64,000 nt of DNA. Source: Hydrogenophaga sp. GTDB taxonomy: Bacteria > Pseudomonadota > Gammaproteobacteria > Burkholderiales > Burkholderiaceae_C. Under the pieces are notes generated by a model. The model had not been told where the DNA came from, did no database searches, and worked only from the letters and a program-made list of their open reading frames with translations. Each line of letters opens with the position of its first letter. The stretch's first letter is position 1. The stretch spans positions 1 to 64,000 of the forward strand of contig JAEUOT010000034.1 in assembly GCA_016790705.1 (NCBI GenBank), read 5' to 3'. Below are positions 1-64,000 of the stretch, in pieces. Both the position numbers and the translations under genes were made by a program.

Positions 1-1646
1 GCGATGACCTTGCTGGCCGCGTTGAGATCCCCTGTTTTGCCACCCTCCCCAATGGTGAAGGCGCCCTTTGCAGCGACGGTGTTGATCAAGGCGCTCTTGA
101 GGTTGTTCTTGATCGCATCTTCCAGGTTGGTCCCCAGCACGGCGCTCTCCAGCACCGCGCTGGTGAGGCCCTGCACCGCCTGCTTGGCCAACACGTACTC
201 GATCGGGCTGGCGCCGCTGACGCCACTGAGGCCTGCCTTGTCCAGCACGCCCTGGGTCAGCCCGGCCGTGGCCATGGTCAGCAGCAGACCCTGTGCGTTC
301 TCCTTGCTGCCCAGCTCCTTGAGCACCGCGCCGATGTCGCCCTTGTTGTTGATCAGGCTGACCGCGGCGGTGGAGGCCAGGGAGGTCAGGCCGGCGGTGA
401 CGGCCGAGGCCACCGCCGCGCCGGTGGTCGTCAACACCGTACCAGCGGCCACACCGGTGCCTGCGACGCCGGCCCCGGTGGCCGCGACCGTGGTCGCGCC
501 TGCGCCGGTGGCGGTGGCGGTGGTGGTCATGCCTGCACTGGTGGCAGCAGCGCCACCAGCGCTGCTGGCCGCGCCATAGGTCAGGATGCTGACCACGATG
601 ATCACGGCGATGGTGGCCTCTTGGGTCAGACCCGACTTGCTGAAGTCCAGGCTCTTGTTCAAGACATCCACCCGCTGCCAGTCGATGTCGCTGCGGTTGC
701 CCAGCTCCTTGAGGTACTCCTTGCCCGGCTCCTTGGAGAGTTGCTCGATGGCCGAGCGCACGTTCGAGCCGGCCGGCAGTTGCACCGAGACGCCACCGGC
801 GCCCTGATACGCGCTCATACCCGCGGGGATGGTCCCGTGGATCTCGGGCATGTGCAGCGTCTGCTGGATGTAGCCCGTGCTGTCGGTGCTTTGCCAACGG
901 ATGGTGCTGGTGGAGACGCTGTGCTCGACGTGGCGAGTGTCCATGGCGGCGGCCAGCGTGACCCGCGGGCCCAAGCGCTCAGGGCTGATCAGCCCGCCTT
1001 TGACGATGGAGCCTTCGATGAAGGTCTCGCCCGCGACGTTGTGTTTGACCTCGCCAGAACCGGCGTTGATGTTGGTGACGATGGCGGTGCGGGTGGAGTC
1101 GACGTCGTTGGTGCCCCGGTAGGTCTCGGTGCGCCCGCCGGCCTGGCCGCCGGTGGCCAGCCAGTTCATGTTGTTGGTGAAGTCCAGCAGGTAGGTGCCC
1201 GGCCCGCTCATCTTGGTGGAGCTGGTGGAGACCCTCTCATGGATGTCGTAGGCCGCGCGCTCGCTGTAGTTGCCGCCCGCGCTGGCGGCAAAGCCCTGGC
1301 TGTCGATCTGCGCGCCGACGATGTCGATGCTGCCGACGGCCGAGAGGTTGCCGCCCGCGCTGTCCGAGAAGCTGCCGCCGACGTTGCTGTCCACGCCGGT
1401 CTGGTTGTAGGTGGAGTTCTCGTAGGCCCAGGTGGGGCCCTTGTCGTTGTTGGGGTTGTCGTCCTTGTCGCGGGGGATCACGCGCACCTGTTTGCCGGTG
1501 TCGTAGGCCAGCAGCAGCAGGTCGCCGCCGGCCGAGAGGCTGGCATTGCCCCCGGCGCGGATGCCCCCGCCCATGAACACCATGTTCTCACCGGCGTTCA
1601 TGCTCAGGTTCTGGCGCGCCGCGATCTGCGAGGGGTGTTGCTCCTG
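1..1646 (-). pseudogene. orphan, 5'-truncated copy of the CdiA pretoxin region (continues past window start)
   Basis: The minus strand is open from 1646 to the window edge, and an in-frame TAA sits just upstream (1649-1647). The translation starts as QEQHPS and then matches the large exoprotein next door from its QIAARQNLSM segment onward, through the DUF637-like region to the GDLNAASK segment. There is no start codon or signal peptide at the break, so the fragment cannot be exported on its own. Relative to the full gene it lacks about 80 residues after the GGSFS-AGGNL segment and has a different stretch around the membrane-like Ala/Gly/Thr-rich segment. Orphan cdiA-CT modules of this kind are known downstream of cdiA loci and can recombine into the main gene. 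The toxin tip and any immunity gene lie outside the window. Confidence 0.85.
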
Positions 1647-1833
1647 TTAGTTGATTCCACCCCTTCTTGCGGCGTCTTTATTTGGGTTTGTGCACGATGG
1701 TGGGCGAGTCGCGGAAAGGGGCGAACGCTGCGCTCGAGTCCAATGTCGGCCTAACGCACCGCGTCAACCACCGTTTCCACCTGGAATGAATAAATCGGTG
1801 TCGACTATTTGCCCCAGCACTATGCTGACCAGT

Positions 1834-2220
1834 TTATATTTCAATCATTTGGCTGGCCCCAGGATCTGGTGTCATTTGAATGAAATTCCTCCATGCTAAT
1901 AATGCCGTCTCAAATGCGTCCAAATTCAAAGTCTCAAAGCAATCGTCTTCATACAATGAATAAATTTTTGCCTGCTCTCTTGATAGTTCGGCGCCCCACG
2001 CATCTCTGCTCCAGTCTACGGTATTTATTCCCGAATGTCTGATTAATTTGGCGCGCTCGATTCCTTCATTCAACCAAGGCACTGTATCTAAATATCGTTG
2101 TCCGCCATCATCTGTCAGGAGACAGGCAAGTGGACTAACGCCAACTTGATTGACTACATTTGAGCTGCAGCTTGGGTGCAAGCTGTCCGCCGATTTTTCC
2201 CAAGAAAAAAATAATTTCAT
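1834..2220 (-). CDS. putative immunity protein for the EndoU toxin (CdiI-like)
   Basis: This 128-residue acidic protein is encoded 9 bases after the stop of the EndoU-tipped exoprotein on the same strand. It has no signal peptide or membrane segment, so it is probably cytosolic, where an EndoU RNase would act. Its DNA is clearly AT-richer than the flanking exoprotein gene, as is usual for exchangeable toxin/immunity cassettes. It contains Trp-rich segments (VPWLNEG, DAWGAEL, LAWRNF). I do not recognise a named immunity family with certainty. The role is inferred from position, size and composition. Confidence 0.65.
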   Translation of the reverse strand: MKLFFSWEKSADSLHPSCSSNVVNQVGVSPLACLLTDDGGQRYLDTVPWLNEGIERAKLIRHSGINTVDWSRDAWGAELSREQAKIYSLYEDDCFETLNLDAFETALLAWRNFIQMTPDPGASQMIEI

Positions 2221-2229
2221 AGCGGGTCT

Positions 2230-5200
2230 TTAGAGTTTAGGATAAACGGTAGTTTTGGGCTTTAAAAATCCTTCAACTTTCACCCCGCTTGGGGTCGTGC
2301 CTGTCCATTTGTTACCGATGACCGTTCGATTCTGGAACGCGGCGTCTACTTCCACTTTAATTCTGTCGGCTGTCCACGAATCGGGGAATAGAGTGGATAT
2401 GCCGCCATTATTTGTTTTTTGCAAGAATTGTCCAGGATTGTTCGGGTCTGCAACTTCAATTCGTGCGCTATAAACACCCTGTGCATTTGGTGCACTTGCG
2501 GTTCCAGGGATAACTTTAATGGTTCCGTTGGCCGTCGAGTGACCGCCAACGACAGTGCCGTTGGGCTTTACTTCAGCACTAAGAATATGCCCATCAAAAT
2601 CAATTGGGGCCGTAACTTTGCTAACAGAAAGCCTAGCTTGTGCATTGAGAACGTCTCCCCCATTTGCCCCGCTAGCAACCGCACTCGAAGGTGGCAACTC
2701 CACCTTACCAGAGCCCATCGACAAGTCCGGCAGTCGTCCTAGGCGCGCGGCCTCTTCGGCCTTGTCGGCCAGAGTGACCACCTTTTTGATCGTGCCAGCA
2801 CCGCCGGTAATCGGCAAGTTGGTGATCGCAGCGCCCAGCGTAGTGGCGACGGCTTTGCCATTGCCAGTTTCGTAGGCTTGTGCCAGCTGTTCGCGCTCTA
2901 CAGACGACATCACACCGAGCAGCTGCGGCCAGTTGTCCGGATTGCTCACAAAGTTCCAGGCAGCCCCCAAGCCCTCCTTGGCCTGAGCGCCAGCTTGTGC
3001 ATCGCCTGTGACCGCCTTGAAGCCGGTATAGGCTGCTCCGGCGAGGCTTACGAGACCGTCTACGGTGTTATCGACCACGCCCTTGGCCACATTCCATGCG
3101 GTGTAGTCCCCCATGGTGTTTTGCGCCAGCTTGAGCGTCTCGCTTTGCTCACTGGCGTATTCAAGCGACGAAGTGAGGTTGTTTGAAGCCGCTCGGATGT
3201 AGCCAGCCGCAGCCACTCGCACATCCGACACAGCCTTTGTGCACTGCGGAGAGGTCTGTCCTTCGCAAGCGGCTAGTTGTTGGTTGCGTTGATCATCCAG
3301 TGTTTCTAGCCGCTTGATCTCTGATTCACAACTGGTGTCGCATCTGCCCGTCGTGCGATCTCTCTGGAGTTGTGCCAGGAGAGTGGCTTCTGTGTGGTTG
3401 AGATAGTTGTTCACTGCCGCATTGCTGGCGGTGCCCATGGCGATCTGCGCCGAGCTGGCATCGCCGCCGATCAGCAGTGCCGCACCCGCTCCCGAGAGCT
3501 TGGCCAGCTCGGTGACCGTGTTGCGGATCTGGTCGACCTGGGCTTTGAGCTGCGCGTTGTTCGGGTCGCTCTTGAGCTGCTCTTCCAAGCCGCCCAGGTT
3601 CTGACCGTTGCCGTACAGGCTGGCTACGATCTCCCCAATCGCTCCGCCCGCAGCCCCAGGAGCACAACCACTGGAGTTGCCCGCATTGGCCGCGCCCACC
3701 GCACAACCCAAGAGCGCGTGCGCGATGGCCTTGCTGGCGGCGTTGAGATCACCCGTTTTGCCGGCTTCCCCAATGGTGAAGGCGCCCTTTGCAGCGACGG
3801 TGTTGATCAACGCGCTCTGGAGGTTGTTCTTGATCGCGTCTTCCAGGTTGGTGCCCATCACGGCACTCTCCAGCACCGCGCTGGTCAGGCCTTGGAGCGC
3901 CTGCTTGGCAAACAGCAACTCGATGCTGGACTGGGCGTTGACGTTGGCCAGCGTGGTGCCGCCGTCGACCTTGATGTTGCCCAGAATGCCTTGCGTCAAC
4001 CCGGCCGTGGCCATGGTCAGGAGCAGCCCTTTGAGGTTCTCCTTGTTGCCCAGCTCTTTCAGGGTCGCGCCGATGTCGCCCTTGTTGTTGATCAGGCTGA
4101 CCGCGGCGGTGGAGGCCAACGCTGTGGTGCCTGCAGTCACCGCAGCACCCGCAGCGGCGCCGTAGCTGCTGGCAATTGCTGCGCCCCATTCGCTCGCCGT
4201 GCCGTAGCTCGCGATGGTCACGATGATGGCCACGGCGATGGCTGCCTCTTGGGTCAGACCCGACTTGCTGAAGTCCAGGCTCTTGTTCAAGACCTCCACG
4301 CGCTGCCAGTCGATGTCGCTGCGGCTGCCCAGCTCCTTGAGGTACTCCTTGCCCGGCTCCTTGGAGAGTTGCTCGATGGCCGAGCGCACGTTCGAGCCGG
4401 CTGGCAATTGCACCGAGACGCCACCCGCGCCCTGGTAGGCGCTCATGCCCGCGGGAATGGTCCCGTGGATCTCGGGCATGTGCAGCGTCTGCTGGATGTA
4501 GCCCGTGCTGTCGGTGCTTTGCCAACGGATGGTGCTGGTGGAGACGCTGTGCTCGACATGGCGGGTGTCGACGGCGGCGGCCTGCGTGACCCGCGGGCCC
4601 ACGCGCTCAGGGCTGATCAGCCCGCTTTTGACGATGGAGCCTTCGATGAAGGTCTCGCCCGCGACGTTGTGTTTGACCTCGCCCGAACCGGCGTTGATGT
4701 TGGTGACGATGGCGGTGCGGGTGGAGTCGACGTCGTTGGTGCCCCGGTAGGTCTCGGTGCGCCCACCGGCCTGGCCGCCGGTGGCCAGCCAGTTCATGTT
4801 GTTGGTGAAGTCCAGCAGGTAGGTGCCCGGCCCGCTCATCTTGGTGGAGCTGGTGGAGACTCTTTCGTGCACGTCGTAGGCCGCGCGCTCGCTGTAGTTG
4901 CCGCCCGTGCTGTAGCTGTAGCCCTGGCTGTTGATCTGCGCGCCGACGATGTCGATGCTGCCGCCGGCTGAGAGGTTCAAGCCCCCGCCGCTGCTCCAGC
5001 TGTTGGCGCTGTTGGTCAGGTCCGCGTTGCTCTGGTGGATGTTCTGCTCGATCTTGATCAGGCTGCCGGCCGTCTTGTAGCGGTTGAAGAAGTCCAGGGT
5101 CTGCACGTGACCGTGCAGCGCGGTGGTCAGCTGCATGTCCTTGCCCGCGCTGAGATTGGTCGATCCGCCGACGTTGGCCGTCACGCCCTGGGCCACGAGG

Positions 5201-8200
5201 TTGCCGCCGGCGCTGCCCGAGAAGCTGCCGCCGACGTTGATGTTCACGCCGGTCTGGTTGTAGGTGGAGTTCTCGTAGGCCCAGGTGGGGCCCTTGTCGT
5301 TGTTGGGGTTTTTGTCCTTGTCTCGGGGGATCACTCGCACCTGCTTGCCGGTGTCGTAGGCCAGCAGCAGCAGGTCGCCGCCGGCCGAGAGGCTGGCATT
5401 GCCCCCAGCGCGGATGCCCCCGCCCATGAACACCATGTCGTTGCCGGCGTTCATGCTCAGGTTCTGGCGCGCAGCGATCTGGCCCAGGATGCTGGTGATG
5501 TTGCCCGCGGCGCGCAGGTCGACGTTGTTGCCCTGCAGTTGGCCCAGGATGTTGGTGATGCTGGCAGCGTTGATCGAGAGGTTCTCGCGCGCGGCCAGCG
5601 TGCCGGCGTTGAACAGGCCGTCGGTCAGGTCGATCTTGACGCCCTTGGCCGAGATCAGGCCTTGGGAGAGCGTGGGGGTGTCGGGGTCGACCAGCGCGTA
5701 CAGCTGGGGCACCAGCACGCGCTGCGTGCGGCCATCGGGCAGCGTGACGGTGCGCTCGACCAGCCAGACGATGTCGCTGGTGAGCAAGGCCATCTGCTCG
5801 CGCGTGAGCGCGATGCCGGGCTTGAGCTGGTAGGCCGAGGCGAAGGCCTGGCCCGCGTCGAGCAGGGCGCGGTACTGCGCCTCGTCGTCGGTGAAGCTGC
5901 CCAGGAAGCGGCGCCCGGTGAGCTGGGCGACCTGCTCGCGCACGAGCTTCTGTTCGTAGAAGCCGTCGCCCAGACGCTGGGTCTGGGTGGCCGGGTCGTA
6001 GCCCAGGGCGGTGAGCATGTACTCGGAGCCCAGCCAGGTGCGCCGCTGGGTGAACTCGGGGTCGGTCTCGACCAGGTAGCCCGCCGGTGCGCCAATGCGC
6101 AACTGGAACAGCGCGTTGCCCGGCAGGGCGATCGGCGGGGCGTTGACCGTGCCGGCGGTGGCGCCGCTGCCGGAGACGGCGGTGCTGCCCACGCCGGAGG
6201 GCAGGGTGCGCACCACCACGCCCGGGCCGCTGCGGCCGAGCACCGGGGCGGCGCTGGTACCGCTGGCGCTGGTGCCGGCGGTGGGCGCTGCGCTGCGGCT
6301 GGCGACGCTGACTGGCTGGGCGGCCTGCGGGCGGGTGGCACCGTGGTTGGGGTTGGTGTGGACGGCGAATTCGGACGGGATGTCTTCGTATTCGTTCTGG
6401 GTGTTGGCCGCCCGCACCAGCGGCGGGTCGTCGAAGTAACGGCGCTTGTAGTAGCCGCCGTTGTAGAAACCGCTCTCGACCCAGGAGCCGATCCAGGTGC
6501 CTTCGGCTTCGGTGATGGTCTTGGAGTGGTAGCCGTCGATGTTCTGCAGGCTGCTGCCCGAGAGCAGGAAGCTGCCGCCGATCAGCATGCTGCTCATGTC
6601 GTTGACCGTCGAGCCGGCGTTGACCGTCATGTTGCCGCCCACGCTCAGGCGCGCCGGGTTGTCGCCACTGACGCCGCTTTCGGTGGTGGTGCGGTCGTAC
6701 TCGACGGTGACCCAGGTCCGGGAGACAGTCCACGGGCTGCCGTCGTAGGGCATGAAGTCGGCGCGGTGCTGGTCATTGGCGTGCAGGTACCAGTTCATCT
6801 CGCCGTCTTTGTCGTTGAGCCACAGGTCGATGGGGAAGCCGTCATCGGCGGGGTGGTACTCCTTGACGTGTTCGGTGGTGGTCGAGTCGTAGCTGACGCT
6901 GTCGCCCAGGTTCTGCACGCTGCCGGCGTTGATGTCCAGGTTGCCGAACACGTCGACTTCGGCGCTCTTGTTGATGAAGGCGCCGGCGGTTCCGGTGGCC
7001 CTGGCGTTGGCGTCCAGCGCGCCGCCCACGCGGGTGTTGCCCAGGCTCAGCAGCAGCGCGCCGTCTTCGTTGCGGACCACCCCCACGCCCAGGTCGAGGT
7101 CGCCCCGGCTGGCGATCACCGGACTGGTGCCGCCGCCGCCACGGTTGCTGAGCTGGTCGGCGGCGATGGCGATGTGGTCGCCGTAGATGCGACCGCCGCA
7201 GGTGTTCTCGATGCTGCCGGCCTGCAGCAGCGTGAACCCGCCGTTGATCAGGCCCTGGTTGGCGATGGTGTTGGCGCTCAGGTCGATCAGGCCGGCGCGG
7301 ATTTCTCCACTGGCCTGGTTCTGGATGCCGGAGGCCGACAGGCGCAGGGCATCGGCGGCCTCGATGTGGCCGGCGTTGGTCACGCTGGCAGCACTGGCGT
7401 TGAGGCTGCCGGCGGCCTGCAGGTAGGCGCCCGCGCGGTTGTCCATGGCGCCGGAGAGGGCCACGCGCACATCGCCGCTGCCCGCCTCCAGGGCGGCGCC
7501 GACGAGCTTGCCGGCGTTGGCGATGACGCCGCCGTTGTCCAGGCTGCGCGCGTCGATCTCGGTCGCACCGTTGGCGGCGATGACGCCGCCCGCGCCGTTG
7601 GTGATGGCCAGAGTCTTGCCGGCAGGGTTGGACGTGGATTGCGGGTCTTTGATCGAAAGGCTGCCGGTGCTCGAGAGCAGCCCGGCGGTGTTGTCCAGGT
7701 TGCCGCTGGCGGTGATCGCGAGCTGGTCCTGGGCGAGCAGGGCGCCGCTGCGGTTGTCCAGGCTGCGCACGGCGAGCTGGGCACTGCGGGCCTGGATGCC
7801 TTGGTTGGCGCCGCTGGTCTGGCGGTTGTCCAGGTCGGCGCCGCGCAGGTCCAGGCTGGCGCTGGCGGCGATCAGGCCGCCCTGGCTGTTGTCGACGTTG
7901 CCGGCGTGGGCGTCGATCTGGGCGCTGGCGGCGCTCTTGATGTCGCTGCCCTGGTTGTTCAGGCCCTGGCTGCTCAGGGTCATGCCGGTGCCGGCGGCGA
8001 TGGTAGCGCGGCTGCCGTGGGCGTTGTGGTTGTCGATGGCGCCGCTGCTGGCGAGGTCGAGCGTGGCGGCGGCGAGGATCTGGCCGCTCTGGTTGTTGAC
8101 CGCGCCGCTGGCGGCGATGCGGGTGTTGCCACCGCCCTGCAGCACGCCGCGCTGGTTGTCCAGGGCGCCGCTGGCGACGTTCAGGTGGCGCGCGGCGAGC

Positions 8201-10956
8201 ACGGCGCCGTCGGCGTTGACCAGGGCACCGCCGTGGGTGTCGATGGTGATGTCCTGGCCGCTGACCAGGCCCCGGGTGCTGTCGAGCGAAGCGGCGCCGA
8301 TGGTGACCCCGGCGCGCGACTGCACGCTGCCCTCGCGCAGGCTGGCGCCGCCGCCGATGTCCAGCCGGACCCCGCCGTCGACGCCGACGAGGTTGGTCTT
8401 GTCCGCGCTCAGGGACGCGGCGCGCAGGTCGAGCGCGCCGTTGGCGACGATATTGGCGTTGCTGGCGTCGAGTGCGCCGCGTAGGTTCAGCCGCGCATCG
8501 GTCTGCGCGGTGATCAGGCCGCGCTGCGCCTGCAGCGCGCCAGCCTCCAGCGTCAGCGCCCCGGCGGTGCTCAGCAAGGCGTCGTCGGCGACGACGGTTG
8601 GCGCGCCGCTGCTCTGCAGCGACAGGGTGCCGGTGCCGGCGTGCGTGAGCGTGGTGTGGTTGAGCTGCAGTTCCCGGGCGGCCAGCGTCAGGTCCCTGGC
8701 GTTGCTGCCCACGGTGGCGTTGCTGAGGTCGATGCGGTCTGCGACCTGGACGCTGGCGTCGGTGGCCGCGGTGCCCGACTGCTGCAAGCTGCCGCCCTGG
8801 AGGTTCCATTCGCGGGCCGTGACGCCGATCTGGGTCGCCCCGAGGGTGGCGCTGTCGGTGCGCAACTGGCCGCTGGCCTCCAGTTGCAGTTGTTGCACGG
8901 CCTGCAGCGAACTGCCCTGCGCGAGCAGGTCGCCCGCCCCGGCCTGCAGCGTGATGCGCTGCGTCAGCAGGTCCTGTCCGCGCAGGTCGATGGCGCCGGC
9001 CTGCGCCTGGATGCTCTGGCCCGCCAGCGTCAGGCCCTTGAGGTCGACGCTGCCGGCGCTGCCGCCTTGCAGGATCAGGTTGCCACTGCCGGCCTGCAGT
9101 GTCAGCGGCACCGCGCCACTGGAGGACATGCCCGCCGAGAGCACAGAGCCGGTGCTGCTGTCGATGCGGCCGGTGGAGGCTGTGGTCTGGAGGCGGACGT
9201 CGCCGCCCGCGCCGATGCGGCCCTCGTTGAGGAGGGTCTCGCCGGTTTGCGCGCTGAGCTGGCCGGCGGCATAGATCTGCGCGCCGGCGCGGTTGTCGAT
9301 GCGCTGGCCGCTGGCCAGTTGCATGTCGCCGTCGCCGACGATCAGGCCGCGGTTGTCGATGCGTCCGGTGGCGTCGAGCGTGGTCTGCGCGCCGCTGAAG
9401 ATGTTGCCCCGGTTGTCGATCAGCGCGGCGCCCTGCACGCTCACCCCCTGGTCGCCCATGAGGTTGCCGGTGTTGGTCACGCCGGTGCCAGCCTGCACGC
9501 GCAGCGCCCCGTCGGCGACCACGTCGCCGCTGTTGCTGAGGTCGCCGCCGGTGACCAGGCCGATGTCGCGCTGGCTCTGGATGCTGCCGGTGTTGCCGAT
9601 GCCCAGGGGTGCCTTGAGCTGCACCGCGCCTTGCACCACGATCTTCCCGGCGTTGTCGAAGCGCCCCGCCGAGCTCAGGCTCAGTTGCTGGCCGGCGTTG
9701 AGGCTGCCGGCGTTGCTCAGTTGGTTGCCCTGCAGGCTCAGGTTGGCACCCGCGCTCATTTCGCCGGTGTTGGACAGCAGGCCTCCGGCGACGAGGGTGG
9801 CGTCGGTGGCGGAAACGATCTGGCCGCTGTTGGTGAGGTCGCCGCCGCTCTGGACGGCGAGCGAACCTGCGGTGCGGATGCCACCGCTGTTGTCGAAACG
9901 TCCGGCGCTGCTGAGTGTGGCGCCGCCTTGCGAGGCGAGGGTGCCGCTGTTGACCAGATCGCCGTTGGCCGAAAGGGTGAGGCCGCCGTCGCCGGCCTGG
10001 ATGCCGCCCGCGTTGCGCACGCCCACGCCGGCTTCGGTCGCCAGCAGCGTGATCTTGCCGGCGTACATGCCGCCCAGGGCGGACACGTCCAGCGCGAAGC
10101 TGGGGGCCGGGCCGCTGCCGGCGGTGGGCGTGGCGCCCTGGCCGCCCGCGTCGATCTGGTTGGCGCCGGTGACGACGTTCAGCTCATTCGCCACCAGCGG
10201 TCCGTTGACCGCGACCGCGCGGGCCAGGAGGCCGGTGTAGTCGGTCAGGCTGGCGTCGAAGCCGCGCTCGCCGATGGTGATGGTGCCGCCGCGCACGGTG
10301 TAGCCGTTGACACCGCCGTCGCCCACGTTGACTTCGCCGGTGGTGAGGGTGGCGCGGCTGGCGTTGATGAAGCCGCTGCCGTTGACGTTCAGCCCCGCCG
10401 GGTTGGCGACGATGATCTCCGAGCGCTGGCCGGCGATCTCGATGAAGCCGTTGATCTGGCTGGGGTTGCCGCTGTTGACCTCCATCAGGATCACGCGCGC
10501 TTCGCCGGTCGCCAGCCAGGGGTTGGCCTGCACCCAGCCGCCCAGTTGCGAGGGCGTGTTGGTGCGGCTGTTGTTGACCACCGCGCCCCGGTTGTCGATG
10601 TCCAGTTGGGAGAAGCGGTTGCGCGAGACGCCGGCCGCGCCCGGGGTCGTGATGTTGACCTGCGGCAGTCCGTTGCCGGTGGTCAGCACGGTGGGGCGCT
10701 GGTTGCCTGGCGCGGTGGCGTCGTTGCGGATCTGGGCATAGGCCGTCAAGGGCGCCAGCGTGGTCTGCGTGACCATCGCCGAGAGCGCGAGCGTGTGAAC
10801 GGCGCGGGCCCATCGGCCGCGTGATGTCGGGGTGCGCGTGGCGCCCTCGGCCGGGCGCTCGCTGGCGCCGTTGCCGTGGCCCTTGGCCGACTCCGCGACC
10901 GCCATCAGGCAGCCCCGGACCTTGCTGAATACGCGGCGTCCGCAGTGTTTGTTCAT
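2230..10956 (-). CDS. cdiA: filamentous haemagglutinin/CdiA-like exoprotein with EndoU nuclease tip
   Basis: A 2908-residue TpsA protein. The N-terminus MNKHCGRRVF...GCLMAVAE is an extended signal peptide region, followed by a cleavable signal ending near AYAQ. The TPS secretion domain covers about residues 75-330 (motifs ANPAGLNVNGSGFINASR). Degenerate beta-helix filament repeats rich in NxGxL-type motifs follow to about 1450, then an RTT-like middle region, then a DUF637-like pretoxin segment near residue 2290 (NNKGDIGATLKELG). AVNNYLNH near residue 2515 looks like a divergent VENN boundary. The last ~125 residues match bacterial EndoU RNases: FDGH, GGHS, QKT and ISTLFPDSW supply the expected two His, Lys and Thr. 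Base composition falls from about 2740 to the stop, marking an exchanged tip. Export would use the upstream TpsB and protection the downstream small gene. The architecture is clear, whereas the RNA target is unknown. Confidence 0.9.
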   Translation of the reverse strand: MNKHCGRRVFSKVRGCLMAVAESAKGHGNGASERPAEGATRTPTSRGRWARAVHTLALSAMVTQTTLAPLTAYAQIRNDATAPGNQRPTVLTTGNGLPQVNITTPGAAGVSRNRFSQLDIDNRGAVVNNSRTNTPSQLGGWVQANPWLATGEARVILMEVNSGNPSQINGFIEIAGQRSEIIVANPAGLNVNGSGFINASRATLTTGEVNVGDGGVNGYTVRGGTITIGERGFDASLTDYTGLLARAVAVNGPLVANELNVVTGANQIDAGGQGATPTAGSGPAPSFALDVSALGGMYAGKITLLATEAGVGVRNAGGIQAGDGGLTLSANGDLVNSGTLASQGGATLSSAGRFDNSGGIRTAGSLAVQSGGDLTNSGQIVSATDATLVAGGLLSNTGEMSAGANLSLQGNQLSNAGSLNAGQQLSLSSAGRFDNAGKIVVQGAVQLKAPLGIGNTGSIQSQRDIGLVTGGDLSNSGDVVADGALRVQAGTGVTNTGNLMGDQGVSVQGAALIDNRGNIFSGAQTTLDATGRIDNRGLIVGDGDMQLASGQRIDNRAGAQIYAAGQLSAQTGETLLNEGRIGAGGDVRLQTTASTGRIDSSTGSVLSAGMSSSGAVPLTLQAGSGNLILQGGSAGSVDLKGLTLAGQSIQAQAGAIDLRGQDLLTQRITLQAGAGDLLAQGSSLQAVQQLQLEASGQLRTDSATLGATQIGVTAREWNLQGGSLQQSGTAATDASVQVADRIDLSNATVGSNARDLTLAARELQLNHTTLTHAGTGTLSLQSSGAPTVVADDALLSTAGALTLEAGALQAQRGLITAQTDARLNLRGALDASNANIVANGALDLRAASLSADKTNLVGVDGGVRLDIGGGASLREGSVQSRAGVTIGAASLDSTRGLVSGQDITIDTHGGALVNADGAVLAARHLNVASGALDNQRGVLQGGGNTRIAASGAVNNQSGQILAAATLDLASSGAIDNHNAHGSRATIAAGTGMTLSSQGLNNQGSDIKSAASAQIDAHAGNVDNSQGGLIAASASLDLRGADLDNRQTSGANQGIQARSAQLAVRSLDNRSGALLAQDQLAITASGNLDNTAGLLSSTGSLSIKDPQSTSNPAGKTLAITNGAGGVIAANGATEIDARSLDNGGVIANAGKLVGAALEAGSGDVRVALSGAMDNRAGAYLQAAGSLNASAASVTNAGHIEAADALRLSASGIQNQASGEIRAGLIDLSANTIANQGLINGGFTLLQAGSIENTCGGRIYGDHIAIAADQLSNRGGGGTSPVIASRGDLDLGVGVVRNEDGALLLSLGNTRVGGALDANARATGTAGAFINKSAEVDVFGNLDINAGSVQNLGDSVSYDSTTTEHVKEYHPADDGFPIDLWLNDKDGEMNWYLHANDQHRADFMPYDGSPWTVSRTWVTVEYDRTTTESGVSGDNPARLSVGGNMTVNAGSTVNDMSSMLIGGSFLLSGSSLQNIDGYHSKTITEAEGTWIGSWVESGFYNGGYYKRRYFDDPPLVRAANTQNEYEDIPSEFAVHTNPNHGATRPQAAQPVSVASRSAAPTAGTSASGTSAAPVLGRSGPGVVVRTLPSGVGSTAVSGSGATAGTVNAPPIALPGNALFQLRIGAPAGYLVETDPEFTQRRTWLGSEYMLTALGYDPATQTQRLGDGFYEQKLVREQVAQLTGRRFLGSFTDDEAQYRALLDAGQAFASAYQLKPGIALTREQMALLTSDIVWLVERTVTLPDGRTQRVLVPQLYALVDPDTPTLSQGLISAKGVKIDLTDGLFNAGTLAARENLSINAASITNILGQLQGNNVDLRAAGNITSILGQIAARQNLSMNAGNDMVFMGGGIRAGGNASLSAGGDLLLLAYDTGKQVRVIPRDKDKNPNNDKGPTWAYENSTYNQTGVNINVGGSFSGSAGGNLVAQGVTANVGGSTNLSAGKDMQLTTALHGHVQTLDFFNRYKTAGSLIKIEQNIHQSNADLTNSANSWSSGGGLNLSAGGSIDIVGAQINSQGYSYSTGGNYSERAAYDVHERVSTSSTKMSGPGTYLLDFTNNMNWLATGGQAGGRTETYRGTNDVDSTRTAIVTNINAGSGEVKHNVAGETFIEGSIVKSGLISPERVGPRVTQAAAVDTRHVEHSVSTSTIRWQSTDSTGYIQQTLHMPEIHGTIPAGMSAYQGAGGVSVQLPAGSNVRSAIEQLSKEPGKEYLKELGSRSDIDWQRVEVLNKSLDFSKSGLTQEAAIAVAIIVTIASYGTASEWGAAIASSYGAAAGAAVTAGTTALASTAAVSLINNKGDIGATLKELGNKENLKGLLLTMATAGLTQGILGNIKVDGGTTLANVNAQSSIELLFAKQALQGLTSAVLESAVMGTNLEDAIKNNLQSALINTVAAKGAFTIGEAGKTGDLNAASKAIAHALLGCAVGAANAGNSSGCAPGAAGGAIGEIVASLYGNGQNLGGLEEQLKSDPNNAQLKAQVDQIRNTVTELAKLSGAGAALLIGGDASSAQIAMGTASNAAVNNYLNHTEATLLAQLQRDRTTGRCDTSCESEIKRLETLDDQRNQQLAACEGQTSPQCTKAVSDVRVAAAGYIRAASNNLTSSLEYASEQSETLKLAQNTMGDYTAWNVAKGVVDNTVDGLVSLAGAAYTGFKAVTGDAQAGAQAKEGLGAAWNFVSNPDNWPQLLGVMSSVEREQLAQAYETGNGKAVATTLGAAITNLPITGGAGTIKKVVTLADKAEEAARLGRLPDLSMGSGKVELPPSSAVASGANGGDVLNAQARLSVSKVTAPIDFDGHILSAEVKPNGTVVGGHSTANGTIKVIPGTASAPNAQGVYSARIEVADPNNPGQFLQKTNNGGISTLFPDSWTADRIKVEVDAAFQNRTVIGNKWTGTTPSGVKVEGFLKPKTTVYPKL
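3722..5481. repeat. copy of the sequence at 1-1628 (pretoxin duplication)
   Basis: Bases 1-1628 and 3722-5481 are highly similar over almost their whole length, with an internal ~240-base segment (about 4975-5215) present only in the full gene. Long runs are identical. One copy is the 3' part of the large exoprotein gene and the other is the orphan fragment. Direct-orientation repeats of this length are substrates for homologous recombination that would swap the toxin/immunity tip. Confidence 0.9.
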
Positions 10957-10996
10957 GTTCTCCTCCCCTCGTTCGTGTCGTTGTGTGTGTCTGGCG

Positions 10997-12727
10997 TCAG
11001 TAGCTCTGGTACAGCATGAAGCCCCAGGTACTGGGTGAGGCCCTGAGTTCGGGCGGCTTGTTCACCGGCCTTCCGTAGAACAGCTCGTACTGGAGTCCGG
11101 CGATCTGCCCCCGCAGGCCGAGCACGGCGCCCATGAGGCGTTTGCCCGGCAGGTTCTCGGTCGATGGCCCGGACACCTGGCCCAGGTCCAGGCCGACGTA
11201 GGGCATCAGGGACGGCATGTCCTTGAACGACAGCGCCAGTTCGTTGCGCCACACCGCGCCGCTTTCGGCCACCAGCGAGGCGGCGTTGTCGAAGCCGCGC
11301 ACGCTGTAGCGCCCGCCGATGCTGAAACGGTCCTGGGGCGTCAGGCGCGTGTGGTGCTTCTGCAGGCGCAGCGAACCCACGTAGCGCAGCGTGTGGTGAT
11401 CGAACGCCCAGGGCATCTGCAGCGTGAGGGCGGCGGTGCTCAGGCGGTAGCGGCTGGTGCCCTCGCCGAACGGCTCTTCGGGCGCGGCCTTGGTGCCCAG
11501 ACCGCTCAGACCTTGCCGGTAGTTCAGTTCCGATTGCAGGACGCCTCGGCCGAGGTAGAGGCGGTGGGCCAGACCCAGTTGCAGCGAGGTGACCGCGCGG
11601 CGCTGGACCAGCACCTCGGTGTCGTCGATGTGGTTGTTCGAGCGGCGGTGCTGCAGGCTGGTCTGGGCGCTCAGGATCTGGCGGTTGTCGCGCAGCAGCA
11701 CCCGGTCGACCCCAAGTTCCAGGTTGTCGCTCCGGCCCGAATAGCGGTAGCGGTCGTAGGCGCCCTCCACCGTCTGGTGGTAGGTGTTGTGGCTGGCGTT
11801 GAAGCGGTAGAGCCAGTAGCCCACCGGCACCGAGTAGTGCAACGCCAGCGCCTGTGTGCCCTTGGGCGAAGGGCCGTCCTTGCCGCCGAAACCGCGGGTC
11901 AGGCTCAGGTAGGCCAGGTCGCTCAGGCCCAGCGGGTTGTCCGCCGAGAGCGTGGCGCCGGCCTGGTAACGACCGGTGGTGTCGTTGCCCGCGTCGTCCA
12001 GCGACAGGGCCATCCGCCAGGCGCGGTCCTGCTGCCAGCTCACGGCGATGTCGCTGCGGCCGGGGGTCTGACCGGGTGCGATCTGCATGTCGGCGGTGAC
12101 GGTGGGCACGCGTTGCAGGTTCTCCAGGCCCTGTTCCAGGTCCCGCAGGTTCAGCAGCTCGCCCGACTGGCCGGGGAACGCGGTGTCCAGACGGACCTGG
12201 CGGCCCGCGTTCGAGCCGTCGACCAGCCGGTCCAGTCGGCCGCCGACCGGTTCGAACACCAGCACGCCGTCGGCCAGGTTCTGGTTGCCCACCACCACGC
12301 GGCTGGTCACATAGCCGCGCGCGATGATGCCGTTCTGAAGGCGCTTCTGCAGCAGTGCGATGGCCTGGACGCCCAGGCAGCGGCCCATGGGCGAGTCCTG
12401 GCCGTCGGGGCCGTCGAGCGCGTCGAGCGCCCAATCGAAATGGCCGGCGTCGTTGCCGCGCAGCCGCACCTCGCGGATGCGGAAGCACGGCGTTTCATCG
12501 GCGGGCAGGCGGTCGTTCTCGCGGCTTCGCAGATCTTTGGGCGCCGCCGCGTTGCCGGGCGCGGCGAGCGCCCGCCGCCGGGCCTCTTCCTCCTGTTCGC
12601 GCCTGAGCTCGACCGACGGATCAGGCCGCGCCTCCTGGGACAGGGCCGGGGTGGCCTGACCCGTGCCCAGGAGCGCAAGCAGCAGCGCAACCGGCGTGAA
12701 CCGGCTTATGTTATTTGTAGTAACCAA
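10997..12727 (-). CDS. cdiB: two-partner secretion outer-membrane transporter (TpsB/CdiB, ShlB/FhaC family)
   Basis: A 576-residue protein with an N-terminal hydrophobic signal (VALLLALLG...ATPALSQ), a linker, two POTRA-like domains (CFRIREVRLRGN near residue 80, then the GYVTSRVVV region) and a C-terminal 16-strand Omp85-type barrel ending in aromatic WGFMLYQSY. It exports its TpsA partner across the outer membrane. It lies 40 bases upstream of the exoprotein gene, so the order is B-A-I as in enterobacterial CDI loci. The only upstream start that keeps the signal peptide is TTG at 12727, without an obvious ribosome-binding site, so translation may be weak. Confidence 0.9.
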   Translation of the reverse strand: MVTTNNISRFTPVALLLALLGTGQATPALSQEARPDPSVELRREQEEEARRRALAAPGNAAAPKDLRSRENDRLPADETPCFRIREVRLRGNDAGHFDWALDALDGPDGQDSPMGRCLGVQAIALLQKRLQNGIIARGYVTSRVVVGNQNLADGVLVFEPVGGRLDRLVDGSNAGRQVRLDTAFPGQSGELLNLRDLEQGLENLQRVPTVTADMQIAPGQTPGRSDIAVSWQQDRAWRMALSLDDAGNDTTGRYQAGATLSADNPLGLSDLAYLSLTRGFGGKDGPSPKGTQALALHYSVPVGYWLYRFNASHNTYHQTVEGAYDRYRYSGRSDNLELGVDRVLLRDNRQILSAQTSLQHRRSNNHIDDTEVLVQRRAVTSLQLGLAHRLYLGRGVLQSELNYRQGLSGLGTKAAPEEPFGEGTSRYRLSTAALTLQMPWAFDHHTLRYVGSLRLQKHHTRLTPQDRFSIGGRYSVRGFDNAASLVAESGAVWRNELALSFKDMPSLMPYVGLDLGQVSGPSTENLPGKRLMGAVLGLRGQIAGLQYELFYGRPVNKPPELRASPSTWGFMLYQSY

Positions 12728-12872
12728 TGTGTGACAGCGTGTAGTTTGGAATTAAATTCTAGGGGTGGGTACCCTCCTTTTCGCCTGATGAAAGTGTGAT
12801 GTATTACCTGAAATGGGCACCAAAATGGGTTGAGCCGAGCTTTTTCCACGCGCACAGAGAGACCCCGACCCC

Positions 12873-13409
12873 ATGCCTGTCCTGATCGCCGAACAAGGTT
12901 CGGCCCTGTCCGGTTTCACCTATGACCTTGTGGCGGCCGACGGCGCTGTGGTCGGCGAGCTGTGTTTTCCCGACTGGGCCGAGGCCCGCAACGCGCGGCT
13001 GAAGAACCCCGCGCCGCAGCGGCTGCGGTCCAGCATCGACCTGCGCCTGTCAGGGACCGCCTACACCATCGAATTCGAGTACACGCGCCGTGGCTGGGCC
13101 AACGACACCCGCTTCGAACTGATGCAGGGCACCACGCGGCTCGCGGCGGCCGAGGTGGTGGTGCCCCAGGGCTTTCTCGGGCGCGCCCGGTTGCTCATCA
13201 CCGAACCCTTCGGTGGCGAGCTGGTCCGGCGCAGCAGCCTCTTCAAGACCCGCTTCGAACTGCAGCGGGACGGTCAGACCCAGGGTCTGATCCAGGAGCC
13301 TCAGGCCTTCACCACGCGGCGGCGGCTGTGCGCCGAACTGCCGGCCGATGTTCTGCCGCCGGTGCAGGGCTTCCTGCTGTTCCTGGTGATCAACCTGGCG
13401 TTCGGGTGA
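12873..13409 (+). CDS. conserved hypothetical protein
   Basis: 178 residues, GC and codon use like the surroundings. No signal peptide is visible. The very C-terminus (VQGFLLFLVINLAFG) is hydrophobic and could be a tail anchor. The body is rich in alternating beta-like segments (LRLSGTAYTIEFEYTRRGW, RFELMQGTTRLAAAEVVVPQ), reminiscent of a beta-barrel or tubby-like sheet, but no family is recognised. Divergent from the CDI locus across 145 bp and convergent, 4 bases apart, with the EamA transporter. Confidence 0.75.
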   Translation: MPVLIAEQGSALSGFTYDLVAADGAVVGELCFPDWAEARNARLKNPAPQRLRSSIDLRLSGTAYTIEFEYTRRGWANDTRFELMQGTTRLAAAEVVVPQGFLGRARLLITEPFGGELVRRSSLFKTRFELQRDGQTQGLIQEPQAFTTRRRLCAELPADVLPPVQGFLLFLVINLAFG

Positions 13410-13413
13410 CCGC

Positions 13414-14313
13414 TCAGCCCTTGCGGCTCACCAGCACGATCCCGCAGGCCACGCCCACCAGCGCCAGCACCAGTTGCGTGGTCAGCGGCTCACCCAGCAG
13501 CAGCACGCCGAACACCAGCGCGAACAGCGGGGTGAGGAAGGTGAAGGTGGACATCTGCGTCGCGGGGTAGTGGCGCAGCATCCACATCCAGGCCAGGTAG
13601 CTGGCGAAGGCGCCGACGGCGGTCTGCAGGAACACCGAGCCCCAGGCCAGCGCGGAGTAGCCGAAGCCCCAGGTCTCGCCCAGCGCCAGCGACATCACGG
13701 GGCAGACCAGCGCGGTGACGCTCAGTTGGTAGAACAGCGACTTCTCCGCCTGGATGGTCGCGACCTTGGTGGTGCGGATGGCGATGGTGGTCAGGCCCCA
13801 GAACATGCCGGCGGCCAGCCCCATGGCGTCGCCTTTCCACTGGCCCGGCGCCGAGCCGTGCAGGAAGGCCTCGCTGAACGCGATGCCGACGGCAGCGAAG
13901 GCGATGAACAGGCCCAGCCATTGCAGGCCGCGCATCTTTTCCGTGGGCACGAAACGCGGCAGCAGCAGCGCCACCCAGAACGGGCTGGTGTAGAGGAACA
14001 CGGTCAGGCGCGAGGCGCTGGTGTGTTGCAGGCCCAGGTAGATCAGGCAGAACTCGGCCGCGAACAGCAGGCCGACCAGCAGCCCGCCCCTGAGCGAGCC
14101 GTCGCGGGTGAACAGCTTCACGCCACGGACCTGGCACCACAGCCAGAGCAGGGCGGTGGCGCCGGCCATGCGCACCGAGGCCTGCCACAGCGGCGGGATC
14201 TCGCGGCCCGCGAACTTGATCAGGATCTGCTGGAAGCCCCAGAAGGCGCAGCAGGCCACGAGCAGGGTCATGGCGAAGGTGTCGAGGTGGTCTTTGCGTT
14301 GGACGGCGGTCAT
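13414..14313 (-). CDS. EamA/DMT-family inner-membrane transporter
   Basis: 299 residues with about ten hydrophobic helices arranged as two EamA repeats, the usual size for the drug/metabolite transporter superfamily. Motifs include LVACCAFWGFQQILIKF at the first helix and the second-repeat signature AGMFWGLTTIAIR. Members export amino acids or metabolites, and the substrate cannot be read from sequence. It lies downstream of the flavin reductase-MarR gene on the same strand (62-base gap) and could share its transcript. Confidence 0.85.
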   Translation of the reverse strand: MTAVQRKDHLDTFAMTLLVACCAFWGFQQILIKFAGREIPPLWQASVRMAGATALLWLWCQVRGVKLFTRDGSLRGGLLVGLLFAAEFCLIYLGLQHTSASRLTVFLYTSPFWVALLLPRFVPTEKMRGLQWLGLFIAFAAVGIAFSEAFLHGSAPGQWKGDAMGLAAGMFWGLTTIAIRTTKVATIQAEKSLFYQLSVTALVCPVMSLALGETWGFGYSALAWGSVFLQTAVGAFASYLAWMWMLRHYPATQMSTFTFLTPLFALVFGVLLLGEPLTTQLVLALVGVACGIVLVSRKG

Positions 14314-14375
14314 GGGGGAAGCAAGGTAGCGCGAATGAGAGCGGGCGATCCGGCGCCGGACCGCCCCAAGCCGGG

Positions 14376-15425
14376 TCAGCCCCCGCGGGGGACAGCGACC
14401 CGCGCTGCGGCGGAGCGTGGGGGCTCGCTGTTCGCCAGTTTTTGCAGGTGGCGTTTGAGGGCGTCGGCTTCGCCGGGCGACCAGCGCGAGAGCAGGGTGG
14501 TTTCCTGCGCGCGGGCCTGTTCGATCAGGGCGGCGGCGATGCGTCGGCCCTCACCGGTGGCCGCGACCAGGGTGCGGCGCTGGTCGGCCGGATCGGCCAG
14601 CAGTTCGACCAGACCGTCTTCGGCCATGCGCTGCACCAGCTTGGTCACCGTGGGTTGCTTGGCCAGCACGTCGCGCGCCAGACAGCCCACGGCAATCGAG
14701 CCCTGATGGTCGGGGTGGCTGAGCGCGGCGTCGTGCAGCACGGCGAGCACCCGCCAGGCGATGTGGGTCAGGCCCTGGGCGGCGATGGCGTTCTCGAAGT
14801 CGCGGTAGACCGCGTGGCTGGCCTGGCCGAGCAGGTAGCCGAGGTAGCTGCCGACGAAGCGGCCGTCGGGCGCCTGCGGCGCGCTGGCGTCGGCCTGGGA
14901 ACCCTGCAGCGGGTGCTCGGTATAGAAGCGGCCGCCGTGGAACAGCAGCGGCGAGGCGTTGGGCCGGCGGGTGCAGCGCTCGACCTCGCCGACGAAGATG
15001 ACGTGGTCGCCCTCGGTGTACTGGCTGCGGTTGAAGCATTCGAAGGTGGCGACGCAGCCTTCGAGCAGCGGCGCGTCGCCCGCACCGTCGGTGAAGCCGA
15101 GCCCTGCCCAGCGGTCGACGCCGCGCGCGGCGAAGCGCTCGGCCAGGGCCTGCTGGTCGGCGGCCAGCACGTTGATCGCGTAGTGCCGGCCGTTGGCGAA
15201 CACCGCCATCGAGCCGGCCGCCTTGCCCAGGCTCCAGAGCACCAGCGGCGGATCAAGCGAGACCGAGTTGAAGGAACTGGCCGTCAGACCGACCGGTTCG
15301 CCCTGGTCGTTGCGCGCGGTGACGATGGTGACGCCGGTGGCGAACATGCCCAGCGCCGCACGGAAGTCGCGCGGCGAGAAGTCGGGGGGTCGGGCCGAAT
15401 GACCGGCGGCACGGGAGGGGGACAT
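14376..15425 (-). CDS. flavin reductase fused to a MarR-type regulator domain
   Basis: 349 residues in two domains. Residues ~18-175 are a flavin reductase-like (HpaC-type) domain with the family start FRAALGMFATGVTIVTA and GLTASSFNSVSLDPPLVLWSL. Residues ~190-340 are a winged-helix MarR domain with a DNA-recognition segment (LARDVLAKQPTVTKLVQRMAEDGLVELLADPADQRRT). A flavin reductase supplies FMNH2/FADH2 to two-component monooxygenases, and MarR proteins repress until an aromatic ligand binds. The fusion may couple flavin supply or redox sensing to control of the divergent nicX-like operon. A 12-bp palindrome lies in the short shared promoter region. Confidence 0.88.
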   Translation of the reverse strand: MSPSRAAGHSARPPDFSPRDFRAALGMFATGVTIVTARNDQGEPVGLTASSFNSVSLDPPLVLWSLGKAAGSMAVFANGRHYAINVLAADQQALAERFAARGVDRWAGLGFTDGAGDAPLLEGCVATFECFNRSQYTEGDHVIFVGEVERCTRRPNASPLLFHGGRFYTEHPLQGSQADASAPQAPDGRFVGSYLGYLLGQASHAVYRDFENAIAAQGLTHIAWRVLAVLHDAALSHPDHQGSIAVGCLARDVLAKQPTVTKLVQRMAEDGLVELLADPADQRRTLVAATGEGRRIAAALIEQARAQETTLLSRWSPGEADALKRHLQKLANSEPPRSAAARVAVPRGG

Positions 15426-15438
15426 GGCTGCAATTTAT

Positions 15439-15450
15439 ATGAAATTTCAT
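15439..15450. promoter_or_regulatory. perfect 12-bp palindrome, candidate MarR operator
   Basis: ATGAAATTTCAT is a perfect inverted repeat in the 88-bp space between the divergent flavin reductase-MarR fusion and the nicX-like gene, 14 bases upstream of the fusion's start codon. Its size, symmetry and AT-rich character in GC-rich DNA suit a MarR-family dimer site, probably for the fused regulator itself. Confidence 0.6.
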
Positions 15451-15513
15451 CAATAATGTGTCCGCCGGTGCCAAATCCCTGTTGGCAACCGGCCCAAGAC
15501 AAGGAGACAGCCC

Positions 15514-16566
15514 ATGTTGCAGGAGCGGATCGAACCCGCCTGGATCGACGCGTTTGAAGCGGTCTTGAAACGCTGCGCGCTGCAGCCGCAGGACACGGTG
15601 GCCATTCTCGGCGAAACCCAGAGCCGGCCGGTGCTGATTGAGCTGGCGCGGCTGGCGGCGGCGCGGCTGGGTGCCCGGCCCTTCGTGCTGACGCTGCCCT
15701 CGGTGTTCGGCGCGGCGGGCGAGCCGGTGACGCGTTCGACCGGCGCCAGCCCCGCGATCCAGCAGCTCGGCCCGGTGATCGCCGCACTGCAGGCCTGCAC
15801 CTTGGTGATCGACTGCACCGTCGAGGGCCTGATGCACGCGCCCGAGCTGCCCGCCATCCTGCAGGGCAACGGCAGCACCCAGCCGCGCATCGTCTACGTC
15901 AGCAACGAGCACCCCGAGGCGCTGGCGCGCCTGCTGCCCGACGACGCGACCGAGGCGCGCGTGAAGGCGCATGTGAAGCGCCTGCGCGGCGCGAAGGCCA
16001 TGCGCGTGACCTCGCCCGCGGGTACGGACCTGAGCATCTCGCTGCAGGGCGCGGTGGTCGGCGGAAACTGGGGCAGCACCACGCGCCCCGGCACGCTGAC
16101 CCACTGGCCCGGCGGCATCGTGCTGGCTTTCCCGGCGGCGGGCAGCGTGCACGGCCGCCTGGTGCTGGCCGAGGGCGACGTGAACCTGACCTTCAAGCGC
16201 TACATCGAGCGGCCCATCACGCTGACCATCGAGAGCGACTACGTGACCCACATCGAGGGCGGCGGCGTGGACGCCGAGCTGCTGCGCTCGTACTTCGCGG
16301 CCTGGGGCGAGAAGGAGGCTTACGCGGTGTCGCACGTCGGCTACGGCCTCTGTGACGCGGCGCGCTGGGACAGCATGGCGCTCTACGACAAGCGCGACTT
16401 CAACGGCACCGAGCTGCGCGCCTTCGCCGGCAACTTCCTCTACAGCACCGGCGCCAACGAAACCGCTCGTCGCTACACCCGTGGCCACTTCGACTGGCCG
16501 ATGCGCGACTGCACCGTGGCGCTGGACGGCGCGGTGGTGGTCGACGCCGGAAAGGTCGTGTCTTGA
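15514..16566 (+). CDS. nicX: NicX-like 2,5-dihydroxypyridine 5,6-dioxygenase
   Basis: 350 residues, the length of Pseudomonas NicX. NicX is a mononuclear Fe(II) ring-cleavage enzyme on an M29 aminopeptidase-like fold. Family landmarks are present in order: HWPGGIVLAFP, GDVNLTFK, AVSHVGYGL, FAGNFLYSTGAN, GHFDWPMRDC. The putative iron ligands are His274, His325 and Asp327, with nearly the same spacing as His265/His318/Asp320 of P. putida. The expected reaction is 2,5-dihydroxypyridine + O2 to N-formylmaleamate. A fair ribosome-binding site (AAGGAGA) precedes the ATG. First gene of a rightward operon with the alpha/beta hydrolase. The substrate could be a related hydroxypyridine. Confidence 0.85.
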   Translation: MLQERIEPAWIDAFEAVLKRCALQPQDTVAILGETQSRPVLIELARLAAARLGARPFVLTLPSVFGAAGEPVTRSTGASPAIQQLGPVIAALQACTLVIDCTVEGLMHAPELPAILQGNGSTQPRIVYVSNEHPEALARLLPDDATEARVKAHVKRLRGAKAMRVTSPAGTDLSISLQGAVVGGNWGSTTRPGTLTHWPGGIVLAFPAAGSVHGRLVLAEGDVNLTFKRYIERPITLTIESDYVTHIEGGGVDAELLRSYFAAWGEKEAYAVSHVGYGLCDAARWDSMALYDKRDFNGTELRAFAGNFLYSTGANETARRYTRGHFDWPMRDCTVALDGAVVVDAGKVVS

Positions 16567-17381
16567 ACAGCATCCCCACTTTCACGGCGCTGGGCGACGG
16601 CGAGACCACCGTGCTCATGCTGCACGGCATCGGCGGCGGGCACCTGGCCTTCGCGCCGCAGGTCGAAACCCTGGCCTCGATCGGCTACCGCGCGGTGGCC
16701 TGGGACATGCCCGGCTACGGCCACAGCGCGCCCATCGAGCCCTACACCTTCAAGGGCCTGGCGCAGAGCTGCGTGGACCTGATCGACACGCTGCAGTGCG
16801 ACAGCGTGGTGCTGGTCGGGCACAGCATGGGGGGCATGGTCGCGCAGGAAGTCATCGCCCGCCGGCCCGACAAGGTGAGCAAGCTGGTGCTCTGCGGCAC
16901 CTCGGCGGCCTTCGGCAAACGCAGCGACGGCAAGAGCGCCGAAGCCTGGGCGCAGCAGTTCATCGCGCAGCGCACCGCGCCGCTGGACGCCGGCCAGACG
17001 ATGGCCGACATGGCCGCGAAACTGGTGCCGCAGATGGTCGGCCCCGGCTCGTTGCCCGAGGGCGTGCGGCTGGCCGAACAGTGCATGGGCCGCGTGCCGG
17101 CCGCCACCTACCGGCGTGCGCTGGACTGCATCGTCACTTTCGACCGGCAGGCTGCGCTGGCCCACATCGGCGTGCCCACGCTGCTGGTCGGCGGCGAGTT
17201 TGACCGCGTGGCCTCGCCCGCGGTGATGAAGCAGATGGCGCAGCAGATCCCGAACGCGCGCTACACCGAGATGGCCGGCGTCGGCCACCTGATGAACCTC
17301 GAAGCGCCCGACGAGTTCGACCGCATCCTGCTCGACTTCCTGCGCGAGCGGCCGCCCAAGACGCGGCCCGATCTGCACTGA
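16563..17381 (+). CDS. alpha/beta hydrolase, probable N-formylmaleamate deformylase-like
   Basis: 272 residues with an alpha/beta hydrolase fold: oxyanion segment LHGIGGGH, nucleophile elbow GHSMGG (Ser88), acid Asp214 in GGEFDRV and His242 in GVGHLMN. The start is TTG at 16563 overlapping the nicX stop (TTGA), indicating translational coupling. In nicotinate degradation the NicX product is deformylased by NicD, an alpha/beta hydrolase of this size, so this gene is well placed for that step. Sequence alone cannot separate NicD from other C-C or ester hydrolases of the superfamily. Confidence 0.75.
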   Translation: MNSIPTFTALGDGETTVLMLHGIGGGHLAFAPQVETLASIGYRAVAWDMPGYGHSAPIEPYTFKGLAQSCVDLIDTLQCDSVVLVGHSMGGMVAQEVIARRPDKVSKLVLCGTSAAFGKRSDGKSAEAWAQQFIAQRTAPLDAGQTMADMAAKLVPQMVGPGSLPEGVRLAEQCMGRVPAATYRRALDCIVTFDRQAALAHIGVPTLLVGGEFDRVASPAVMKQMAQQIPNARYTEMAGVGHLMNLEAPDEFDRILLDFLRERPPKTRPDLH

Positions 17382-17410
17382 ACCCCACCACCCACAAGAG
17401 GAGACAAGAC

Positions 17411-18694
17411 ATGACCACCCGCCCCGTCAATCCCGTCACCGGCCTGGACTTCACGCCCGCCGTCGGCGACATGCCCTTTACGCCGCTGCAGCGCGAGTGG
17501 CTGGCCAAGGCCCATGCGCTGGGTCGCGACAGGTTCGCCGCGCGCGCCGCGCAGTGGGACCAGGAGGCCAGCTTCCCGTTCGCCAACTACGACGACCTGC
17601 GCGAACACGGCTTCCTCAAGCTCTGCGTGCCCGTCGAGTTCGGCGGCGCGGGCGCCGACTTCCCGACCTACATGATGGTCGCCGCCGAGATCGGGCGCTT
17701 CTGTGGCGCGACCGCGCTGACATGGAACATGCACATCTGCTCGACCATGTGGACGGGCGTGCTGGCCGACGGCATCGCGATGACCGAGGAGCAGCGTGCC
17801 GAACACGCCGCGCGGCGCCAGATCCACTTCGCGCGCATCGTCAACGAAGGCAAGCTCTACGCCCAGCCCTTCAGCGAAGGCACGGCCGCGGCGGCCGGTC
17901 GCGCGCCCTTCGGCACCACGGCGAAGAAGGTGGTGCGCGACGGCCAGAGCGGCTGGCTGATCAACGGCCGCAAGATCTGGGCGAGCCTCTCCGGCGCGGC
18001 CGACTACTACGGCGTGCTCTGCACCGAAGACAAGGGCGACGACCACCCCGACGCGCGCGACACGCTCTACATCAGCGTGCCGGCCACGGCCGAGGGTTTC
18101 TCCATCAGCGGCGACTGGGACCCGCTGGGCATGCGCGGCACGGTCAGCCGCAACCTCACGTTCAAGGACGTGTTCGTGAGCGACGACGAACAGCTCATGC
18201 CGCGCGGCATCTACTTCAAGGGCGCGCAGACCTGGCCGGCGATGTTCAACACGCTCTCGCCGACCTACCTGGGCTTGGCCAACGCGGTCTATGACTTCAC
18301 GGTGCAGTACCTGCGCGGCGAGGTGCCGGGCGAACCGCCGATCAAGCGCCGCCAGTTCCCGACCAAGCAGATCACGGTCGCCCAGATGCGGCTGCAGCTC
18401 GAATCGATGAAGAGCCTGTTCACCCGCGCGATCTTCGAGGCCAAGCCCAACCCGAGCAAGGACGAGAAGCTGCGGCTCTACGCTGCGCACTACGCGGTGA
18501 TGGAGGGCGCCAATGACCTGGCGCGACTGGCGATCCGCACCTGCGGCGGCCAGAGCATGCTCAAGCACCTGCCGCTGGAGCGCCTGTACCGCGACAGCCG
18601 CTGCGGCGCGCTGATGCTGCCCTGGACGGCCGAGCTGATCCTCGACCGCATGGGCCGCGAGACGCTGTACGAACCGGGCGAGAAGGACGAGTGA
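17411..18694 (+). CDS. acyl-CoA dehydrogenase-fold flavoprotein, possible two-component flavin monooxygenase
   Basis: 427 residues with the acyl-CoA dehydrogenase layout: N-terminal helices (LREHGFLKLCVPVEFGGAG), middle beta-domain (KIWASLSGAADYYGVLC, DPLGMRGTVSRNLTFKDVFV) and C-terminal helices (YRDSRCGALMLPWTAELILDRMG). Group D flavin monooxygenases such as DszC share this fold and use reduced flavin from a partner reductase. The adjacent operon encodes such a reductase domain, so an oxygenase acting before or beside NicX is plausible. That is inference, and an ordinary dehydrogenase cannot be excluded. It follows the hydrolase by 29 bases, with a ribosome-binding site (AGAGGAGA). Confidence 0.75.
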   Translation: MTTRPVNPVTGLDFTPAVGDMPFTPLQREWLAKAHALGRDRFAARAAQWDQEASFPFANYDDLREHGFLKLCVPVEFGGAGADFPTYMMVAAEIGRFCGATALTWNMHICSTMWTGVLADGIAMTEEQRAEHAARRQIHFARIVNEGKLYAQPFSEGTAAAAGRAPFGTTAKKVVRDGQSGWLINGRKIWASLSGAADYYGVLCTEDKGDDHPDARDTLYISVPATAEGFSISGDWDPLGMRGTVSRNLTFKDVFVSDDEQLMPRGIYFKGAQTWPAMFNTLSPTYLGLANAVYDFTVQYLRGEVPGEPPIKRRQFPTKQITVAQMRLQLESMKSLFTRAIFEAKPNPSKDEKLRLYAAHYAVMEGANDLARLAIRTCGGQSMLKHLPLERLYRDSRCGALMLPWTAELILDRMGRETLYEPGEKDE

Positions 18695-18742
18695 GGGCCG
18701 TCATCTGACGGACGGTGGCGGTGGCTCAATAAAATCGAGGCC

Positions 18743-19708
18743 ATGACCAGAGACCGCCGCCATCCGCGGGCGCAGGCCCGCGCTGCCCTGCCGCTCGCCT
18801 TTCCGATCCGACACGCCACCTGGGCAAGGGCCGCTGCGGCGGCGCTGTGCCTGTGTCTGCCGGTCGCTTCCGGCTGGGCGCAGCCTGCGGCCACCAAGCC
18901 GGCGGAGCCGTCGGCCGACCCGTGCGTCGAGTTCGTTGCGCGCCTGCCCAATGTGAAGGCACCGCTGTGCAGTGCCGCCCGACTGGTGCCCACCGTGGGC
19001 CGCTCGGTGCAGGGCCGCACGATCTACCAGCGCGATGTGGTCAGCCCCGAGCCCCGGCTGCGGGTGCTGGTGGTCGGTGCGATGCACGGCGATGAACTGT
19101 CCTCCGCCTCGGTGGCCCTGCACTGGATCCAGCGCGCCACCGAAACGCCGGCCAATGTCTACTGGCGCTTCATTCCGGCGCTCAATCCCGACGGCCTGAT
19201 GGCACGGCCGGCCAAACGGGTGAACGCCGACGGTGTGGACCTCAACCGCAATTTCCCGACGCCCAACTGGGCGCGCGACGCCAAGATCTATTGGGAACAG
19301 CGCACCCGCAAGGACCCCCGCCGCTGGCCCGGGCCCAAGCCGCTGTCGGAGCCGGAGTCGAAGTATTTCCACGACGAGATGGAGCGCTTCCAGCCCGACC
19401 TGATCGTCAGCATCCACGCGCCCTACGGGGTGCTCGACTTCGACGGTCCGACCGTGCCGCCGGACCGGCTGGGGCGCCTCTACCTGGACCAGTTGGGAAT
19501 TTTCCCGGGCAGCCTGGGTAACTACGGCGGCGTTCACAAAGGCATGCCGGTGGTGACCATCGAGCTGCCCAGCGCACTGCGCACGCCCATGGACGTCGAG
19601 ATGCGCCAGATGTGGCTGGACCTGCTGCACTGGATGGATGAGCACCTCAAGCCGGCCCGCGACGCAGACGCCAAGGCCGTGCCGGTCAAGGTGAAGAAGT
19701 CGGGCTGA
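18743..19708 (+). CDS. secreted M14-family zinc peptidase (MpaA-like murein peptide amidase)
   Basis: 321 residues. A basic N-terminus and hydrophobic stretch ending near GWAQ indicate a signal peptide. Metallocarboxypeptidase signatures follow: GAMHGDELSS (zinc His and Glu), ALNPDGLM, GVDLNRNFP (substrate Arg/Asn), SIHAPYG (third zinc ligand) and TIELPSA (catalytic Glu). The short M14 form with NPDG and DLNRNFP resembles MpaA, which cleaves the gamma-D-Glu-Dap bond of murein peptides, although E. coli MpaA is cytoplasmic. This protein appears periplasmic. It is 48 bases after the flavoprotein gene and probably unrelated in function. Confidence 0.85.
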   Translation: MTRDRRHPRAQARAALPLAFPIRHATWARAAAAALCLCLPVASGWAQPAATKPAEPSADPCVEFVARLPNVKAPLCSAARLVPTVGRSVQGRTIYQRDVVSPEPRLRVLVVGAMHGDELSSASVALHWIQRATETPANVYWRFIPALNPDGLMARPAKRVNADGVDLNRNFPTPNWARDAKIYWEQRTRKDPRRWPGPKPLSEPESKYFHDEMERFQPDLIVSIHAPYGVLDFDGPTVPPDRLGRLYLDQLGIFPGSLGNYGGVHKGMPVVTIELPSALRTPMDVEMRQMWLDLLHWMDEHLKPARDADAKAVPVKVKKSG

Positions 19709-19728
19709 AGACCGGCGGCGGAACATCC

Positions 19729-20715
19729 ATGAGCACCTTCGATCCCGACGCCCTGGAGTGTCTGGCTGCGATCATCGAGGAGGGCGGCTTCGAGCGCGCG
19801 GCGCAGCGCCTGTCGATCACGCAATCGGCGGTGTCGCAGCGCCTGCGCGCGCTGGAGGCGCAGGTCGGGACGGTGCTCATCGTGCGCAGCCGGCCGCTCA
19901 AGCCCACACCCGCCGGCCAGCTCATGCTCAAGCACGCCAAGATGATGCGGCTGCTGCGCGCCGACCTGGAAAAGGACCTCAAGGAGCTGGCGCCGAGCGC
20001 GGCCGGCGGCGGGCGCGACGAGGAGCGGATCTCGATCGCGATCAATGCCGACAGCATCGCGACCTGGGCGCTGCCGGCGCTGGATGCGCTGGCGCGACAG
20101 GGACTGCCGGTCGAAATCATCACCGACGACCAGGAGTTCACCCACGAGTGGCTGCGCGAGGGCCAGGTGCTGGGCTGCGTGACCTCGCTGGGGCAGACCC
20201 TGCGCGGATGCCGGATGGAGCCGCTGGGCAGCATGGACTACGTGGTGGTGGCCCATCACGCCTACGCCCACGCGCACTGTCCCAAGGGCCTGAACGCGCA
20301 CAACTTCCACCAGTTGCCGTTCGTGGCCTTCAACCGCAAGGACCACCTGCAGCACAGCTTCGTCGAGCAGGCGTTCGGACTGCCGCGCGTCGGACTCAAG
20401 CAGCTCTTCGTGCCCTCCAGCGAGGGTCAGATACGGGCCGTGCGGTCCGGTTGGGGGGTGAGCGTGTTGCCCGAGCTGGCGGTGCGCGACCTGGTGGCCA
20501 GCGGCGAGCTGGTGAACCTGGCGCCCCGGCACCGGCTGGGGGTGATGCTGTACTGGCACTGCTGGAACCTCAGCTCGGATGTGCTGGATGCGATGACCGC
20601 CGCCCTCACCGAGGCGGCGACGCGCAATCTCAATGCCTGCCTGCCGCAAAAAACCCCGCCGGGGCGGGGTTCGAAACGTAAGGATTCCGCGGCGAGCGTC
20701 ACTTCGGCAGGATGA
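19729..20715 (+). CDS. argP: LysR-family regulator ArgP (IciA)
   Basis: 328 residues with an N-terminal winged helix ([23 protein letters not shown]) and a LysR effector domain. The overall sequence is of the ArgP/IciA type, which controls lysine/arginine export and related genes in response to Lys and Arg. No lysE/argO exporter adjoins it. The usual ArgP length is about 300. The last ~25 residues (from [10 protein letters not shown]) are read through a GC-rich hairpin that forms the terminator of the opposing fasciclin gene, and the frame overlaps that gene by 17 bases, so the true protein may be shorter or carry a non-conserved tail. Confidence 0.82.
20648..20671 (-). terminator. intrinsic terminator of the fasciclin gene, lying inside the argP 3' end
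   Basis: A 9-bp GC-rich stem (AACCCCGCC/GGCGGGGTT) with a two-base loop is followed, on the minus strand, by a run of T residues. It lies 28 bases past the stop of the fasciclin gene at 20699, and it is translated as part of the argP reading frame. Confidence 0.8.
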
Positions 20716-21154
20716 CGCTGTCGATCACGTGGATCACGCCGTTGTCGGCGGCGATGTCGGTCTTGACCACGTTCGCGGCATCCACCTTCACGCCACCGGC
20801 GGTCGTGACGGTGATCTCGCTGCCCTGAACGGTCTTGACCTTGCCGGCCTTGACGTCGGCGGCCATCACCTTGCCGGGCACCACGTGATAGGTCAGCACG
20901 GCGGTCAGCTTGGCCTTGTCTTTCAGCAGCGCATCCAGATCGGCCTTGGGCACCTTGGCGAAGGCTTCGTCGGTGGGCGCGAACACGGTGAACGGGCCCT
21001 TGCCCTTGAGCGTGTCGACCAGGCCGGCGGCCTGCAGCGCAGTGGCCAGGGTCTTGAACGAGCCGGCCGCGACGGCGGTGTCGACGATGTCCTTGGCTTG
21101 GGCGGCGCCCATCGAGGCCAGGGCGATGACGGAGGCAATCAGGGTCTTCTTCAT
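20699..21154 (-). CDS. secreted fasciclin-domain protein
   Basis: 151 residues. The N-terminus [20 protein letters not shown] is a classical signal peptide with AQA cleavage. One fasciclin (FAS1) domain follows, with the family motifs [25 protein letters not shown] and [16 protein letters not shown]1 proteins are surface or periplasmic adhesion-type proteins with no catalytic residues. Tandem with, and paralogous to, the next gene. Confidence 0.9.
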
Positions 21155-21201
21155 GGATAACTCCTAAGGGTTGAGGACAGGGGAACAGGAAACACGGAGG
21201 C

Positions 21202-21711
21202 TCAGGCGGGCGGCAGGATGACCTTGTCGATCACGTGCACCACGCCATTGCTGCAGAGGATGTCGGTGGCCGCGATGCCGGCGCTGCGGCCGCGGCCGTC
21301 GGTGATGCGCAGGTCGTTGCCGACGCGGAAAGTCGCACCCTGAAGGGTGGCAATCGGGGTGTCGAGGGGAACGTCGGCCTTGAGCACGCGGCCCGGCACG
21401 ACGTGGTAGGTGAGCACGGCGGTCAGCAGGGTCTTGTCTGCGAGCAGTGCCTCCTTGCTGAGGTGCAGCTCGGTCAGCAGCGACGCAAACGCCGCGTTGG
21501 TCGGGGCGAACACCGTCAGCGGGCCTGGCGCGCTGAGCGCGTCGACCAGCCCGGCGGCGACCACCGCTTCGACCAGGATGCTCAGGTCGGGCGTGGCCTG
21601 GGCGGTGCCCACGATGTTGGCGCTGGCGGGTTCGTCGTCACCGCCGCCGCACGCCGCGAGCAGGCCCGCAGCGGCACCCGCCAGCAACATGGATCGTCTG
21701 TGAATTGGCAT
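21202..21711 (-). CDS. fasciclin-domain lipoprotein
   Basis: 169 residues. The N-terminus MPIHRRSMLLAGAAAGLLAAC ends in a lipobox (LAAC) followed by GGGDDE, so it should be lipidated. The RRS start resembles a Tat signal. A single FAS1 domain carries [22 protein letters not shown] and NGVVHVIDKVILP. It lies 47 bases upstream of the secreted paralogue on the same strand, and the two may be co-transcribed. Divergent from a tetR gene across 209 bp containing repeated operator-like elements. Confidence 0.9.
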   Translation of the reverse strand: MPIHRRSMLLAGAAAGLLAACGGGDDEPASANIVGTAQATPDLSILVEAVVAAGLVDALSAPGPLTVFAPTNAAFASLLTELHLSKEALLADKTLLTAVLTYHVVPGRVLKADVPLDTPIATLQGATFRVGNDLRITDGRGRSAGIAATDILCSNGVVHVIDKVILPPA

Positions 21712-21829
21712 GTCGGTCTCCTTCGTTTGAACCTGGGTGGTGAGACAGCTGGCTGGGGGGCGGAACGCGCTGTGGAGGGTAAGTCGTCGCTGTCTGGAAG
21801 TGATATTAGCCCGAAAAGATCAAAAAGTG

Positions 21830-21862
21830 ACTAATCAGTATAAATCACATACTAAACAGTAT
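21830..21862. promoter_or_regulatory. tandem operator-like repeats between tetR and fasciclin genes
   Basis: Two near-identical 12-mers, ACTAATCAGTAT at 21830 and ACTAAACAGTAT at 21851, are spaced 21 bases start to start (two helical turns). The second lies in a palindrome ATACT-AAAC-AGTAT. They sit in AT-rich promoter DNA 60-90 bases upstream of the tetR start and fit cooperative binding of a TetR-family repressor. Confidence 0.6.
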
Positions 21863-21920
21863 GGTTATCGACTTTTGGGTTCTTTGACTGCACAATGCGA
21901 GCGCTACCCAAAGATCTGCC

Positions 21921-22559
21921 ATGGCCACCGCTGTTTCATCCCCCGCTTCCCGCACCCCTCCCAAGCGCAGCTTTCGCGAACAGATGCATCTGGCGCGCGA
22001 GGACGCGATCGTCTCGGCGGTCAACCGCCTGCTGGCCGAAAAGGGGTTCGAGGCCATGACCGTGGACGAGGTCGCGGCCGAGGTGGGGATCGCCAAGGCC
22101 AGCCTCTACAAGCACTTCCCGAGCAAGGAAGACCTGGCGGCGGCGGCGATGGTCAAGGTGATGGACCGGGCCCGCGCGTTCCTGGACACGCTGGACCCGA
22201 AGGCGCCGTCGCTGGAGCTGCTCAAGCAGGTCGCGCGCTGGACCATGGAGGTGCAACTGGCGGGTGAGATGCCCTCGCTGCCGAGCGAGAACTCCAGCCT
22301 GCGTGCAGTCCTGACCACCAACAAGGCCTATGTGGATGGCCTGATGGACGTGAGCGACCGGCTGGGGGGATGGATCGAGGCAGGGCAGAAGGACGGCAGC
22401 ATCAACTCATCGCTGCCCGCCATTGCGGTGCTCTATACCCTCTACGCCCGGGCCTGCGACCCGGTGCTGGGGTTTCTCAAGGGCTCTGGCCTGTACAGCG
22501 ACGGCCAGATCATCGACATGGTGCTGGCCACCTGTTTCGATGGCTTGCGCCAGCGCTGA
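21921..22559 (+). CDS. TetR-family transcriptional regulator
   Basis: 212 residues. The N-terminal helix-turn-helix (AVNRLLAEKGFEAMTVDEVAAEVGIAKASLYKHFPSKEDL, read in parts) is the canonical TetR signature, followed by an all-helical ligand-binding domain. It starts with ATG and a 30-residue basic/Ala-rich leader. Probable autoregulation through the repeats at 21830-21862. The regulated genes are not known. The divergent fasciclin pair is the nearest candidate. Confidence 0.88.
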   Translation: MATAVSSPASRTPPKRSFREQMHLAREDAIVSAVNRLLAEKGFEAMTVDEVAAEVGIAKASLYKHFPSKEDLAAAAMVKVMDRARAFLDTLDPKAPSLELLKQVARWTMEVQLAGEMPSLPSENSSLRAVLTTNKAYVDGLMDVSDRLGGWIEAGQKDGSINSSLPAIAVLYTLYARACDPVLGFLKGSGLYSDGQIIDMVLATCFDGLRQR

Positions 22560-22574
22560 GCCGGCGCAGCAGAC

Positions 22575-22997
22575 TCAGCGCACCAGCAGCACCGGCACCT
22601 TGCAGTGCGCCAGCACCTGGGTGGCGACCGAGCCCATCACGAGGTTGCCCAGCGCGCTGTGGCCGTGCGAGCCCATCATGACCAGGTCGTAGTCACCATC
22701 GTTGGCCTGCTTGGCGATCTGCTCGCCGGGCGTGCCCGTCTTGTGCACGACCTTGGGATCGATGCCCTGGCGCTTGAGGAACTTGACCACGGGCGCCGTG
22801 ACCTTCTCCGCTTCTTCGGCGTAGTAGCTGTTGGCGACCTGGGCGCCGACAGCCGCGCGGGCCCGCGGGGGCAGCGGCATCTGGACGGTGAACAGGGTGA
22901 ATTCGTTGTCCGGGTGAAAGACTTCGAGATGGTTGGTCAGGTAGGCCAGCATCTTCTTGGTGTAGGCGCTGCCGTCCACAGCGAGCAGGATCTTCAT
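22575..22997 (-). CDS. universal stress protein (UspA family)
   Basis: 140 residues from the ATG at 22997, chosen because GGAGAG lies just upstream and the protein then begins MKILLAVDGSAY. The C-terminal GSHGHSALGNLVMGSVATQVL is the ATP-binding G-2x-G-9x-G(S/T) motif of ATP-binding Usp proteins, and the length is typical. Cytosolic stress-response protein of unknown partner. An upstream in-frame start at 23015 is less likely. Confidence 0.9.
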   Translation of the reverse strand: MKILLAVDGSAYTKKMLAYLTNHLEVFHPDNEFTLFTVQMPLPPRARAAVGAQVANSYYAEEAEKVTAPVVKFLKRQGIDPKVVHKTGTPGEQIAKQANDGDYDLVMMGSHGHSALGNLVMGSVATQVLAHCKVPVLLVR

Positions 22998-23069
22998 GGT
23001 GTCTCTCCGTTGCATGGGTCCGCACCCGGACCGCTCGGGGCAGTGTACGCCCGGCCCGGCACGCCACCC

Positions 23070-23900
23070 CTATGGGATTTCCACATCCACCGTCAGCGTG
23101 GGAAGGAAACTCGCCTGCTCGTTCTTGCGCGCATAACCCAGCGGGTTGGCGACGATGCGACAGCGGCCCACCCGCACATCGGTCGGGCAGTGCAGGTGGC
23201 CGTGCAACCAGAGGTCGGCGTGCGGCAGCAGGTCGTCCAGCGCGTTGCAGAACCCGGCGGTGCCGGGCGTCAGTCCGTAGCGCGGGTCGGCGCTGTGCAG
23301 GGTCGGCGCGAAGTGGGTCACGACCACGGTCGGCCCCGCGTGCGGGCGGCTCAGGGTGCTGCGCAGCCAGTCCTGGCAGTCGAGAGCCAATTCGCGCATC
23401 GCAGCCGCATCGAACAGGGCGCCGCGTCGCTGGCCGGCCATCTTGTGCAGGTAGAAATTGGCGGCGCGGAACGCCTTCTCGCGCAAGCGCAGCCGCTCGG
23501 TCTCGGTCGCTCCGGCAGGCACCAGTGCGTCGTAGTCGCTCCACAGGGTGGTGCCGAGGAAGCGCACTCCGTCGATCAGCAGTGCCTCGCGCTCCAGCCA
23601 TTGGATGCCCAGGCGGTCACAGGCCTGTCGCAGGCCCAGATGGGCCTCGTCCATGTCCAGGTTGTCGTACTCGTGGTTGCCGGGCACGTAGATCACCGGC
23701 ACCGGCCAGCCCGCGTATTGCGGCAGCGGTGAGAAACGGCGCAGGCCCCAGTCGGGCTCGTCCATCACGCTGCCGTCCCGGCGCCGTTGATAGGAGCCGA
23801 CGTCGCCCGCCAGCACCAGCAGATCTGCGTCCGGCGCCGGCGTGGCGGTGAAGCTGGGGTCGGCCTCGAGGTGCAGGTCGCTGAGCAGTTGCAGCTTCAT
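23070..23900 (-). CDS. calcineurin-like metallophosphoesterase
   Basis: 276 residues from the ATG at 23900, which overlaps the upstream LysR stop (ATGA) and gives the family start MKLQLLSDLHLE. Metal-binding motifs appear in order: SDLHLE, LVLAGDVG, VPGNHEY, VVVTHFAP and LHGHLH. Two-metal phosphoesterase, with the substrate unknown. Translational coupling to the LysR gene suggests common expression. Confidence 0.9.
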   Translation of the reverse strand: MKLQLLSDLHLEADPSFTATPAPDADLLVLAGDVGSYQRRRDGSVMDEPDWGLRRFSPLPQYAGWPVPVIYVPGNHEYDNLDMDEAHLGLRQACDRLGIQWLEREALLIDGVRFLGTTLWSDYDALVPAGATETERLRLREKAFRAANFYLHKMAGQRRGALFDAAAMRELALDCQDWLRSTLSRPHAGPTVVVTHFAPTLHSADPRYGLTPGTAGFCNALDDLLPHADLWLHGHLHCPTDVRVGRCRIVANPLGYARKNEQASFLPTLTVDVEIP

Positions 23901-24877
23901 GGCGCGGGGGTGCGCGTTTGCGCATCGGCAAAGCCCAGCCGTGCCGCCCGGACCACGGCATCGCGCAACCAGCGGTGCGCGCCGCTGTGGGCCGACTGCC
24001 GGTGCCACAGGGCATCCACGTGCACCGCCGGCACCGCCAGCGGCAGCTCACGCAGGGTGAGCGCGGACTCGATGCCGGTGACCTCCACAAAGTGGCGCGG
24101 CAGCACCGTCAGCAGGTCGGTGCTGGCGACCACCCGCCCGGCGGTGAAGAACTGGTTGACGGTGATCACCACCCGGCGCTGGCGCGAGATCGCCGACAAG
24201 GCCTCGTCTACAAACCCGAAAGGGCGCCCGGAAAAGCTCACCAGCAGGTGGCGCGCCGCGCAGTAGGCATCCAGGGTGAGTGGTTTGCGCGAGAGTGGGT
24301 GGTTGCGCCGCATCACGACCACATATTCCCCGTCGTAGAGGCGCTGGTGCAGGAAGCGGGGACTGTTCTCCTGGAGATGGGTGGCTGTCAGCTCGGCGAT
24401 CACGCCGGGGAAGTGGCCGATCGCAAGGTCGGCCGAGCCCGACTCCAGCAGCTCGCGCGGGTCGCGGGTGGTCAGCGGCACGATGCGCAGGTTCACGCCT
24501 GGTGCCTCTTTTTCCAGCAGATCGACCAAACCCGGCACCAGTTTGGCGGCCGTGGCGTCGGCCATGGCGAGCACGAAAGCCTTGCTCGCGGTGCCCGGTT
24601 CGAAGCCTGCCGGCGAAAGCGATTCGTGCAGTTGGGCCAGCGCATCGCGCACCGTCGGCCAGAGCGCCAGAGCGACGGGCGTTGCCTCGACGCCGTAGCC
24701 CGAACGCCGCACCAGTTCGTCGCCCAGGCTGTCGCGCAACCGCTTGAGCGCGTTGCTGACCGCCGGCTGCGTCATCGCGAGGTTGTGGGCCGCGCGCGTG
24801 AGGTTGCGCTCGGCCATGACCTCGTCGAAGACCCGAAGCAGGTTCAGGTCGAGGGTGCGGAAGTTGATCTCATCCAT
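23897..24877 (-). CDS. LysR-family transcriptional regulator
   Basis: 326 residues. The N-terminal HTH (NLTRAAHNLAMTQPAVSNALKRLRDSLGDELV) is of the NodD/NahR/LeuO-like subgroup with the typical start RTLDLNLLRVFDEVMAERN. The effector domain follows. An inverted repeat TTTGTGA-N10-TCACAAA lies just upstream of the start codon and is a likely autoregulatory site. The target may be the divergent small membrane protein gene at 24979 or the coupled phosphoesterase. Confidence 0.88.
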   Translation of the reverse strand: MDEINFRTLDLNLLRVFDEVMAERNLTRAAHNLAMTQPAVSNALKRLRDSLGDELVRRSGYGVEATPVALALWPTVRDALAQLHESLSPAGFEPGTASKAFVLAMADATAAKLVPGLVDLLEKEAPGVNLRIVPLTTRDPRELLESGSADLAIGHFPGVIAELTATHLQENSPRFLHQRLYDGEYVVVMRRNHPLSRKPLTLDAYCAARHLLVSFSGRPFGFVDEALSAISRQRRVVITVNQFFTAGRVVASTDLLTVLPRHFVEVTGIESALTLRELPLAVPAVHVDALWHRQSAHSGAHRWLRDAVVRAARLGFADAQTRTPAP

Positions 24878-24882
24878 GCGAT

Positions 24883-24906
24883 TTGTGAATTTTATTCATC
24901 ACAAAA
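24883..24906. promoter_or_regulatory. inverted repeat upstream of LysR gene, candidate LysR operator
   Basis: TTTGTGA and TCACAAA form perfect 7-bp arms around a 10-base AT-rich spacer, beginning 6 bases from the LysR start codon in the divergent promoter region. Dyads with long AT-rich spacers are usual for LysR regulators. Confidence 0.55.
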
Positions 24907-24978
24907 ATAAATTGGCATGACATCGGGGTTAACCCTAGGATTCACCTGTCCAAAAGACAGTTTTGCAAGGAGTTCGCC

Positions 24979-25536
24979 ATGAGCACCGTCTTCTCTCCCG
25001 CCCCGGCCTCCCTCGGTCTGAATCCTGCCGCCGAGCGTGGCGTGTACCGTGTCAGCCGCCGCTTCGACGGCTCTCGCGGCCTGGCGGCCATGCTGCTGGC
25101 CGCTGCGGTCTCGGCCCTGGTGGTGCTGGCCGACCAGATGATCAGCACCTGGGCCGATGGGCACCTGTTCCTGGGCTGGGTCATCCTCTGGGTGGTGATT
25201 TTCGCGGGTTCCGCCCTGTTCGCCGGTACCGCGCGCCGTCTGGCGCGGGCCACGCTGAATTCCCTGGACGGCTGGTCACGCTCCCTTGCGCAAGCCCGTG
25301 CCGAAGCGCGCCTGTGGGATCTGGCGCGCACCGATCCCCGACTGAAGTCCGAACTGATGCTCGCGCGCGCCCGTGAAAATGACCTGGAAGAGGAACTCGC
25401 CCAGGCCGCGGCCGCAGGCAGCGATTACACGGAAGCGCTGGCACCGCTGGGCCTGGATTCGGGCTTCGGCGCTCCGCTGCGTCGCTGGGCACAGATCGAG
25501 GTGCGGCGCCAGACGGGCTACCTGCCGTATCTGTAA
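24979..25536 (+). CDS. hypothetical membrane protein
   Basis: 185 residues preceded by AAGGAGTTCGCC. Two adjacent hydrophobic helices at about residues 32-75 (AMLLAAAVSALVVLADQMI and LGWVILWVVIFAGSALFAG) are followed by a charged, probably helical cytoplasmic tail rich in Ala/Arg/Glu. No family is recognised. It is followed by a strong bidirectional terminator. Confidence 0.75.
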   Translation: MSTVFSPAPASLGLNPAAERGVYRVSRRFDGSRGLAAMLLAAAVSALVVLADQMISTWADGHLFLGWVILWVVIFAGSALFAGTARRLARATLNSLDGWSRSLAQARAEARLWDLARTDPRLKSELMLARARENDLEEELAQAAAAGSDYTEALAPLGLDSGFGAPLRRWAQIEVRRQTGYLPYL

Positions 25537-25560
25537 TCCCTGCCGGTTACGTTCAAAGAA

Positions 25561-25590
25561 AAAGCCCCTCGGCGTGCCGAGGGGCTTTTT
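25561..25590. terminator. bidirectional intrinsic terminator
   Basis: An 11-bp stem AGCCCCTCGGC/GCCGAGGGGCT with a two-base loop has A residues on the left and T residues on the right. It lies between the hypothetical membrane protein gene and convergent pckG and can serve both. Confidence 0.9.
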
Positions 25591-25610
25591 GCTTTCTGGC
25601 CGGCTGGGGA

Positions 25611-27485
25611 TCAGGCCGTTGCCAGGCGCTTCTCCAGATCCGCCTTCGTGGCCACCAGCTCCTTGGGCATGTGGTAGGCCAGTTGTTCAAAGTGGGCATC
25701 GTGCAGCTTGAACTCCTCGGCCCAGGCCGCCTTGTCGATGCTGGTGACCTGCTGGAACTGTTCGGCGCTGAAGTCCAGGCCGCTCCAGTTGATTTCCGCG
25801 TAGGTCGGGGCGACGCCGAACATCGTCGCCTGGCCCTGGGCCTTGCCTTCGATGCGGTCGATCATCCACTTGAGCACGCGCATGTTGTCGCCGTAGCCCG
25901 GCCAGACGAACTTGCCGTCGGCGTTCTTGCGGAACCAGTTCACGCAGAACATCTTGGGCTGCTGCGCGCCGGTCTTGGCCACGGTTTCACCCACGTTGAG
26001 CCAGTGCTGGAAGTAGTCGCTCATGTTGTAGCCGCAGAACGGCAGCATGGCGAACGGGTCACGGCGCACCACGCCCTGCGCGCCGAAGGCGGCGGCGGTG
26101 GTTTCCGAACCCATGGTCGCGGCCATGTAGACGCCTTCGGTCCAGCTGCGGGCTTCGGTCACCAGCGGCACGGTGGTCGAGCGACGGCCACCGAACAGGA
26201 AGGCGTCGATCGCCACACCGGCCGGGTCGTCCCACTGCGGGTCCAGCGCCGGGTTGTTGGTGGCGGCGACGGTGAAGCGCGAGTTCGGGTGCGCGGCCTT
26301 GGCGCCGGTCTCCTTGGCGATGGCCGGCGTCCAGTCCTTGCCCTGCCAGTCGATCAGGTGATCGGGGATCACGCCGGTGTCCTTCTCCATGCCTTCCCAC
26401 CACACGTCGCCGTCGTCGGTCAGGGCCACGTTGGTGAAGATGACGTTCTTGTCCAGCGAGCGCATGCAGTTCGGGTTGGTGTGCATGTTGGTGCCCGGGG
26501 CGACGCCGAAGTAACCCGCTTCGGGGTTGATCGCCAGCATCTTGCCGTCGGCCTGGGGCTTGACCCAGGCGATGTCGTCACCGATGGTCGTGACCTTCCA
26601 GCCGGGGAACGCGCTCTCGGGCGGCACCAGCATGGAGAAGTTGGTCTTGCCGCAGGCGCTGGGGAAGGCGGCGGCGACGTGGTACTTCTTGCCCTCGGGG
26701 TTGGTCACGCCCAGGATCAGCATGTGCTCGGCCAGCCAGCCCTGCTCGCGACCCATGTTGGAGGCGATGCGCAGCGCAAAGCACTTCTTGCCCAGCAGCG
26801 CGTTGCCGCCGTAGCCCGAGCCGTAGGACCAGATCTCGCGCGTTTCCGGGAAATGCACGATGTACTTGGTGGTCGGGTTGCAGGGCCAGGTGGTCTTGTC
26901 CTTTTCACCGGCGGCCAGCGGCGCGCCCACGGTGTGCATGCAGGGGACGAAGTCACCGTTGGCACCCAGCACGTCGTACACGGCCTTGCCCATGCGGGTC
27001 ATCAGCTTCTGGTTGACGGCGACATAGGCGCTGTCGGTCAGCTCGATGCCGATGTGGGCGATGTGCGAGCCCAGCGGGCCCATCGAGAACGGCACCACGT
27101 ACATGGTGCGGCCCTTCATGCAGCCGTCGAACAGCGGGTTCAGCGTGGCGCGCATGTCGGCCGGGGCCATCCAGTTGTTGGTCGGGCCGGCGTCTTCCTT
27201 CTTGGCGGAGCAGATGAAGGTGCGGTCTTCCACGCGGGCCACGTCGGACGGGTCGGAGCAGGCCAGGAACGAGCCGGGGCGCTTGGCGGGGTTGAGCTTC
27301 TTGAAGGTGCCGGCGTCGACCAGTTGCTGGCACAGGCGGTCATATTCTTCCTGGCTGCCGTCGCACCAGTACACGCTGTCGGGCTTGCACAGCGCGACCA
27401 TGTCGGCCACCCAGGCGATCAGGCGTGCGTTCTTGACATAGGCAGGGGTATTGAGCTGCAGGCCCTGCATCACGGGAGAGTTCAT
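25611..27485 (-). CDS. pckG: phosphoenolpyruvate carboxykinase (GTP)
   Basis: 624 residues from the ATG at 27485 ([16 protein letters not shown]), the usual size for the GTP-dependent enzyme. It converts oxaloacetate + GTP to PEP in gluconeogenesis. Motifs: the cysteine-containing P-loop [12 protein letters not shown], the metal-binding segment GDDIAWVKP, the [14 protein letters not shown] region and the [10 protein letters not shown] segment. A longer in-frame extension upstream to 27683 is low-complexity and lacks conservation features, so it was not used. A 315-bp promoter region precedes it. Confidence 0.95.
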
Positions 27486-27800
27486 CGAAAAGGCTCCGGT
27501 AGTTTTGAAAACAACGGGCTCAAGAGACACCGACAGCCGCGGGCCACAGGTATCGGGCGGGCGGCTGAAATCCCTTGGGCGAAGAAGGGCGGTCGGCGCT
27601 CGGGGCTGCAGTGCGGTTGCGCTGCGGCGGGGCAGCCAGGTAGGGGGCGGGTGATCCCGGGACCTGGTCCGTGTGTCGGCCAATGGTCCAATTTTAAAAA
27701 AAACGTCGGTCAGTTACTGGCAAGTTACATGCAATACTTGCATAACCTGATGCATCGATGCCCGCAGGGGTAGGTCGGTGCGGCGCGCTAGAGTCGTGGC
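27486..27800. promoter_or_regulatory. intergenic region upstream of pckG with ATGCAA-N3-TTGCAT palindrome
   Basis: No gene is seen in this 315-bp divergent space. The part near 27680-27745 is unusually AT-rich and contains ATGCAA-TAC-TTGCAT (27729-27743), a 6-bp-arm palindrome nested in a second dyad GCAAGT-N10-ACTTGC (27719-27740). These look like regulator sites for pckG and/or the divergent small gene. The regulator is unknown. Confidence 0.5.
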
Positions 27801-28190
27801 ATGGAACCCGAACTCAGCCTGGACCCTGCCCTTGCACCGCTGCTCGACGAGCTGCGTGTGCTGGAGAACCTGTTTCACGCCGCCTACCCGGATGCCACGC
27901 CGGAGGCCTTTGACCGGCTGGTGCCGCCCGACTTCTGGGAAACAGGGGCCACCGGCCGGCGTTACAGCCGCGACTTCGCCCGCCAGGTGCTGGTCGGGCG
28001 TCACGGAAGGCCCGATCCGGCGACGTGGCTGGCCGACGACCACCACCTGCAGGCCGCAGGTCCCGGCGTCTACCTGCTGACCTACCGTTTGCAGCAACCG
28101 GGACGTGTCACCCGCCGCCTGACGGTCTGGCGCCGCGACGGCCTGCAGTGGCAGGCGGTTTACCACCAGGGTACGGTCGTGGCGGCCTGA
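27801..28190 (+). CDS. DUF4440/SnoaL-like small protein
   Basis: 129 residues with an NTF2-like fold signature: N-terminal helices (LLDELRVLENLFHAAY), then beta-strands ending in the typical RRLTVWRRDGLQWQAVYHQGT. Many DUF4440 proteins of this length have no known activity. No signal peptide. Cytosolic. It stands alone between pckG and a secreted hypothetical gene. Confidence 0.75.
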   Translation: MEPELSLDPALAPLLDELRVLENLFHAAYPDATPEAFDRLVPPDFWETGATGRRYSRDFARQVLVGRHGRPDPATWLADDHHLQAAGPGVYLLTYRLQQPGRVTRRLTVWRRDGLQWQAVYHQGTVVAA

Positions 28191-28240
28191 GCCAGGCGGC
28201 ACGGATAGACTCCCTGCGCCCCCACTTTCAAAGGACCACC

Positions 28241-28891
28241 ATGTTGCCGCTCCGTGCCCTTGCCTCCCTGCTGGCGAGCCTGTCTGCCCTGTCCGTCCTT
28301 CCGGCCTCGGCGGCCGAACCGGCATCTCGTGTGGCGGTCTCGCCCATCTACTCGCAGTTGCTGGCGCACAGCCTGCCAGGTGGCTTCCAGGTCGCGTACG
28401 AGAACGACTCCGGCCCCGAATACATCCGGGAGGCCGTTCCCCTCGGGCAGACGGTTCAGAAATGGACCCAGATGATCACGGTCACGGGCGCCAAAGGCCT
28501 GGCCGCCAACCCCGATGCGACGCCGCGCCGGTTTGTGGAAGTGATGGCGGCGGGATTCAAGAAAGCCTGCCCCGACACCTTCGCGGCCCAACTGGTCCAC
28601 GAGGGCAACCTGCCCTCGGGTCAGCCGGCGGTCACCGCGTGGATGGCATGTGGCGCCACGGGCGATGCGCCGGACCAGTTGCGCAGCGAGGCGGCGCTGG
28701 TGACCGCGATCCAGGGGGCGGCCGACATCTATTCGGTGCAGTGGTCCATGCGTGGCGCGGCATCGAAGACCGCGCCGCAATTCGATGACGCCGTCTGGGG
28801 ACCCCGTTTCAAGGCGCTGATGCCGATCCGGGTCTGCAACCTGGTCAAGGGCGAGAAGGCGCCGTACCCGTCCTGCACCAACCCGCGCTGA
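28241..28891 (+). CDS. hypothetical secreted protein
   Basis: 216 residues from the ATG at 28241, which gives a good signal peptide (LRALASLLASLSALSVLPASAA). Three or four cysteines (KKACPDTF, WMACGATG, IRVCNLV, YPSCTN) could form periplasmic disulfides. No family is recognised. It is followed after about 30 bases by a hairpin shared with the convergent small gene. Confidence 0.75.
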   Translation: MLPLRALASLLASLSALSVLPASAAEPASRVAVSPIYSQLLAHSLPGGFQVAYENDSGPEYIREAVPLGQTVQKWTQMITVTGAKGLAANPDATPRRFVEVMAAGFKKACPDTFAAQLVHEGNLPSGQPAVTAWMACGATGDAPDQLRSEAALVTAIQGAADIYSVQWSMRGAASKTAPQFDDAVWGPRFKALMPIRVCNLVKGEKAPYPSCTNPR

Positions 28892-28918
28892 TCAGAGCGG
28901 GACGCGCCAAAACGGAAG

Positions 28919-28948
28919 AAGGCCGAGCCCTGTCAGGGCATCGGCCTT
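28919..28948. terminator. probable terminator hairpin between convergent genes
   Basis: An interrupted stem AAGGCCGA/TCGGCCTT encloses an inner GCCCTG/CAGGGC helix. T-rich sequence follows on the minus strand only weakly, so termination efficiency is uncertain. Confidence 0.55.
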
Positions 28949-28976
28949 CCGGTGTGAATGAGGGCGGCGTGACGCG

Positions 28977-29120
28977 TCAGGCCATGAACACGGCAATGAA
29001 CGCCAGCAGGAAGATCAGAACGGCACCGGCCACGGGCAGGACCACGGGCATGAGCGGGGTGATGGCCTCGATCACGTCCTGCGGCTGATCGTCGTGGCTG
29101 TCGGAATGGGCGTGCGCCAT
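28977..29120 (-). CDS. small single-pass membrane protein
   Basis: 47 residues from the ATG at 29120, preceded by GGAGA. A His/Asp-rich hydrophilic N-terminus (AHAHSDSHDD) is followed by one strong transmembrane helix (VVLPVAGAVLIFLLAFIAVFMA) at the C-terminus. The acidic/His N-terminus could bind metal. No family is recognised. A longer start at 29183 has no ribosome-binding site. Confidence 0.65.
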   Translation of the reverse strand: MAHAHSDSHDDQPQDVIEAITPLMPVVLPVAGAVLIFLLAFIAVFMA

Positions 29121-29205
29121 GGTGCGTCTCCGGAATTGAGAAAAATCAATCGGCATTCTAGGGCGCAGTGTGTTCGCCCGCACCCGGGCTGACCCCTATC
29201 CCGGC

Positions 29206-29631
29206 TCAGAGCAGGGCATAGGTGGTGCTGACGCGGCAGACACTCTTGCCGTCGTCGGCGCCGGCGATGTCGATCTCGCCGAACACCAGGTTCTTGCCGG
29301 CCCGCACCACCCGTGCGGTCACCCGCGCATCCTGCCCGGACAGTGGCTTGAGGAAGCTGCTGTTCTGCTGCACGGTGGTCATGGGGCGCCGGGTGCCCAG
29401 CCGGGTCACGATGGCCAGCACCATGGCGGTGTCGGCAGCGGCCATCAGCGCCTGTCCGCAGACCATGCCGCCGATGCGCGCGAGCTGGTCGTTCTGCGGC
29501 AGCCGCAGCACCACCTCGTCGGTCTGGAAGCGTTCGACGCGCAGGCCAAGCGCCTGCACCCAGGGCGCGAACCAGTCGGACAGGCAGGTCTGCAGCGTTT
29601 CAACGGTGAGCGTGTCGTCGGGCAGATTCAT
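29206..29631 (-). CDS. PaaI-type hotdog-fold thioesterase
   Basis: 141 residues from the ATG at 29631, 4 bases after the upstream threonine dehydratase stop. A hotdog domain carries GGMVCGQALMAAADTAMVLAI and VQQNSSFLKPL, typical of the PaaI/YigI group that hydrolyses acyl-CoAs. An alternative TTG start at 29655 would overlap the upstream gene. Likely co-transcribed with it. Substrate unknown. Confidence 0.85.
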   Translation of the reverse strand: MNLPDDTLTVETLQTCLSDWFAPWVQALGLRVERFQTDEVVLRLPQNDQLARIGGMVCGQALMAAADTAMVLAIVTRLGTRRPMTTVQQNSSFLKPLSGQDARVTARVVRAGKNLVFGEIDIAGADDGKSVCRVSTTYALL

Positions 29632-29635
29632 GGCA

Positions 29636-30835
29636 TCACAGCAGTTGGGCGTCAAAACCGGCAGATCGCAGGGCGTCGATCACCTGCTGCACATGCGCCC
29701 TGCCGCGCGTTTGCAGCACCAGCTCGACCGCCACGTTCTGCGCGGCCAGCAGGGTGAAGGCGCGCTGGTGGTGCACCTCGTCGATGTTGGCGCCGGCGTC
29801 GGCCACGATGGCCGTGATGCGGGCCAGGTTGCCCGGCACGTCGCGGGCACTGACCTGGATGCGCGCCAGCCGCCCGGCGCGCACCATGCCGCGCTCGATG
29901 ATCGAGGCCAGCAGCATCGGATCGATGTTGCCGCCGCAGAGCACCAGGCCGACATTGCGACCGGCAAACGATGCCGGGTGCTTGAGCAGCGCGGCGAGGC
30001 TGGCGGCGCCCGCCCCTTCGACCAGCGTCTTCTCGATCTCCAGCAGCATCACGATCGCCTGCTCGATGTCGCCCTCGTCGACCAGCAGCAGGTCGTCGAC
30101 CTTGTCGCGGATGATGGCCTGGGTGATGACCCCCGGCGTGCCGACGGCGATGCCTTCGGCGATGGTGCTCGTGCCTTGCGGCAAGTGGGAGCCCTTGATG
30201 GCGTTGACCATGGCCGGGAAACGTTCGGTCTGCACGCCGACGATGCGGATGTCGGGGCGGATCGCACGCGCCGCAGTCGCCATGCCTGCGATCAGGCCGC
30301 CGCCGCCGATGGCGATCACCAGCGTGTCGATCTGGGGCTGCGCCTGCAGCATCTCCAGTGCCACCGTTCCCTGGCCGGCAATGATCGCCTCGTCGTCGTA
30401 GGGGTGCACGAACACCAGGCCCTGTTGTTCGGCCAGCGCGTAGGCGTGGGCCCGAGCCTCTTCGAGCGAGTCGCCGTGCAACACCACCTCGGCACCGAAG
30501 CCGCGCGTGCGCTCGACCTTGACCCCCGGCGTGAAGCGCGGCATCACGATCACGGCGCGGATGCCCAGCCGCTGAGCGTGATAGGCCACACCCTGCGCAT
30601 GGTTGCCCGCGCTCATGGCCACCACACCACGGGACCGTTCGTCCGTCGTGAGTTGCGTCAGCTTGTTGCAGGCGCCCCGCTCCTTGAAGGAGGCGGTGTA
30701 CTGCAGGTTCTCGAACTTGAGGAACACCTGGCAACCGGTGATCTGCGACAGCGTGCGCGACTCGACACACGGGGTGTCCAGCACCTGGCCGCTCAGTCGC
30801 TCGGCGGCGGCGTCTATGTCTCTTTTTTCCAGCAT
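29636..30835 (-). CDS. ilvA: threonine ammonia-lyase (dehydratase) with C-terminal ACT domain
   Basis: 399 residues from the ATG at 30835 (MLEKRDIDAAAERL). The PLP-binding lysine is Lys51 in SFKERGA, and the glycine-rich phosphate loop is AIGGGGLIAGMA. A single ACT-like regulatory domain occupies about residues 325-399 (RIQVSARDVPGNLARI). This is the ~400-residue form that deaminates threonine (and serine) to 2-oxobutyrate. It may be catabolic or serve isoleucine synthesis. Divergent from the tandem-AAA gene. Confidence 0.9.
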   Translation of the reverse strand: MLEKRDIDAAAERLSGQVLDTPCVESRTLSQITGCQVFLKFENLQYTASFKERGACNKLTQLTTDERSRGVVAMSAGNHAQGVAYHAQRLGIRAVIVMPRFTPGVKVERTRGFGAEVVLHGDSLEEARAHAYALAEQQGLVFVHPYDDEAIIAGQGTVALEMLQAQPQIDTLVIAIGGGGLIAGMATAARAIRPDIRIVGVQTERFPAMVNAIKGSHLPQGTSTIAEGIAVGTPGVITQAIIRDKVDDLLLVDEGDIEQAIVMLLEIEKTLVEGAGAASLAALLKHPASFAGRNVGLVLCGGNIDPMLLASIIERGMVRAGRLARIQVSARDVPGNLARITAIVADAGANIDEVHHQRAFTLLAAQNVAVELVLQTRGRAHVQQVIDALRSAGFDAQLL

Positions 30836-31003
30836 CGCGCGATTGTGGGGCCGGACGATTGTCACAAGTGGCAGGGAAAGGCCCCATACATCGCCGGACC
30901 ACGCTGGATCACGCTCTTCCATGATTGATCAAGCTGGGTTATGGTCCGCTCAAATCCGCACCGCGGATGTGCGTACCCCCTTGTCACGACTGGAGGTGTC
31001 CGT

Positions 31004-33418
31004 ATGAGCAAACGCCTGTTGCAGCGCGCCACACCGGCGTCGCTGTCTGCCGCCGAGGTTCGCCCGGGCCATGAGCCACGGGCTGCCGCGGCGCTGGACG
31101 CGCGGGTGTTCGTGCCGCCCGGGCTGCGGCAGGCGCCGGTACTGGACCTCATGTGTTCGCACTTCGTCCTCACGCTGGCGGCGCGCCAGGGTCAGCGCTT
31201 CAACGTGCGGCGTGACCTCAACACCTTGCTGGCGCTGGCGGGCCGCCACCTGATCTGGCCGATGACCGTCCTGGCCCGGCTGCGCGAGTTCCTCGACCGC
31301 CGCTGCAAGGACAACGAGCTCTGGAGCGGCCACGACAGCCTGTCCACGGCGGCGTTCATGGAGCGCTATGGCATCTGGCGCGGGCCTTATGAAGAAGGGA
31401 CGCTGTTCTTCTACCTCGACGAATACGCCAAGGAGTCGCCCAAGGACCTGTTGTCCGTGCTGGCCGTGACCGGCGACTGGCTCAACCAGGCGCTCAAGAA
31501 GCAGAGCACGCTGGTGGAGAAAAACATCGACGCGCTGGCCAACCTGCTGCAGCTCAACCGCGCCGAGCGCGCGCTGCTGCTCTACGGCACGCTGGCACGC
31601 TACCAGCGCGACCTGCGCTCCATCCTCGTCGAGTTCAAGGTCAACAACGCGCCCGAGGCCTACGCCGCGATTGCCGATGTGGCGGGCGTCAAGGCCAGCG
31701 AGGTCGGCGAGGCGCTGCGCGCCGGTTCGCGGCTGGAGCGCATCGGCATGGTGGAGAACCTGATCTCCGAGCACAACATCACCGACCTGGCCGACCTGAT
31801 GAAGGTCAGCGAGAAACTGCCGCCGGTGCTGATGCGCGAGTACCGCAGCGAGAGTGAGCTGATGGCGGTGTTCACCCGCCCGGCGGCGCGCTCGGCGCTG
31901 GGACCCAAGGACTTCGACTACGTGGGCGACGACGTGCGTCTGCTCAGCGGCCTGCTGCGTGAAGCGGTGGCGCGCAAGGAGCCGGGCGTGAACATCCTGC
32001 TCTACGGCCCGCCGGGCACCGGCAAGACCGAGCTGGCGCGTGTGGTCGCCCAAGCCGCTGGGCTGGAGCTGTTCGAGGTCGAGTACGCCGACCGCGACGG
32101 CAACGCCCTGAGTGGCCGCGACCGCTACCGCTCGCTGCAGATCGCCCAGGTCTTTCTCAAGGGCACGGCGCATTCGGCGCTGCTCTTCGATGAGGTCGAA
32201 GATGTGTTCCCGCCGATCTCCACCGAAGCGGCACAGTACATGGCGCGCGCCGAACAGGTGTCTGCACCGCCCAGCGGCAGTGTCAGCGGCAAGGCCTGGG
32301 TCAACCAGATCCTCGAATCCAATGCTGTGCCCACGGTCTGGGTGACCAACCGCATCGAGCAGATCGATCCGGCCTTCCGCCGACGCTTCGCCTACCACCT
32401 CGAACTCAAGAGCCCGCCGCCCGGCGCGCGCGAACAGTTGGTGCGCAAGACGCTCGAAGGCGAGCCGGTGTCCGAAGGCTTGGTGGCACGGCTGACCGCG
32501 CGCAAGGGGCTGACGCCGGCGCAGATCCGCACGGCGGTGCGCTTTGCCCACCTGGCCGTTGTGCCAGCCAAGCCGGCGCGTCGGCGCAAGACGGTGGAGG
32601 CAGCAAGTGGTCCCCTGCTGGACGACCTGATCGAGCGCCAGTTGCGCAACGCCGACCAGGCCCTGGGGCGTCGTCCGGACGCTGCCATGCGGCCCGAGGT
32701 CACGCAGTACAGCCTGGACATGCTCAATGTCGAGTCCCGCTATGAGGTGCCGCGCATCGTCGATGCACTCAAGGCGCGTGGCCACGGCTGCCTGTGTTTC
32801 CACGGCGCACCGGGCACCGGCAAGACCGCGCTGGCCGAGCACATCGCCAAGCAACTGGAGCGGCCGCTGATGATCCGCCGGGCCAGCGATCTGGTGAGCA
32901 AGTTCGTGGGCGAAACCGAGCAGCAGATGGCGGCGATGTTCCGCGAGGCGGAGGCCGAGAAGGCGGTGCTGCTGCTGGACGAGGCCGACAGCTTCCTGCA
33001 GGACCGGCGCGGCGCGCAGCGGACCTACGAAGTGACCGAGGTCAACGAGATGCTGCAGGGCATGGAGCGCTTCAATGGCATCTTCATCTGCACCACCAAC
33101 CTGATGGAGGCGATTGATCAGGCGGCGCTGCGGCGCTTCACTTTCAAGATCAGGTTCAGGCCGCTGCGCAAGGAGCAGCGCGAGCGCATGTTCGTGGTCG
33201 AGGCGCTGGGCGGTGACGAGACGGGGCTGACCGAGCCCGTGCGCGCAAGGCTGGCCAAGCTGGAACAACTGTGCCCGGGCGACTTTGCGGCGGTCAAGCG
33301 GCAGGTGGAAATCCTGGCCGAAACCCTGCCGCCCGAGGAGTTCCTGGCGCAGCTTGAGGCCGAACACCGCATCAAGCCCGAGGTCCGCGAGGCGCGCACC
33401 ATCGGTTTCACGCAGTAG
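31004..33418 (+). CDS. tandem AAA+ ATPase of unknown function
   Basis: 804 residues from the ATG at 31004, with TGGAGGTG upstream. An N-terminal ~320-residue helical region is followed by two AAA modules. The first has Walker A GPPGTGKTE near residue 335 and Walker B LLFDEVED near 393. The second has GAPGTGKTA near 600 and VLLLDEADSF near 655, with a FtsH/katanin-like pattern and a sensor CTTN. No protease or DNA-binding domain is visible. It stands alone, divergent from ilvA, so partner and substrate are unknown. It is probably a remodelling ATPase. Confidence 0.85.
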   Translation: MSKRLLQRATPASLSAAEVRPGHEPRAAAALDARVFVPPGLRQAPVLDLMCSHFVLTLAARQGQRFNVRRDLNTLLALAGRHLIWPMTVLARLREFLDRRCKDNELWSGHDSLSTAAFMERYGIWRGPYEEGTLFFYLDEYAKESPKDLLSVLAVTGDWLNQALKKQSTLVEKNIDALANLLQLNRAERALLLYGTLARYQRDLRSILVEFKVNNAPEAYAAIADVAGVKASEVGEALRAGSRLERIGMVENLISEHNITDLADLMKVSEKLPPVLMREYRSESELMAVFTRPAARSALGPKDFDYVGDDVRLLSGLLREAVARKEPGVNILLYGPPGTGKTELARVVAQAAGLELFEVEYADRDGNALSGRDRYRSLQIAQVFLKGTAHSALLFDEVEDVFPPISTEAAQYMARAEQVSAPPSGSVSGKAWVNQILESNAVPTVWVTNRIEQIDPAFRRRFAYHLELKSPPPGAREQLVRKTLEGEPVSEGLVARLTARKGLTPAQIRTAVRFAHLAVVPAKPARRRKTVEAASGPLLDDLIERQLRNADQALGRRPDAAMRPEVTQYSLDMLNVESRYEVPRIVDALKARGHGCLCFHGAPGTGKTALAEHIAKQLERPLMIRRASDLVSKFVGETEQQMAAMFREAEAEKAVLLLDEADSFLQDRRGAQRTYEVTEVNEMLQGMERFNGIFICTTNLMEAIDQAALRRFTFKIRFRPLRKEQRERMFVVEALGGDETGLTEPVRARLAKLEQLCPGDFAAVKRQVEILAETLPPEEFLAQLEAEHRIKPEVREARTIGFTQ

Positions 33419-33480
33419 AAAGCCGACGCCCGCGCCGCGCCTGCGGCGCCGGTTCCGCAGCGATCACAGGCTGAGTCGTT

Positions 33481-34203
33481 TCAGGCCAGGGCCAGTTGGG
33501 CGAAGCGGGGCAGCACCGAGGCCGCCTCTGGCGTCGGCTGCAATGCGGCGGCTATCTGCCGGGCATCGCGACCTTCGGCGGTCAGCACCTCCCCCAGACC
33601 CTCAAGGTAGGCGCGCAAGGCCTCGTGCGAAAACTCGGGGTGGAACTGCACGCCCCAGGCGCGTTCGCCGACGCGGAACGCGTGGTGCGACTCATGCGCG
33701 CTGCCGGCCAGCAGCACCGCGCCCTTCGGCAAGCGCCGCACCGATTGCCAGTGCACCGCCTGCGCCGGAAAGCGCTCGGGGAGCTGGCCCAGCAGCGGGT
33801 CGGACTCGGCCGCTGCGTGACGCTCGACCGTCACGGTGCCGATTTCGACGCCGTCCGGGTGGTGGTCGACCTCGCCGCCCAGAGCGTGCGCCAGCAGTTG
33901 GTGGCCGTAGCAGATGCCCAGCACGGGCGTGCCCGCCGCCACGGCGGCCTGCAGCCAGGGCACCAGCGCCTCGCTCCAGGGTTCGCGTTCGCTGACCATG
34001 TGGTGCGAACCGGTCAGCACCACGCCCGCGAACCGTTCGGGCGAGGCCGGCAGTCCGTCGGCTCGGGCATCGTGGCTCTGCACGGCCGTTGCGCCACCGG
34101 CGCGCAGGCCGGCCGCGATCCAGTCGTCAAAGTCTCCCAGGCGCTCACGGATGTGGTCGTGGGTGGAGCCGGTCTTGAGGATGAGCAGGGGAGCGGAAGA
34201 CAT
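33481..34203 (-). CDS. class I glutamine amidotransferase-like protein
   Basis: 240 residues from the ATG at 34203. The triad is visible: nucleophile Cys in VLGICYGHQLLAHALGG and His/Glu in VQFHPEFSHE. Resembles the GMP-synthase-like stand-alone glutaminases such as those annotated YbgJ/GuaA-like, in which the acceptor is unknown. Reading upstream to 34458 adds only low-complexity sequence. Confidence 0.87.
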   Translation of the reverse strand: MSSAPLLILKTGSTHDHIRERLGDFDDWIAAGLRAGGATAVQSHDARADGLPASPERFAGVVLTGSHHMVSEREPWSEALVPWLQAAVAAGTPVLGICYGHQLLAHALGGEVDHHPDGVEIGTVTVERHAAAESDPLLGQLPERFPAQAVHWQSVRRLPKGAVLLAGSAHESHHAFRVGERAWGVQFHPEFSHEALRAYLEGLGEVLTAEGRDARQIAAALQPTPEAASVLPRFAQLALA

Positions 34204-34279
34204 GGTCCGGATTCTAGGAACAAGGCCCGTGCGCCGCCGCTGTGGGGCGCCGTTGTCCCCAAGGGGCGCCAGAAATGGC

Positions 34280-34314
34280 GAAGCCGCCCGCGCCCTGGGG
34301 CGCGTGGCGGCTTC
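34280..34314 (-). terminator. GC-rich hairpin downstream of the 113-residue hypothetical gene
   Basis: A long stem of GAAGCCGCC(C)GCGCC type folds back on GGGCGCGTGGCGGCTTC about 20 bases past the stop at 34335 on the minus strand. Only a weak T-stretch follows, so it may be a terminator or an mRNA-stabilising hairpin. Confidence 0.45.
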
Positions 34315-34334
34315 TGTGACCGGGCAGGTCCCGG

Positions 34335-34676
34335 TCAGTGCAACAGGGCCATCGGACCTGAGGGCAACTCCTCGGGGGCGTGGTCGGGATGGTGTTCGAC
34401 GAAGAAGCGCAGCTTCTGGTCCAGCCGGCTCACCCGGGCGTGCGCTTCGCTCTCGCAATGGTGCTTGGAGATCAGATTGAACATCTTGCCGCGCAGGAAC
34501 CAGAGGTCCTGCGGGTTACGGCAGGCGATCAGCGCCGCGTGCAGGCGCGTGCGGATCGGGTCCTGGATGTCGGCCATGGCGTCTTCGAATTCACTGACCA
34601 GAAAATCCAGTTCCAGGACCTGCGTGTCGTGGTAGTTGGGCTTTTTCTGTTTGAACCAAGGCAGCTTGAAAAACAT
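34335..34676 (-). CDS. conserved hypothetical protein
   Basis: 113 residues, charged and predicted helical, with no signal or membrane segment (EFEDAMADIQDPIRTRLHAALIAC, FLRGKMFNLISKHHCESEAHARV). No family recognised. Good coding character and an upstream GGAGA. A gap of 181 bases to recQ shows no further gene. Confidence 0.7.
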   Translation of the reverse strand: MFFKLPWFKQKKPNYHDTQVLELDFLVSEFEDAMADIQDPIRTRLHAALIACRNPQDLWFLRGKMFNLISKHHCESEAHARVSRLDQKLRFFVEHHPDHAPEELPSGPMALLH

Positions 34677-34857
34677 GTGGGGTCTCCGCTGAGGGGGGCC
34701 GGTGGCGGGCCCGGGTCAGGCCTTTGCCAATGTCTCCCTCTTCGGCGCACCCCCCTTTCGCTTGAGTAGGAAGTCCGGAAAAAACGGCTGTCGTCCGACA
34801 GACGGTCATTCAGATTTCAGCGGAGCAGACGATGGTGTTCGGCCCCGTCGGAGCGAC

Positions 34858-36759
<1,902 letters not shown>

Positions 36760-36817
36760 GGGGCGCTATTGTCCGCGACGCATCGACGACGCGTTCCCAC
36801 GGGCCGCCGGAGCGGCC

Positions 36818-38155
36818 TCAGGTGCGTGCCATTGCGGGCGCCGCCGTCTCCGGCATGGCGGGATCCGGTGCGCGCGCCAGCGCTTCCATTGACCGGTCGA
36901 CCGGCGTGTTGGCGGCGGTGCGCGCATCGACCGAGGCCTCCTTCAGCACGCCGCCGTCCTGGCCGGCAAACACGATCTCGCCGCGTTCGACCCGCAGGTG
37001 GGTGAGTGTCGACAGACCGGCGTCGTTGGCACGGCTTGCCACCGCGTGCACGGTGTTTTCAAGGCCCTGGTCCCAGGGCAGGCCGTGCTGCCCGGCCAGC
37101 TTTTCGATCTGTCGCCGGCTGTCGTCGAGCAGCGATTGCGTGCGCGGGGGCAGGGCTCGGGGATGGCCATCGGACGGCTGGCGGCGCGCTGGCTCACCGG
37201 GTTGGAGCGGCCCGCGCAAGCTGTCGATGGTGTCGAACACCTGTCCTCCGCCAAGGCCGCGAGCCACCGCGGTGAGCACCCCCCGCATCTGCCGCAGGTC
37301 CTGACGGTACTCGCCGATCTGCACCGACTGTCGCCGGGCCAGCGCGAGGGCCGCCGGATCCTGCAGCACCGAACGGTCCGGTCTGCCTTGGGCATCGACG
37401 TCGACGAAGTGGTGCATGCGATGGCTGTCGCCCAACGCGACCGCCGCCGCAATCGTGCGGGGCGGCACCGTGCCGGTGAGCACGTTGGCCACCGAGTAGC
37501 CGCGCAGCGCATCGCTCCAGTGTGTGCGATTGTCATAACCGTGCGCCAGCAAGGTCTCCACCTCTCGCGGCTCCGCGTAGACCCGGACCTGCCCGTAGTG
37601 CGGACTGGCCGCGCTGACCACGTCCCCGGCCATCACGTGGTTGATCACCGCATCCCCTCCCTCGGGAATGCGCCGGTTCAGGCTGGCGGCGCCAAAGGCA
37701 TTGAAGGTCTCACCACGGAGGCCAAAGTGGTGGGCGCTGATCTGGGCCAGGGCGCCGCCGAGGGAATGGCCGGTGACGGTGACTGGTCCCGCAGCCATAC
37801 CTCGCGACTGTGCGTTGCGAACCATTTCCATTGCTTGCCGCGTCAGCGCAATCGCGTCCTCGGCCTGCAGGTTGGTGCGGGTGAGCACCATGCCCGCATC
37901 AGCCAGCACACCATCCTTGTACGCTTCGCGATCAAATTCGCTTCCGCGGTGCGCCACCACGATTTCCCCGGTGTCTTCACGCTGGTAGATCGTGCCTTGA
38001 TATCCGTTGCTGGGGTTATCAACGTGTGCGCGGATCAGGTATTGGATTCCACCGATGGTTTCGGTGCGAGCGTTGTCCCTTGCGAACGAACCTGTGGGGT
38101 AGCTCCTGTAGGCATCCCGCGCCAGGTCAGCGTATTGCTGGCTGCCAAGACTCAT
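36818..38155 (-). CDS. class 3 lipase with XVIPCD-like C-terminus, candidate type IV antibacterial effector
   Basis: 445 residues. The N-terminal ~280 residues are a lipase class 3 domain (IVVAHRGSEF; nucleophile elbow TVTGHSLGGALAQ with Ser131; Asp near 180 in AGDVVS; His near 257 in MHHFVDV). There is no signal peptide. Residues ~329-430 (SLLDDSRRQIEKLAGQHG, TVHAVASRANDAGLSTLTHL, EIVFAGQDGG, NTPVDRSMEAL) resemble the XVIPCD domain that addresses effectors to the Xanthomonas-type antibacterial T4SS through VirD4. The start codon overlaps the stop of the upstream lipoprotein gene (ATGA). A phospholipase effector with periplasmic immunity is the best reading. No T4SS genes are in the window. 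Confidence 0.75.
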   Translation of the reverse strand: MSLGSQQYADLARDAYRSYPTGSFARDNARTETIGGIQYLIRAHVDNPSNGYQGTIYQREDTGEIVVAHRGSEFDREAYKDGVLADAGMVLTRTNLQAEDAIALTRQAMEMVRNAQSRGMAAGPVTVTGHSLGGALAQISAHHFGLRGETFNAFGAASLNRRIPEGGDAVINHVMAGDVVSAASPHYGQVRVYAEPREVETLLAHGYDNRTHWSDALRGYSVANVLTGTVPPRTIAAAVALGDSHRMHHFVDVDAQGRPDRSVLQDPAALALARRQSVQIGEYRQDLRQMRGVLTAVARGLGGGQVFDTIDSLRGPLQPGEPARRQPSDGHPRALPPRTQSLLDDSRRQIEKLAGQHGLPWDQGLENTVHAVASRANDAGLSTLTHLRVERGEIVFAGQDGGVLKEASVDARTAANTPVDRSMEALARAPDPAMPETAAPAMART

Positions 38156-38847
38156 TTCTTCTCCCTCAAGGTCGCAACGATGGAGAAGAGGTTGGAGCGA
38201 AAGTCAGGTCCGAAGCCCTCCGCGTCACGTCGCCCGGCATTGCTCGTCTCCACCGCACCTGGCAGCGAAGGGTAGTCGCCACGCCAGAAGTGCTGTGTGA
38301 TCACGGCGCCAGGGTGGATGTCCTTGCCGACCAAATGAACGACATATACCGTGTCGCTCTTGGCCCCGGTGGCGCTGAATCCCACCCGGATCGATGTCAG
38401 CTCCCAATGGCAAACGCCGGTGCCGTAGTAGTCCTCGTCCTGCATGCCGTCTCTGTAGACCGTGGCAACAAAGCCATTCGTCCCCGTTCGTGAAACGCTC
38501 ACCGGCATCATTCGCGACGGGGATGCTCTGGCACCGGCCCATTCGCTGGTCACGTAGTTGCAGTTGGTGGCCTGATAGGCCACGTCACCTCGGACTTCAG
38601 CGAACGGACCTGGAGCACCGTGAATTTCAAAGGCCGCCTCCATCCCCTTGCTTGGCGAAGGATTGGCCCGCCAGAGCTGCTCCTGTGCCGACCTGTCGTT
38701 TCGCGCCACGCCTGAGGCGCTCGCCACGGGGGTGGATGGCCCGCTGTGGGCTGTGGGCTGGCAGGCCATCAGTGGCCACCATGCGCCGGCCAGACAGGCC
38801 AGCCGCGCCGCGCGGCCAAGGCCGTCGTGAAAAGTGAATCCATGCAC
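38152..38847 (-). CDS. lipoprotein, candidate immunity protein for the lipase
   Basis: 231 residues from GTG at 38847, chosen because AAGGAG lies at the right distance; a GTG two codons earlier would overlap that site. The signal peptide ends in a lipobox LMAC followed by [10 protein letters not shown]. The mature part is beta-rich with several Cys/Tyr ([28 protein letters not shown]). It overlaps the downstream lipase by 4 bases, so the two are translationally coupled. Lipoprotein immunity factors partner T4SS lipase and muramidase effectors in Xanthomonas, hence the inference. No named family recognised. Confidence 0.65.
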
Positions 38848-38989
38848 AGACACCTCCTTGATCTTCTGGTCCGCTCGCGCTGGCGCGCGTGACGCCCTGC
38901 ATCCGGGCGACGGCCGTTTTGAGGGTCAGTATAGAGAGCGCAAGGCCCTGCGGCACCGCGCCGACCGACCCGTTTCCTACAATTACGGG

Positions 38990-40039
38990 ATGAATACCCA
39001 GCCTGTCTACACCCGCGCCCGGGCGCTGCCCGAGATCCTGTCCCAACGCATCGCCATCCTCGACGGCGCAATGGGCACCATGATCCAGCGCTTCAAGCTG
39101 GGTGAGGAACAGTACCGCGGCGAGCGCTTCAAGGACTTCCACAAGGACGTCAAGGGCAACAACGAGCTGCTGAGCCTGACCCGTCCCGACGTGATCCGCG
39201 ACATCCACGAGGGCTACCTCGCGGCCGGCGCCGACATCATCGAGACCAACACCTTCGGCGCGACCACCATCGCGCAGGAGGACTACGACATGGCCCAACT
39301 CGCGCGCGAGATGAACGTGGCCTCGGCCCGCATCGCCCGCGCCGCCTGCGACAAATACTCGACGCCCGACAAGCCACGCTTCGTGGCCGGCGCCCTCGGC
39401 CCGACGCCCAAGACCGCCAGCATCAGCCCGGACGTGAACGACGCTGGCGCTCGCAACGTGACGTTTGAACAACTGCGCGCCGCGTACCTGGAACAGGTCG
39501 AAGGCCTGGTCGAAGGCGGCGCCGACCTGCTGCTGGTCGAGACCATCTTTGACACGCTCAATGCCAAGGCTGCGCTGTTCGCCATCGACGAATTCTTCGA
39601 GAAAAGCGGCGAGCGCCTGCCCGTCATCATCAGCGGCACCGTGACCGACGCCTCCGGCCGCATCCTCAGCGGCCAGACCGTGACCGCCTTCTGGGCCAGC
39701 GTGCGCCACATCCAGCCGCTGGCCGTGGGCTTGAACTGCGCGCTGGGCGCCACGCTGATGCGACCCTACATCCAGGAACTGGCCAAGGTCGCGGGCGACA
39801 CCTTCATCAGTTGCTACCCCAACGCCGGCCTGCCCAATCCCATGAGCGACACCGGCTTCGACGAGACGCCCGACGTCACCAGCCGCCTGATCCGCGAGTT
39901 CGCGGACGAAGGCCTGGTGAACATCGTCGGTGGCTGCTGCGGGACCACGCCGCAGCACATCGGTGCCATCCATGACGCGGTGGCCGGCAACGCCCCGCGT
40001 GGTCTTGCGCAGTACCGGTTCTACAAAGAAGCTGCCTGA
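38990..40039 (+). CDS. metH: methionine synthase, homocysteine S-methyltransferase module (N-terminal part of split MetH)
   Basis: 349 residues from the ATG at 38990. This is the homocysteine-binding TIM barrel of cobalamin-dependent Met[32 protein letters not shown] and the zinc-binding [12 protein letters not shown] with a further Cys upstream in GLNC. The reading frame stops after this module. The folate/cobalamin modules are encoded separately at 62254. Split metH is common in Burkholderiales, usually as neighbours, but here 22 kb separate them. Confidence 0.93.
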
Positions 40040-40129
40040 CGGTTTTCTGGGAACGTCCCGCGACCTGTTTCAGGCGAAATCTGAAAGACGTTCTGTTTCA
40101 GGGGACACTGTCGGTCGCCTACGATCACC

Positions 40130-40240
40130 TGTCCCATCAAGGGGAGTAACCAGCCCGCCACCGGACGTCCGTCCGGCCCGGCGGGTGGGGCATCCGTCAG
40201 TACGCGGTCTTCGCTGAAGGGCCGCCGGATGCCCCGGACC
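40130..40240 (+). promoter_or_regulatory. yybP-ykoY (Mn2+) riboswitch upstream of the TerC/Alx gene
   Basis: The 285-bp leader holds AAGGGGAGTAACC (from 40139) and, about 45 bases on, CATCCGTCAGTACG (from 40191), the two conserved loop segments of the yybP-ykoY manganese aptamer, flanked by GC-rich helices. A 10-bp perfect inverted repeat GGGGCATCCG (40187-40196)/CGGATGCCCC (40226-40235) overlaps the second conserved segment and probably forms part of the switch. E. coli alx and mntP have the same class. The rest of the leader to 40324 contains further hairpins but no gene. Confidence 0.8.
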
Positions 40241-40324
40241 TGGCGCCATGCCCGGTCCAGGCCAGACCTTGGAGGGTGTTCTTCGTTCCGATCAACACCG
40301 TCCGTTCCGAAAGGTCTGTCATTC

Positions 40325-41275
40325 ATGGAAACCATCGCACCTCTCTGGCTCTGGGGCGTCTTCGTCGCCTTCGTGCTCGCGGCCCTGTTCGTCGACTTCG
40401 TGCTGCTCAAGAAGCAGGGCGCCCACGAGGTGGGCGTGAAGGAGGCGCTGAACTGGTCGCTGGCCTGGGTGGCCGTGAGTTTTGTCTTCAACGGCCTGCT
40501 CTGGTGGGCGGTGAAGGACACGACCGGATCGAGCGCGCTGGCCAATGAAAAGTCGCTGGAGTTCCTGACCGGCTACCTGATCGAGAAGAGTCTGGCGGTC
40601 GACAACATCTTCGTCTTCCTGCTGATCTTTACCTACTTCGCGGTGCCGTCGGCGTTCCAGAAGCGGGTGCTGATGATCGGCATCCTGGGTGCCATCGTGC
40701 TGCGCACCATCATGATCCTGGTGGGCGGCTGGCTGCTGGCACAGTTCCACTGGATCCTCTATGTGTTCGGCGCCTTCCTGATCCTCACCGGCATCAAGAT
40801 GTGGTGGGCGGCCGGCAAGGAGTCCGACCTCAACGACAACCCGGCGCTCAAGCTGTTGCGCAAGCTCATGCCGGTGAGCAAGGACTACGACGGCGAGAAG
40901 TTCTGGACGGTCGAAAACGGCAAGCGCATCGCCACGCCGCTGCTGATGGTGATCGCCATGGTGGGTCTGACCGACGTGATCTTCGCCGTCGACTCGATCC
41001 CGGCCATCTTCGCCATCACCAGCGACCCGTTCATCGTGCTGACCAGCAACGTGTTTGCCATCCTGGGCCTGCGCGCGATGTTCTTCCTTCTGCAGGCGGC
41101 CGCCAGCCGCTTTCACCTGCTCAACTACGGCCTGGCCGTGATCCTCGTGTTCATCGGCAGCAAGATGGTGCTGATCGACATCTACAAGATTCCGGTCGCC
41201 GTGTCGCTGGGCGTTGTGATCGGTATCCTGGCCATCACCATGCTCCTGAGCGCCAGGACCGCGCCGAAGACCTGA
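40325..41275 (+). CDS. alx: TerC/Alx-family membrane protein, probable manganese exporter
   Basis: 316 residues from the ATG at 40325 with about nine transmembrane helices. TerC signatures: FVDFVLLKKQ, SLAVDNIFVFLLIFTYF and TDVIFAVDSIPAIFAITSDPF, with conserved intramembrane Asp residues. Size matches E. coli Alx (~320). The family exports Mn2+ or supplies it to exported enzymes. The riboswitch upstream supports a manganese role over tellurite resistance. Convergent with the next gene, 6 bases apart. Confidence 0.9.
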   Translation: METIAPLWLWGVFVAFVLAALFVDFVLLKKQGAHEVGVKEALNWSLAWVAVSFVFNGLLWWAVKDTTGSSALANEKSLEFLTGYLIEKSLAVDNIFVFLLIFTYFAVPSAFQKRVLMIGILGAIVLRTIMILVGGWLLAQFHWILYVFGAFLILTGIKMWWAAGKESDLNDNPALKLLRKLMPVSKDYDGEKFWTVENGKRIATPLLMVIAMVGLTDVIFAVDSIPAIFAITSDPFIVLTSNVFAILGLRAMFFLLQAAASRFHLLNYGLAVILVFIGSKMVLIDIYKIPVAVSLGVVIGILAITMLLSARTAPKT

Positions 41276-41281
41276 CCCGGC

Positions 41282-41902
41282 TTACTTGCGCTTGTCCGGC
41301 GTGGGCATCAGGACGTCGATTTCCTGCTGCAGGGTTCGCACCAGCTTGGCGTGCACCTGCAGCTTCACGCTGGCCTCACGCAGGCGCTCCGCCAAGCGCA
41401 GGGCGATGGCGGTCATGAGCTTGGCGCCGGTGGTCGGCTGCTCGCCGATCAGGGCCACCAGGGCGTCGCGCGTGAGCACGGCGCAGGAGACGTCGGTGCT
41501 GGCGGTGCAGGTGGCGGAGCGGGCCTCGCCATCGACCAAGGCCATCTCGCCGATCAGGCTGCCCGGGCCGAGCACGCTGAGTGTCACCGGGCCGGTGCGG
41601 CTGGCCTGCTGCGACTCGACCGTGACCTCACCGCCGAGCACCAGCACCATGAAGCCGGTGTCGCCCGTCTCACCCTGGCGGATCATGACCGTGCCGGCTG
41701 AAAAGCGGCGGGGCCGCATGAAGCCGACCACGGTCAGCGCATCGTCCTCACTGAGCTGGGCCAGCGCCGTCGGCGCGCGCAGCCAGCGGGCGGCATCGTG
41801 CGCGGCCGCCGATCCGGCCACCGCCGCCAGCCGCTCGGCGGGCAGCCTCGATTCGGGTGGGTCGTCGGGACGGGGCGCGAACAGTTTGTCGAAGAGGACC
41901 AT
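41282..41902 (-). CDS. cyclic-nucleotide-binding-domain protein
   Basis: 206 residues from the ATG at 41902. A CNMP-binding beta-roll occupies about residues 55-160 (FSAGTVMIRQGETGDTGFMVL, GSLIGEMALVDGEARSATCTA). The phosphate-cassette Glu (IGEMAL) and Arg (EARSAT) of cNMP binders are present. No C-terminal HTH is seen, only a helical tail (LQVHAKLVRTLQQEIDVL), so it is not a classical Crp regulator. Confidence 0.85.
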   Translation of the reverse strand: MVLFDKLFAPRPDDPPESRLPAERLAAVAGSAAAHDAARWLRAPTALAQLSEDDALTVVGFMRPRRFSAGTVMIRQGETGDTGFMVLVLGGEVTVESQQASRTGPVTLSVLGPGSLIGEMALVDGEARSATCTASTDVSCAVLTRDALVALIGEQPTTGAKLMTAIALRLAERLREASVKLQVHAKLVRTLQQEIDVLMPTPDKRK

Positions 41903-41990
41903 TCCGCCATTGTGACGCCAGATGGCGGCCTGAAAGACCGGTGCGACGGTCGGCCCAGGCGCCCAGGTGACGCCGTTCACACCGCAGATC

Positions 41991-42860
41991 TCAGCCCGGC
42001 AGCGGGATCCACTCGTCGTGGTCGTCCGGTGGCAACGCGAAGCGGCCGGCGGCCCAGTCGACCTTGGCCTGCTCGATGCGCTCCTTGCGCGAGGACACGA
42101 AGTTCCAGAACATGTGGCGCTCGCCCAGCGGCTCGCCGCCGAAGACCATGAGCGTGGCGCCGTCGGCGCCGGCCGTCACTGCGTCACCCTCGCCGGTGAA
42201 CACCAGCAACTGGCCCGGTTCGGCCGTGGCGGCGCCGTGGCTCACGCCGCCGCGTGCGACGTACACCGCCTGTTCGGCGTGACCACCGGGGAGGGCCAAG
42301 GAGGCGCCGGGCTGCAGCCGCGCATGCAGCGCGAACAGCGGGGAATGCGTGCGCACCGGCGTGCTCAGGCCATAGGCGCTGCCGGCGAACAGGCGCCACC
42401 AGACACCGTCAGCCTCGCGCTCGGGCATCAGGGCCTGCGGGTAGTGGGTGAAGGCGGGTTCGCACTCCTCGTCGGCCTCGGGCAGCGCGACCCAGAACTG
42501 CATCAGCTCCAGCCCGCCGCCCGCAAACGAGTCGGGGTGGGTGAAGCGCTCGGAATGGCTGATGCCGCGTCCGGCGGTCATCCAGTTGACGTCGCCGGGC
42601 TTGATGTCCTGCCGGATGCCCAGGCTGTCGCGGTGGGTGATCATGCCGCTGAGCAGGTAGCTCACGGTCGAGAGGCCGATGTGCGGGTGCGGCCGCACAT
42701 CGGCGGCGCGCACGTGTTCGGGCGCCAGCGTCACCGGCCCGGCGTGGTCCAGGAAAACGAAGGGGCCGACATGGCGCCGCTTCGCGTACGGCAGCACGCG
42801 CCGCACCGTCAGGCCATTCCCCAGGTCGCCGGGGCGCGCGGTGATGAGCATTTCAAACAT
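41991..42860 (-). CDS. pirin-family protein
   Basis: 289 residues of bicupin pirin fold. Metal-ligand region of the N-terminal cupin: RPHPHIGLSTVSYLLSG, MTAGRGISHSERF with three His and a Glu-like set. Members include quercetinases and redox-related regulators. It is separated from the second pirin gene by a single base, so the pair is an operon of paralogues. Confidence 0.88.
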   Translation of the reverse strand: MFEMLITARPGDLGNGLTVRRVLPYAKRRHVGPFVFLDHAGPVTLAPEHVRAADVRPHPHIGLSTVSYLLSGMITHRDSLGIRQDIKPGDVNWMTAGRGISHSERFTHPDSFAGGGLELMQFWVALPEADEECEPAFTHYPQALMPEREADGVWWRLFAGSAYGLSTPVRTHSPLFALHARLQPGASLALPGGHAEQAVYVARGGVSHGAATAEPGQLLVFTGEGDAVTAGADGATLMVFGGEPLGERHMFWNFVSSRKERIEQAKVDWAAGRFALPPDDHDEWIPLPG

Positions 42861-42861
42861 G

Positions 42862-43734
42862 TCAGAGCCTGCCCATTCTTCCGCTCTGGAAATCGACGAA
42901 GGCCTGCTGGATCTCCTGCGGCGTGTTCATCACGAAGGGGCCGTAGCCCACGACGGGTTCGTCGATGGGCTCGCCGCACAGCCACAGCAGCGTGGTGTCG
43001 GCCAGCGCGGTGAGCTGCACGCCTTCACCCGCGCGCTCGTAGACGATCATTTCGGCGTCGCCGGCCTCCTGGCCGTCGGCCGTCTTCACGCGCCCCTGGT
43101 AGACCAGCGGCACCGTGGTGTGGCCCTCGGGCGCCGGCAGCGTGACGGTGTGGCCGGCCTTGAGTTGCACATCCCAGACCTGCATGGGCGTGAAGGTCCT
43201 GGCCGGGCCGCTGGTGCCGTCGAAGCTGCCCGCGATGGGGCGCACCGTGCCGGCGTCGGCGCCATTCACGTCGCGCAGCGGCAGCGTCGGGATCTGCGCC
43301 GCGTTGATGCCCTGGTAGCCGGGCGGCGCCATCTTGTCGCGCGCCGGCAGGTTGACCCAGAGCTGGACCATGCGGAAGGGCCCGCCCGTTCGCGCGTAGG
43401 CCTCGCTGTGGAATTCCTCATGCACGATGCCGGCGGCCGCGGTCATCCACTGCACTTCGCCGGGGCCGATGGTGCCGCCGCCGCCGGCCGAGTCGCGATG
43501 CGTGACCTCGCCGTCGTAGACGATGGTCACGGTCTCGAAGCCGCGGTGCGGGTGCGCGCCCACGCCGCGGCGTTTCGTGGTCGGCTCGAACACCACCGGG
43601 CCGCCGTAGTCGAGCATGAGGAAGGGCGAGAACGCGGCGGGGTCGTCGTTGTACGAGAACAGGGTACGGACGGGAAAGCCGTCGCCGACCCAATGGCCTT
43701 GCGTGTTGCGCTGGATGAATGACACGGATTTCAT
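42862..43734 (-). CDS. pirin-family protein (second paralogue)
   Basis: 290 residues from the ATG at 43734 (MKSVSFIQRNTQGHWVGDGF). Pirin signature GAHPHRGFETVTIVYDGEVTHRDS and MTAAAGIVHEEF, with the metal-binding His/His/His/Glu pattern. The C-terminal cupin contains PFVMNTPQEIQQAF, typical of pirins. Divergent from the RlmN-like gene (73-bp shared promoter region). Confidence 0.9.
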   Translation of the reverse strand: MKSVSFIQRNTQGHWVGDGFPVRTLFSYNDDPAAFSPFLMLDYGGPVVFEPTTKRRGVGAHPHRGFETVTIVYDGEVTHRDSAGGGGTIGPGEVQWMTAAAGIVHEEFHSEAYARTGGPFRMVQLWVNLPARDKMAPPGYQGINAAQIPTLPLRDVNGADAGTVRPIAGSFDGTSGPARTFTPMQVWDVQLKAGHTVTLPAPEGHTTVPLVYQGRVKTADGQEAGDAEMIVYERAGEGVQLTALADTTLLWLCGEPIDEPVVGYGPFVMNTPQEIQQAFVDFQSGRMGRL

Positions 43735-43807
43735 CGAGGGGTCTCCTTGGAGCGGGGATTGTGGGACGGAACCGCGGTCAGCGCGACCGTCAGGGACAAT
43801 CCGGGCC

Positions 43808-44848
43808 ATGCGCATTCAAGACCTGCGCGAGCGCCTCACCGCGCTCGGCGCCCTGCCCAAACACCAGCACCGCGTGCTCCGCCTCTGGAGCAACGCCCTG
43901 CCGCAGACGGCGGGCAAGCGGCAGATCGAGCACTTCCTGCCCGCCACGCTGCGCGCCGCGCTGCCGGCGCTGGAAGCCGATCTGGCCGGCCTGGCGACGC
44001 TCCAATCGGCCCACCCCGGCGACGACGGCTCCGAGCGCCTGCTGGTCAAGCTGGGCGACGGGCAACTGGTGGAAAGCGTGCTGCTGCTGCCCGACCGCAC
44101 GCCCGGCCTGTGCGTGTCCACCCAGGTCGGTTGCGCCGTGGGTTGCCGCTTCTGCATGACCGGAACGACAGGCCTGATCCGCCAGCTCGGCAGCGCCGAG
44201 ATCGTGGCCCAGGTGGCGCTGGCGCGCACGCGCCGGCCGGTCAAGAAGGTGGTGTTCATGGGCATGGGCGAGCCGGCCCACAACCTGGACAACGTGATGG
44301 AGGCCATCGAGCTGCTGGGCACGGCCGGCAACATCGGCCACAAGAACCTGGTGTTCTCCACCGTGGGCGATGCGCGCGTGTTCGACGAGCTGCCGCGCGG
44401 CGCGGTCAAGCCGGCGCTGGCGCTGTCGCTGCACACCACCAAGGCCGACCTTCGCCGGGACTTGCTGCCGCGCGCGCCACAGCTCACGCCCGAAGAGCTG
44501 GTGGAGGCCGGCGAGGCCTACGCCCGCGCCACCGGCTACCCGATCCAATACCAGTGGACGCTGCTGGACGGCATCAACGACGGCGACGACGAGATCGAGG
44601 GCATCGTGCGCCTGCTCACCGGCAAGTACGCCATCCTCAACCTGATTCCGTACAACACGACGGAAGGCATGCCCTATGTGCGGCCGAGCTGGGAGAAGGC
44701 GGCCGACATCGCGCGTCGCCTCCACCGGCGCCACATCCTGACCAAGCTGCGCATGTCCGCCGGGCAGGACGTGGACGGGGGGTGTGGGCAGTTGCGGGCG
44801 CGGGCCGAGAAGCCCGCGCGGCGGGTGATTCCGGTCACTGCGGCCTGA
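43808..44848 (+). CDS. radical SAM 23S rRNA/tRNA adenine-C2 methyltransferase family (RlmN-like)
   Basis: 346 residues from the ATG at 43808. The radical-SAM cluster motif is CAVGCRFCMTG, followed by VVFMGMGEPAHNLDNV and a SLHTTKADLRRDLLPR segment. C-terminal DGGCGQLRA provides the second conserved Cys that forms the methyl-carrier. Shorter N-terminus and divergent details compared with housekeeping RlmN (about 380 residues), so this may be a second RlmN/Cfr-type paralogue. Substrate uncertain. Confidence 0.87.
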   Translation: MRIQDLRERLTALGALPKHQHRVLRLWSNALPQTAGKRQIEHFLPATLRAALPALEADLAGLATLQSAHPGDDGSERLLVKLGDGQLVESVLLLPDRTPGLCVSTQVGCAVGCRFCMTGTTGLIRQLGSAEIVAQVALARTRRPVKKVVFMGMGEPAHNLDNVMEAIELLGTAGNIGHKNLVFSTVGDARVFDELPRGAVKPALALSLHTTKADLRRDLLPRAPQLTPEELVEAGEAYARATGYPIQYQWTLLDGINDGDDEIEGIVRLLTGKYAILNLIPYNTTEGMPYVRPSWEKAADIARRLHRRHILTKLRMSAGQDVDGGCGQLRARAEKPARRVIPVTAA

Positions 44849-44924
44849 GCATCGCCCGCCGGACGGGCACCCCGGTCGGGCGCCAGTGCACCGGATCGGG
44901 CACACCCATTGCTAGGGATCGGAC

Positions 44925-46133
44925 ATGTCGCTCGATGTGCCCGACCGTTTCCACCGCCCGCCGCCCCTGGCGGCCGAGGCCTGGCGCGACCCGCTGGCCC
45001 TGCTGCTGGCGTCCACGGGCGAGGGCATCTACGGTGTGGACCTCGACGGCCGCTGCGTGTTCATCAATCCGGCCGGCGCCGAGATGATCGGCTACGCGCC
45101 GGAGGCGCTGTTCGGGCAGAACATGCACGAGATCACGCACCACACGCGGGCGGACGGATCGGCCTACCCGGAGCAGGAGTGCCCCATCTTCAATGCCTTC
45201 CGCCAGGGTCTGCCCTGCCGCATCGACAGCGAGCTGTTCTGGCGCCGTGACGGCAGCAGCTTTCCGGTCGAGTATTCGAGCCACCCCATCCTGGACGGCG
45301 GTCAGGTGCGCGGCGCGGTGGTCACCTTTGTCGATATCACCGAGCGCCGGCGCGCCGCCGATGCGCTGCAGCGCGCCAAGGCGGAACTGGAGGAGCGGGT
45401 GGCCGAACGCACCCGGGCCCTGAGCACGGCGCTGCAACAGGTGCGCGAGCTGGCGGCCCGCGCCGAGGCCGTGCGCGAAGAGGAGCGCACGCGCATCGCG
45501 CGCGAGGTGCACGACGAACTCGGCAGCCTGCTGGTGGCGCTGAAGATGGACGTCAACTGGATGGACAAGCGCCTGTCCGAACAGGGCGCGCGCAGCGCCG
45601 AGGCGGCCGAGGACATGCGCGGGCGCATGCGCTGCAAGTGCCAGAACATGAGCCGGCTGATCGAGCGCGCGGTGGACAACGTGGGCCGCATCATCACCGA
45701 CCTGCGGCCCAGCATCCTCGACCACCAGGGCCTGTGGGCGGCGCTGGAATGGCAGGCGCAGGAGTTCGTCGCGTCGGCCGAGCTGCTGCTGGACTGGCGC
45801 ATGAACGTGGACGAGACGCTGGAGCTGCCCGAGCCGGTGGCGATGGCGGTGTTTCGCATCTTCCAGGAGATGCTCAGCAACGTGGGCCGCCACGCGCGGG
45901 CCAGCCAGCTGCGCATCGCCATTGGCGCCGAGGGCGGCGAACTGACGCTGGAAGTGCAGGACGACGGCGTGGGCGCACCCGCGCAGGCCTTCGAGGCCAG
46001 CGACGCCTGGGGCGTGATGGGCATGCGCGAGCGGGCGCGCCACTTCGGTGGTGTCGTGCACATCGCCAGCACGCCGGGGCAGGGCACCACCATGCGCCTG
46101 CGCCTGGCGCTGCCGGCCGGAGCAGCGCCATGA
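44925..46133 (+). CDS. soluble PAS-domain sensor histidine kinase (HisKA_3 family)
   Basis: 402 residues. A PAS domain spans about 22-130 (GEGIYGVDLDGRCVFINPAGAEMIGY...SFPVEYSSHPI), followed by a coiled coil, the dimerisation/phosphoacceptor helix with His in EERTRIAREVHDELGSLLV, and a HATPase_c domain (VFRIFQEMLSNVGRHARAS, DDGVG, GVMGMRERA). No transmembrane helix, so it senses a cytosolic signal. Translationally coupled (ATGA) to the next gene. Placed immediately upstream of the cyanate operon, which it probably controls. Confidence 0.9.
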   Translation: MSLDVPDRFHRPPPLAAEAWRDPLALLLASTGEGIYGVDLDGRCVFINPAGAEMIGYAPEALFGQNMHEITHHTRADGSAYPEQECPIFNAFRQGLPCRIDSELFWRRDGSSFPVEYSSHPILDGGQVRGAVVTFVDITERRRAADALQRAKAELEERVAERTRALSTALQQVRELAARAEAVREEERTRIAREVHDELGSLLVALKMDVNWMDKRLSEQGARSAEAAEDMRGRMRCKCQNMSRLIERAVDNVGRIITDLRPSILDHQGLWAALEWQAQEFVASAELLLDWRMNVDETLELPEPVAMAVFRIFQEMLSNVGRHARASQLRIAIGAEGGELTLEVQDDGVGAPAQAFEASDAWGVMGMRERARHFGGVVHIASTPGQGTTMRLRLALPAGAAP

Positions 46134-46804
46134 ACGGTGTGGTCAGCGCCACGCTGCGCGTGCTCATCGGCGACGACCACCGCATCGTGCGCGAAGGCCT
46201 CAAGCAGGTGCTGGCCGACGCGCCCGACGTGCAGGTGGTGGCCGAGGCGCAGACCGGGCTGGAGGTGCTGCAGCAGGTGAGTGATCTTCGCGGTCGCGAG
46301 GGGCTCGACCTCGTGCTGCTGGACATCGCCCTGCCGGGCATGGACGGGCTGGACGTGCTGCAGACCCTCAAGCGCGAGCACCCGAAGCTGCCGGTGCTCA
46401 TGCTCAGCACCTACCCGGAGAAACAGTACGCGGTGCGCTGCATCAAGCTCGGCGCCAGCGGTTATCTCAACAAGAGCGCCGACCCCGACGACATGCTGGC
46501 CGCCGTGCGCAAGGTGGCGGCGGGCGGCGTGTACCTCACGCCCACCACGGCCGAGGCGCTGGCGGCGGCTGTGGGGCAGCGCAGCGCGCAGGCCGGGCCG
46601 GAAGCGCTCTCGCACCGCGAGCACCAGGTCTACCGCCTGCTCACGCAGGGCCTGACGGTGAGCGAAATTGGTGCGCAGCTCGGACTGGCGCCCAACACGG
46701 TGAGCACCTACCGGGTGCGCATCCTCGAAAAGACCGGCACGAAGAACGACGTCGAGTTGGCGCTGTACGCCCAGCGCCATGCGCAAGGCCGTTCGCCCGA
46801 CTGA
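46130..46804 (+). CDS. NarL/FixJ-family response regulator
   Basis: 224 residues from the ATG at 46130. The receiver domain contains the acidic pair IGDDH, phospho-acceptor Asp in LVLLDIALPGMDG, Ser/Thr in LMLSTYP and Lys in YLNKSA. The LuxR-type HTH is LTVSEIGAQLGLAPNTVSTYRVRIL. Partner of the preceding kinase. A perfect 18-bp palindrome 24 bases past its stop, just ahead of the transporter operon, is the likely binding site. Confidence 0.92.
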   Translation: MNGVVSATLRVLIGDDHRIVREGLKQVLADAPDVQVVAEAQTGLEVLQQVSDLRGREGLDLVLLDIALPGMDGLDVLQTLKREHPKLPVLMLSTYPEKQYAVRCIKLGASGYLNKSADPDDMLAAVRKVAAGGVYLTPTTAEALAAAVGQRSAQAGPEALSHREHQVYRLLTQGLTVSEIGAQLGLAPNTVSTYRVRILEKTGTKNDVELALYAQRHAQGRSPD

Positions 46805-46827
46805 AAACCGGTCGATGCGGCCGCATT

Positions 46828-46845
46828 TGTAGGGCCAGCCCTACA
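46828..46845. promoter_or_regulatory. 18-bp palindrome upstream of the cyanate operon, candidate response-regulator site
   Basis: TGTAGGGC-CA-GCCCTACA has perfect 8-bp arms. It lies in the 147-bp space between the response regulator and the substrate-binding protein gene, about 107 bases upstream of that ATG, a usual place for an activator of the NarL/FixJ type. Confidence 0.65.
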
Positions 46846-46951
46846 GCGCATCGTGAGGCCGTGCGCGAAATGCATTCGATGGACGCCGAGGGCCCGCAAC
46901 TGGCCCGCCGCTTGCAAAGACAGCGCATCTTCCACTCCCGAGGTGCCTGCC

Positions 46952-48358
46952 ATGTCCGAGTTCTTCGACCCCTACAACGCCGATCGTCCGCTGATGATGA
47001 AGTGCAGCTGCGGGCGCGACCACACGGTGGCCGATCACCATGCCGAAGTGGCCGCCGACGACGCCGCGCGCGAGCTGCGGGCGCGCAGCGAGACCGCCGA
47101 GTTCGAGGCCTACAGCAACGAGTTCATCGAGGCCACGCTGGTCAAGGCCCTGTTCCCGCACGACGAGGTGCGCCGCCGCTTCCTTCGCGCCGTCGGCAAG
47201 GGCACGGCCATGGCCGCCATCTCCAGCGTGTTACCCATCACCAGCCTGCAGGCCATGGCGCAGGAGAAGCAGGGCGCGCTGGAGAAGACCGACCTGAAGA
47301 TCGGCTTCATCCCGATCACCTGCGCCACGCCGCTGATCATGGCCCACCCCCTGGGCTTCTACAAGAAACAGGGCCTGAACGTCGAGGTCACCAAGACGGC
47401 GGGCTGGGCGCTGGTGCGCGACAAGGTCCTCAACAAGGAATACGACGCCTCGCACTTCCTCTCGCCGATGCCACTGGCCATCAGCCTGGGCCTGGGCAGC
47501 AACGCCACGCCCACCAACGTCGCCACGGTGCAGAACATCAACGGCCAGGCCATCACGCTGGCGCTCAAGCACAAGGACAACCGCGACCCGAAGAACTGGA
47601 AGGGCTTCAAGTTCGGCATCCCCTTCGACTATTCGATGCACAACTTCCTGCTGCGCTACTACCTGGCCGAGAACGGGATCAACCCCGACACTGACGTGCA
47701 GCTGCGCGTGATCCCGCCGGCCGAGATGGTGGCCAACCTGCGCGCCGGCAACATCGACGGCTTCCTCGGCCCCGACCCCTTCAACCAGCGCGCGGTGTTC
47801 GACGAGGTCGGCTTCATCCACGTGCTGACCAAGGACCTCTGGAACGGCCACCCCTGCTGCGCCTTCGGCACCACCACCGAATTCATCCAGAAGAACCCCA
47901 ACACCTTCGCGGCGCTGTACCGCGCGGTGCTCACGGCCGCTGCCATGGCGCGCCAGCCGAAGAACCGCGAGCTGATCGCCAAGGTCATCTCGCCGGCCCA
48001 GTACCTCAACCAGCCCGAGGCCGTGCTCACCCAGGTGCTCACCGGCAAGTTCGCCGATGGCCTGGGCAAGGTGCAGAACGTGCCCGACCGCGCCGACTTC
48101 GACCCCATGCCCTGGCAGAGCATGGCCGTCTGGATGCTCACGCAGATGAAGCGCTGGGGCTACATCAAGGGCGACGTGAACTACCAGCAGGTGGCCGAGA
48201 AGGTGTTCATGATCACCGACGCGCGCAAGCACATGAAGGACCTGGGCATGGAGTTCAAGGCCGGCCCGACCTACACGAAGCACACCATCATGGGCAAGGA
48301 GTTCGACCCCGCCAAGGCCGACGCCTACCTCAAGAGCTTCGCGATCTCGAAGGCCTGA
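46952..48358 (+). CDS. cynA: ABC transporter substrate-binding protein, NrtA/CynA type
   Basis: 468 residues from the ATG at 46952. A twin-arginine-like export signal (RRRFLRAVGKGTAMAAISS...LQAMAQ) starts only near residue 74. The preceding segment is hydrophilic with CSCGRDH, an N-terminal extension before the Tat signal. The mature part is the nitrate/sulfonate/bicarbonate-binding fold (LKIGFIPITCATPLIMAHPLGFYKKQGL, FKFGIPFDYSMHNFLLRYYL, FLGPDPFNQRAV). The linked cyanase points to cyanate as substrate. Nitrate or bicarbonate cannot be excluded from this protein alone. Confidence 0.82.
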   Translation: MSEFFDPYNADRPLMMKCSCGRDHTVADHHAEVAADDAARELRARSETAEFEAYSNEFIEATLVKALFPHDEVRRRFLRAVGKGTAMAAISSVLPITSLQAMAQEKQGALEKTDLKIGFIPITCATPLIMAHPLGFYKKQGLNVEVTKTAGWALVRDKVLNKEYDASHFLSPMPLAISLGLGSNATPTNVATVQNINGQAITLALKHKDNRDPKNWKGFKFGIPFDYSMHNFLLRYYLAENGINPDTDVQLRVIPPAEMVANLRAGNIDGFLGPDPFNQRAVFDEVGFIHVLTKDLWNGHPCCAFGTTTEFIQKNPNTFAALYRAVLTAAAMARQPKNRELIAKVISPAQYLNQPEAVLTQVLTGKFADGLGKVQNVPDRADFDPMPWQSMAVWMLTQMKRWGYIKGDVNYQQVAEKVFMITDARKHMKDLGMEFKAGPTYTKHTIMGKEFDPAKADAYLKSFAISKA

Positions 48359-48360
48359 CC

Positions 48361-49224
48361 ATGAAATCCGTCAGCCTCAATCTGCGCGCGGCGGTGGTCT
48401 CGCTGCTGCTGCTGGTGTGCGTCATCGGCGCCTGGCAGCTGGCGACCACCGGCCCCTCGGTCGGTGGTTCGTCGGCCGGCATGACGGCCGACGAAATCGA
48501 GTACGCCAAGATGATGGGCAAGGACCCCGGTGCCACCAAGAGCACCGGCTTCCCGCCACCCACCGAGGTCGGCAAGGCCATCTGGGCGCAGTTGGCCGAT
48601 CCCTTCTACGACAAGGGCCCCAACGACAAGGGCATCGGCATCCAGCTCGCGCATTCGCTGATGCGCGTGGGCCTGGGCTACGGGCTGGCCATGCTGGTGG
48701 CCATCCCGCTGGGCTTCCTGATCGGCATGTCGCCTCTGATGCAGAAGGCGCTCGACCCCTTCGTGCAGGTCCTCAAGCCGATCAGCCCGCTGGCCTGGAT
48801 GCCGCTGGCGCTCTACGCGCTCAAGGACTCCGACATCAGCGGCATCTTCGTGATCTTCATCTGCTCGGTCTGGCCGATGCTGATCAACACCGCGTTCGGC
48901 GTGGCCTCGGTCAAGCGCGACTGGCTCAACGTCGCCGCCACGCTGGAGGTCAGCCCGCTGCGCAAGGCCTTCCAGGTCATCCTGCCCGCCGCCGCGCCCA
49001 CCATCCTGACCGGCATGCGCATCAGCATGGGCATCGCCTGGCTGGTCATCGTCGCGGCCGAGATGCTGGTCGGCGGCACCGGCGTCGGCTACTTCGTGTG
49101 GAACGAGTGGAACAACCTCTCGCTGACCAACGTGATCTTTGCGGTGCTGCTCATCGGCGTGGTCGGCATGCTGCTGGACCTGATGTTCGCCCGGCTGCAG
49201 AAGGCGGTGACCTATGTGGAGTGA
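48361..49224 (+). CDS. cynB: ABC transporter permease, NrtB/CynB type
   Basis: 287 residues with a signal-anchor helix followed, after a ~70-residue periplasmic segment, by five or six membrane helices and the permease EAA-like loop (AATLEVSPLRKAFQVILPAAAPTILTGMRISMG). It starts 3 bases after the substrate-binding gene and overlaps the ATPase gene by 11 bases. BPD_transp_1 family of the nitrate/cyanate/taurine group. Confidence 0.87.
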   Translation: MKSVSLNLRAAVVSLLLLVCVIGAWQLATTGPSVGGSSAGMTADEIEYAKMMGKDPGATKSTGFPPPTEVGKAIWAQLADPFYDKGPNDKGIGIQLAHSLMRVGLGYGLAMLVAIPLGFLIGMSPLMQKALDPFVQVLKPISPLAWMPLALYALKDSDISGIFVIFICSVWPMLINTAFGVASVKRDWLNVAATLEVSPLRKAFQVILPAAAPTILTGMRISMGIAWLVIVAAEMLVGGTGVGYFVWNEWNNLSLTNVIFAVLLIGVVGMLLDLMFARLQKAVTYVE

Positions 49225-50089
49225 CGCCAACGTCCGCGAACACGCGGCCATGGTGGCCCCGGTCGCGGCCACCCCAACCGAGAAAGTCCGTCCCATGCCC
49301 GCCTTCCTCCAGGTCGAACAACTCTCCAAGGCCTACCACCCGGCCAAGCCGGTGTTCGCCGACGTCTCTTTCGAGATCGCGCAGGGCGAGTTCGTCTGCA
49401 TCATCGGCCACAGCGGCTGCGGAAAGACCACCATCCTCAACGTGCTCGCGGGGCTCGACACCGCCACCAGCGGCCTGTGTTTCATGGACGGCCGCGAGAT
49501 CGCCGGTCCCAGCCTGGAGCGTGGCGTGGTGTTCCAGAGTCACGCGCTCATGCCCTGGCTGACCGTGCGGCAGAACATTGCGTTTGCCGTCAAGTCGCGC
49601 TGGCCGGAATGGAAGACGCCACAGGTCAACGTGCACGTCGAGAAGTTCGTCGGCATGGTCGGCCTGGCGCACGCCATCGACAAGAAGCCCAGCCAGCTCT
49701 CGGGCGGCATGAAGCAGCGCGTGGGCATTGCGCGCGCCTTCGCCATCCAGCCCAAGATGCTGCTGCTCGACGAGCCCTTCGGCGCACTGGACGCGCTCAC
49801 CCGCGGCACCATCCAGGACGAACTGATGGGCATCGTGCGCGAGACGCAGCAGACCGTCTTCATGATCACCCACGACGTGGACGAAGCCATCCTGCTGGCC
49901 GACCGCATCCTGCTCATGACCAACGGCCAGGAGACCGGGCAGGGCTACCGGCCCGGCGGCATGGCCGAGGTGGTGGTCAACCCGCTGCCGCGCAGCCGCA
50001 CGCGCACGCAGCTTCACCACCTGGATGGCTACTACGACCTGCGCAACCACATCGTGGACTTTCTGGTTTCACGCGCGAAAGCCCACTGA
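49214..50089 (+). CDS. cynD: ABC transporter ATP-binding protein, NrtD/CynD type
   Basis: 291 residues. Walker A GHSGCGKTT, Q-loop FQSHALMPWLTV, signature LSGGMKQRVGIARA, Walker B LLLDEPFGALD and the switch His in ITHDVDEA are all present. The first ~27 residues precede the ABC domain, and an internal ATG at 49295 (MPAFLQVEQL) is an alternative start. Single nucleotide-binding domain without the NrtC solute-binding fusion. Confidence 0.9.
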   Translation: MWSDANVREHAAMVAPVAATPTEKVRPMPAFLQVEQLSKAYHPAKPVFADVSFEIAQGEFVCIIGHSGCGKTTILNVLAGLDTATSGLCFMDGREIAGPSLERGVVFQSHALMPWLTVRQNIAFAVKSRWPEWKTPQVNVHVEKFVGMVGLAHAIDKKPSQLSGGMKQRVGIARAFAIQPKMLLLDEPFGALDALTRGTIQDELMGIVRETQQTVFMITHDVDEAILLADRILLMTNGQETGQGYRPGGMAEVVVNPLPRSRTRTQLHHLDGYYDLRNHIVDFLVSRAKAH

Positions 50090-50127
50090 CCCTTTTCCCT
50101 TCATCAAAACCCCCGAGGCAACACACC

Positions 50128-50571
50128 ATGAGCCGACTCGACGTCACCGAAAAGATCATCTCCACCAAAGTCAGCAAGGGCCTGAGCTGGGCCGATGTGG
50201 CCAAGAAGGTGGGCCAGTCCAAGGAATGGACCACGGCCCTGTGCCTGGGCCAGATGACCGCCACACCGGCGCAGGCCAAGGCGGTGGGCAAGATCTTCGG
50301 CCTCACGGCCGAGGAGCAGAAGTGGCTCATGGTCGTGCCCTACAAAGGCTCGCTGCCCACCACCGTGCCGACCGACCCGCTGATCTACCGCTTCTACGAA
50401 CTGGTCAGCGTCTACGGCACCACCTTCAAGGAGCTGATCCACGAAGAGTTCGGCGACGGCATCATGAGCGCCATCGACTTCAAGATGGACCTGCAACGCC
50501 AGCCCGACCCCAACGGTGACCGCGTGAACATCGTCATGTCGGGCAAGTTCCTGCCGTACAAGCAGTACTGA
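50128..50571 (+). CDS. cynS: cyanate hydratase (cyanase)
   Basis: 147 residues, near the 156 of E. coli CynS. It converts cyanate and bicarbonate to ammonia and CO2 via carbamate, as a decamer. Catalytic Arg88, Glu91 and Ser114 (YRFYELVSVYG, GIMSAIDF) align with Arg96/Glu99/Ser122 of E. coli with constant offset. An N-terminal HTH-like domain (GLSWADVAKKVGQSKEWT) precedes the catalytic domain. Last gene of the transporter operon, 38 bases after the ATPase, so imported cyanate is probably used as a nitrogen source or detoxified. Confidence 0.97.
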   Translation: MSRLDVTEKIISTKVSKGLSWADVAKKVGQSKEWTTALCLGQMTATPAQAKAVGKIFGLTAEEQKWLMVVPYKGSLPTTVPTDPLIYRFYELVSVYGTTFKELIHEEFGDGIMSAIDFKMDLQRQPDPNGDRVNIVMSGKFLPYKQY

Positions 50572-50611
50572 CGGGCAGTTCAGGCCCGTTTTCATTGCCT
50601 TGCTTCAAATA

Positions 50612-50667
50612 AAAGCCTTCTTTAATATGCTGCGCTTGTTTGAAAAAAGGCTTTCATATGCCGCGCA
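50612..50667. repeat. inverted and direct repeats over the fic promoter/start
   Basis: AAAGCCTTCTTT (50612-50623) and AAAAAAGGCTTT (50643-50654) are inverted with 11 of 12 matches. CTTTAATATGCTGCGC (50620-50635) and CTTTCATATGCCGCGC (50652-50667) are direct repeats with 14 of 16 matches. The second copy carries the fic start codon. They may form an operator or an mRNA hairpin that limits translation. Confidence 0.6.
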
Positions 50668-51806
50668 TCACCGGCTCCTACGTCACGCTCACCACGCTCG
50701 GGGAGCCGGTCAAGGCCTTTGTTCCCCACCCCTTGCCGCCCAGCGCGCCGGCGTTGGCGGAGTCCGCCTGGGCTGACCGCAACCGCCGTGCCGAACTGGC
50801 GCTGGCCCGCCTGTCGGCCGTGGCGGGGCTGGTGCCTTCGGTGGACTGGCTGCTCTACAGCGCCATCCGCAAGGAGGCGCTGATGACTTCGCAGATCGAG
50901 GGCACGCAGGCCACGCTGACCGACCTGTTCGACAACGAGGCCGGGCTGGCGGTGAGCAACGACGACGACGTGGAGGAGGTCACCAACTACCTGCGCGCGT
51001 TCCGGCTGGTGCAGTCCAACCTGCGCGACCCGGCGGGGCTCCCCATCAGCGTGCGCCTGTTGTGCAACGCACACCGCCTGCTGCTCGATGGCGTGCGCGG
51101 CGCGGGCAAGCAACCCGGTGAGCTGCGCAAGTCCCAGAACTGGATTGGCGGTACCCGGCCGGGAAACGCCGAGTTCGTGCCGCCACCGGCCGAGCAGGTG
51201 CCAGCGCTGCTGGCCGATCTGGAGCGTTACATCCACTCGGCCGCCAGCGGCCTGCCGCCCTTGGTCAAGGTGGCCCTGGTGCATCAGCAGTTCGAAACCA
51301 TCCACCCGTTCCTGGACGGCAACGGGCGGATGGGGCGGCTGTTGATTGCGGCCTTGCTGGAGCACTGGGGGCTGTTGCCCGAGCCTTTGATGTACCTGAG
51401 TGGTTACCTCAAGCAGCACCAGTCGACCTACTACAGGCGCCTGTCCGATGTGCGCACCGAGGGCGATTGGGAAGCTTGGGTGGCGTTTTTCCTGGAGGGC
51501 GTTGAAGTGGCTGCCACGCAGGCCGAGCGGGACATCGTGGCGCTGGCCAGCCTGGTGGCGGCCGACCGTAGGCGGCTGCTGCAACATGCCAAGGCTGGCC
51601 CAGCCAGCTACCGCTTGTTTGAGCTACTGCCCACCATGCCACGCTTCACCGTGGAACGGGCGCGGGTGGCGCTGAACACCACCTTTCCGACCGCCAGCGC
51701 GGCGGTCAAGGTGCTGGAGGAAGTGGGCATCGTCACCGAACTTACCGGGCAGAGGAAGAACCGCAGTTTCAGTTACGCGGCCTATATCGACCGGCTCGCC
51801 GGTTGA
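50658..51806 (+). CDS. Fic-domain AMP-transferase-like protein, class II
   Basis: 382 residues from the ATG at 50658. A Fic_N-type N-terminal helical part includes the autoinhibitory motif T77-SQI-E81-G. The catalytic motif HPFLDGNGRMGRL begins at His216 and is intact (His, Asp/Asn, Arg). A C-terminal winged-helix-like segment (FTVERARVALNTTFPTASAAVKVLEEVGIV) suggests DNA binding. Class II Fic proteins transfer AMP to targets when inhibition is relieved. Target unknown. Solitary gene with repeat-rich promoter. Confidence 0.9.
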   Translation: MPRITGSYVTLTTLGEPVKAFVPHPLPPSAPALAESAWADRNRRAELALARLSAVAGLVPSVDWLLYSAIRKEALMTSQIEGTQATLTDLFDNEAGLAVSNDDDVEEVTNYLRAFRLVQSNLRDPAGLPISVRLLCNAHRLLLDGVRGAGKQPGELRKSQNWIGGTRPGNAEFVPPPAEQVPALLADLERYIHSAASGLPPLVKVALVHQQFETIHPFLDGNGRMGRLLIAALLEHWGLLPEPLMYLSGYLKQHQSTYYRRLSDVRTEGDWEAWVAFFLEGVEVAATQAERDIVALASLVAADRRRLLQHAKAGPASYRLFELLPTMPRFTVERARVALNTTFPTASAAVKVLEEVGIVTELTGQRKNRSFSYAAYIDRLAG

Positions 51807-51953
51807 GCGAACGCCTCACTCCCGCTCGAATTCCAGGTACGTCCGGCTCGCGTTGCCCAGCCAGCGGTGGTCCTGGCCGCCGATATCGGGGATCCATTTG
51901 ACCGGCTGCGGGGTCACTTGTTTGACCGCTGCGTGGACGGGCGCCACCGGCTG

Positions 51954-53261
51954 TCAGCCCGCGAGCGTCATCGGGCAGGACGTGGTCTTCACCCGCACCG
52001 TGGTCGGGCGCACCTCGTAGGGCACGGGACAGGCGTCGAGCGCCGCGCCCTGGCGCCGCGCCGCGATCTTCGCGGCGATGGTCGCGGCCTGGCGGCCGAT
52101 CGGTTCGATGTAGCGGCTGGCCTGGCCGTCGATGGTGATGCAGTCGCCCAGCGCGTGGATGCGCGGGTGGCTGGTGGCCAGCGTGGTGCCGTCCACCGCA
52201 ATGCCGTTGGCCCAGGCCAGCCCGGCGCTGGTGGCCAGGCGGTTGGGCGTGGCCAGGCCGGTGGCGGCGATCACCTGGTCGGCCAGCAGCGTCTCGCCGG
52301 TGCTCAGCGTCAGGCGCTTGCGCCCGTCCTCGTTGCTGGCCATCGCTTGCACGCCCGCGCCGCCGACGAAGCGGATCGGCAGGTCTTTCCAGGCTTCCAG
52401 CGCGGTGCGGCCGGCGGCCTGTGCGCTCCAGCGCGCCAGCGGTTCGGGCATGGGGTCGATCAGCGTGATGCGGCAGCCCGCCAGCGCCAGATCGTTGGCC
52501 AGCTCGCTGCCGATCAGGCCCGCGCCCACGATGGCCACGTGCGGCGCCACGCCCTCGGGCAAGGTGCCCGTGTCCGGCAGACCCAGGCTCTGGCGCAGCC
52601 GAAGGTAGGCGTCCAGGTGGTTGATGCGCCAGCACAGCTCGGCCGGCAGCGTGGGCGGCAGCGCCACCTGTGCGCCGTGCGCCAGCACCAGCTCGGAAAA
52701 CGGCAGCGTGCCGCGCGTGGTGCCCAGCGTCAGCGCGCGCGGGTTGACCAGCGTGGCCTGCGTCTGCGCCATCAGGCGCACGCCCAGCCGCTCGGCCGCC
52801 TGCGCGCCGGTCTCGCGCACCAGACTGCCGACGGCCAGCCGCCTGGCCAGCGCCACCGACAGCAGGGGCTTGTCGTACACATCCGCCGCGCAGGCGCTCA
52901 CCAGCGTGATCGGCAGGGTCTCGTCGAGCCCGCGCAGCGCCTCGGCCATGGCCCAGCCGGCGCGGCCACCGCCGACGATGACCACGCCCGGCGCCGGCTT
53001 GCCACCCACGCGCGCAATCGCCGCAGCGGGCCGCGCCGCCGCGCCACCGGCCGGCCGGGCCGGCGGCGTGTAGGGCGAGAAGTCCGCCTTGGTCACCTGG
53101 CACAGCGGGCAGGCCCAGTCGTCCGGAATGTCCTCGTAGCGCGTGCCCGGCGCCAGCCCGCTGTCCGGGTCGCCCTTGGCCTCGTCGTAGATCCATCCGC
53201 AGGCGTTGCAGATGTACTGGCGGAACGGGGCGTCGGTCGGCGGGGTGACGGGCAGGCTCAT
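51954..53261 (-). CDS. rubredoxin-fused FAD/NAD(P)-dependent oxidoreductase (frame may continue past an in-frame TGA to 51816)
   Basis: 435 residues. The N-terminal ~60 residues are a rubredoxin domain with CNACGW and CPLCQ iron-binding pairs. The rest is a rubredoxin-reductase-like flavoprotein with [13 protein letters not shown] and a second Rossmann segment [13 protein letters not shown], and [11 protein letters not shown]-type FAD motif. It should move electrons from NAD(P)H to rubredoxin in one chain. Beyond the TGA at 51956-51954 the same frame stays open for 45 codons with about 87% GC at third positions and ends SRTYLEFERE, so the stop may be a nonsense mutation or sequencing error. 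Last gene of the sigma-54 operon. Confidence 0.87.
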
Positions 53262-53301
53262 GGGCGGCTCACGGGCAGGCGGTGTTCGGCAATCAGGAAG
53301 C

Positions 53302-54441
53302 TCAGGCCGGCAGGGTCTCGGCGCACAGGTCGGCCGCCTGTTTGCGCAGGTGTTTGATGGCCGGTGTGACGATGGCGACGAACTGCGCCTCGCGCACCCG
53401 GCGCTGCACGTCCGAACACATCAGGTAGCCGCGCGCGCCCTGGTGCATGAGCGCCGCGTTGGCCGCGCGCAGGCACAGCTCGCCGCCGGCCAGCCGGGCG
53501 TTGACCACGTCCAGGAAAAACGCGTCCGACGGGTCGTAGGGCGTCTCGCACAGCTTGGCCACCGAGCCCACCAGATCGTCCAGCTCGGCCTGCAACTGAT
53601 CCGGCCGGTCGTCCAGGAACTGGTTCACGTGGCCGAGCTGGTCCTCCACTTTCCACATGCTGTCGATGGCGCCCTGGATGATGCCGGCCGCGATGCCGCA
53701 CTGCAGCAGCAGGAAGGCGCCGCGGATGCGCTTGAGGTAAGGCAGGCAGGGGTCGGCCAGCATGTCGCTGGCACCGATGAACACGTCCTTGCACTGCACT
53801 GCGAAAGTGGCCGTACCCTCCATGCCCGAGAACTTCGGGCAGTGCTTGAGCGTCACGCCCGGCGCGTTGCACGGCAGCATGAACATGATCTCGCTGCCCG
53901 GGCCCTTGCCCTCCACCGCCGCCACCGTGCCCAGGCTGTGCTCGGGCGCCAGGTTGCTCACCCAGGGCAGCGTGCCGTTGACGAGGTAACCGCCCTCCAC
54001 CGGCGTGGCCTTGAGCAGCAGCTTCTCGATGCCGGCAAAGCCCTTCATCGGGTTGGACATGCCGGTCGCACCCATGATCTCGCCGGCCAGGTGGCGCTGC
54101 AGGCGCTCGCCGTTCATGGCCGGGTTCTCCGAGCCGAACAGGTACAGCGCCGACACCGCCTGCTGCCACATCAGGAAGGACGAGGCCCCGCAGACCTTGC
54201 CCACCTCGGCCATGGCCAGGATCGCGGTCACGTAGTTGCCGGGGCGGCCCGGCTGGTCGATGTGGGCGCTCATCGCCCCCATGCGCGCCAACTGTTGCAG
54301 CAGGTCGATGGGATAGGCGCCTTCGTCGATGGCCTGGGCGCGCTCGGCCAACGGCCCCTGCGCAACGGCCCGCACGGCGGAGAGCAGGTCCTCGGTCTGG
54401 GCGGCGGCGGAAACGTCGGCGGGCATGTCGGCGGGGTTCAT
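53302..54441 (-). CDS. acyl-CoA dehydrogenase-family flavoprotein
   Basis: 379 residues with the acyl-CoA dehydrogenase three-part layout ([25 protein letters not shown], then [28 protein letters not shown], and helical C-terminus [27 protein letters not shown]). The C-terminus lacks the usual RD...G/E nucleotide-binding signature of classical dehydrogenases, so substrate and chemistry are open. An oxygenase fed by the rubredoxin-flavoprotein is possible. Third gene of the sulfurtransferase operon. Confidence 0.82.
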
Positions 54442-54488
54442 GTCAGGGCTCCTGGTGGACGGGGTGAGAGGGAGGGCGCTGCGCCTGT

Positions 54489-55046
54489 TCAGGCCAGCGA
54501 AATTTCGAACGGAATCGGGTTGCGCATCGTGTTGGCCACCGGCGAGTAGTAGTTCGCCTGCTTGACGATCTCGTCGAGCACTTCGCGCGGCGCGTCACCC
54601 TCGACCAGCACCTTCACGCGGATGGCCTGGAAGCCCATCGCCGGCGGCGTCGTGTCCAGCGCGCCACCGGCGCCCCAGGCGGCGATGTTGCGGATGTCGC
54701 CTTCGAGGAAGACTTCGAGCTTGCTCAGCTTCACGCCCTTCCAGGTGGCCACCGCCGTCACGCCCACGGCGATGCAGCCGCCCAGACCCGACAGCACGAT
54801 CTCACCCGGCGCGGGCGCGGTGTCCTGGCCGAACAGGTGCAGCGGCTCGTCCACCACCACGCAGTGCTTCTCGCCCACGTAGCTCAGCGAGCGGTATTGA
54901 CCCTCCATCACCGTGTGGACCTTGTTGGTGCCCAGGCGGTTGGGGTTGGCCTTGCCGGCGGCGGCGAATTCAGCCAGGCCCTTGCCGTCGATCGGGCGCA
55001 GGTAGGTCTTGACGGTGGTGACGGGTTCGAGGGTGTCGGTGGACAT
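54489..55046 (-). CDS. OsmC/Ohr-family protein
   Basis: 185 residues. The two redox cysteines are visible in GEKHCVVVDEP and LSGLGGCIAVGVTAVA, with the family C-terminus (KQANYYSPVANTMRNPIPFEI). OsmC-type proteins reduce organic peroxides, or here possibly handle persulfides given the adjacent sulfurtransferase. Second gene in the operon, 51 bases after the sulfurtransferase. Confidence 0.87.
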   Translation of the reverse strand: MSTDTLEPVTTVKTYLRPIDGKGLAEFAAAGKANPNRLGTNKVHTVMEGQYRSLSYVGEKHCVVVDEPLHLFGQDTAPAPGEIVLSGLGGCIAVGVTAVATWKGVKLSKLEVFLEGDIRNIAAWGAGGALDTTPPAMGFQAIRVKVLVEGDAPREVLDEIVKQANYYSPVANTMRNPIPFEISLA

Positions 55047-55097
55047 GGGGACTCCAGGGTTTGAAAAAGCAAAAAGAAAGAAGAGGCGGACAGGCGC

Positions 55098-55982
55098 TCA
55101 GGCGGCCAGCGCCATCGGCGCCGTGTTGGCCACCGTGGGCAGCCCGGTCTCGATCGGCAGGCTCGGGTCACGCGACCACTCGTTCCACGAGCCGAAGTAC
55201 ATGCGCACGTCGGCAAAGCCGGCCTGCTTGAGCGCGAGGAAGGTGTTGGACGCGCGCGCGCCCTTGAAGCAGTAGAGGTAGACCGTGTCGGTCGGCGCGA
55301 TGCCGGCGGTGGCGCACTCGGCCTTCACCTCGTCGGGCGACTTGAACACCGGGCCCGTGGGCGAGGGCTTCATGAAGCGGTACCACTCGATCCACCTCGC
55401 GCCCGGCAGACGGCCCTTGCGGGGCGCGAAGTCCTTGCCATAGGGGCTGGAGCTTTCGCCGATCCACTCGTCCACATCGCGCACGTCCAGCAGCACGGTG
55501 CCCGTGCCCAGCGCGGCCTGCACATCGGCCTGGGTCAGCATCACGTCCGCCGTGGGCAGGCTGGGGAAAGTGGCCGGGGTGGGCGTGGCCGCTTCGGTGG
55601 ACACCGGCAGGCCGGCCGCCTTCCAGGCGCTGAAGCCGCCGTTGAGCACCTTCACCTTGGGGTAGCCCAGCCAGGTCAGCAGGTAGTAACCGCGGCACGA
55701 CTGGCCGTAGCCGCTGTTCATCGCGTCTTCGTAGAAGACGGCGGTTTCCTTGCCGGACAGACCGGCGTCGCCCAGCGCCTTGGCAAAGGTGGCCTTGAGT
55801 TCCTGCAGCCCCTCGGGCGAGGACGTGGCCAGAAACGTGAAGATCTCGCGCAGGTTCACCGCGCCGGGAATGTGCCCGGCCGCGAAGGTGTCCGGGTCGC
55901 GCGTGTCGATGATCACCACCGGTTCGGCGGCTTTCAGGGCCGCCAGCTGGGGCGGAGCAATCAGGGTGGCTTCAATGCTCAT
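55098..55982 (-). CDS. sulfurtransferase (tandem rhodanese domains)
   Basis: 294 residues with two rhodanese domains. The N-terminal domain (VVIIDTRDPDTFAAGHIPGAVNL) is inactive. The C-terminal domain carries the catalytic Cys in TVYLYCFKGARAS. Length suits thiosulfate/3-mercaptopyruvate sulfurtransferases. First gene of a four-gene minus-strand operon (with OsmC, flavoprotein and rubredoxin oxidoreductase) behind a sigma-54 promoter. Confidence 0.92.
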   Translation of the reverse strand: MSIEATLIAPPQLAALKAAEPVVIIDTRDPDTFAAGHIPGAVNLREIFTFLATSSPEGLQELKATFAKALGDAGLSGKETAVFYEDAMNSGYGQSCRGYYLLTWLGYPKVKVLNGGFSAWKAAGLPVSTEAATPTPATFPSLPTADVMLTQADVQAALGTGTVLLDVRDVDEWIGESSSPYGKDFAPRKGRLPGARWIEWYRFMKPSPTGPVFKSPDEVKAECATAGIAPTDTVYLYCFKGARASNTFLALKQAGFADVRMYFGSWNEWSRDPSLPIETGLPTVANTAPMALAA

Positions 55983-56030
55983 GGGGACCTCTGAATCAGG
56001 GCAAAGGCAAGATCGCCTGAGCCCTTCATC

Positions 56031-56045
56031 GCAACCGCTGTGCCA
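56031..56045 (-). promoter_or_regulatory. sigma-54 (-24/-12) promoter of the sulfurtransferase operon
   Basis: On the minus strand TGGCACAGCGGTTGC matches the consensus TGGCAC-N5-TTGC with exact GG-N10-GC spacing, about 50 bases upstream of the sulfurtransferase ATG. This implies dependence on RpoN and an enhancer-binding protein, and one is encoded at 59183-60787. Confidence 0.85.
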
Positions 56046-56129
56046 GGGCGGTTCGGGGGGAGGTCAATGCATTTAAGCTGTTGATTTTGTTGGGGTTATG
56101 GAGGGTGAGGTAGCGCTGAAGACGAGGGC

Positions 56130-56188
56130 TTGACCGCGGCGCACGACATTTGGTTTACACAATGTCGACACATTGGGGCCGTGGTCAA
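56130..56188. promoter_or_regulatory. candidate upstream activator sites for the sigma-54 promoter
   Basis: CAATGT-CGAC-ACATTG (56160-56175) is a perfect dyad about 115 bp upstream of the -24 element. TTGACCGCGG (56130-56139) and CCGTGGTCAA (56179-56188) form an outer inverted repeat with 9 of 10 matches. Location and symmetry suit enhancer-binding protein sites. The remaining DNA from here to 56493 shows no gene and lower GC than the surroundings. Confidence 0.55.
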
Positions 56189-56493
56189 CTGACGCTGGAG
56201 CGTTGGTTGCGGGCGAATGGCGAAATAGCGGAGCTAGGCTTTGATCTGTTGCAGACGCCGCTGTCCTTCAACTGGGGGACAGCTGTATGGTTCAGAATGT
56301 GACTGTCCCTATCGACGCAATGTGTGCGGAGGGTCTGCCCTTTGGGCCATCAAGGCGCAGGGCTCTTCTGAATAATCTCGTTTCTAGTCAAGCCCATTAG
56401 TTCGCGGGCGTCCAGATCACCCGCGTAGATAACATTGGCAGACGCTGGCTGAGACACATCTTAAAAGCGAACAGCGAGCATCAAGGAGACATT

Positions 56494-58722
56494 GTGTTGC
56501 ATATCAAAAATGAGCTGCTCAATTACGTGGCTGCCAACGTCCCTGGTGCGAAGTTTGAAAATTTCGCTAAGCGCCTTTTTGAGATCGAATATGGCCATCA
56601 CTTCACACCCCTCGGCGGGGTGCATGACGGCGGAGCCGATGGAGTTCTCTTGAGCGGCGTTCAGGAGTGCGTTGAGGAACCGAATACATTTGCCCAGTTA
56701 AGTGCGACGAAAGAAGAGACTGCACAGACCAAGGTCGACCAAACAGTTGCTGCACTTCTGAAATCGGGCAGAACGCCAATCCAAGTCATCTATGCGACTT
56801 CTGAGCGAATCCCTAAGCAGGATCGAATAGTTGCGCACATCTTCAAGAAGTACAAAGTGCTTGCTGCGGTTCGGGATTTAGAGTGGATCGAATCGCTAAT
56901 TAACAAGAACAACGCCGCCAACGAAGCCTTTCATCGTACGTTTTCCGCTGAAGTCAGTCATCTCGTCCGGGCGGCGGCTCCTTTGCAGGGTAAAGTCAAC
57001 GAGTTCGTTTCTGATCCAACTGTCTTTGCCTACCTTAGCCACCAACTTTCTGATCGCTTTGCGCAAGATAAAATCCATAAACCTCTTGTTGACGCGCTTA
57101 TTTATTGGTCGCTCCGCGAAACTGACCCGGACCTGACTCCGCCGCAACTAATGAGGCGAGCCGAGTTGGTTGTAAAGTTGGCAAGTGTTTTTCCGAACGC
57201 GAAGAGCATTCTTTTGCCCCATCTGGATGAGCGCCTAGTAGAGCTCGCAAGAAAGCGCCCAGGCGAAATAGAGCGACTGCGTTACTACCGGAAAGAGGAT
57301 GCCTTTTGTCTGCCGTTTGAAATGCGCGAGCAACTCGCGACGGAAGCACTGGTCGAGGTGCAGGCTCAAGAAGCCTTCAGAGCATCGGTACTTTCTAGAT
57401 TCGCAGATCTTGCGCCGAACGCGTCAAGCACGGAGGCAGCACTGTGTCGCGAGCTTGTGTTCGACGCAGTTCATTTGTATTTTGTTGAGCAAGGGTTGGT
57501 CCTAGCCGCGTTTCTCGAGAAGAAGCTCGAATGCTTGGACGTAACGGATCAAGTCCTTGAGGATGAACTTCGAAAGGCGCTTAGTGGTCGCTCTGGGATC
57601 AAGCCAGGGGACATTACACCAGCGGGTTTCGGGGCTGGTCTTCGAGCGCTTCGGGGAATCTTCTATGAACCCACTGAGGAGGAGCGACGGTATCTCGACT
57701 ACTTGTCTCGTACCTCGATGCTTTTCAATACGTTGCAGGCATCGCCCAAGGTAATTGAGTTTTTCAACAATATGGCGGGCCAGTATCGTCTGTTGGTCGG
57801 TACGGATCTTATTGTTAAAGCGCTAGCAGAGTCTTACTTGCCCGAGCAACAACGGCAAGTCACGAACCTGCTCAAAATTGCCGTGGAACTGGGGTCCACA
57901 TTAATATTGGGTGAGCCGGTTTTAAATGAGGTGCTGACGCACCTTCATGCTGTAGATCTTGAATACAGAAATCATTACGCTGCTCGAGAGCCATATTTAA
58001 GCAGCGCTTCCGTTGCGCATTGCAATCGAATCCTTATTCGGACTTATTTTCACGCGCGCCGGACACCAGGCGGACCCAAAAGTTGGGGGCATCTAGTGAA
58101 TTCTATTCTCGATCCAGAGGCTCTTCGAGCGAAGTCCACGAAAGCCTTTCAAGATCTGAGATCGTTCCTGATGCTGCGCTTTCGCATGAAGTGGGAATCT
58201 GAGGAAGACCTACGGAGTGGCGTTGATACAAGGTCAGTCGATGCGCTAGCTCAGCGCCTTATCGAAGCTAGACCGGAAAAGCATGCAGAACTCTCGTACA
58301 ACGATGCATTGATGACACATGCAGTCTATGCAGGGAGATCAAGCAGAGGGGAGGCCGCACTCCACGATGGGTTCGGCTATAAAACATGGTGGCTGACTAA
58401 GGAAGTGACTGTTCTTAGGATGACCGGGAGCATGGTCATGGATCACGGGGGAGTGCCGTACATCATGCGGCCGGAGTTTTTGCTTAACTTTGTTGTGCTT
58501 GCGCCGAAGGCGTCCGCTGTCCGGGACCAGTTTCGCGATTTGCTGCCAACTACAGTCGGGCTTCAACTCGGTACTCATTTGTCTACCGCTGCAATGGATT
58601 CGCTTCTTGCCGGCGCAGAAGAATGGGCCTCATATCCCCCGGAACGGATTACAACCATGATGGCGGACAAGGCCAATCTTTTAATGCACGACAAGTTCAA
58701 GCAGTACATATGCAACCTTTAG
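56494..58722 (+). CDS. large putative nuclease: Mrr-like N-terminal domain plus possible PIN-like C-terminal domain
   Basis: 742 residues from GTG at 56494, with AAGGAG 5 bases upstream. Codon use is markedly AT-richer than its neighbours, indicating transfer. Residues ~20-110 (FENFAKRLFEIEYG, GGVHDGGADGVLL, FAQLSATKEETAQTKVDQTVAAL, IQVIYATSE) resemble Mrr/PD-(D/E)XK restriction domains, with QLS in place of the usual acidic-x-Lys pair, so it may be inactive or divergent. A long helical middle follows. From about residue 430, LVGTDLIVKAL (Asp ~437), EPVLNEVLTHL (Glu ~478) and LSYNDALMTHAV (Asp ~604) follow the acidic pattern of PIN-like nucleases. Single-gene insert, probable phage defence. 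Function inferred. Confidence 0.7.
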   Translation: MLHIKNELLNYVAANVPGAKFENFAKRLFEIEYGHHFTPLGGVHDGGADGVLLSGVQECVEEPNTFAQLSATKEETAQTKVDQTVAALLKSGRTPIQVIYATSERIPKQDRIVAHIFKKYKVLAAVRDLEWIESLINKNNAANEAFHRTFSAEVSHLVRAAAPLQGKVNEFVSDPTVFAYLSHQLSDRFAQDKIHKPLVDALIYWSLRETDPDLTPPQLMRRAELVVKLASVFPNAKSILLPHLDERLVELARKRPGEIERLRYYRKEDAFCLPFEMREQLATEALVEVQAQEAFRASVLSRFADLAPNASSTEAALCRELVFDAVHLYFVEQGLVLAAFLEKKLECLDVTDQVLEDELRKALSGRSGIKPGDITPAGFGAGLRALRGIFYEPTEEERRYLDYLSRTSMLFNTLQASPKVIEFFNNMAGQYRLLVGTDLIVKALAESYLPEQQRQVTNLLKIAVELGSTLILGEPVLNEVLTHLHAVDLEYRNHYAAREPYLSSASVAHCNRILIRTYFHARRTPGGPKSWGHLVNSILDPEALRAKSTKAFQDLRSFLMLRFRMKWESEEDLRSGVDTRSVDALAQRLIEARPEKHAELSYNDALMTHAVYAGRSSRGEAALHDGFGYKTWWLTKEVTVLRMTGSMVMDHGGVPYIMRPEFLLNFVVLAPKASAVRDQFRDLLPTTVGLQLGTHLSTAAMDSLLAGAEEWASYPPERITTMMADKANLLMHDKFKQYICNL

Positions 58723-58945
58723 AGCTTCTTTCGATGACATGTCGAAATGCGCATCTCTTAGGCTGCTAAGCCGGTCGTTCGGCCTAAGTTATGAACGAGC
58801 ACCGGGAACACCAGCGGTGAGCTTCTATTTGTTCCTGATTGTGAGTTCTGCGGGGTTGCGCTAAGTGTCAGCAGATGGCCGATGAGCGATCTGCTCGCCT
58901 AAGCCTCTTTCGTGCTCAAGTGCGTGCCACAGTTCAGCGAGCCGC

Positions 58946-59164
58946 TTATCTGCAAACCAGCCCACCCGCATCCAGCGCCGGCGGCCGCATCAAGTCGTTG
59001 TCGATGCCCATGACCTCACTGGCCCGTTCGACGGCCCGCCACAGCAGTGGCGGCATTTTCAGGATCTCGTCGGGCGTGTCGGCCTGAGCGATCCAGTGGC
59101 TGATCTGCCGGTGCTCGTCCGGGGTCAGCAGGGCCAGGTGCAGCATTTCGTCGATGGTTTTCAT
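58946..59164 (-). CDS. small hypothetical protein
   Basis: 72 residues, high GC like the host genes, helical (TIDEMLHLALLTPDEHRQISHWIAQADTP read in parts). No family recognised. It lies just downstream of the NifA-like gene on the same strand (18-base gap) and probably shares its transcript. The 223 bp between it and the defence candidate hold no gene that I can support. Confidence 0.6.
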   Translation of the reverse strand: MKTIDEMLHLALLTPDEHRQISHWIAQADTPDEILKMPPLLWRAVERASEVMGIDNDLMRPPALDAGGLVCR

Positions 59165-59182
59165 GGTTGCTTCGCTTGGGGC

Positions 59183-60787
59183 CTACCGCAACCCCGCCTT
59201 CCTCAGACGGTAACTGAATTGCCGCAGCGTCAGGCCCAGGCTCTGCGCCGCGCGCGACTGGTTGCCGCCGTGCCGGGTCAGCGCGGCCTGCAGGGTGGGC
59301 GCGTCGTGCGATTCGGCGCTCTGGTAGGCGCGCACCAGCGGGGCAGCGATGTCTGCCGGCGGTGAGCTGCGCGGGGCCGGGCTGGGCGGGGTGGCGAGTG
59401 CTTCGGGAACGAAGCGCGGCAGGTCGGCCGCGTGCACCACAGGCTGGTCCGCCAGCAGCACTAGGCGTTCGACAACGTTGCCCAGCTCGCGGATGTTGCC
59501 GGGCCAGTCCAGCCGCTCCAGCCGCGCCAGCGCGTCGGGCGCCAGGTGCACGTTGCGCTGGTGGGCCTGGTTGGCGCGGCTGGCAAAGTGCAGCGCCAGG
59601 GCGTGGATGTCTTCGCGCCGCTCGCGCAGGCTGGGCAGGCGGATGGGGATGACGTTGAGCCGGTAGTACAGGTCCTGGCGGAAGCGGCCGGCGGCGGCTT
59701 CCTGCGCCAGGTCACGGTTGGTGGCGGCGACCAGCCGCACGTCGATGCGGATTTCGCGCTGCCCGCCCAGGCGGACCAGGGTGCCTTCCTGCAGGGTGCG
59801 CAGCAGCTTGGCCTGCAGCGCCAGGGGCAGTTCGCCGATTTCGTCGAGAAAAATGGTGCCGCCGTGCGCCTGCTCGAACCAGCCGGGCCGCGCGCTGTGG
59901 GCGCCGGTGAAGGCGCCGCGTTCGTGGCCGAAGAGTTCGCTCTCAAACAACGTGTCGGGGATGGCGGAGCAGTTGACCTTGATGAAGGGCTGGTCGCGCC
60001 GGCCGCTGGCCAGGTGCACGGCGCGCGCGAACAGTTCCTTGCCGGTGCCCGATTCGCCGAGCAGCAACACGGTGGCCTGCGATTGCGAGACGCGTTCGAG
60101 CTCGCTCAGCGCCTGCAGCAGCGCGGGCGAGCGGCCAATCAGCCCGTAGCGCGCGCTGGCCGATTCGAGCGCGCGTTCCAGCGCCTCGTTGCGCGAGGTG
60201 AGCTGGCGCCGCTCTTCAGCCACCAGTTGTTCGAGTTGCAGCAACTGCCCGGCCAGCGTGGCCAGGATGCGCAGCACGGCCATGTCGTCGCTGAGGTGGC
60301 GCTGGCGGCTGCGGATGCGGTGGCAGCCGAGCACGCCGATGGTCACGCCGTTGAGTTCGATCGGCAGGGCCAGGTAGGCCACGGTCTGGGGCGGCAGTTC
60401 GTCGCGGGTGACGGTGCGAAACTGGAACAGCGGTTCGGCGTCCACGTCCTGCACGATGGCGGGCAGGCCGCTGGCGAGCACACGGCCGGTGATGCCCTCG
60501 CCCCAGCGGAAAACGCCGCGCGCGGCCTCCGCTGCGGTCAGGCCGTAGGCGTGGCGGACGGAGGCGGTGCGTTCGGCGCCGTCGGACAGCTCATCGGCCA
60601 GCACCATGCGCCCACGGTTGAGCCCGAGCAGCTCGCTCATCAGGTGCAGCATCTCGCGCAGCACGAAGGCCGGCGCCAGGCTGCGGCCGACCAGCTTCAT
60701 GACTTCGCGCATGAGCAGCAGCTCCTGCGCGTGCCAGTCGGTGGGCGTGGCGTCGGGGGCGTTGGGGTCGGTGCGGTGAGGGGGCAT
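59183..60787 (-). CDS. sigma-54-dependent enhancer-binding protein (NifA-like: GAF-AAA+-Fis HTH)
   Basis: 534 residues from the ATG at 60787. A GAF domain lies at about 35-190 ([23 protein letters not shown]). A central AAA+ domain carries [15 protein letters not shown], the sigma-54 contact loop [15 protein letters not shown] and [20 protein letters not shown]. The C-terminal Fis-type HTH is [30 protein letters not shown]. The closest known architecture is NifA, but no nif genes are present. The nearest sigma-54 promoter is that of the sulfurtransferase operon, 3 kb downstream, the likely target. Confidence 0.93.
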
Positions 60788-60841
60788 GGGGCGGGGCGGT
60801 GGGGTTCCCCGGACAAGCAAACATCACACCAGACGCCCGCC

Positions 60842-61615
60842 TCAGGAGAGGACGGCCCAGGTCCTCCGGTGTTCTTGCACGCTGCGCTGGGGCGGCTGCA
60901 GGGCCAGGCGCCGGGCCACGATGTGCTCCCGCAGCAAGGCGAAGCCGAGCGCGTCCGGCTGTACCAGGACCCAGCGCCGGTCCAGCTCGGCCACCCAGGC
61001 GGCACACGACGGGTCGGCGGGGACCACGAGGACCGCGTCGTCGGCGCGCGTGCAGCGCGACGCCAGCTCCCCCAGCAGTTCGGGTCCGGCCGTCACGGCG
61101 TCGACGCACGGCACGCCGCCGCCCGCGAGGTAGCAGGCGAAGCCCGGGTCGGTCCCGGGCGCGCCGGTGACCAGGCGGGTGTGACCGAACACCGTGTCGA
61201 GCAGCCGGCGAACGCATTGGTCGGGGTCGTCGTCGGCCGCGGTGACGAGCAGGCCGTCCCGAGGCATCAGCTCACGCGCGACGAACAGGGTCACGGTCAG
61301 CTCGACGAGCGCCCGCGTGCGCCGCTGCCGTTCCTGGACAGGGGCTGGGCCCGCCAGCGGCGCAGGGAGCGCATCCGCCAGCCACACCAGCGGAATCTGC
61401 GCCCGCAGCGAGGGCTCGTTGCCCTGACCGCCGAGCAGGCCCAGCAGCGCGGGCAGGGTGTTGCCACACAGCAGGCGGATCCGCTGTGGTTCTCGTGGCC
61501 GGGCGCGGCGCCGCAGCGGACCGTCGTCGGCGGCCAGCGCGGCGAGCAACTGCCGGGAACGCTCCCGGGCGGCGGTGACGATGTCGGGAAGGCAATGCAG
61601 CAGCGACCGGCTCAT
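60842..61615 (-). CDS. hypothetical protein
   Basis: 257 residues, Arg/Ala/Leu-rich, no signal peptide or membrane helix. Segments such as LVELTVTLFVARELMPRDGLL and DDAVLVVPADPSCAAWVAEL look like a globular alpha/beta fold, but I recognise no family. Divergent from the XRE-like gene across 17 bases. Confidence 0.6.
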   Translation of the reverse strand: MSRSLLHCLPDIVTAARERSRQLLAALAADDGPLRRRARPREPQRIRLLCGNTLPALLGLLGGQGNEPSLRAQIPLVWLADALPAPLAGPAPVQERQRRTRALVELTVTLFVARELMPRDGLLVTAADDDPDQCVRRLLDTVFGHTRLVTGAPGTDPGFACYLAGGGVPCVDAVTAGPELLGELASRCTRADDAVLVVPADPSCAAWVAELDRRWVLVQPDALGFALLREHIVARRLALQPPQRSVQEHRRTWAVLS

Positions 61616-61632
61616 GGTGGACTCCCTGTGTT

Positions 61633-62109
61633 ATGAACAGAAAGTTTAACGATCAAACAACAGTTAGTGTGATGAAAGCCCCCGGTCCGCTTAATTTCCT
61701 GTTCATGAATGAAAAAGCCGATTTCGCCCAGCGACTGCGCGACGCCATGACCCAGGCGGGGTACGCGGTGCGCCCGGTGGTGCTGGAGCGCGAATTCAAT
61801 TCCCGGTACTGGGGCCGCTCGGTGACGCTGCAGGGCGTGCGGCGCTGGCTGAGGGGGGAGGCGATTCCCTCGCAGGACAAGCTGCAGGTGCTGGCCGACT
61901 GGCTGGGTGTCGAGCCGGAGGTGCTGCGCTTTGGCAGCCGCGTGCGCCAGTCGGTGCAGGAGCGGCGCCAGCGCTGGGACGACGGGCTGGGTTACATGGA
62001 GCGCGAGACGCTGGAGGCCTTCCTGTCGCTGCCGGCGCCGCAGCGCAAGATCGTGCGCGAGGTGATCCTGACGTTTGCGAAGCAGCACTCGGACGGGAGC
62101 AGTCGTTAA
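61633..62109 (+). CDS. XRE-like helix-turn-helix protein
   Basis: 158 residues if begun at the ATG at 61633. In-frame ATGs at 61672 and 61705 are alternatives, the last giving the family-like start MNEKADFAQRLRDAM. An HTH segment is split around VTLQGVRRWLRGEAIPSQDKLQVLADWLGVEPEVL, the pattern of bacterial XRE-type regulators in Burkholderiales. The C-terminus is helical. Its start region contains GTTT-AACGATC-AAAC, a possible autoregulatory dyad. It ends 11 bases before the SAH riboswitch of metH. Confidence 0.75.
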   Translation: MNRKFNDQTTVSVMKAPGPLNFLFMNEKADFAQRLRDAMTQAGYAVRPVVLEREFNSRYWGRSVTLQGVRRWLRGEAIPSQDKLQVLADWLGVEPEVLRFGSRVRQSVQERRQRWDDGLGYMERETLEAFLSLPAPQRKIVREVILTFAKQHSDGSSR

Positions 62110-62118
62110 AATCGCGGC

Positions 62119-62222
62119 CTCTCAAGGAGCGCTGCAGCACCCGTGACCGCAACGGGCGTCAGGCTTGAGGTTCCGGGCGTGTCGCACGCCCCGCCGGCCC
62201 CGCCGGCTCCAACGGCGCTCAC
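62119..62222 (+). promoter_or_regulatory. S-adenosylhomocysteine (SAH) riboswitch upstream of metH C-terminal gene
   Basis: The leader shows all parts of the SAH aptamer: P1 CTCAAG (62121-62126)/CTTGAG (62164-62169), the conserved GGAGCGCTGC, P2 CCCGT (62140-62144)/ACGGG (62152-62156), GCGTCAGG, a variable GC-rich hairpin, and the 3' element CAACGGCGCTCACC, whose GCGCTC (62215-62220) pairs with GAGCGC (62127-62132) as the pseudoknot. SAH binding switches on genes that recycle SAH, including metH. It ends about 30 bases before the ATG. Confidence 0.88.
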
Positions 62223-62253
62223 CAGTCTCTGAACCCTCCACCTGGTGAGCCCC

Positions 62254-64000
62254 ATGTCTGCCGTTGCCGAAACCCCCGTCAAGACCGTTCCCCCCATGCT
62301 GCTGTCCGGCCTGGAGCCGCTGCGCATCGGCGAGGGCAGCCTGTTCGTCAACGTCGGCGAGCGCACCAACGTCACCGGCTCCAAGGTCTTCGCGCGGATG
62401 ATTCTCGAAGGCCGCTACGAGGACGCGTTGGCGGTGGCCCGTCAGCAGGTCGAGAACGGCGCGCAGATCATCGACATCAACATGGACGAGGCCATGCTGG
62501 ACAGCAAGGCCGCGATGGTGCGCTTCCTGAACCTGATCGCCGGCGAGCCCGACATCGCGCGCGTGCCGATCATGATCGACTCCTCCAAGTGGAGCGTGAT
62601 CGAGGCCGGCCTGCAGTGCATCCAGGGCAAGGGCGTCGTCAACTCGATCTCCATGAAGGAGGGTGTCGAAGAGTTCAAGCGCCAGGCCCGGCTGATCAAG
62701 CGCTACGGTGCGGCCGCCGTGGTGATGGCCTTCGACGAGCAGGGCCAGGCCGACACCTACCAGCGCAAGATCGAGATCTGCGAGCGCGCCTACCGCATCC
62801 TGGTCGACGAGGTCGGCTTTCCGCCCGAAGACATCATCTTCGACCCCAACATCTTCGCGATCGCCACCGGCATCGCCGAGCACGACAACTACGCGGTCGA
62901 CTTCATCGAGGCCACGCGCTGGATCAAGCAGCACCTGCCGGGCGCCAAGGTCTCGGGCGGTGTGTCCAACGTGTCGTTCAGCTTTCGCGGCAACGACCCG
63001 GTGCGCGAGGTCATCCACACCGTGTTCCTGTACCACGCGATCCAGGCGGGCATGGACATGGGCATCGTGAATGCCGGCATGGTCGGCGTCTACGACGAGC
63101 TGGAGCCCACGCTGCGTGAACGCGTGGAAGACGTGGTGCTCAACCGCCGGCCCGATGCCGGCGAGCGTCTGGTGGAAGTGGCCGAGAGCGCCAAGAGCGG
63201 CGCCAAGGACGAGAGCAAGCAGAACGAGTGGCGCGCGCTGCCGATCCGCGAGCGCCTGACGCACGCGCTGGTGCGCGGCATCAACGCCCACATCAGCGAA
63301 GACACCGAGGAGATGTGGCAGGCCATCAAGGCCGACGGCGGCCGCCCGCTGCACGTGATCGAAGGTCCGCTGATGGACGGTATGAACGTGGTCGGCGACC
63401 TGTTCGGCGCCGGCAAGATGTTCCTGCCCCAGGTGGTGAAGTCGGCCCGCGTGATGAAGCAGGCCGTGGCCCACCTGCTGCCCTACATCGAGGAAGAGAA
63501 GCGCCAGCTCGAAGCGGCCGGCGGCGACGTGAAGTCCAAGGGCAAGATCGTGATCGCCACCGTCAAGGGCGATGTGCACGACATCGGCAAGAACATCGTC
63601 ACCGTCGTGCTCCAGTGCAACAACTTCGAGGTGGTGAACATGGGCGTGATGGTCCCGTGTCACGAAATCCTGGCCAAGGCCAAGGAAGAGGGCGCGGACA
63701 TCGTGGGCCTGTCGGGCCTGATCACGCCCAGCCTGGAAGAGATGCAGTACGTGGCCGGCGAGATGCAGAAGGACGCGCACTTCCGCGAGAAGGGCATTCC
63801 GCTGCTGATCGGTGGCGCCACCACCAGCCGCGTGCACACGGCGGTGAAGATCGCGCCGCACTACGACGGCCCTGTGGTCTACGTGCCCGACGCCTCGCGC
63901 AGCGTGAGCGTGGCGCAGAGCCTGATCGGCGACGCGCGCCAGCAGACGATTGCCGAACTCAACGCCGACTACGAGCGCGTGCGCCAGCAGCACGCCAACA
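62254..64000 (+). CDS. metH: methionine synthase, folate- and cobalamin-binding modules (C-terminal part of split MetH; runs off window)
   Basis: 582 codons are present from the ATG at 62254 to the window end with no stop. Pterin/folate-binding domain: [43 protein letters not shown]. Cobalamin cap helices follow, then the B12 domain with [12 protein letters not shown] (the lower axial His in the DxHxxG motif) and [13 protein letters not shown]. The reactivation domain would follow outside the window. It transfers the methyl of 5-methyl-THF to homocysteine together with the separately encoded N-terminal module at 38990. The SAH riboswitch just upstream controls it. Confidence 0.95.

Follow-up and report, generated by a model that had tools for sequence, protein, structure and literature searches.

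Avs4 (AVAST type 4) is a large STAND ATPase. Its N-terminal nuclease (PDB 8dgf) is among the closest known systems for the protein described here, and according to the PDB title Avs4, a chain of 1534 residues, binds the phage portal. The 6mA-dependent type IV enzymes of the PD-(D/E)XK-wH type, as described in the accessible part of their source, have in common with the present protein a restriction-nuclease domain with a probable winged helix behind it, and most are encoded by stand-alone genes (PMC11037411). PIN domains have been reported to be needed for phage defence in E. coli for DS-3 and DS-5, two systems found with DefensePredictor, of which DS-3 has no antitoxin, and 13 of 31 further systems contain PD-(D/E)XK domains, as far as the accessible part of the source describes them (PMC13092281). 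The use of PIN domains in defence is therefore already known from DS-3 and DS-5.

Here, a 742-aa protein was characterized in the window (the whole 64,000-nt stretch of DNA that was analyzed), which joins a predicted N-terminal PD-(D/E)XK nuclease domain to a probable winged helix and a predicted C-terminal PIN domain. It probably represents a family of defence nucleases in bacteria that has so far not been described. The coordinates of all features are listed in Table 1.

Table 1. Features of the 742-aa protein gene, the insert carrying it and the flanking host genes (window coordinates).
Feature	Position	Strand	Basis or remark
Host flank, presumably rhodanese-like sulfurtransferase	55098..55982	-	9 same-genus genomes with matches of 85-89% identity, plus a fragment
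Low-G+C insert, single gene	56175..58952	.	Bounds approximate; same-genus genomes without insert at the site
Likely ribosome-binding site AAGGAG	56483..56488	+	5 nt ahead of GTG start; sequence reading
REase-wHTH-PIN protein gene, 742 aa	56494..58722	+	ORF; full-length homologues
PD-(D/E)XK (Mrr-like) restriction-nuclease domain, residues 1-155	56494..56958	+	Predicted fold; motif
Probable winged-helix domain, residues ~175-286	57016..57351	+
Helical region without assigned fold, residues ~287-430	57352..57783	+	Predicted secondary structure
PIN domain (VapC-like), residues 431-661, with D438, E479, D604, E637	57784..58476	+
Helical C-terminal tail, residues 662-742, low confidence	58477..58719	+	Model
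Host flank, presumably NtrC/NorR-type regulator	59183..60820	-	75-85% identity matches in 12 same-genus genomes

The gene forms an uninterrupted frame that begins with GTG, and no in-frame start codon was found upstream of this GTG at position 56494. The frame is not due to chance, since 15 further intact full-length homologues with 27–51% identity could be identified. The G+C content of the gene is 0.51 and that of the insert 0.521, compared to 0.675 in the 10 kb on its left side, 0.689 in the 5 kb on its right side and 0.670 in the whole window. The flanking genes, which we take to encode a rhodanese-like sulfurtransferase and an NtrC/NorR-type regulator, are 182–219 bp apart in four same-genus genomes (G1133, G1135, G1136 and G1137; match coordinates), 579 bp in G1126 and approximately 1.3 kb in G1127, compared to 3.2 kb here. 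The original prediction, based on the letters of the DNA, had proposed this open reading frame, its AT-richer surroundings and its lone position between host genes, and all three were borne out.

The boundaries of the insert were estimated by a blastn comparison of the window with 12 same-genus loci. The longest DNA homology on the left stopped at 56173–56175 (L048 and L054), and on the right homology restarted at 58952–58968 in six loci with an adjoining small host gene. As the flanking genes adjoin in the relatives and the homology breaks off near 56,175 and restarts near 58,952, we conclude that a stretch of approximately 2.8 kb with one gene was inserted. The small gene to the right of the insert (72 aa, 58946–59164, minus strand) recurs in six same-genus loci; it is inverted in L048 and unmatched in others.

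The intergenic site is variable within the genus. The same gap (55982–59183; loci L045 and L046) is occupied by other inserts in G107 (approximately 4.1 kb) and in G1134 (approximately 8.3 kb), the latter with genes that by eye resemble TRAP-like transporter and metabolic genes. Since no defence genes were recognized by eye in either insert, the site is not called a defence hotspot. No tRNA was detected within the 64-kb window, neither an integrase gene nor outstanding repeats were found at the insert ends, and the repeats within the insert are chance-like. At the 742-aa gene, an Rfam search with a limit of E 1 gave no match, and no sigma-70-like site was found. The longest further ORFs of the insert comprise 50 aa, apart from one of 70 aa that extends in antisense direction into the right-hand host gene, and no ORF of usual antitoxin size adjoins the 742-aa gene within the insert. 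At the other end of the window, a second low-G+C ORF (0.43; 1834–2220) adjoins the gene of a predicted 2908-aa protein (2230–10956, minus strand).

As a single sequence, the 742-aa protein had no match in Pfam, PADLOC, NCBIfam or the PDB sequences, no match in phages, plasmids, genome contigs or viral contigs, and one weak match in PHROGs (E 0.01). A two-row alignment searched against the viral contigs and two other family members searched against the phages were likewise without match. The profile search of the PDB sequences returned only a designed binder (E 0.0046), and none of the curated families scanned covers the full protein.

Within the class, the single-sequence search of whole genomes identified one relative with 33% identity (2 of 369 genomes, own included). 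The two-row profile detected 3 of 398 genomes in the phylum, namely the own genome, a distant relative (G401) and a match in the N-terminal region only (G684), and 5 of 399 in the order, namely the own genome, two strong full-length relatives, a contig-end fragment (G782) and a distant interrupted copy (G1046). Counting the own genome, full-length relatives of the window's own clade, named clade A here, occur in 2 of the 369 genomes of the class, 1 of the 398 of the phylum and 3 of the 399 of the order.

A scan of the genome contigs gave at least 17 loci, three of which were judged to lie on contigs that the searches above had matched as well. Among the 17 loci listed, 15 are intact, L033 is frameshifted and L034 has its frame broken close to a contig end. 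The 15 intact homologues and the window's protein constitute alignment A4 (n = 16); L033 and L034 were excluded from it and from the residue counts and kept in the neighbourhood counts, and neither the interrupted G1046 copy nor the G782 fragment entered the alignment, the residue counts or the neighbourhood counts. For one protein of 1073 aa (P0004; L010:6290-9508, minus strand), the match is confined to the restriction-nuclease N-terminal region, and this protein was set aside; it adjoins genes that by eye resemble an AbiEi/AbiEii pair.

The clade-A hosts belong to the Pseudomonadota, Actinomycetota, Acidobacteriota, Nitrospirota and Thermodesulfobacteriota. In the tree, sister proteins come from different phyla (L024/L025 with support 100/100, L029/L031 with 100/99), and the four rows from actinobacteria cluster together. 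The cross-phylum sisters fit horizontal transfer, with single cases weakened by the fact that several hosts are metagenome bins.

A more distant clade B comprises the protein of G401 (P0003), the interrupted copy in G1046 and plasmid genes. Its homology to clade A extends over all three regions, with hhalign E-values of 9.8e-13 for the N-terminal, 2.1e-13 for the middle and 7.8e-22 for the C-terminal region. P0003 matches 13 plasmid records, and in eight, from Escherichia, Citrobacter and Klebsiella, the match spans 80% or more of P0003. Three haloarchaeal records match in the N-terminal region only, and one of these is annotated as restriction endonuclease. The E. coli version was found in 5 of 5426 complete genomes, plasmid-borne every time and annotated merely as hypothetical protein; the E. 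coli relative P0005 matches neither of the expected Pfam families. On three plasmids, a TrlF family AAA-like ATPase gene (L057:12572-15193, L058, L060) adjoins the E. coli and Klebsiella relatives, and the best PADLOC match of this ATPase is Ppl (E 6.2e-35). On one of these plasmids the clade-B copy is truncated beside a Tn3 transposase, and a site-specific methyltransferase and a DEAD/DEAH helicase are located on the far side of the transposon. A partial clade-B match on a fourth plasmid adjoins a DUF262 gene and an EcoRI-family methyltransferase.

For the N-terminal region, a restriction endonuclease core fold was predicted, and the modification-dependent enzymes MspJI and AspBHI are among the best fold matches. 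The residues E22, D45, D49, Q68 and K80 are invariant in all 16 clade-A proteins, and D49, Q68 and K80 remain so in an alignment of eight clade-A with two clade-B proteins. The usual catalytic Lys of PD-(D/E)XK enzymes sits in Q-x-K, and migration of this Lys happens within the superfamily. Here, the corresponding position after the Gln is Ser or Thr; K80, located in the next helix of the model, may stand in for it. Of the curated models, the PADLOC model for argonaute-associated REase-TIR proteins (Aga_REase-TIR) matches 6 of the 16 proteins, the best at E 9.4e-7 and presumably at the N-terminus, and two PDC-S02 models match one member each (E 0.008–0.016).

The C-terminal region was predicted to adopt a PIN fold, closest to VapC toxins. 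In the canonical PIN active site, the first Asp directly follows strand 1. Clade B keeps this residue (W-L-D-T-T in the alignment with clade A). In all 16 proteins of clade A, Gly436 occupies the position and an Asp stands two positions further on, so that the canonical acidic site is not present. This Asp, D438 by recount and previously numbered D437, and E479 are invariant in clade A (16/16), while D604 is found in 14 and E637 in 13 of the 16 proteins. E637 is replaced by Asp in L028 and by Gln in L024 and L025; these two sisters lack both D604 and E637 and keep the whole restriction motif. From the sequences, we take this pattern to mean that the DNase domain is constrained in every lineage and that the constraint on PIN catalysis has changed in clade A, which makes a sensor role for the PIN domain worth considering. 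The original prediction did not contain this pattern. With Ser or Thr at the usual Lys position of the one domain and a non-canonical site in the other, either domain may be inactive.

Both end regions thus fold as nucleases in prediction, as the structure check proposed with the original prediction asked. The predicted folds agree with the restriction-endonuclease-like N-terminus and the PIN-like region of the original prediction; the canonical first Asp of PIN is absent in clade A. The C-terminal region gave no match when compared by hhalign with two single PIN proteins, so the PIN assignment rests on fold and motif spacing. Foldseek by itself reported no E below 0.001; the fold assignments rest on VIA-align. 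One PIN-like and two restriction endonuclease entries of the viral model library were obtained with probability 1.00, none with an E passing 0.001. The domain arrangement is not readable from the whole-protein model due to its pTM of 0.46. In Pfam, Mrr_cat matches one of 16 members (E 0.068) and a distant-clade N-terminal piece (E 0.061), and PIN_12 one of 16 members (E 0.1) and distant-clade C-terminal pieces (E 0.22 and 0.67); the Mrr_cat model searched against the own genome, 742-aa gene included, gave no match. These matches are weak sequence support of the expected kinds, and unrelated families reached equal or better E-values (NTP_transf_4 0.02, YggL 0.026, Imm61 0.057).

Restriction or DNA-modification genes were found in the flanks of 6 of 18 loci (the 17 listed loci and the window). 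Of the 18 loci, two have less than 5 kb in total beyond the gene, and the flanks of others are cut by contig ends. The genes found are those of an Eco57I methylase with a XhoI nuclease (L019), an Eco57I methylase with a BsuBI/PstI nuclease (L020), an HsdR-like protein with an N6 methylase (L023), a C5 methylase with a DndB-like protein (L026), GmrSD with Fic (L027), and a type I methylase and HsdR accompanied by AAA_15 and GajB-like genes (L033). In addition, L029 contains an AAA_15 ATPase and the PADLOC candidate-system protein PDC-S11. As 20 neighbour proteins were chosen by eye for Pfam, other loci may hold unrecognized defence genes. By eye, integrase-like genes lie close to L020, L032 and L033, and the neighbours resemble host genes in the window, L025, L028, L031 and others. 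In 3 of the 18 loci (L019, L023 and L026; gene order by eye), a DNA methylase lies at a distance of at most three genes. The HsdR-like protein adjoining the family member in L023 (L023:5763-9875, minus strand) has phosphorylase-superfamily and weak TRADD-like N-terminal matches.

PADLOC was applied to 130 neighbour proteins and to 130 of 132 control proteins from elsewhere in the same ten genomes, all called with a rough gene caller. The neighbours matched 212 models and the controls 32, figures that count models and not proteins. Type I and II restriction models are among the best 25 of the 212, and no restriction-modification model is among the best 25 of the 32, which are led by DpdF and Cas6. 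As the control proteins match models such as these and others, the control is not clean. The homologues are thus associated with defence genes in part of the family and are not confined to housekeeping contexts, a confinement that would have spoken against the original prediction.

We consider it moderately probable that the protein is an anti-invader nuclease, directed against phages or plasmids and encoded by a single gene that is horizontally mobile. The predicted folds, the invariance of the motif and the homology of all three regions across both clades argue for this reading, as do the restriction, methylase and DndB-like or GmrSD genes at 6 of 18 loci and the TrlF and methylase neighbours of clade B; the five phyla, the cross-phylum sisters, the empty sites and the plasmid copies point to mobility. 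The host-like neighbours in the window and several other loci argue against it. The earlier idea of a stand-alone anti-phage nuclease is partly supported. The catalysis, substrate, trigger and protection that we infer would take the following form. The N-terminal domain would be the conserved executioner and cut DNA; the winged helix and the helical middle would recognize invader nucleic acid or hold the protein inactive until infection; and the PIN domain would be a second arm, in clade B with its textbook active site probably an RNase, and in the window's clade, where the site is remodelled, an altered RNase or else a sensor of nucleic acid through which the DNase is controlled. As a tentative possibility, these would form a new family of one-protein immune enzymes with DNase-type and RNase-type domains and a winged-helix sensor, in one lineage of which the PIN domain has become a pseudo-nuclease sensor licensing the DNase.

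The main rival, which we regard as rather unlikely, is a type IV modification-dependent enzyme, whose winged helix reads methylated DNA and whose PD-(D/E)XK domain cuts it, the PIN domain being structural or binding only. The fold matches to MspJI and AspBHI and the described 6mA-reading PD-(D/E)XK-wH fusions speak for it, and the methylase adjacency of 3 of 18 is near the 13% implied for the wH fusions in the accessible part of the source (PMC11037411), a similarity that does not decide between this enzyme and the anti-invader nuclease. The VapC-like PIN fold, the plasmid copies and the toxin-antitoxin and transposase genes nearby would suit a toxin for addiction or plasmid competition on mobile elements, with no primary anti-phage role; given an insert whose further ORFs are below antitoxin size and a clade that altered the PIN site and kept the DNase motif, this is improbable. 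A housekeeping enzyme for RNA or DNA processing is highly improbable: PIN domains also serve RNA processing, according to the accessible part of PMC3710099, and host-like neighbours recur, but the gene is rare in class, phylum and order, empty sites occur within the genus and its sisters come from different phyla.

If the anti-invader reading is true, one gene would attack DNA and RNA, or one nuclease domain would gate the other. The canonical, remodelled and partly lost PIN sites constitute a natural series for telling dual attack from gating, and the canonical-PIN relative on E. coli plasmids makes the function accessible in a laboratory host. Single-gene systems are, moreover, easy to test and easy to move.

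A REase-PIN fusion of such architecture was not found among the papers listed by searches of an open-access library, in agreement with the original prediction, which knew of no described system with this combination. In contrast to Avs4, no AAA/STAND family match and no P-loop motif ([AG]x4GK[ST]) were detected in the 16 members, and a STAND ATPase module is therefore not assigned. Of the curated defence models, the one for REase-TIR proteins of short argonaute systems fits the family best, but no TIR or argonaute-type domain match was found in the family. Compared to MspJI and AspBHI, the 742-aa protein has no identified modified-base reader and carries a PIN domain instead. It differs from VapC of VapBC in the lack of an antitoxin-sized neighbour in the insert, the fusion of PIN to a DNase-type domain and the displaced first catalytic Asp. 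DS-3, compared by description, has a single PIN domain split between both termini, and no restriction-nuclease domain is mentioned in the accessible part of the source (PMC13092281). Relative to the PD-(D/E)XK-wH enzymes as described in the accessible part of PMC11037411, the 742-aa protein has approximately 455 extra residues, including the PIN domain.
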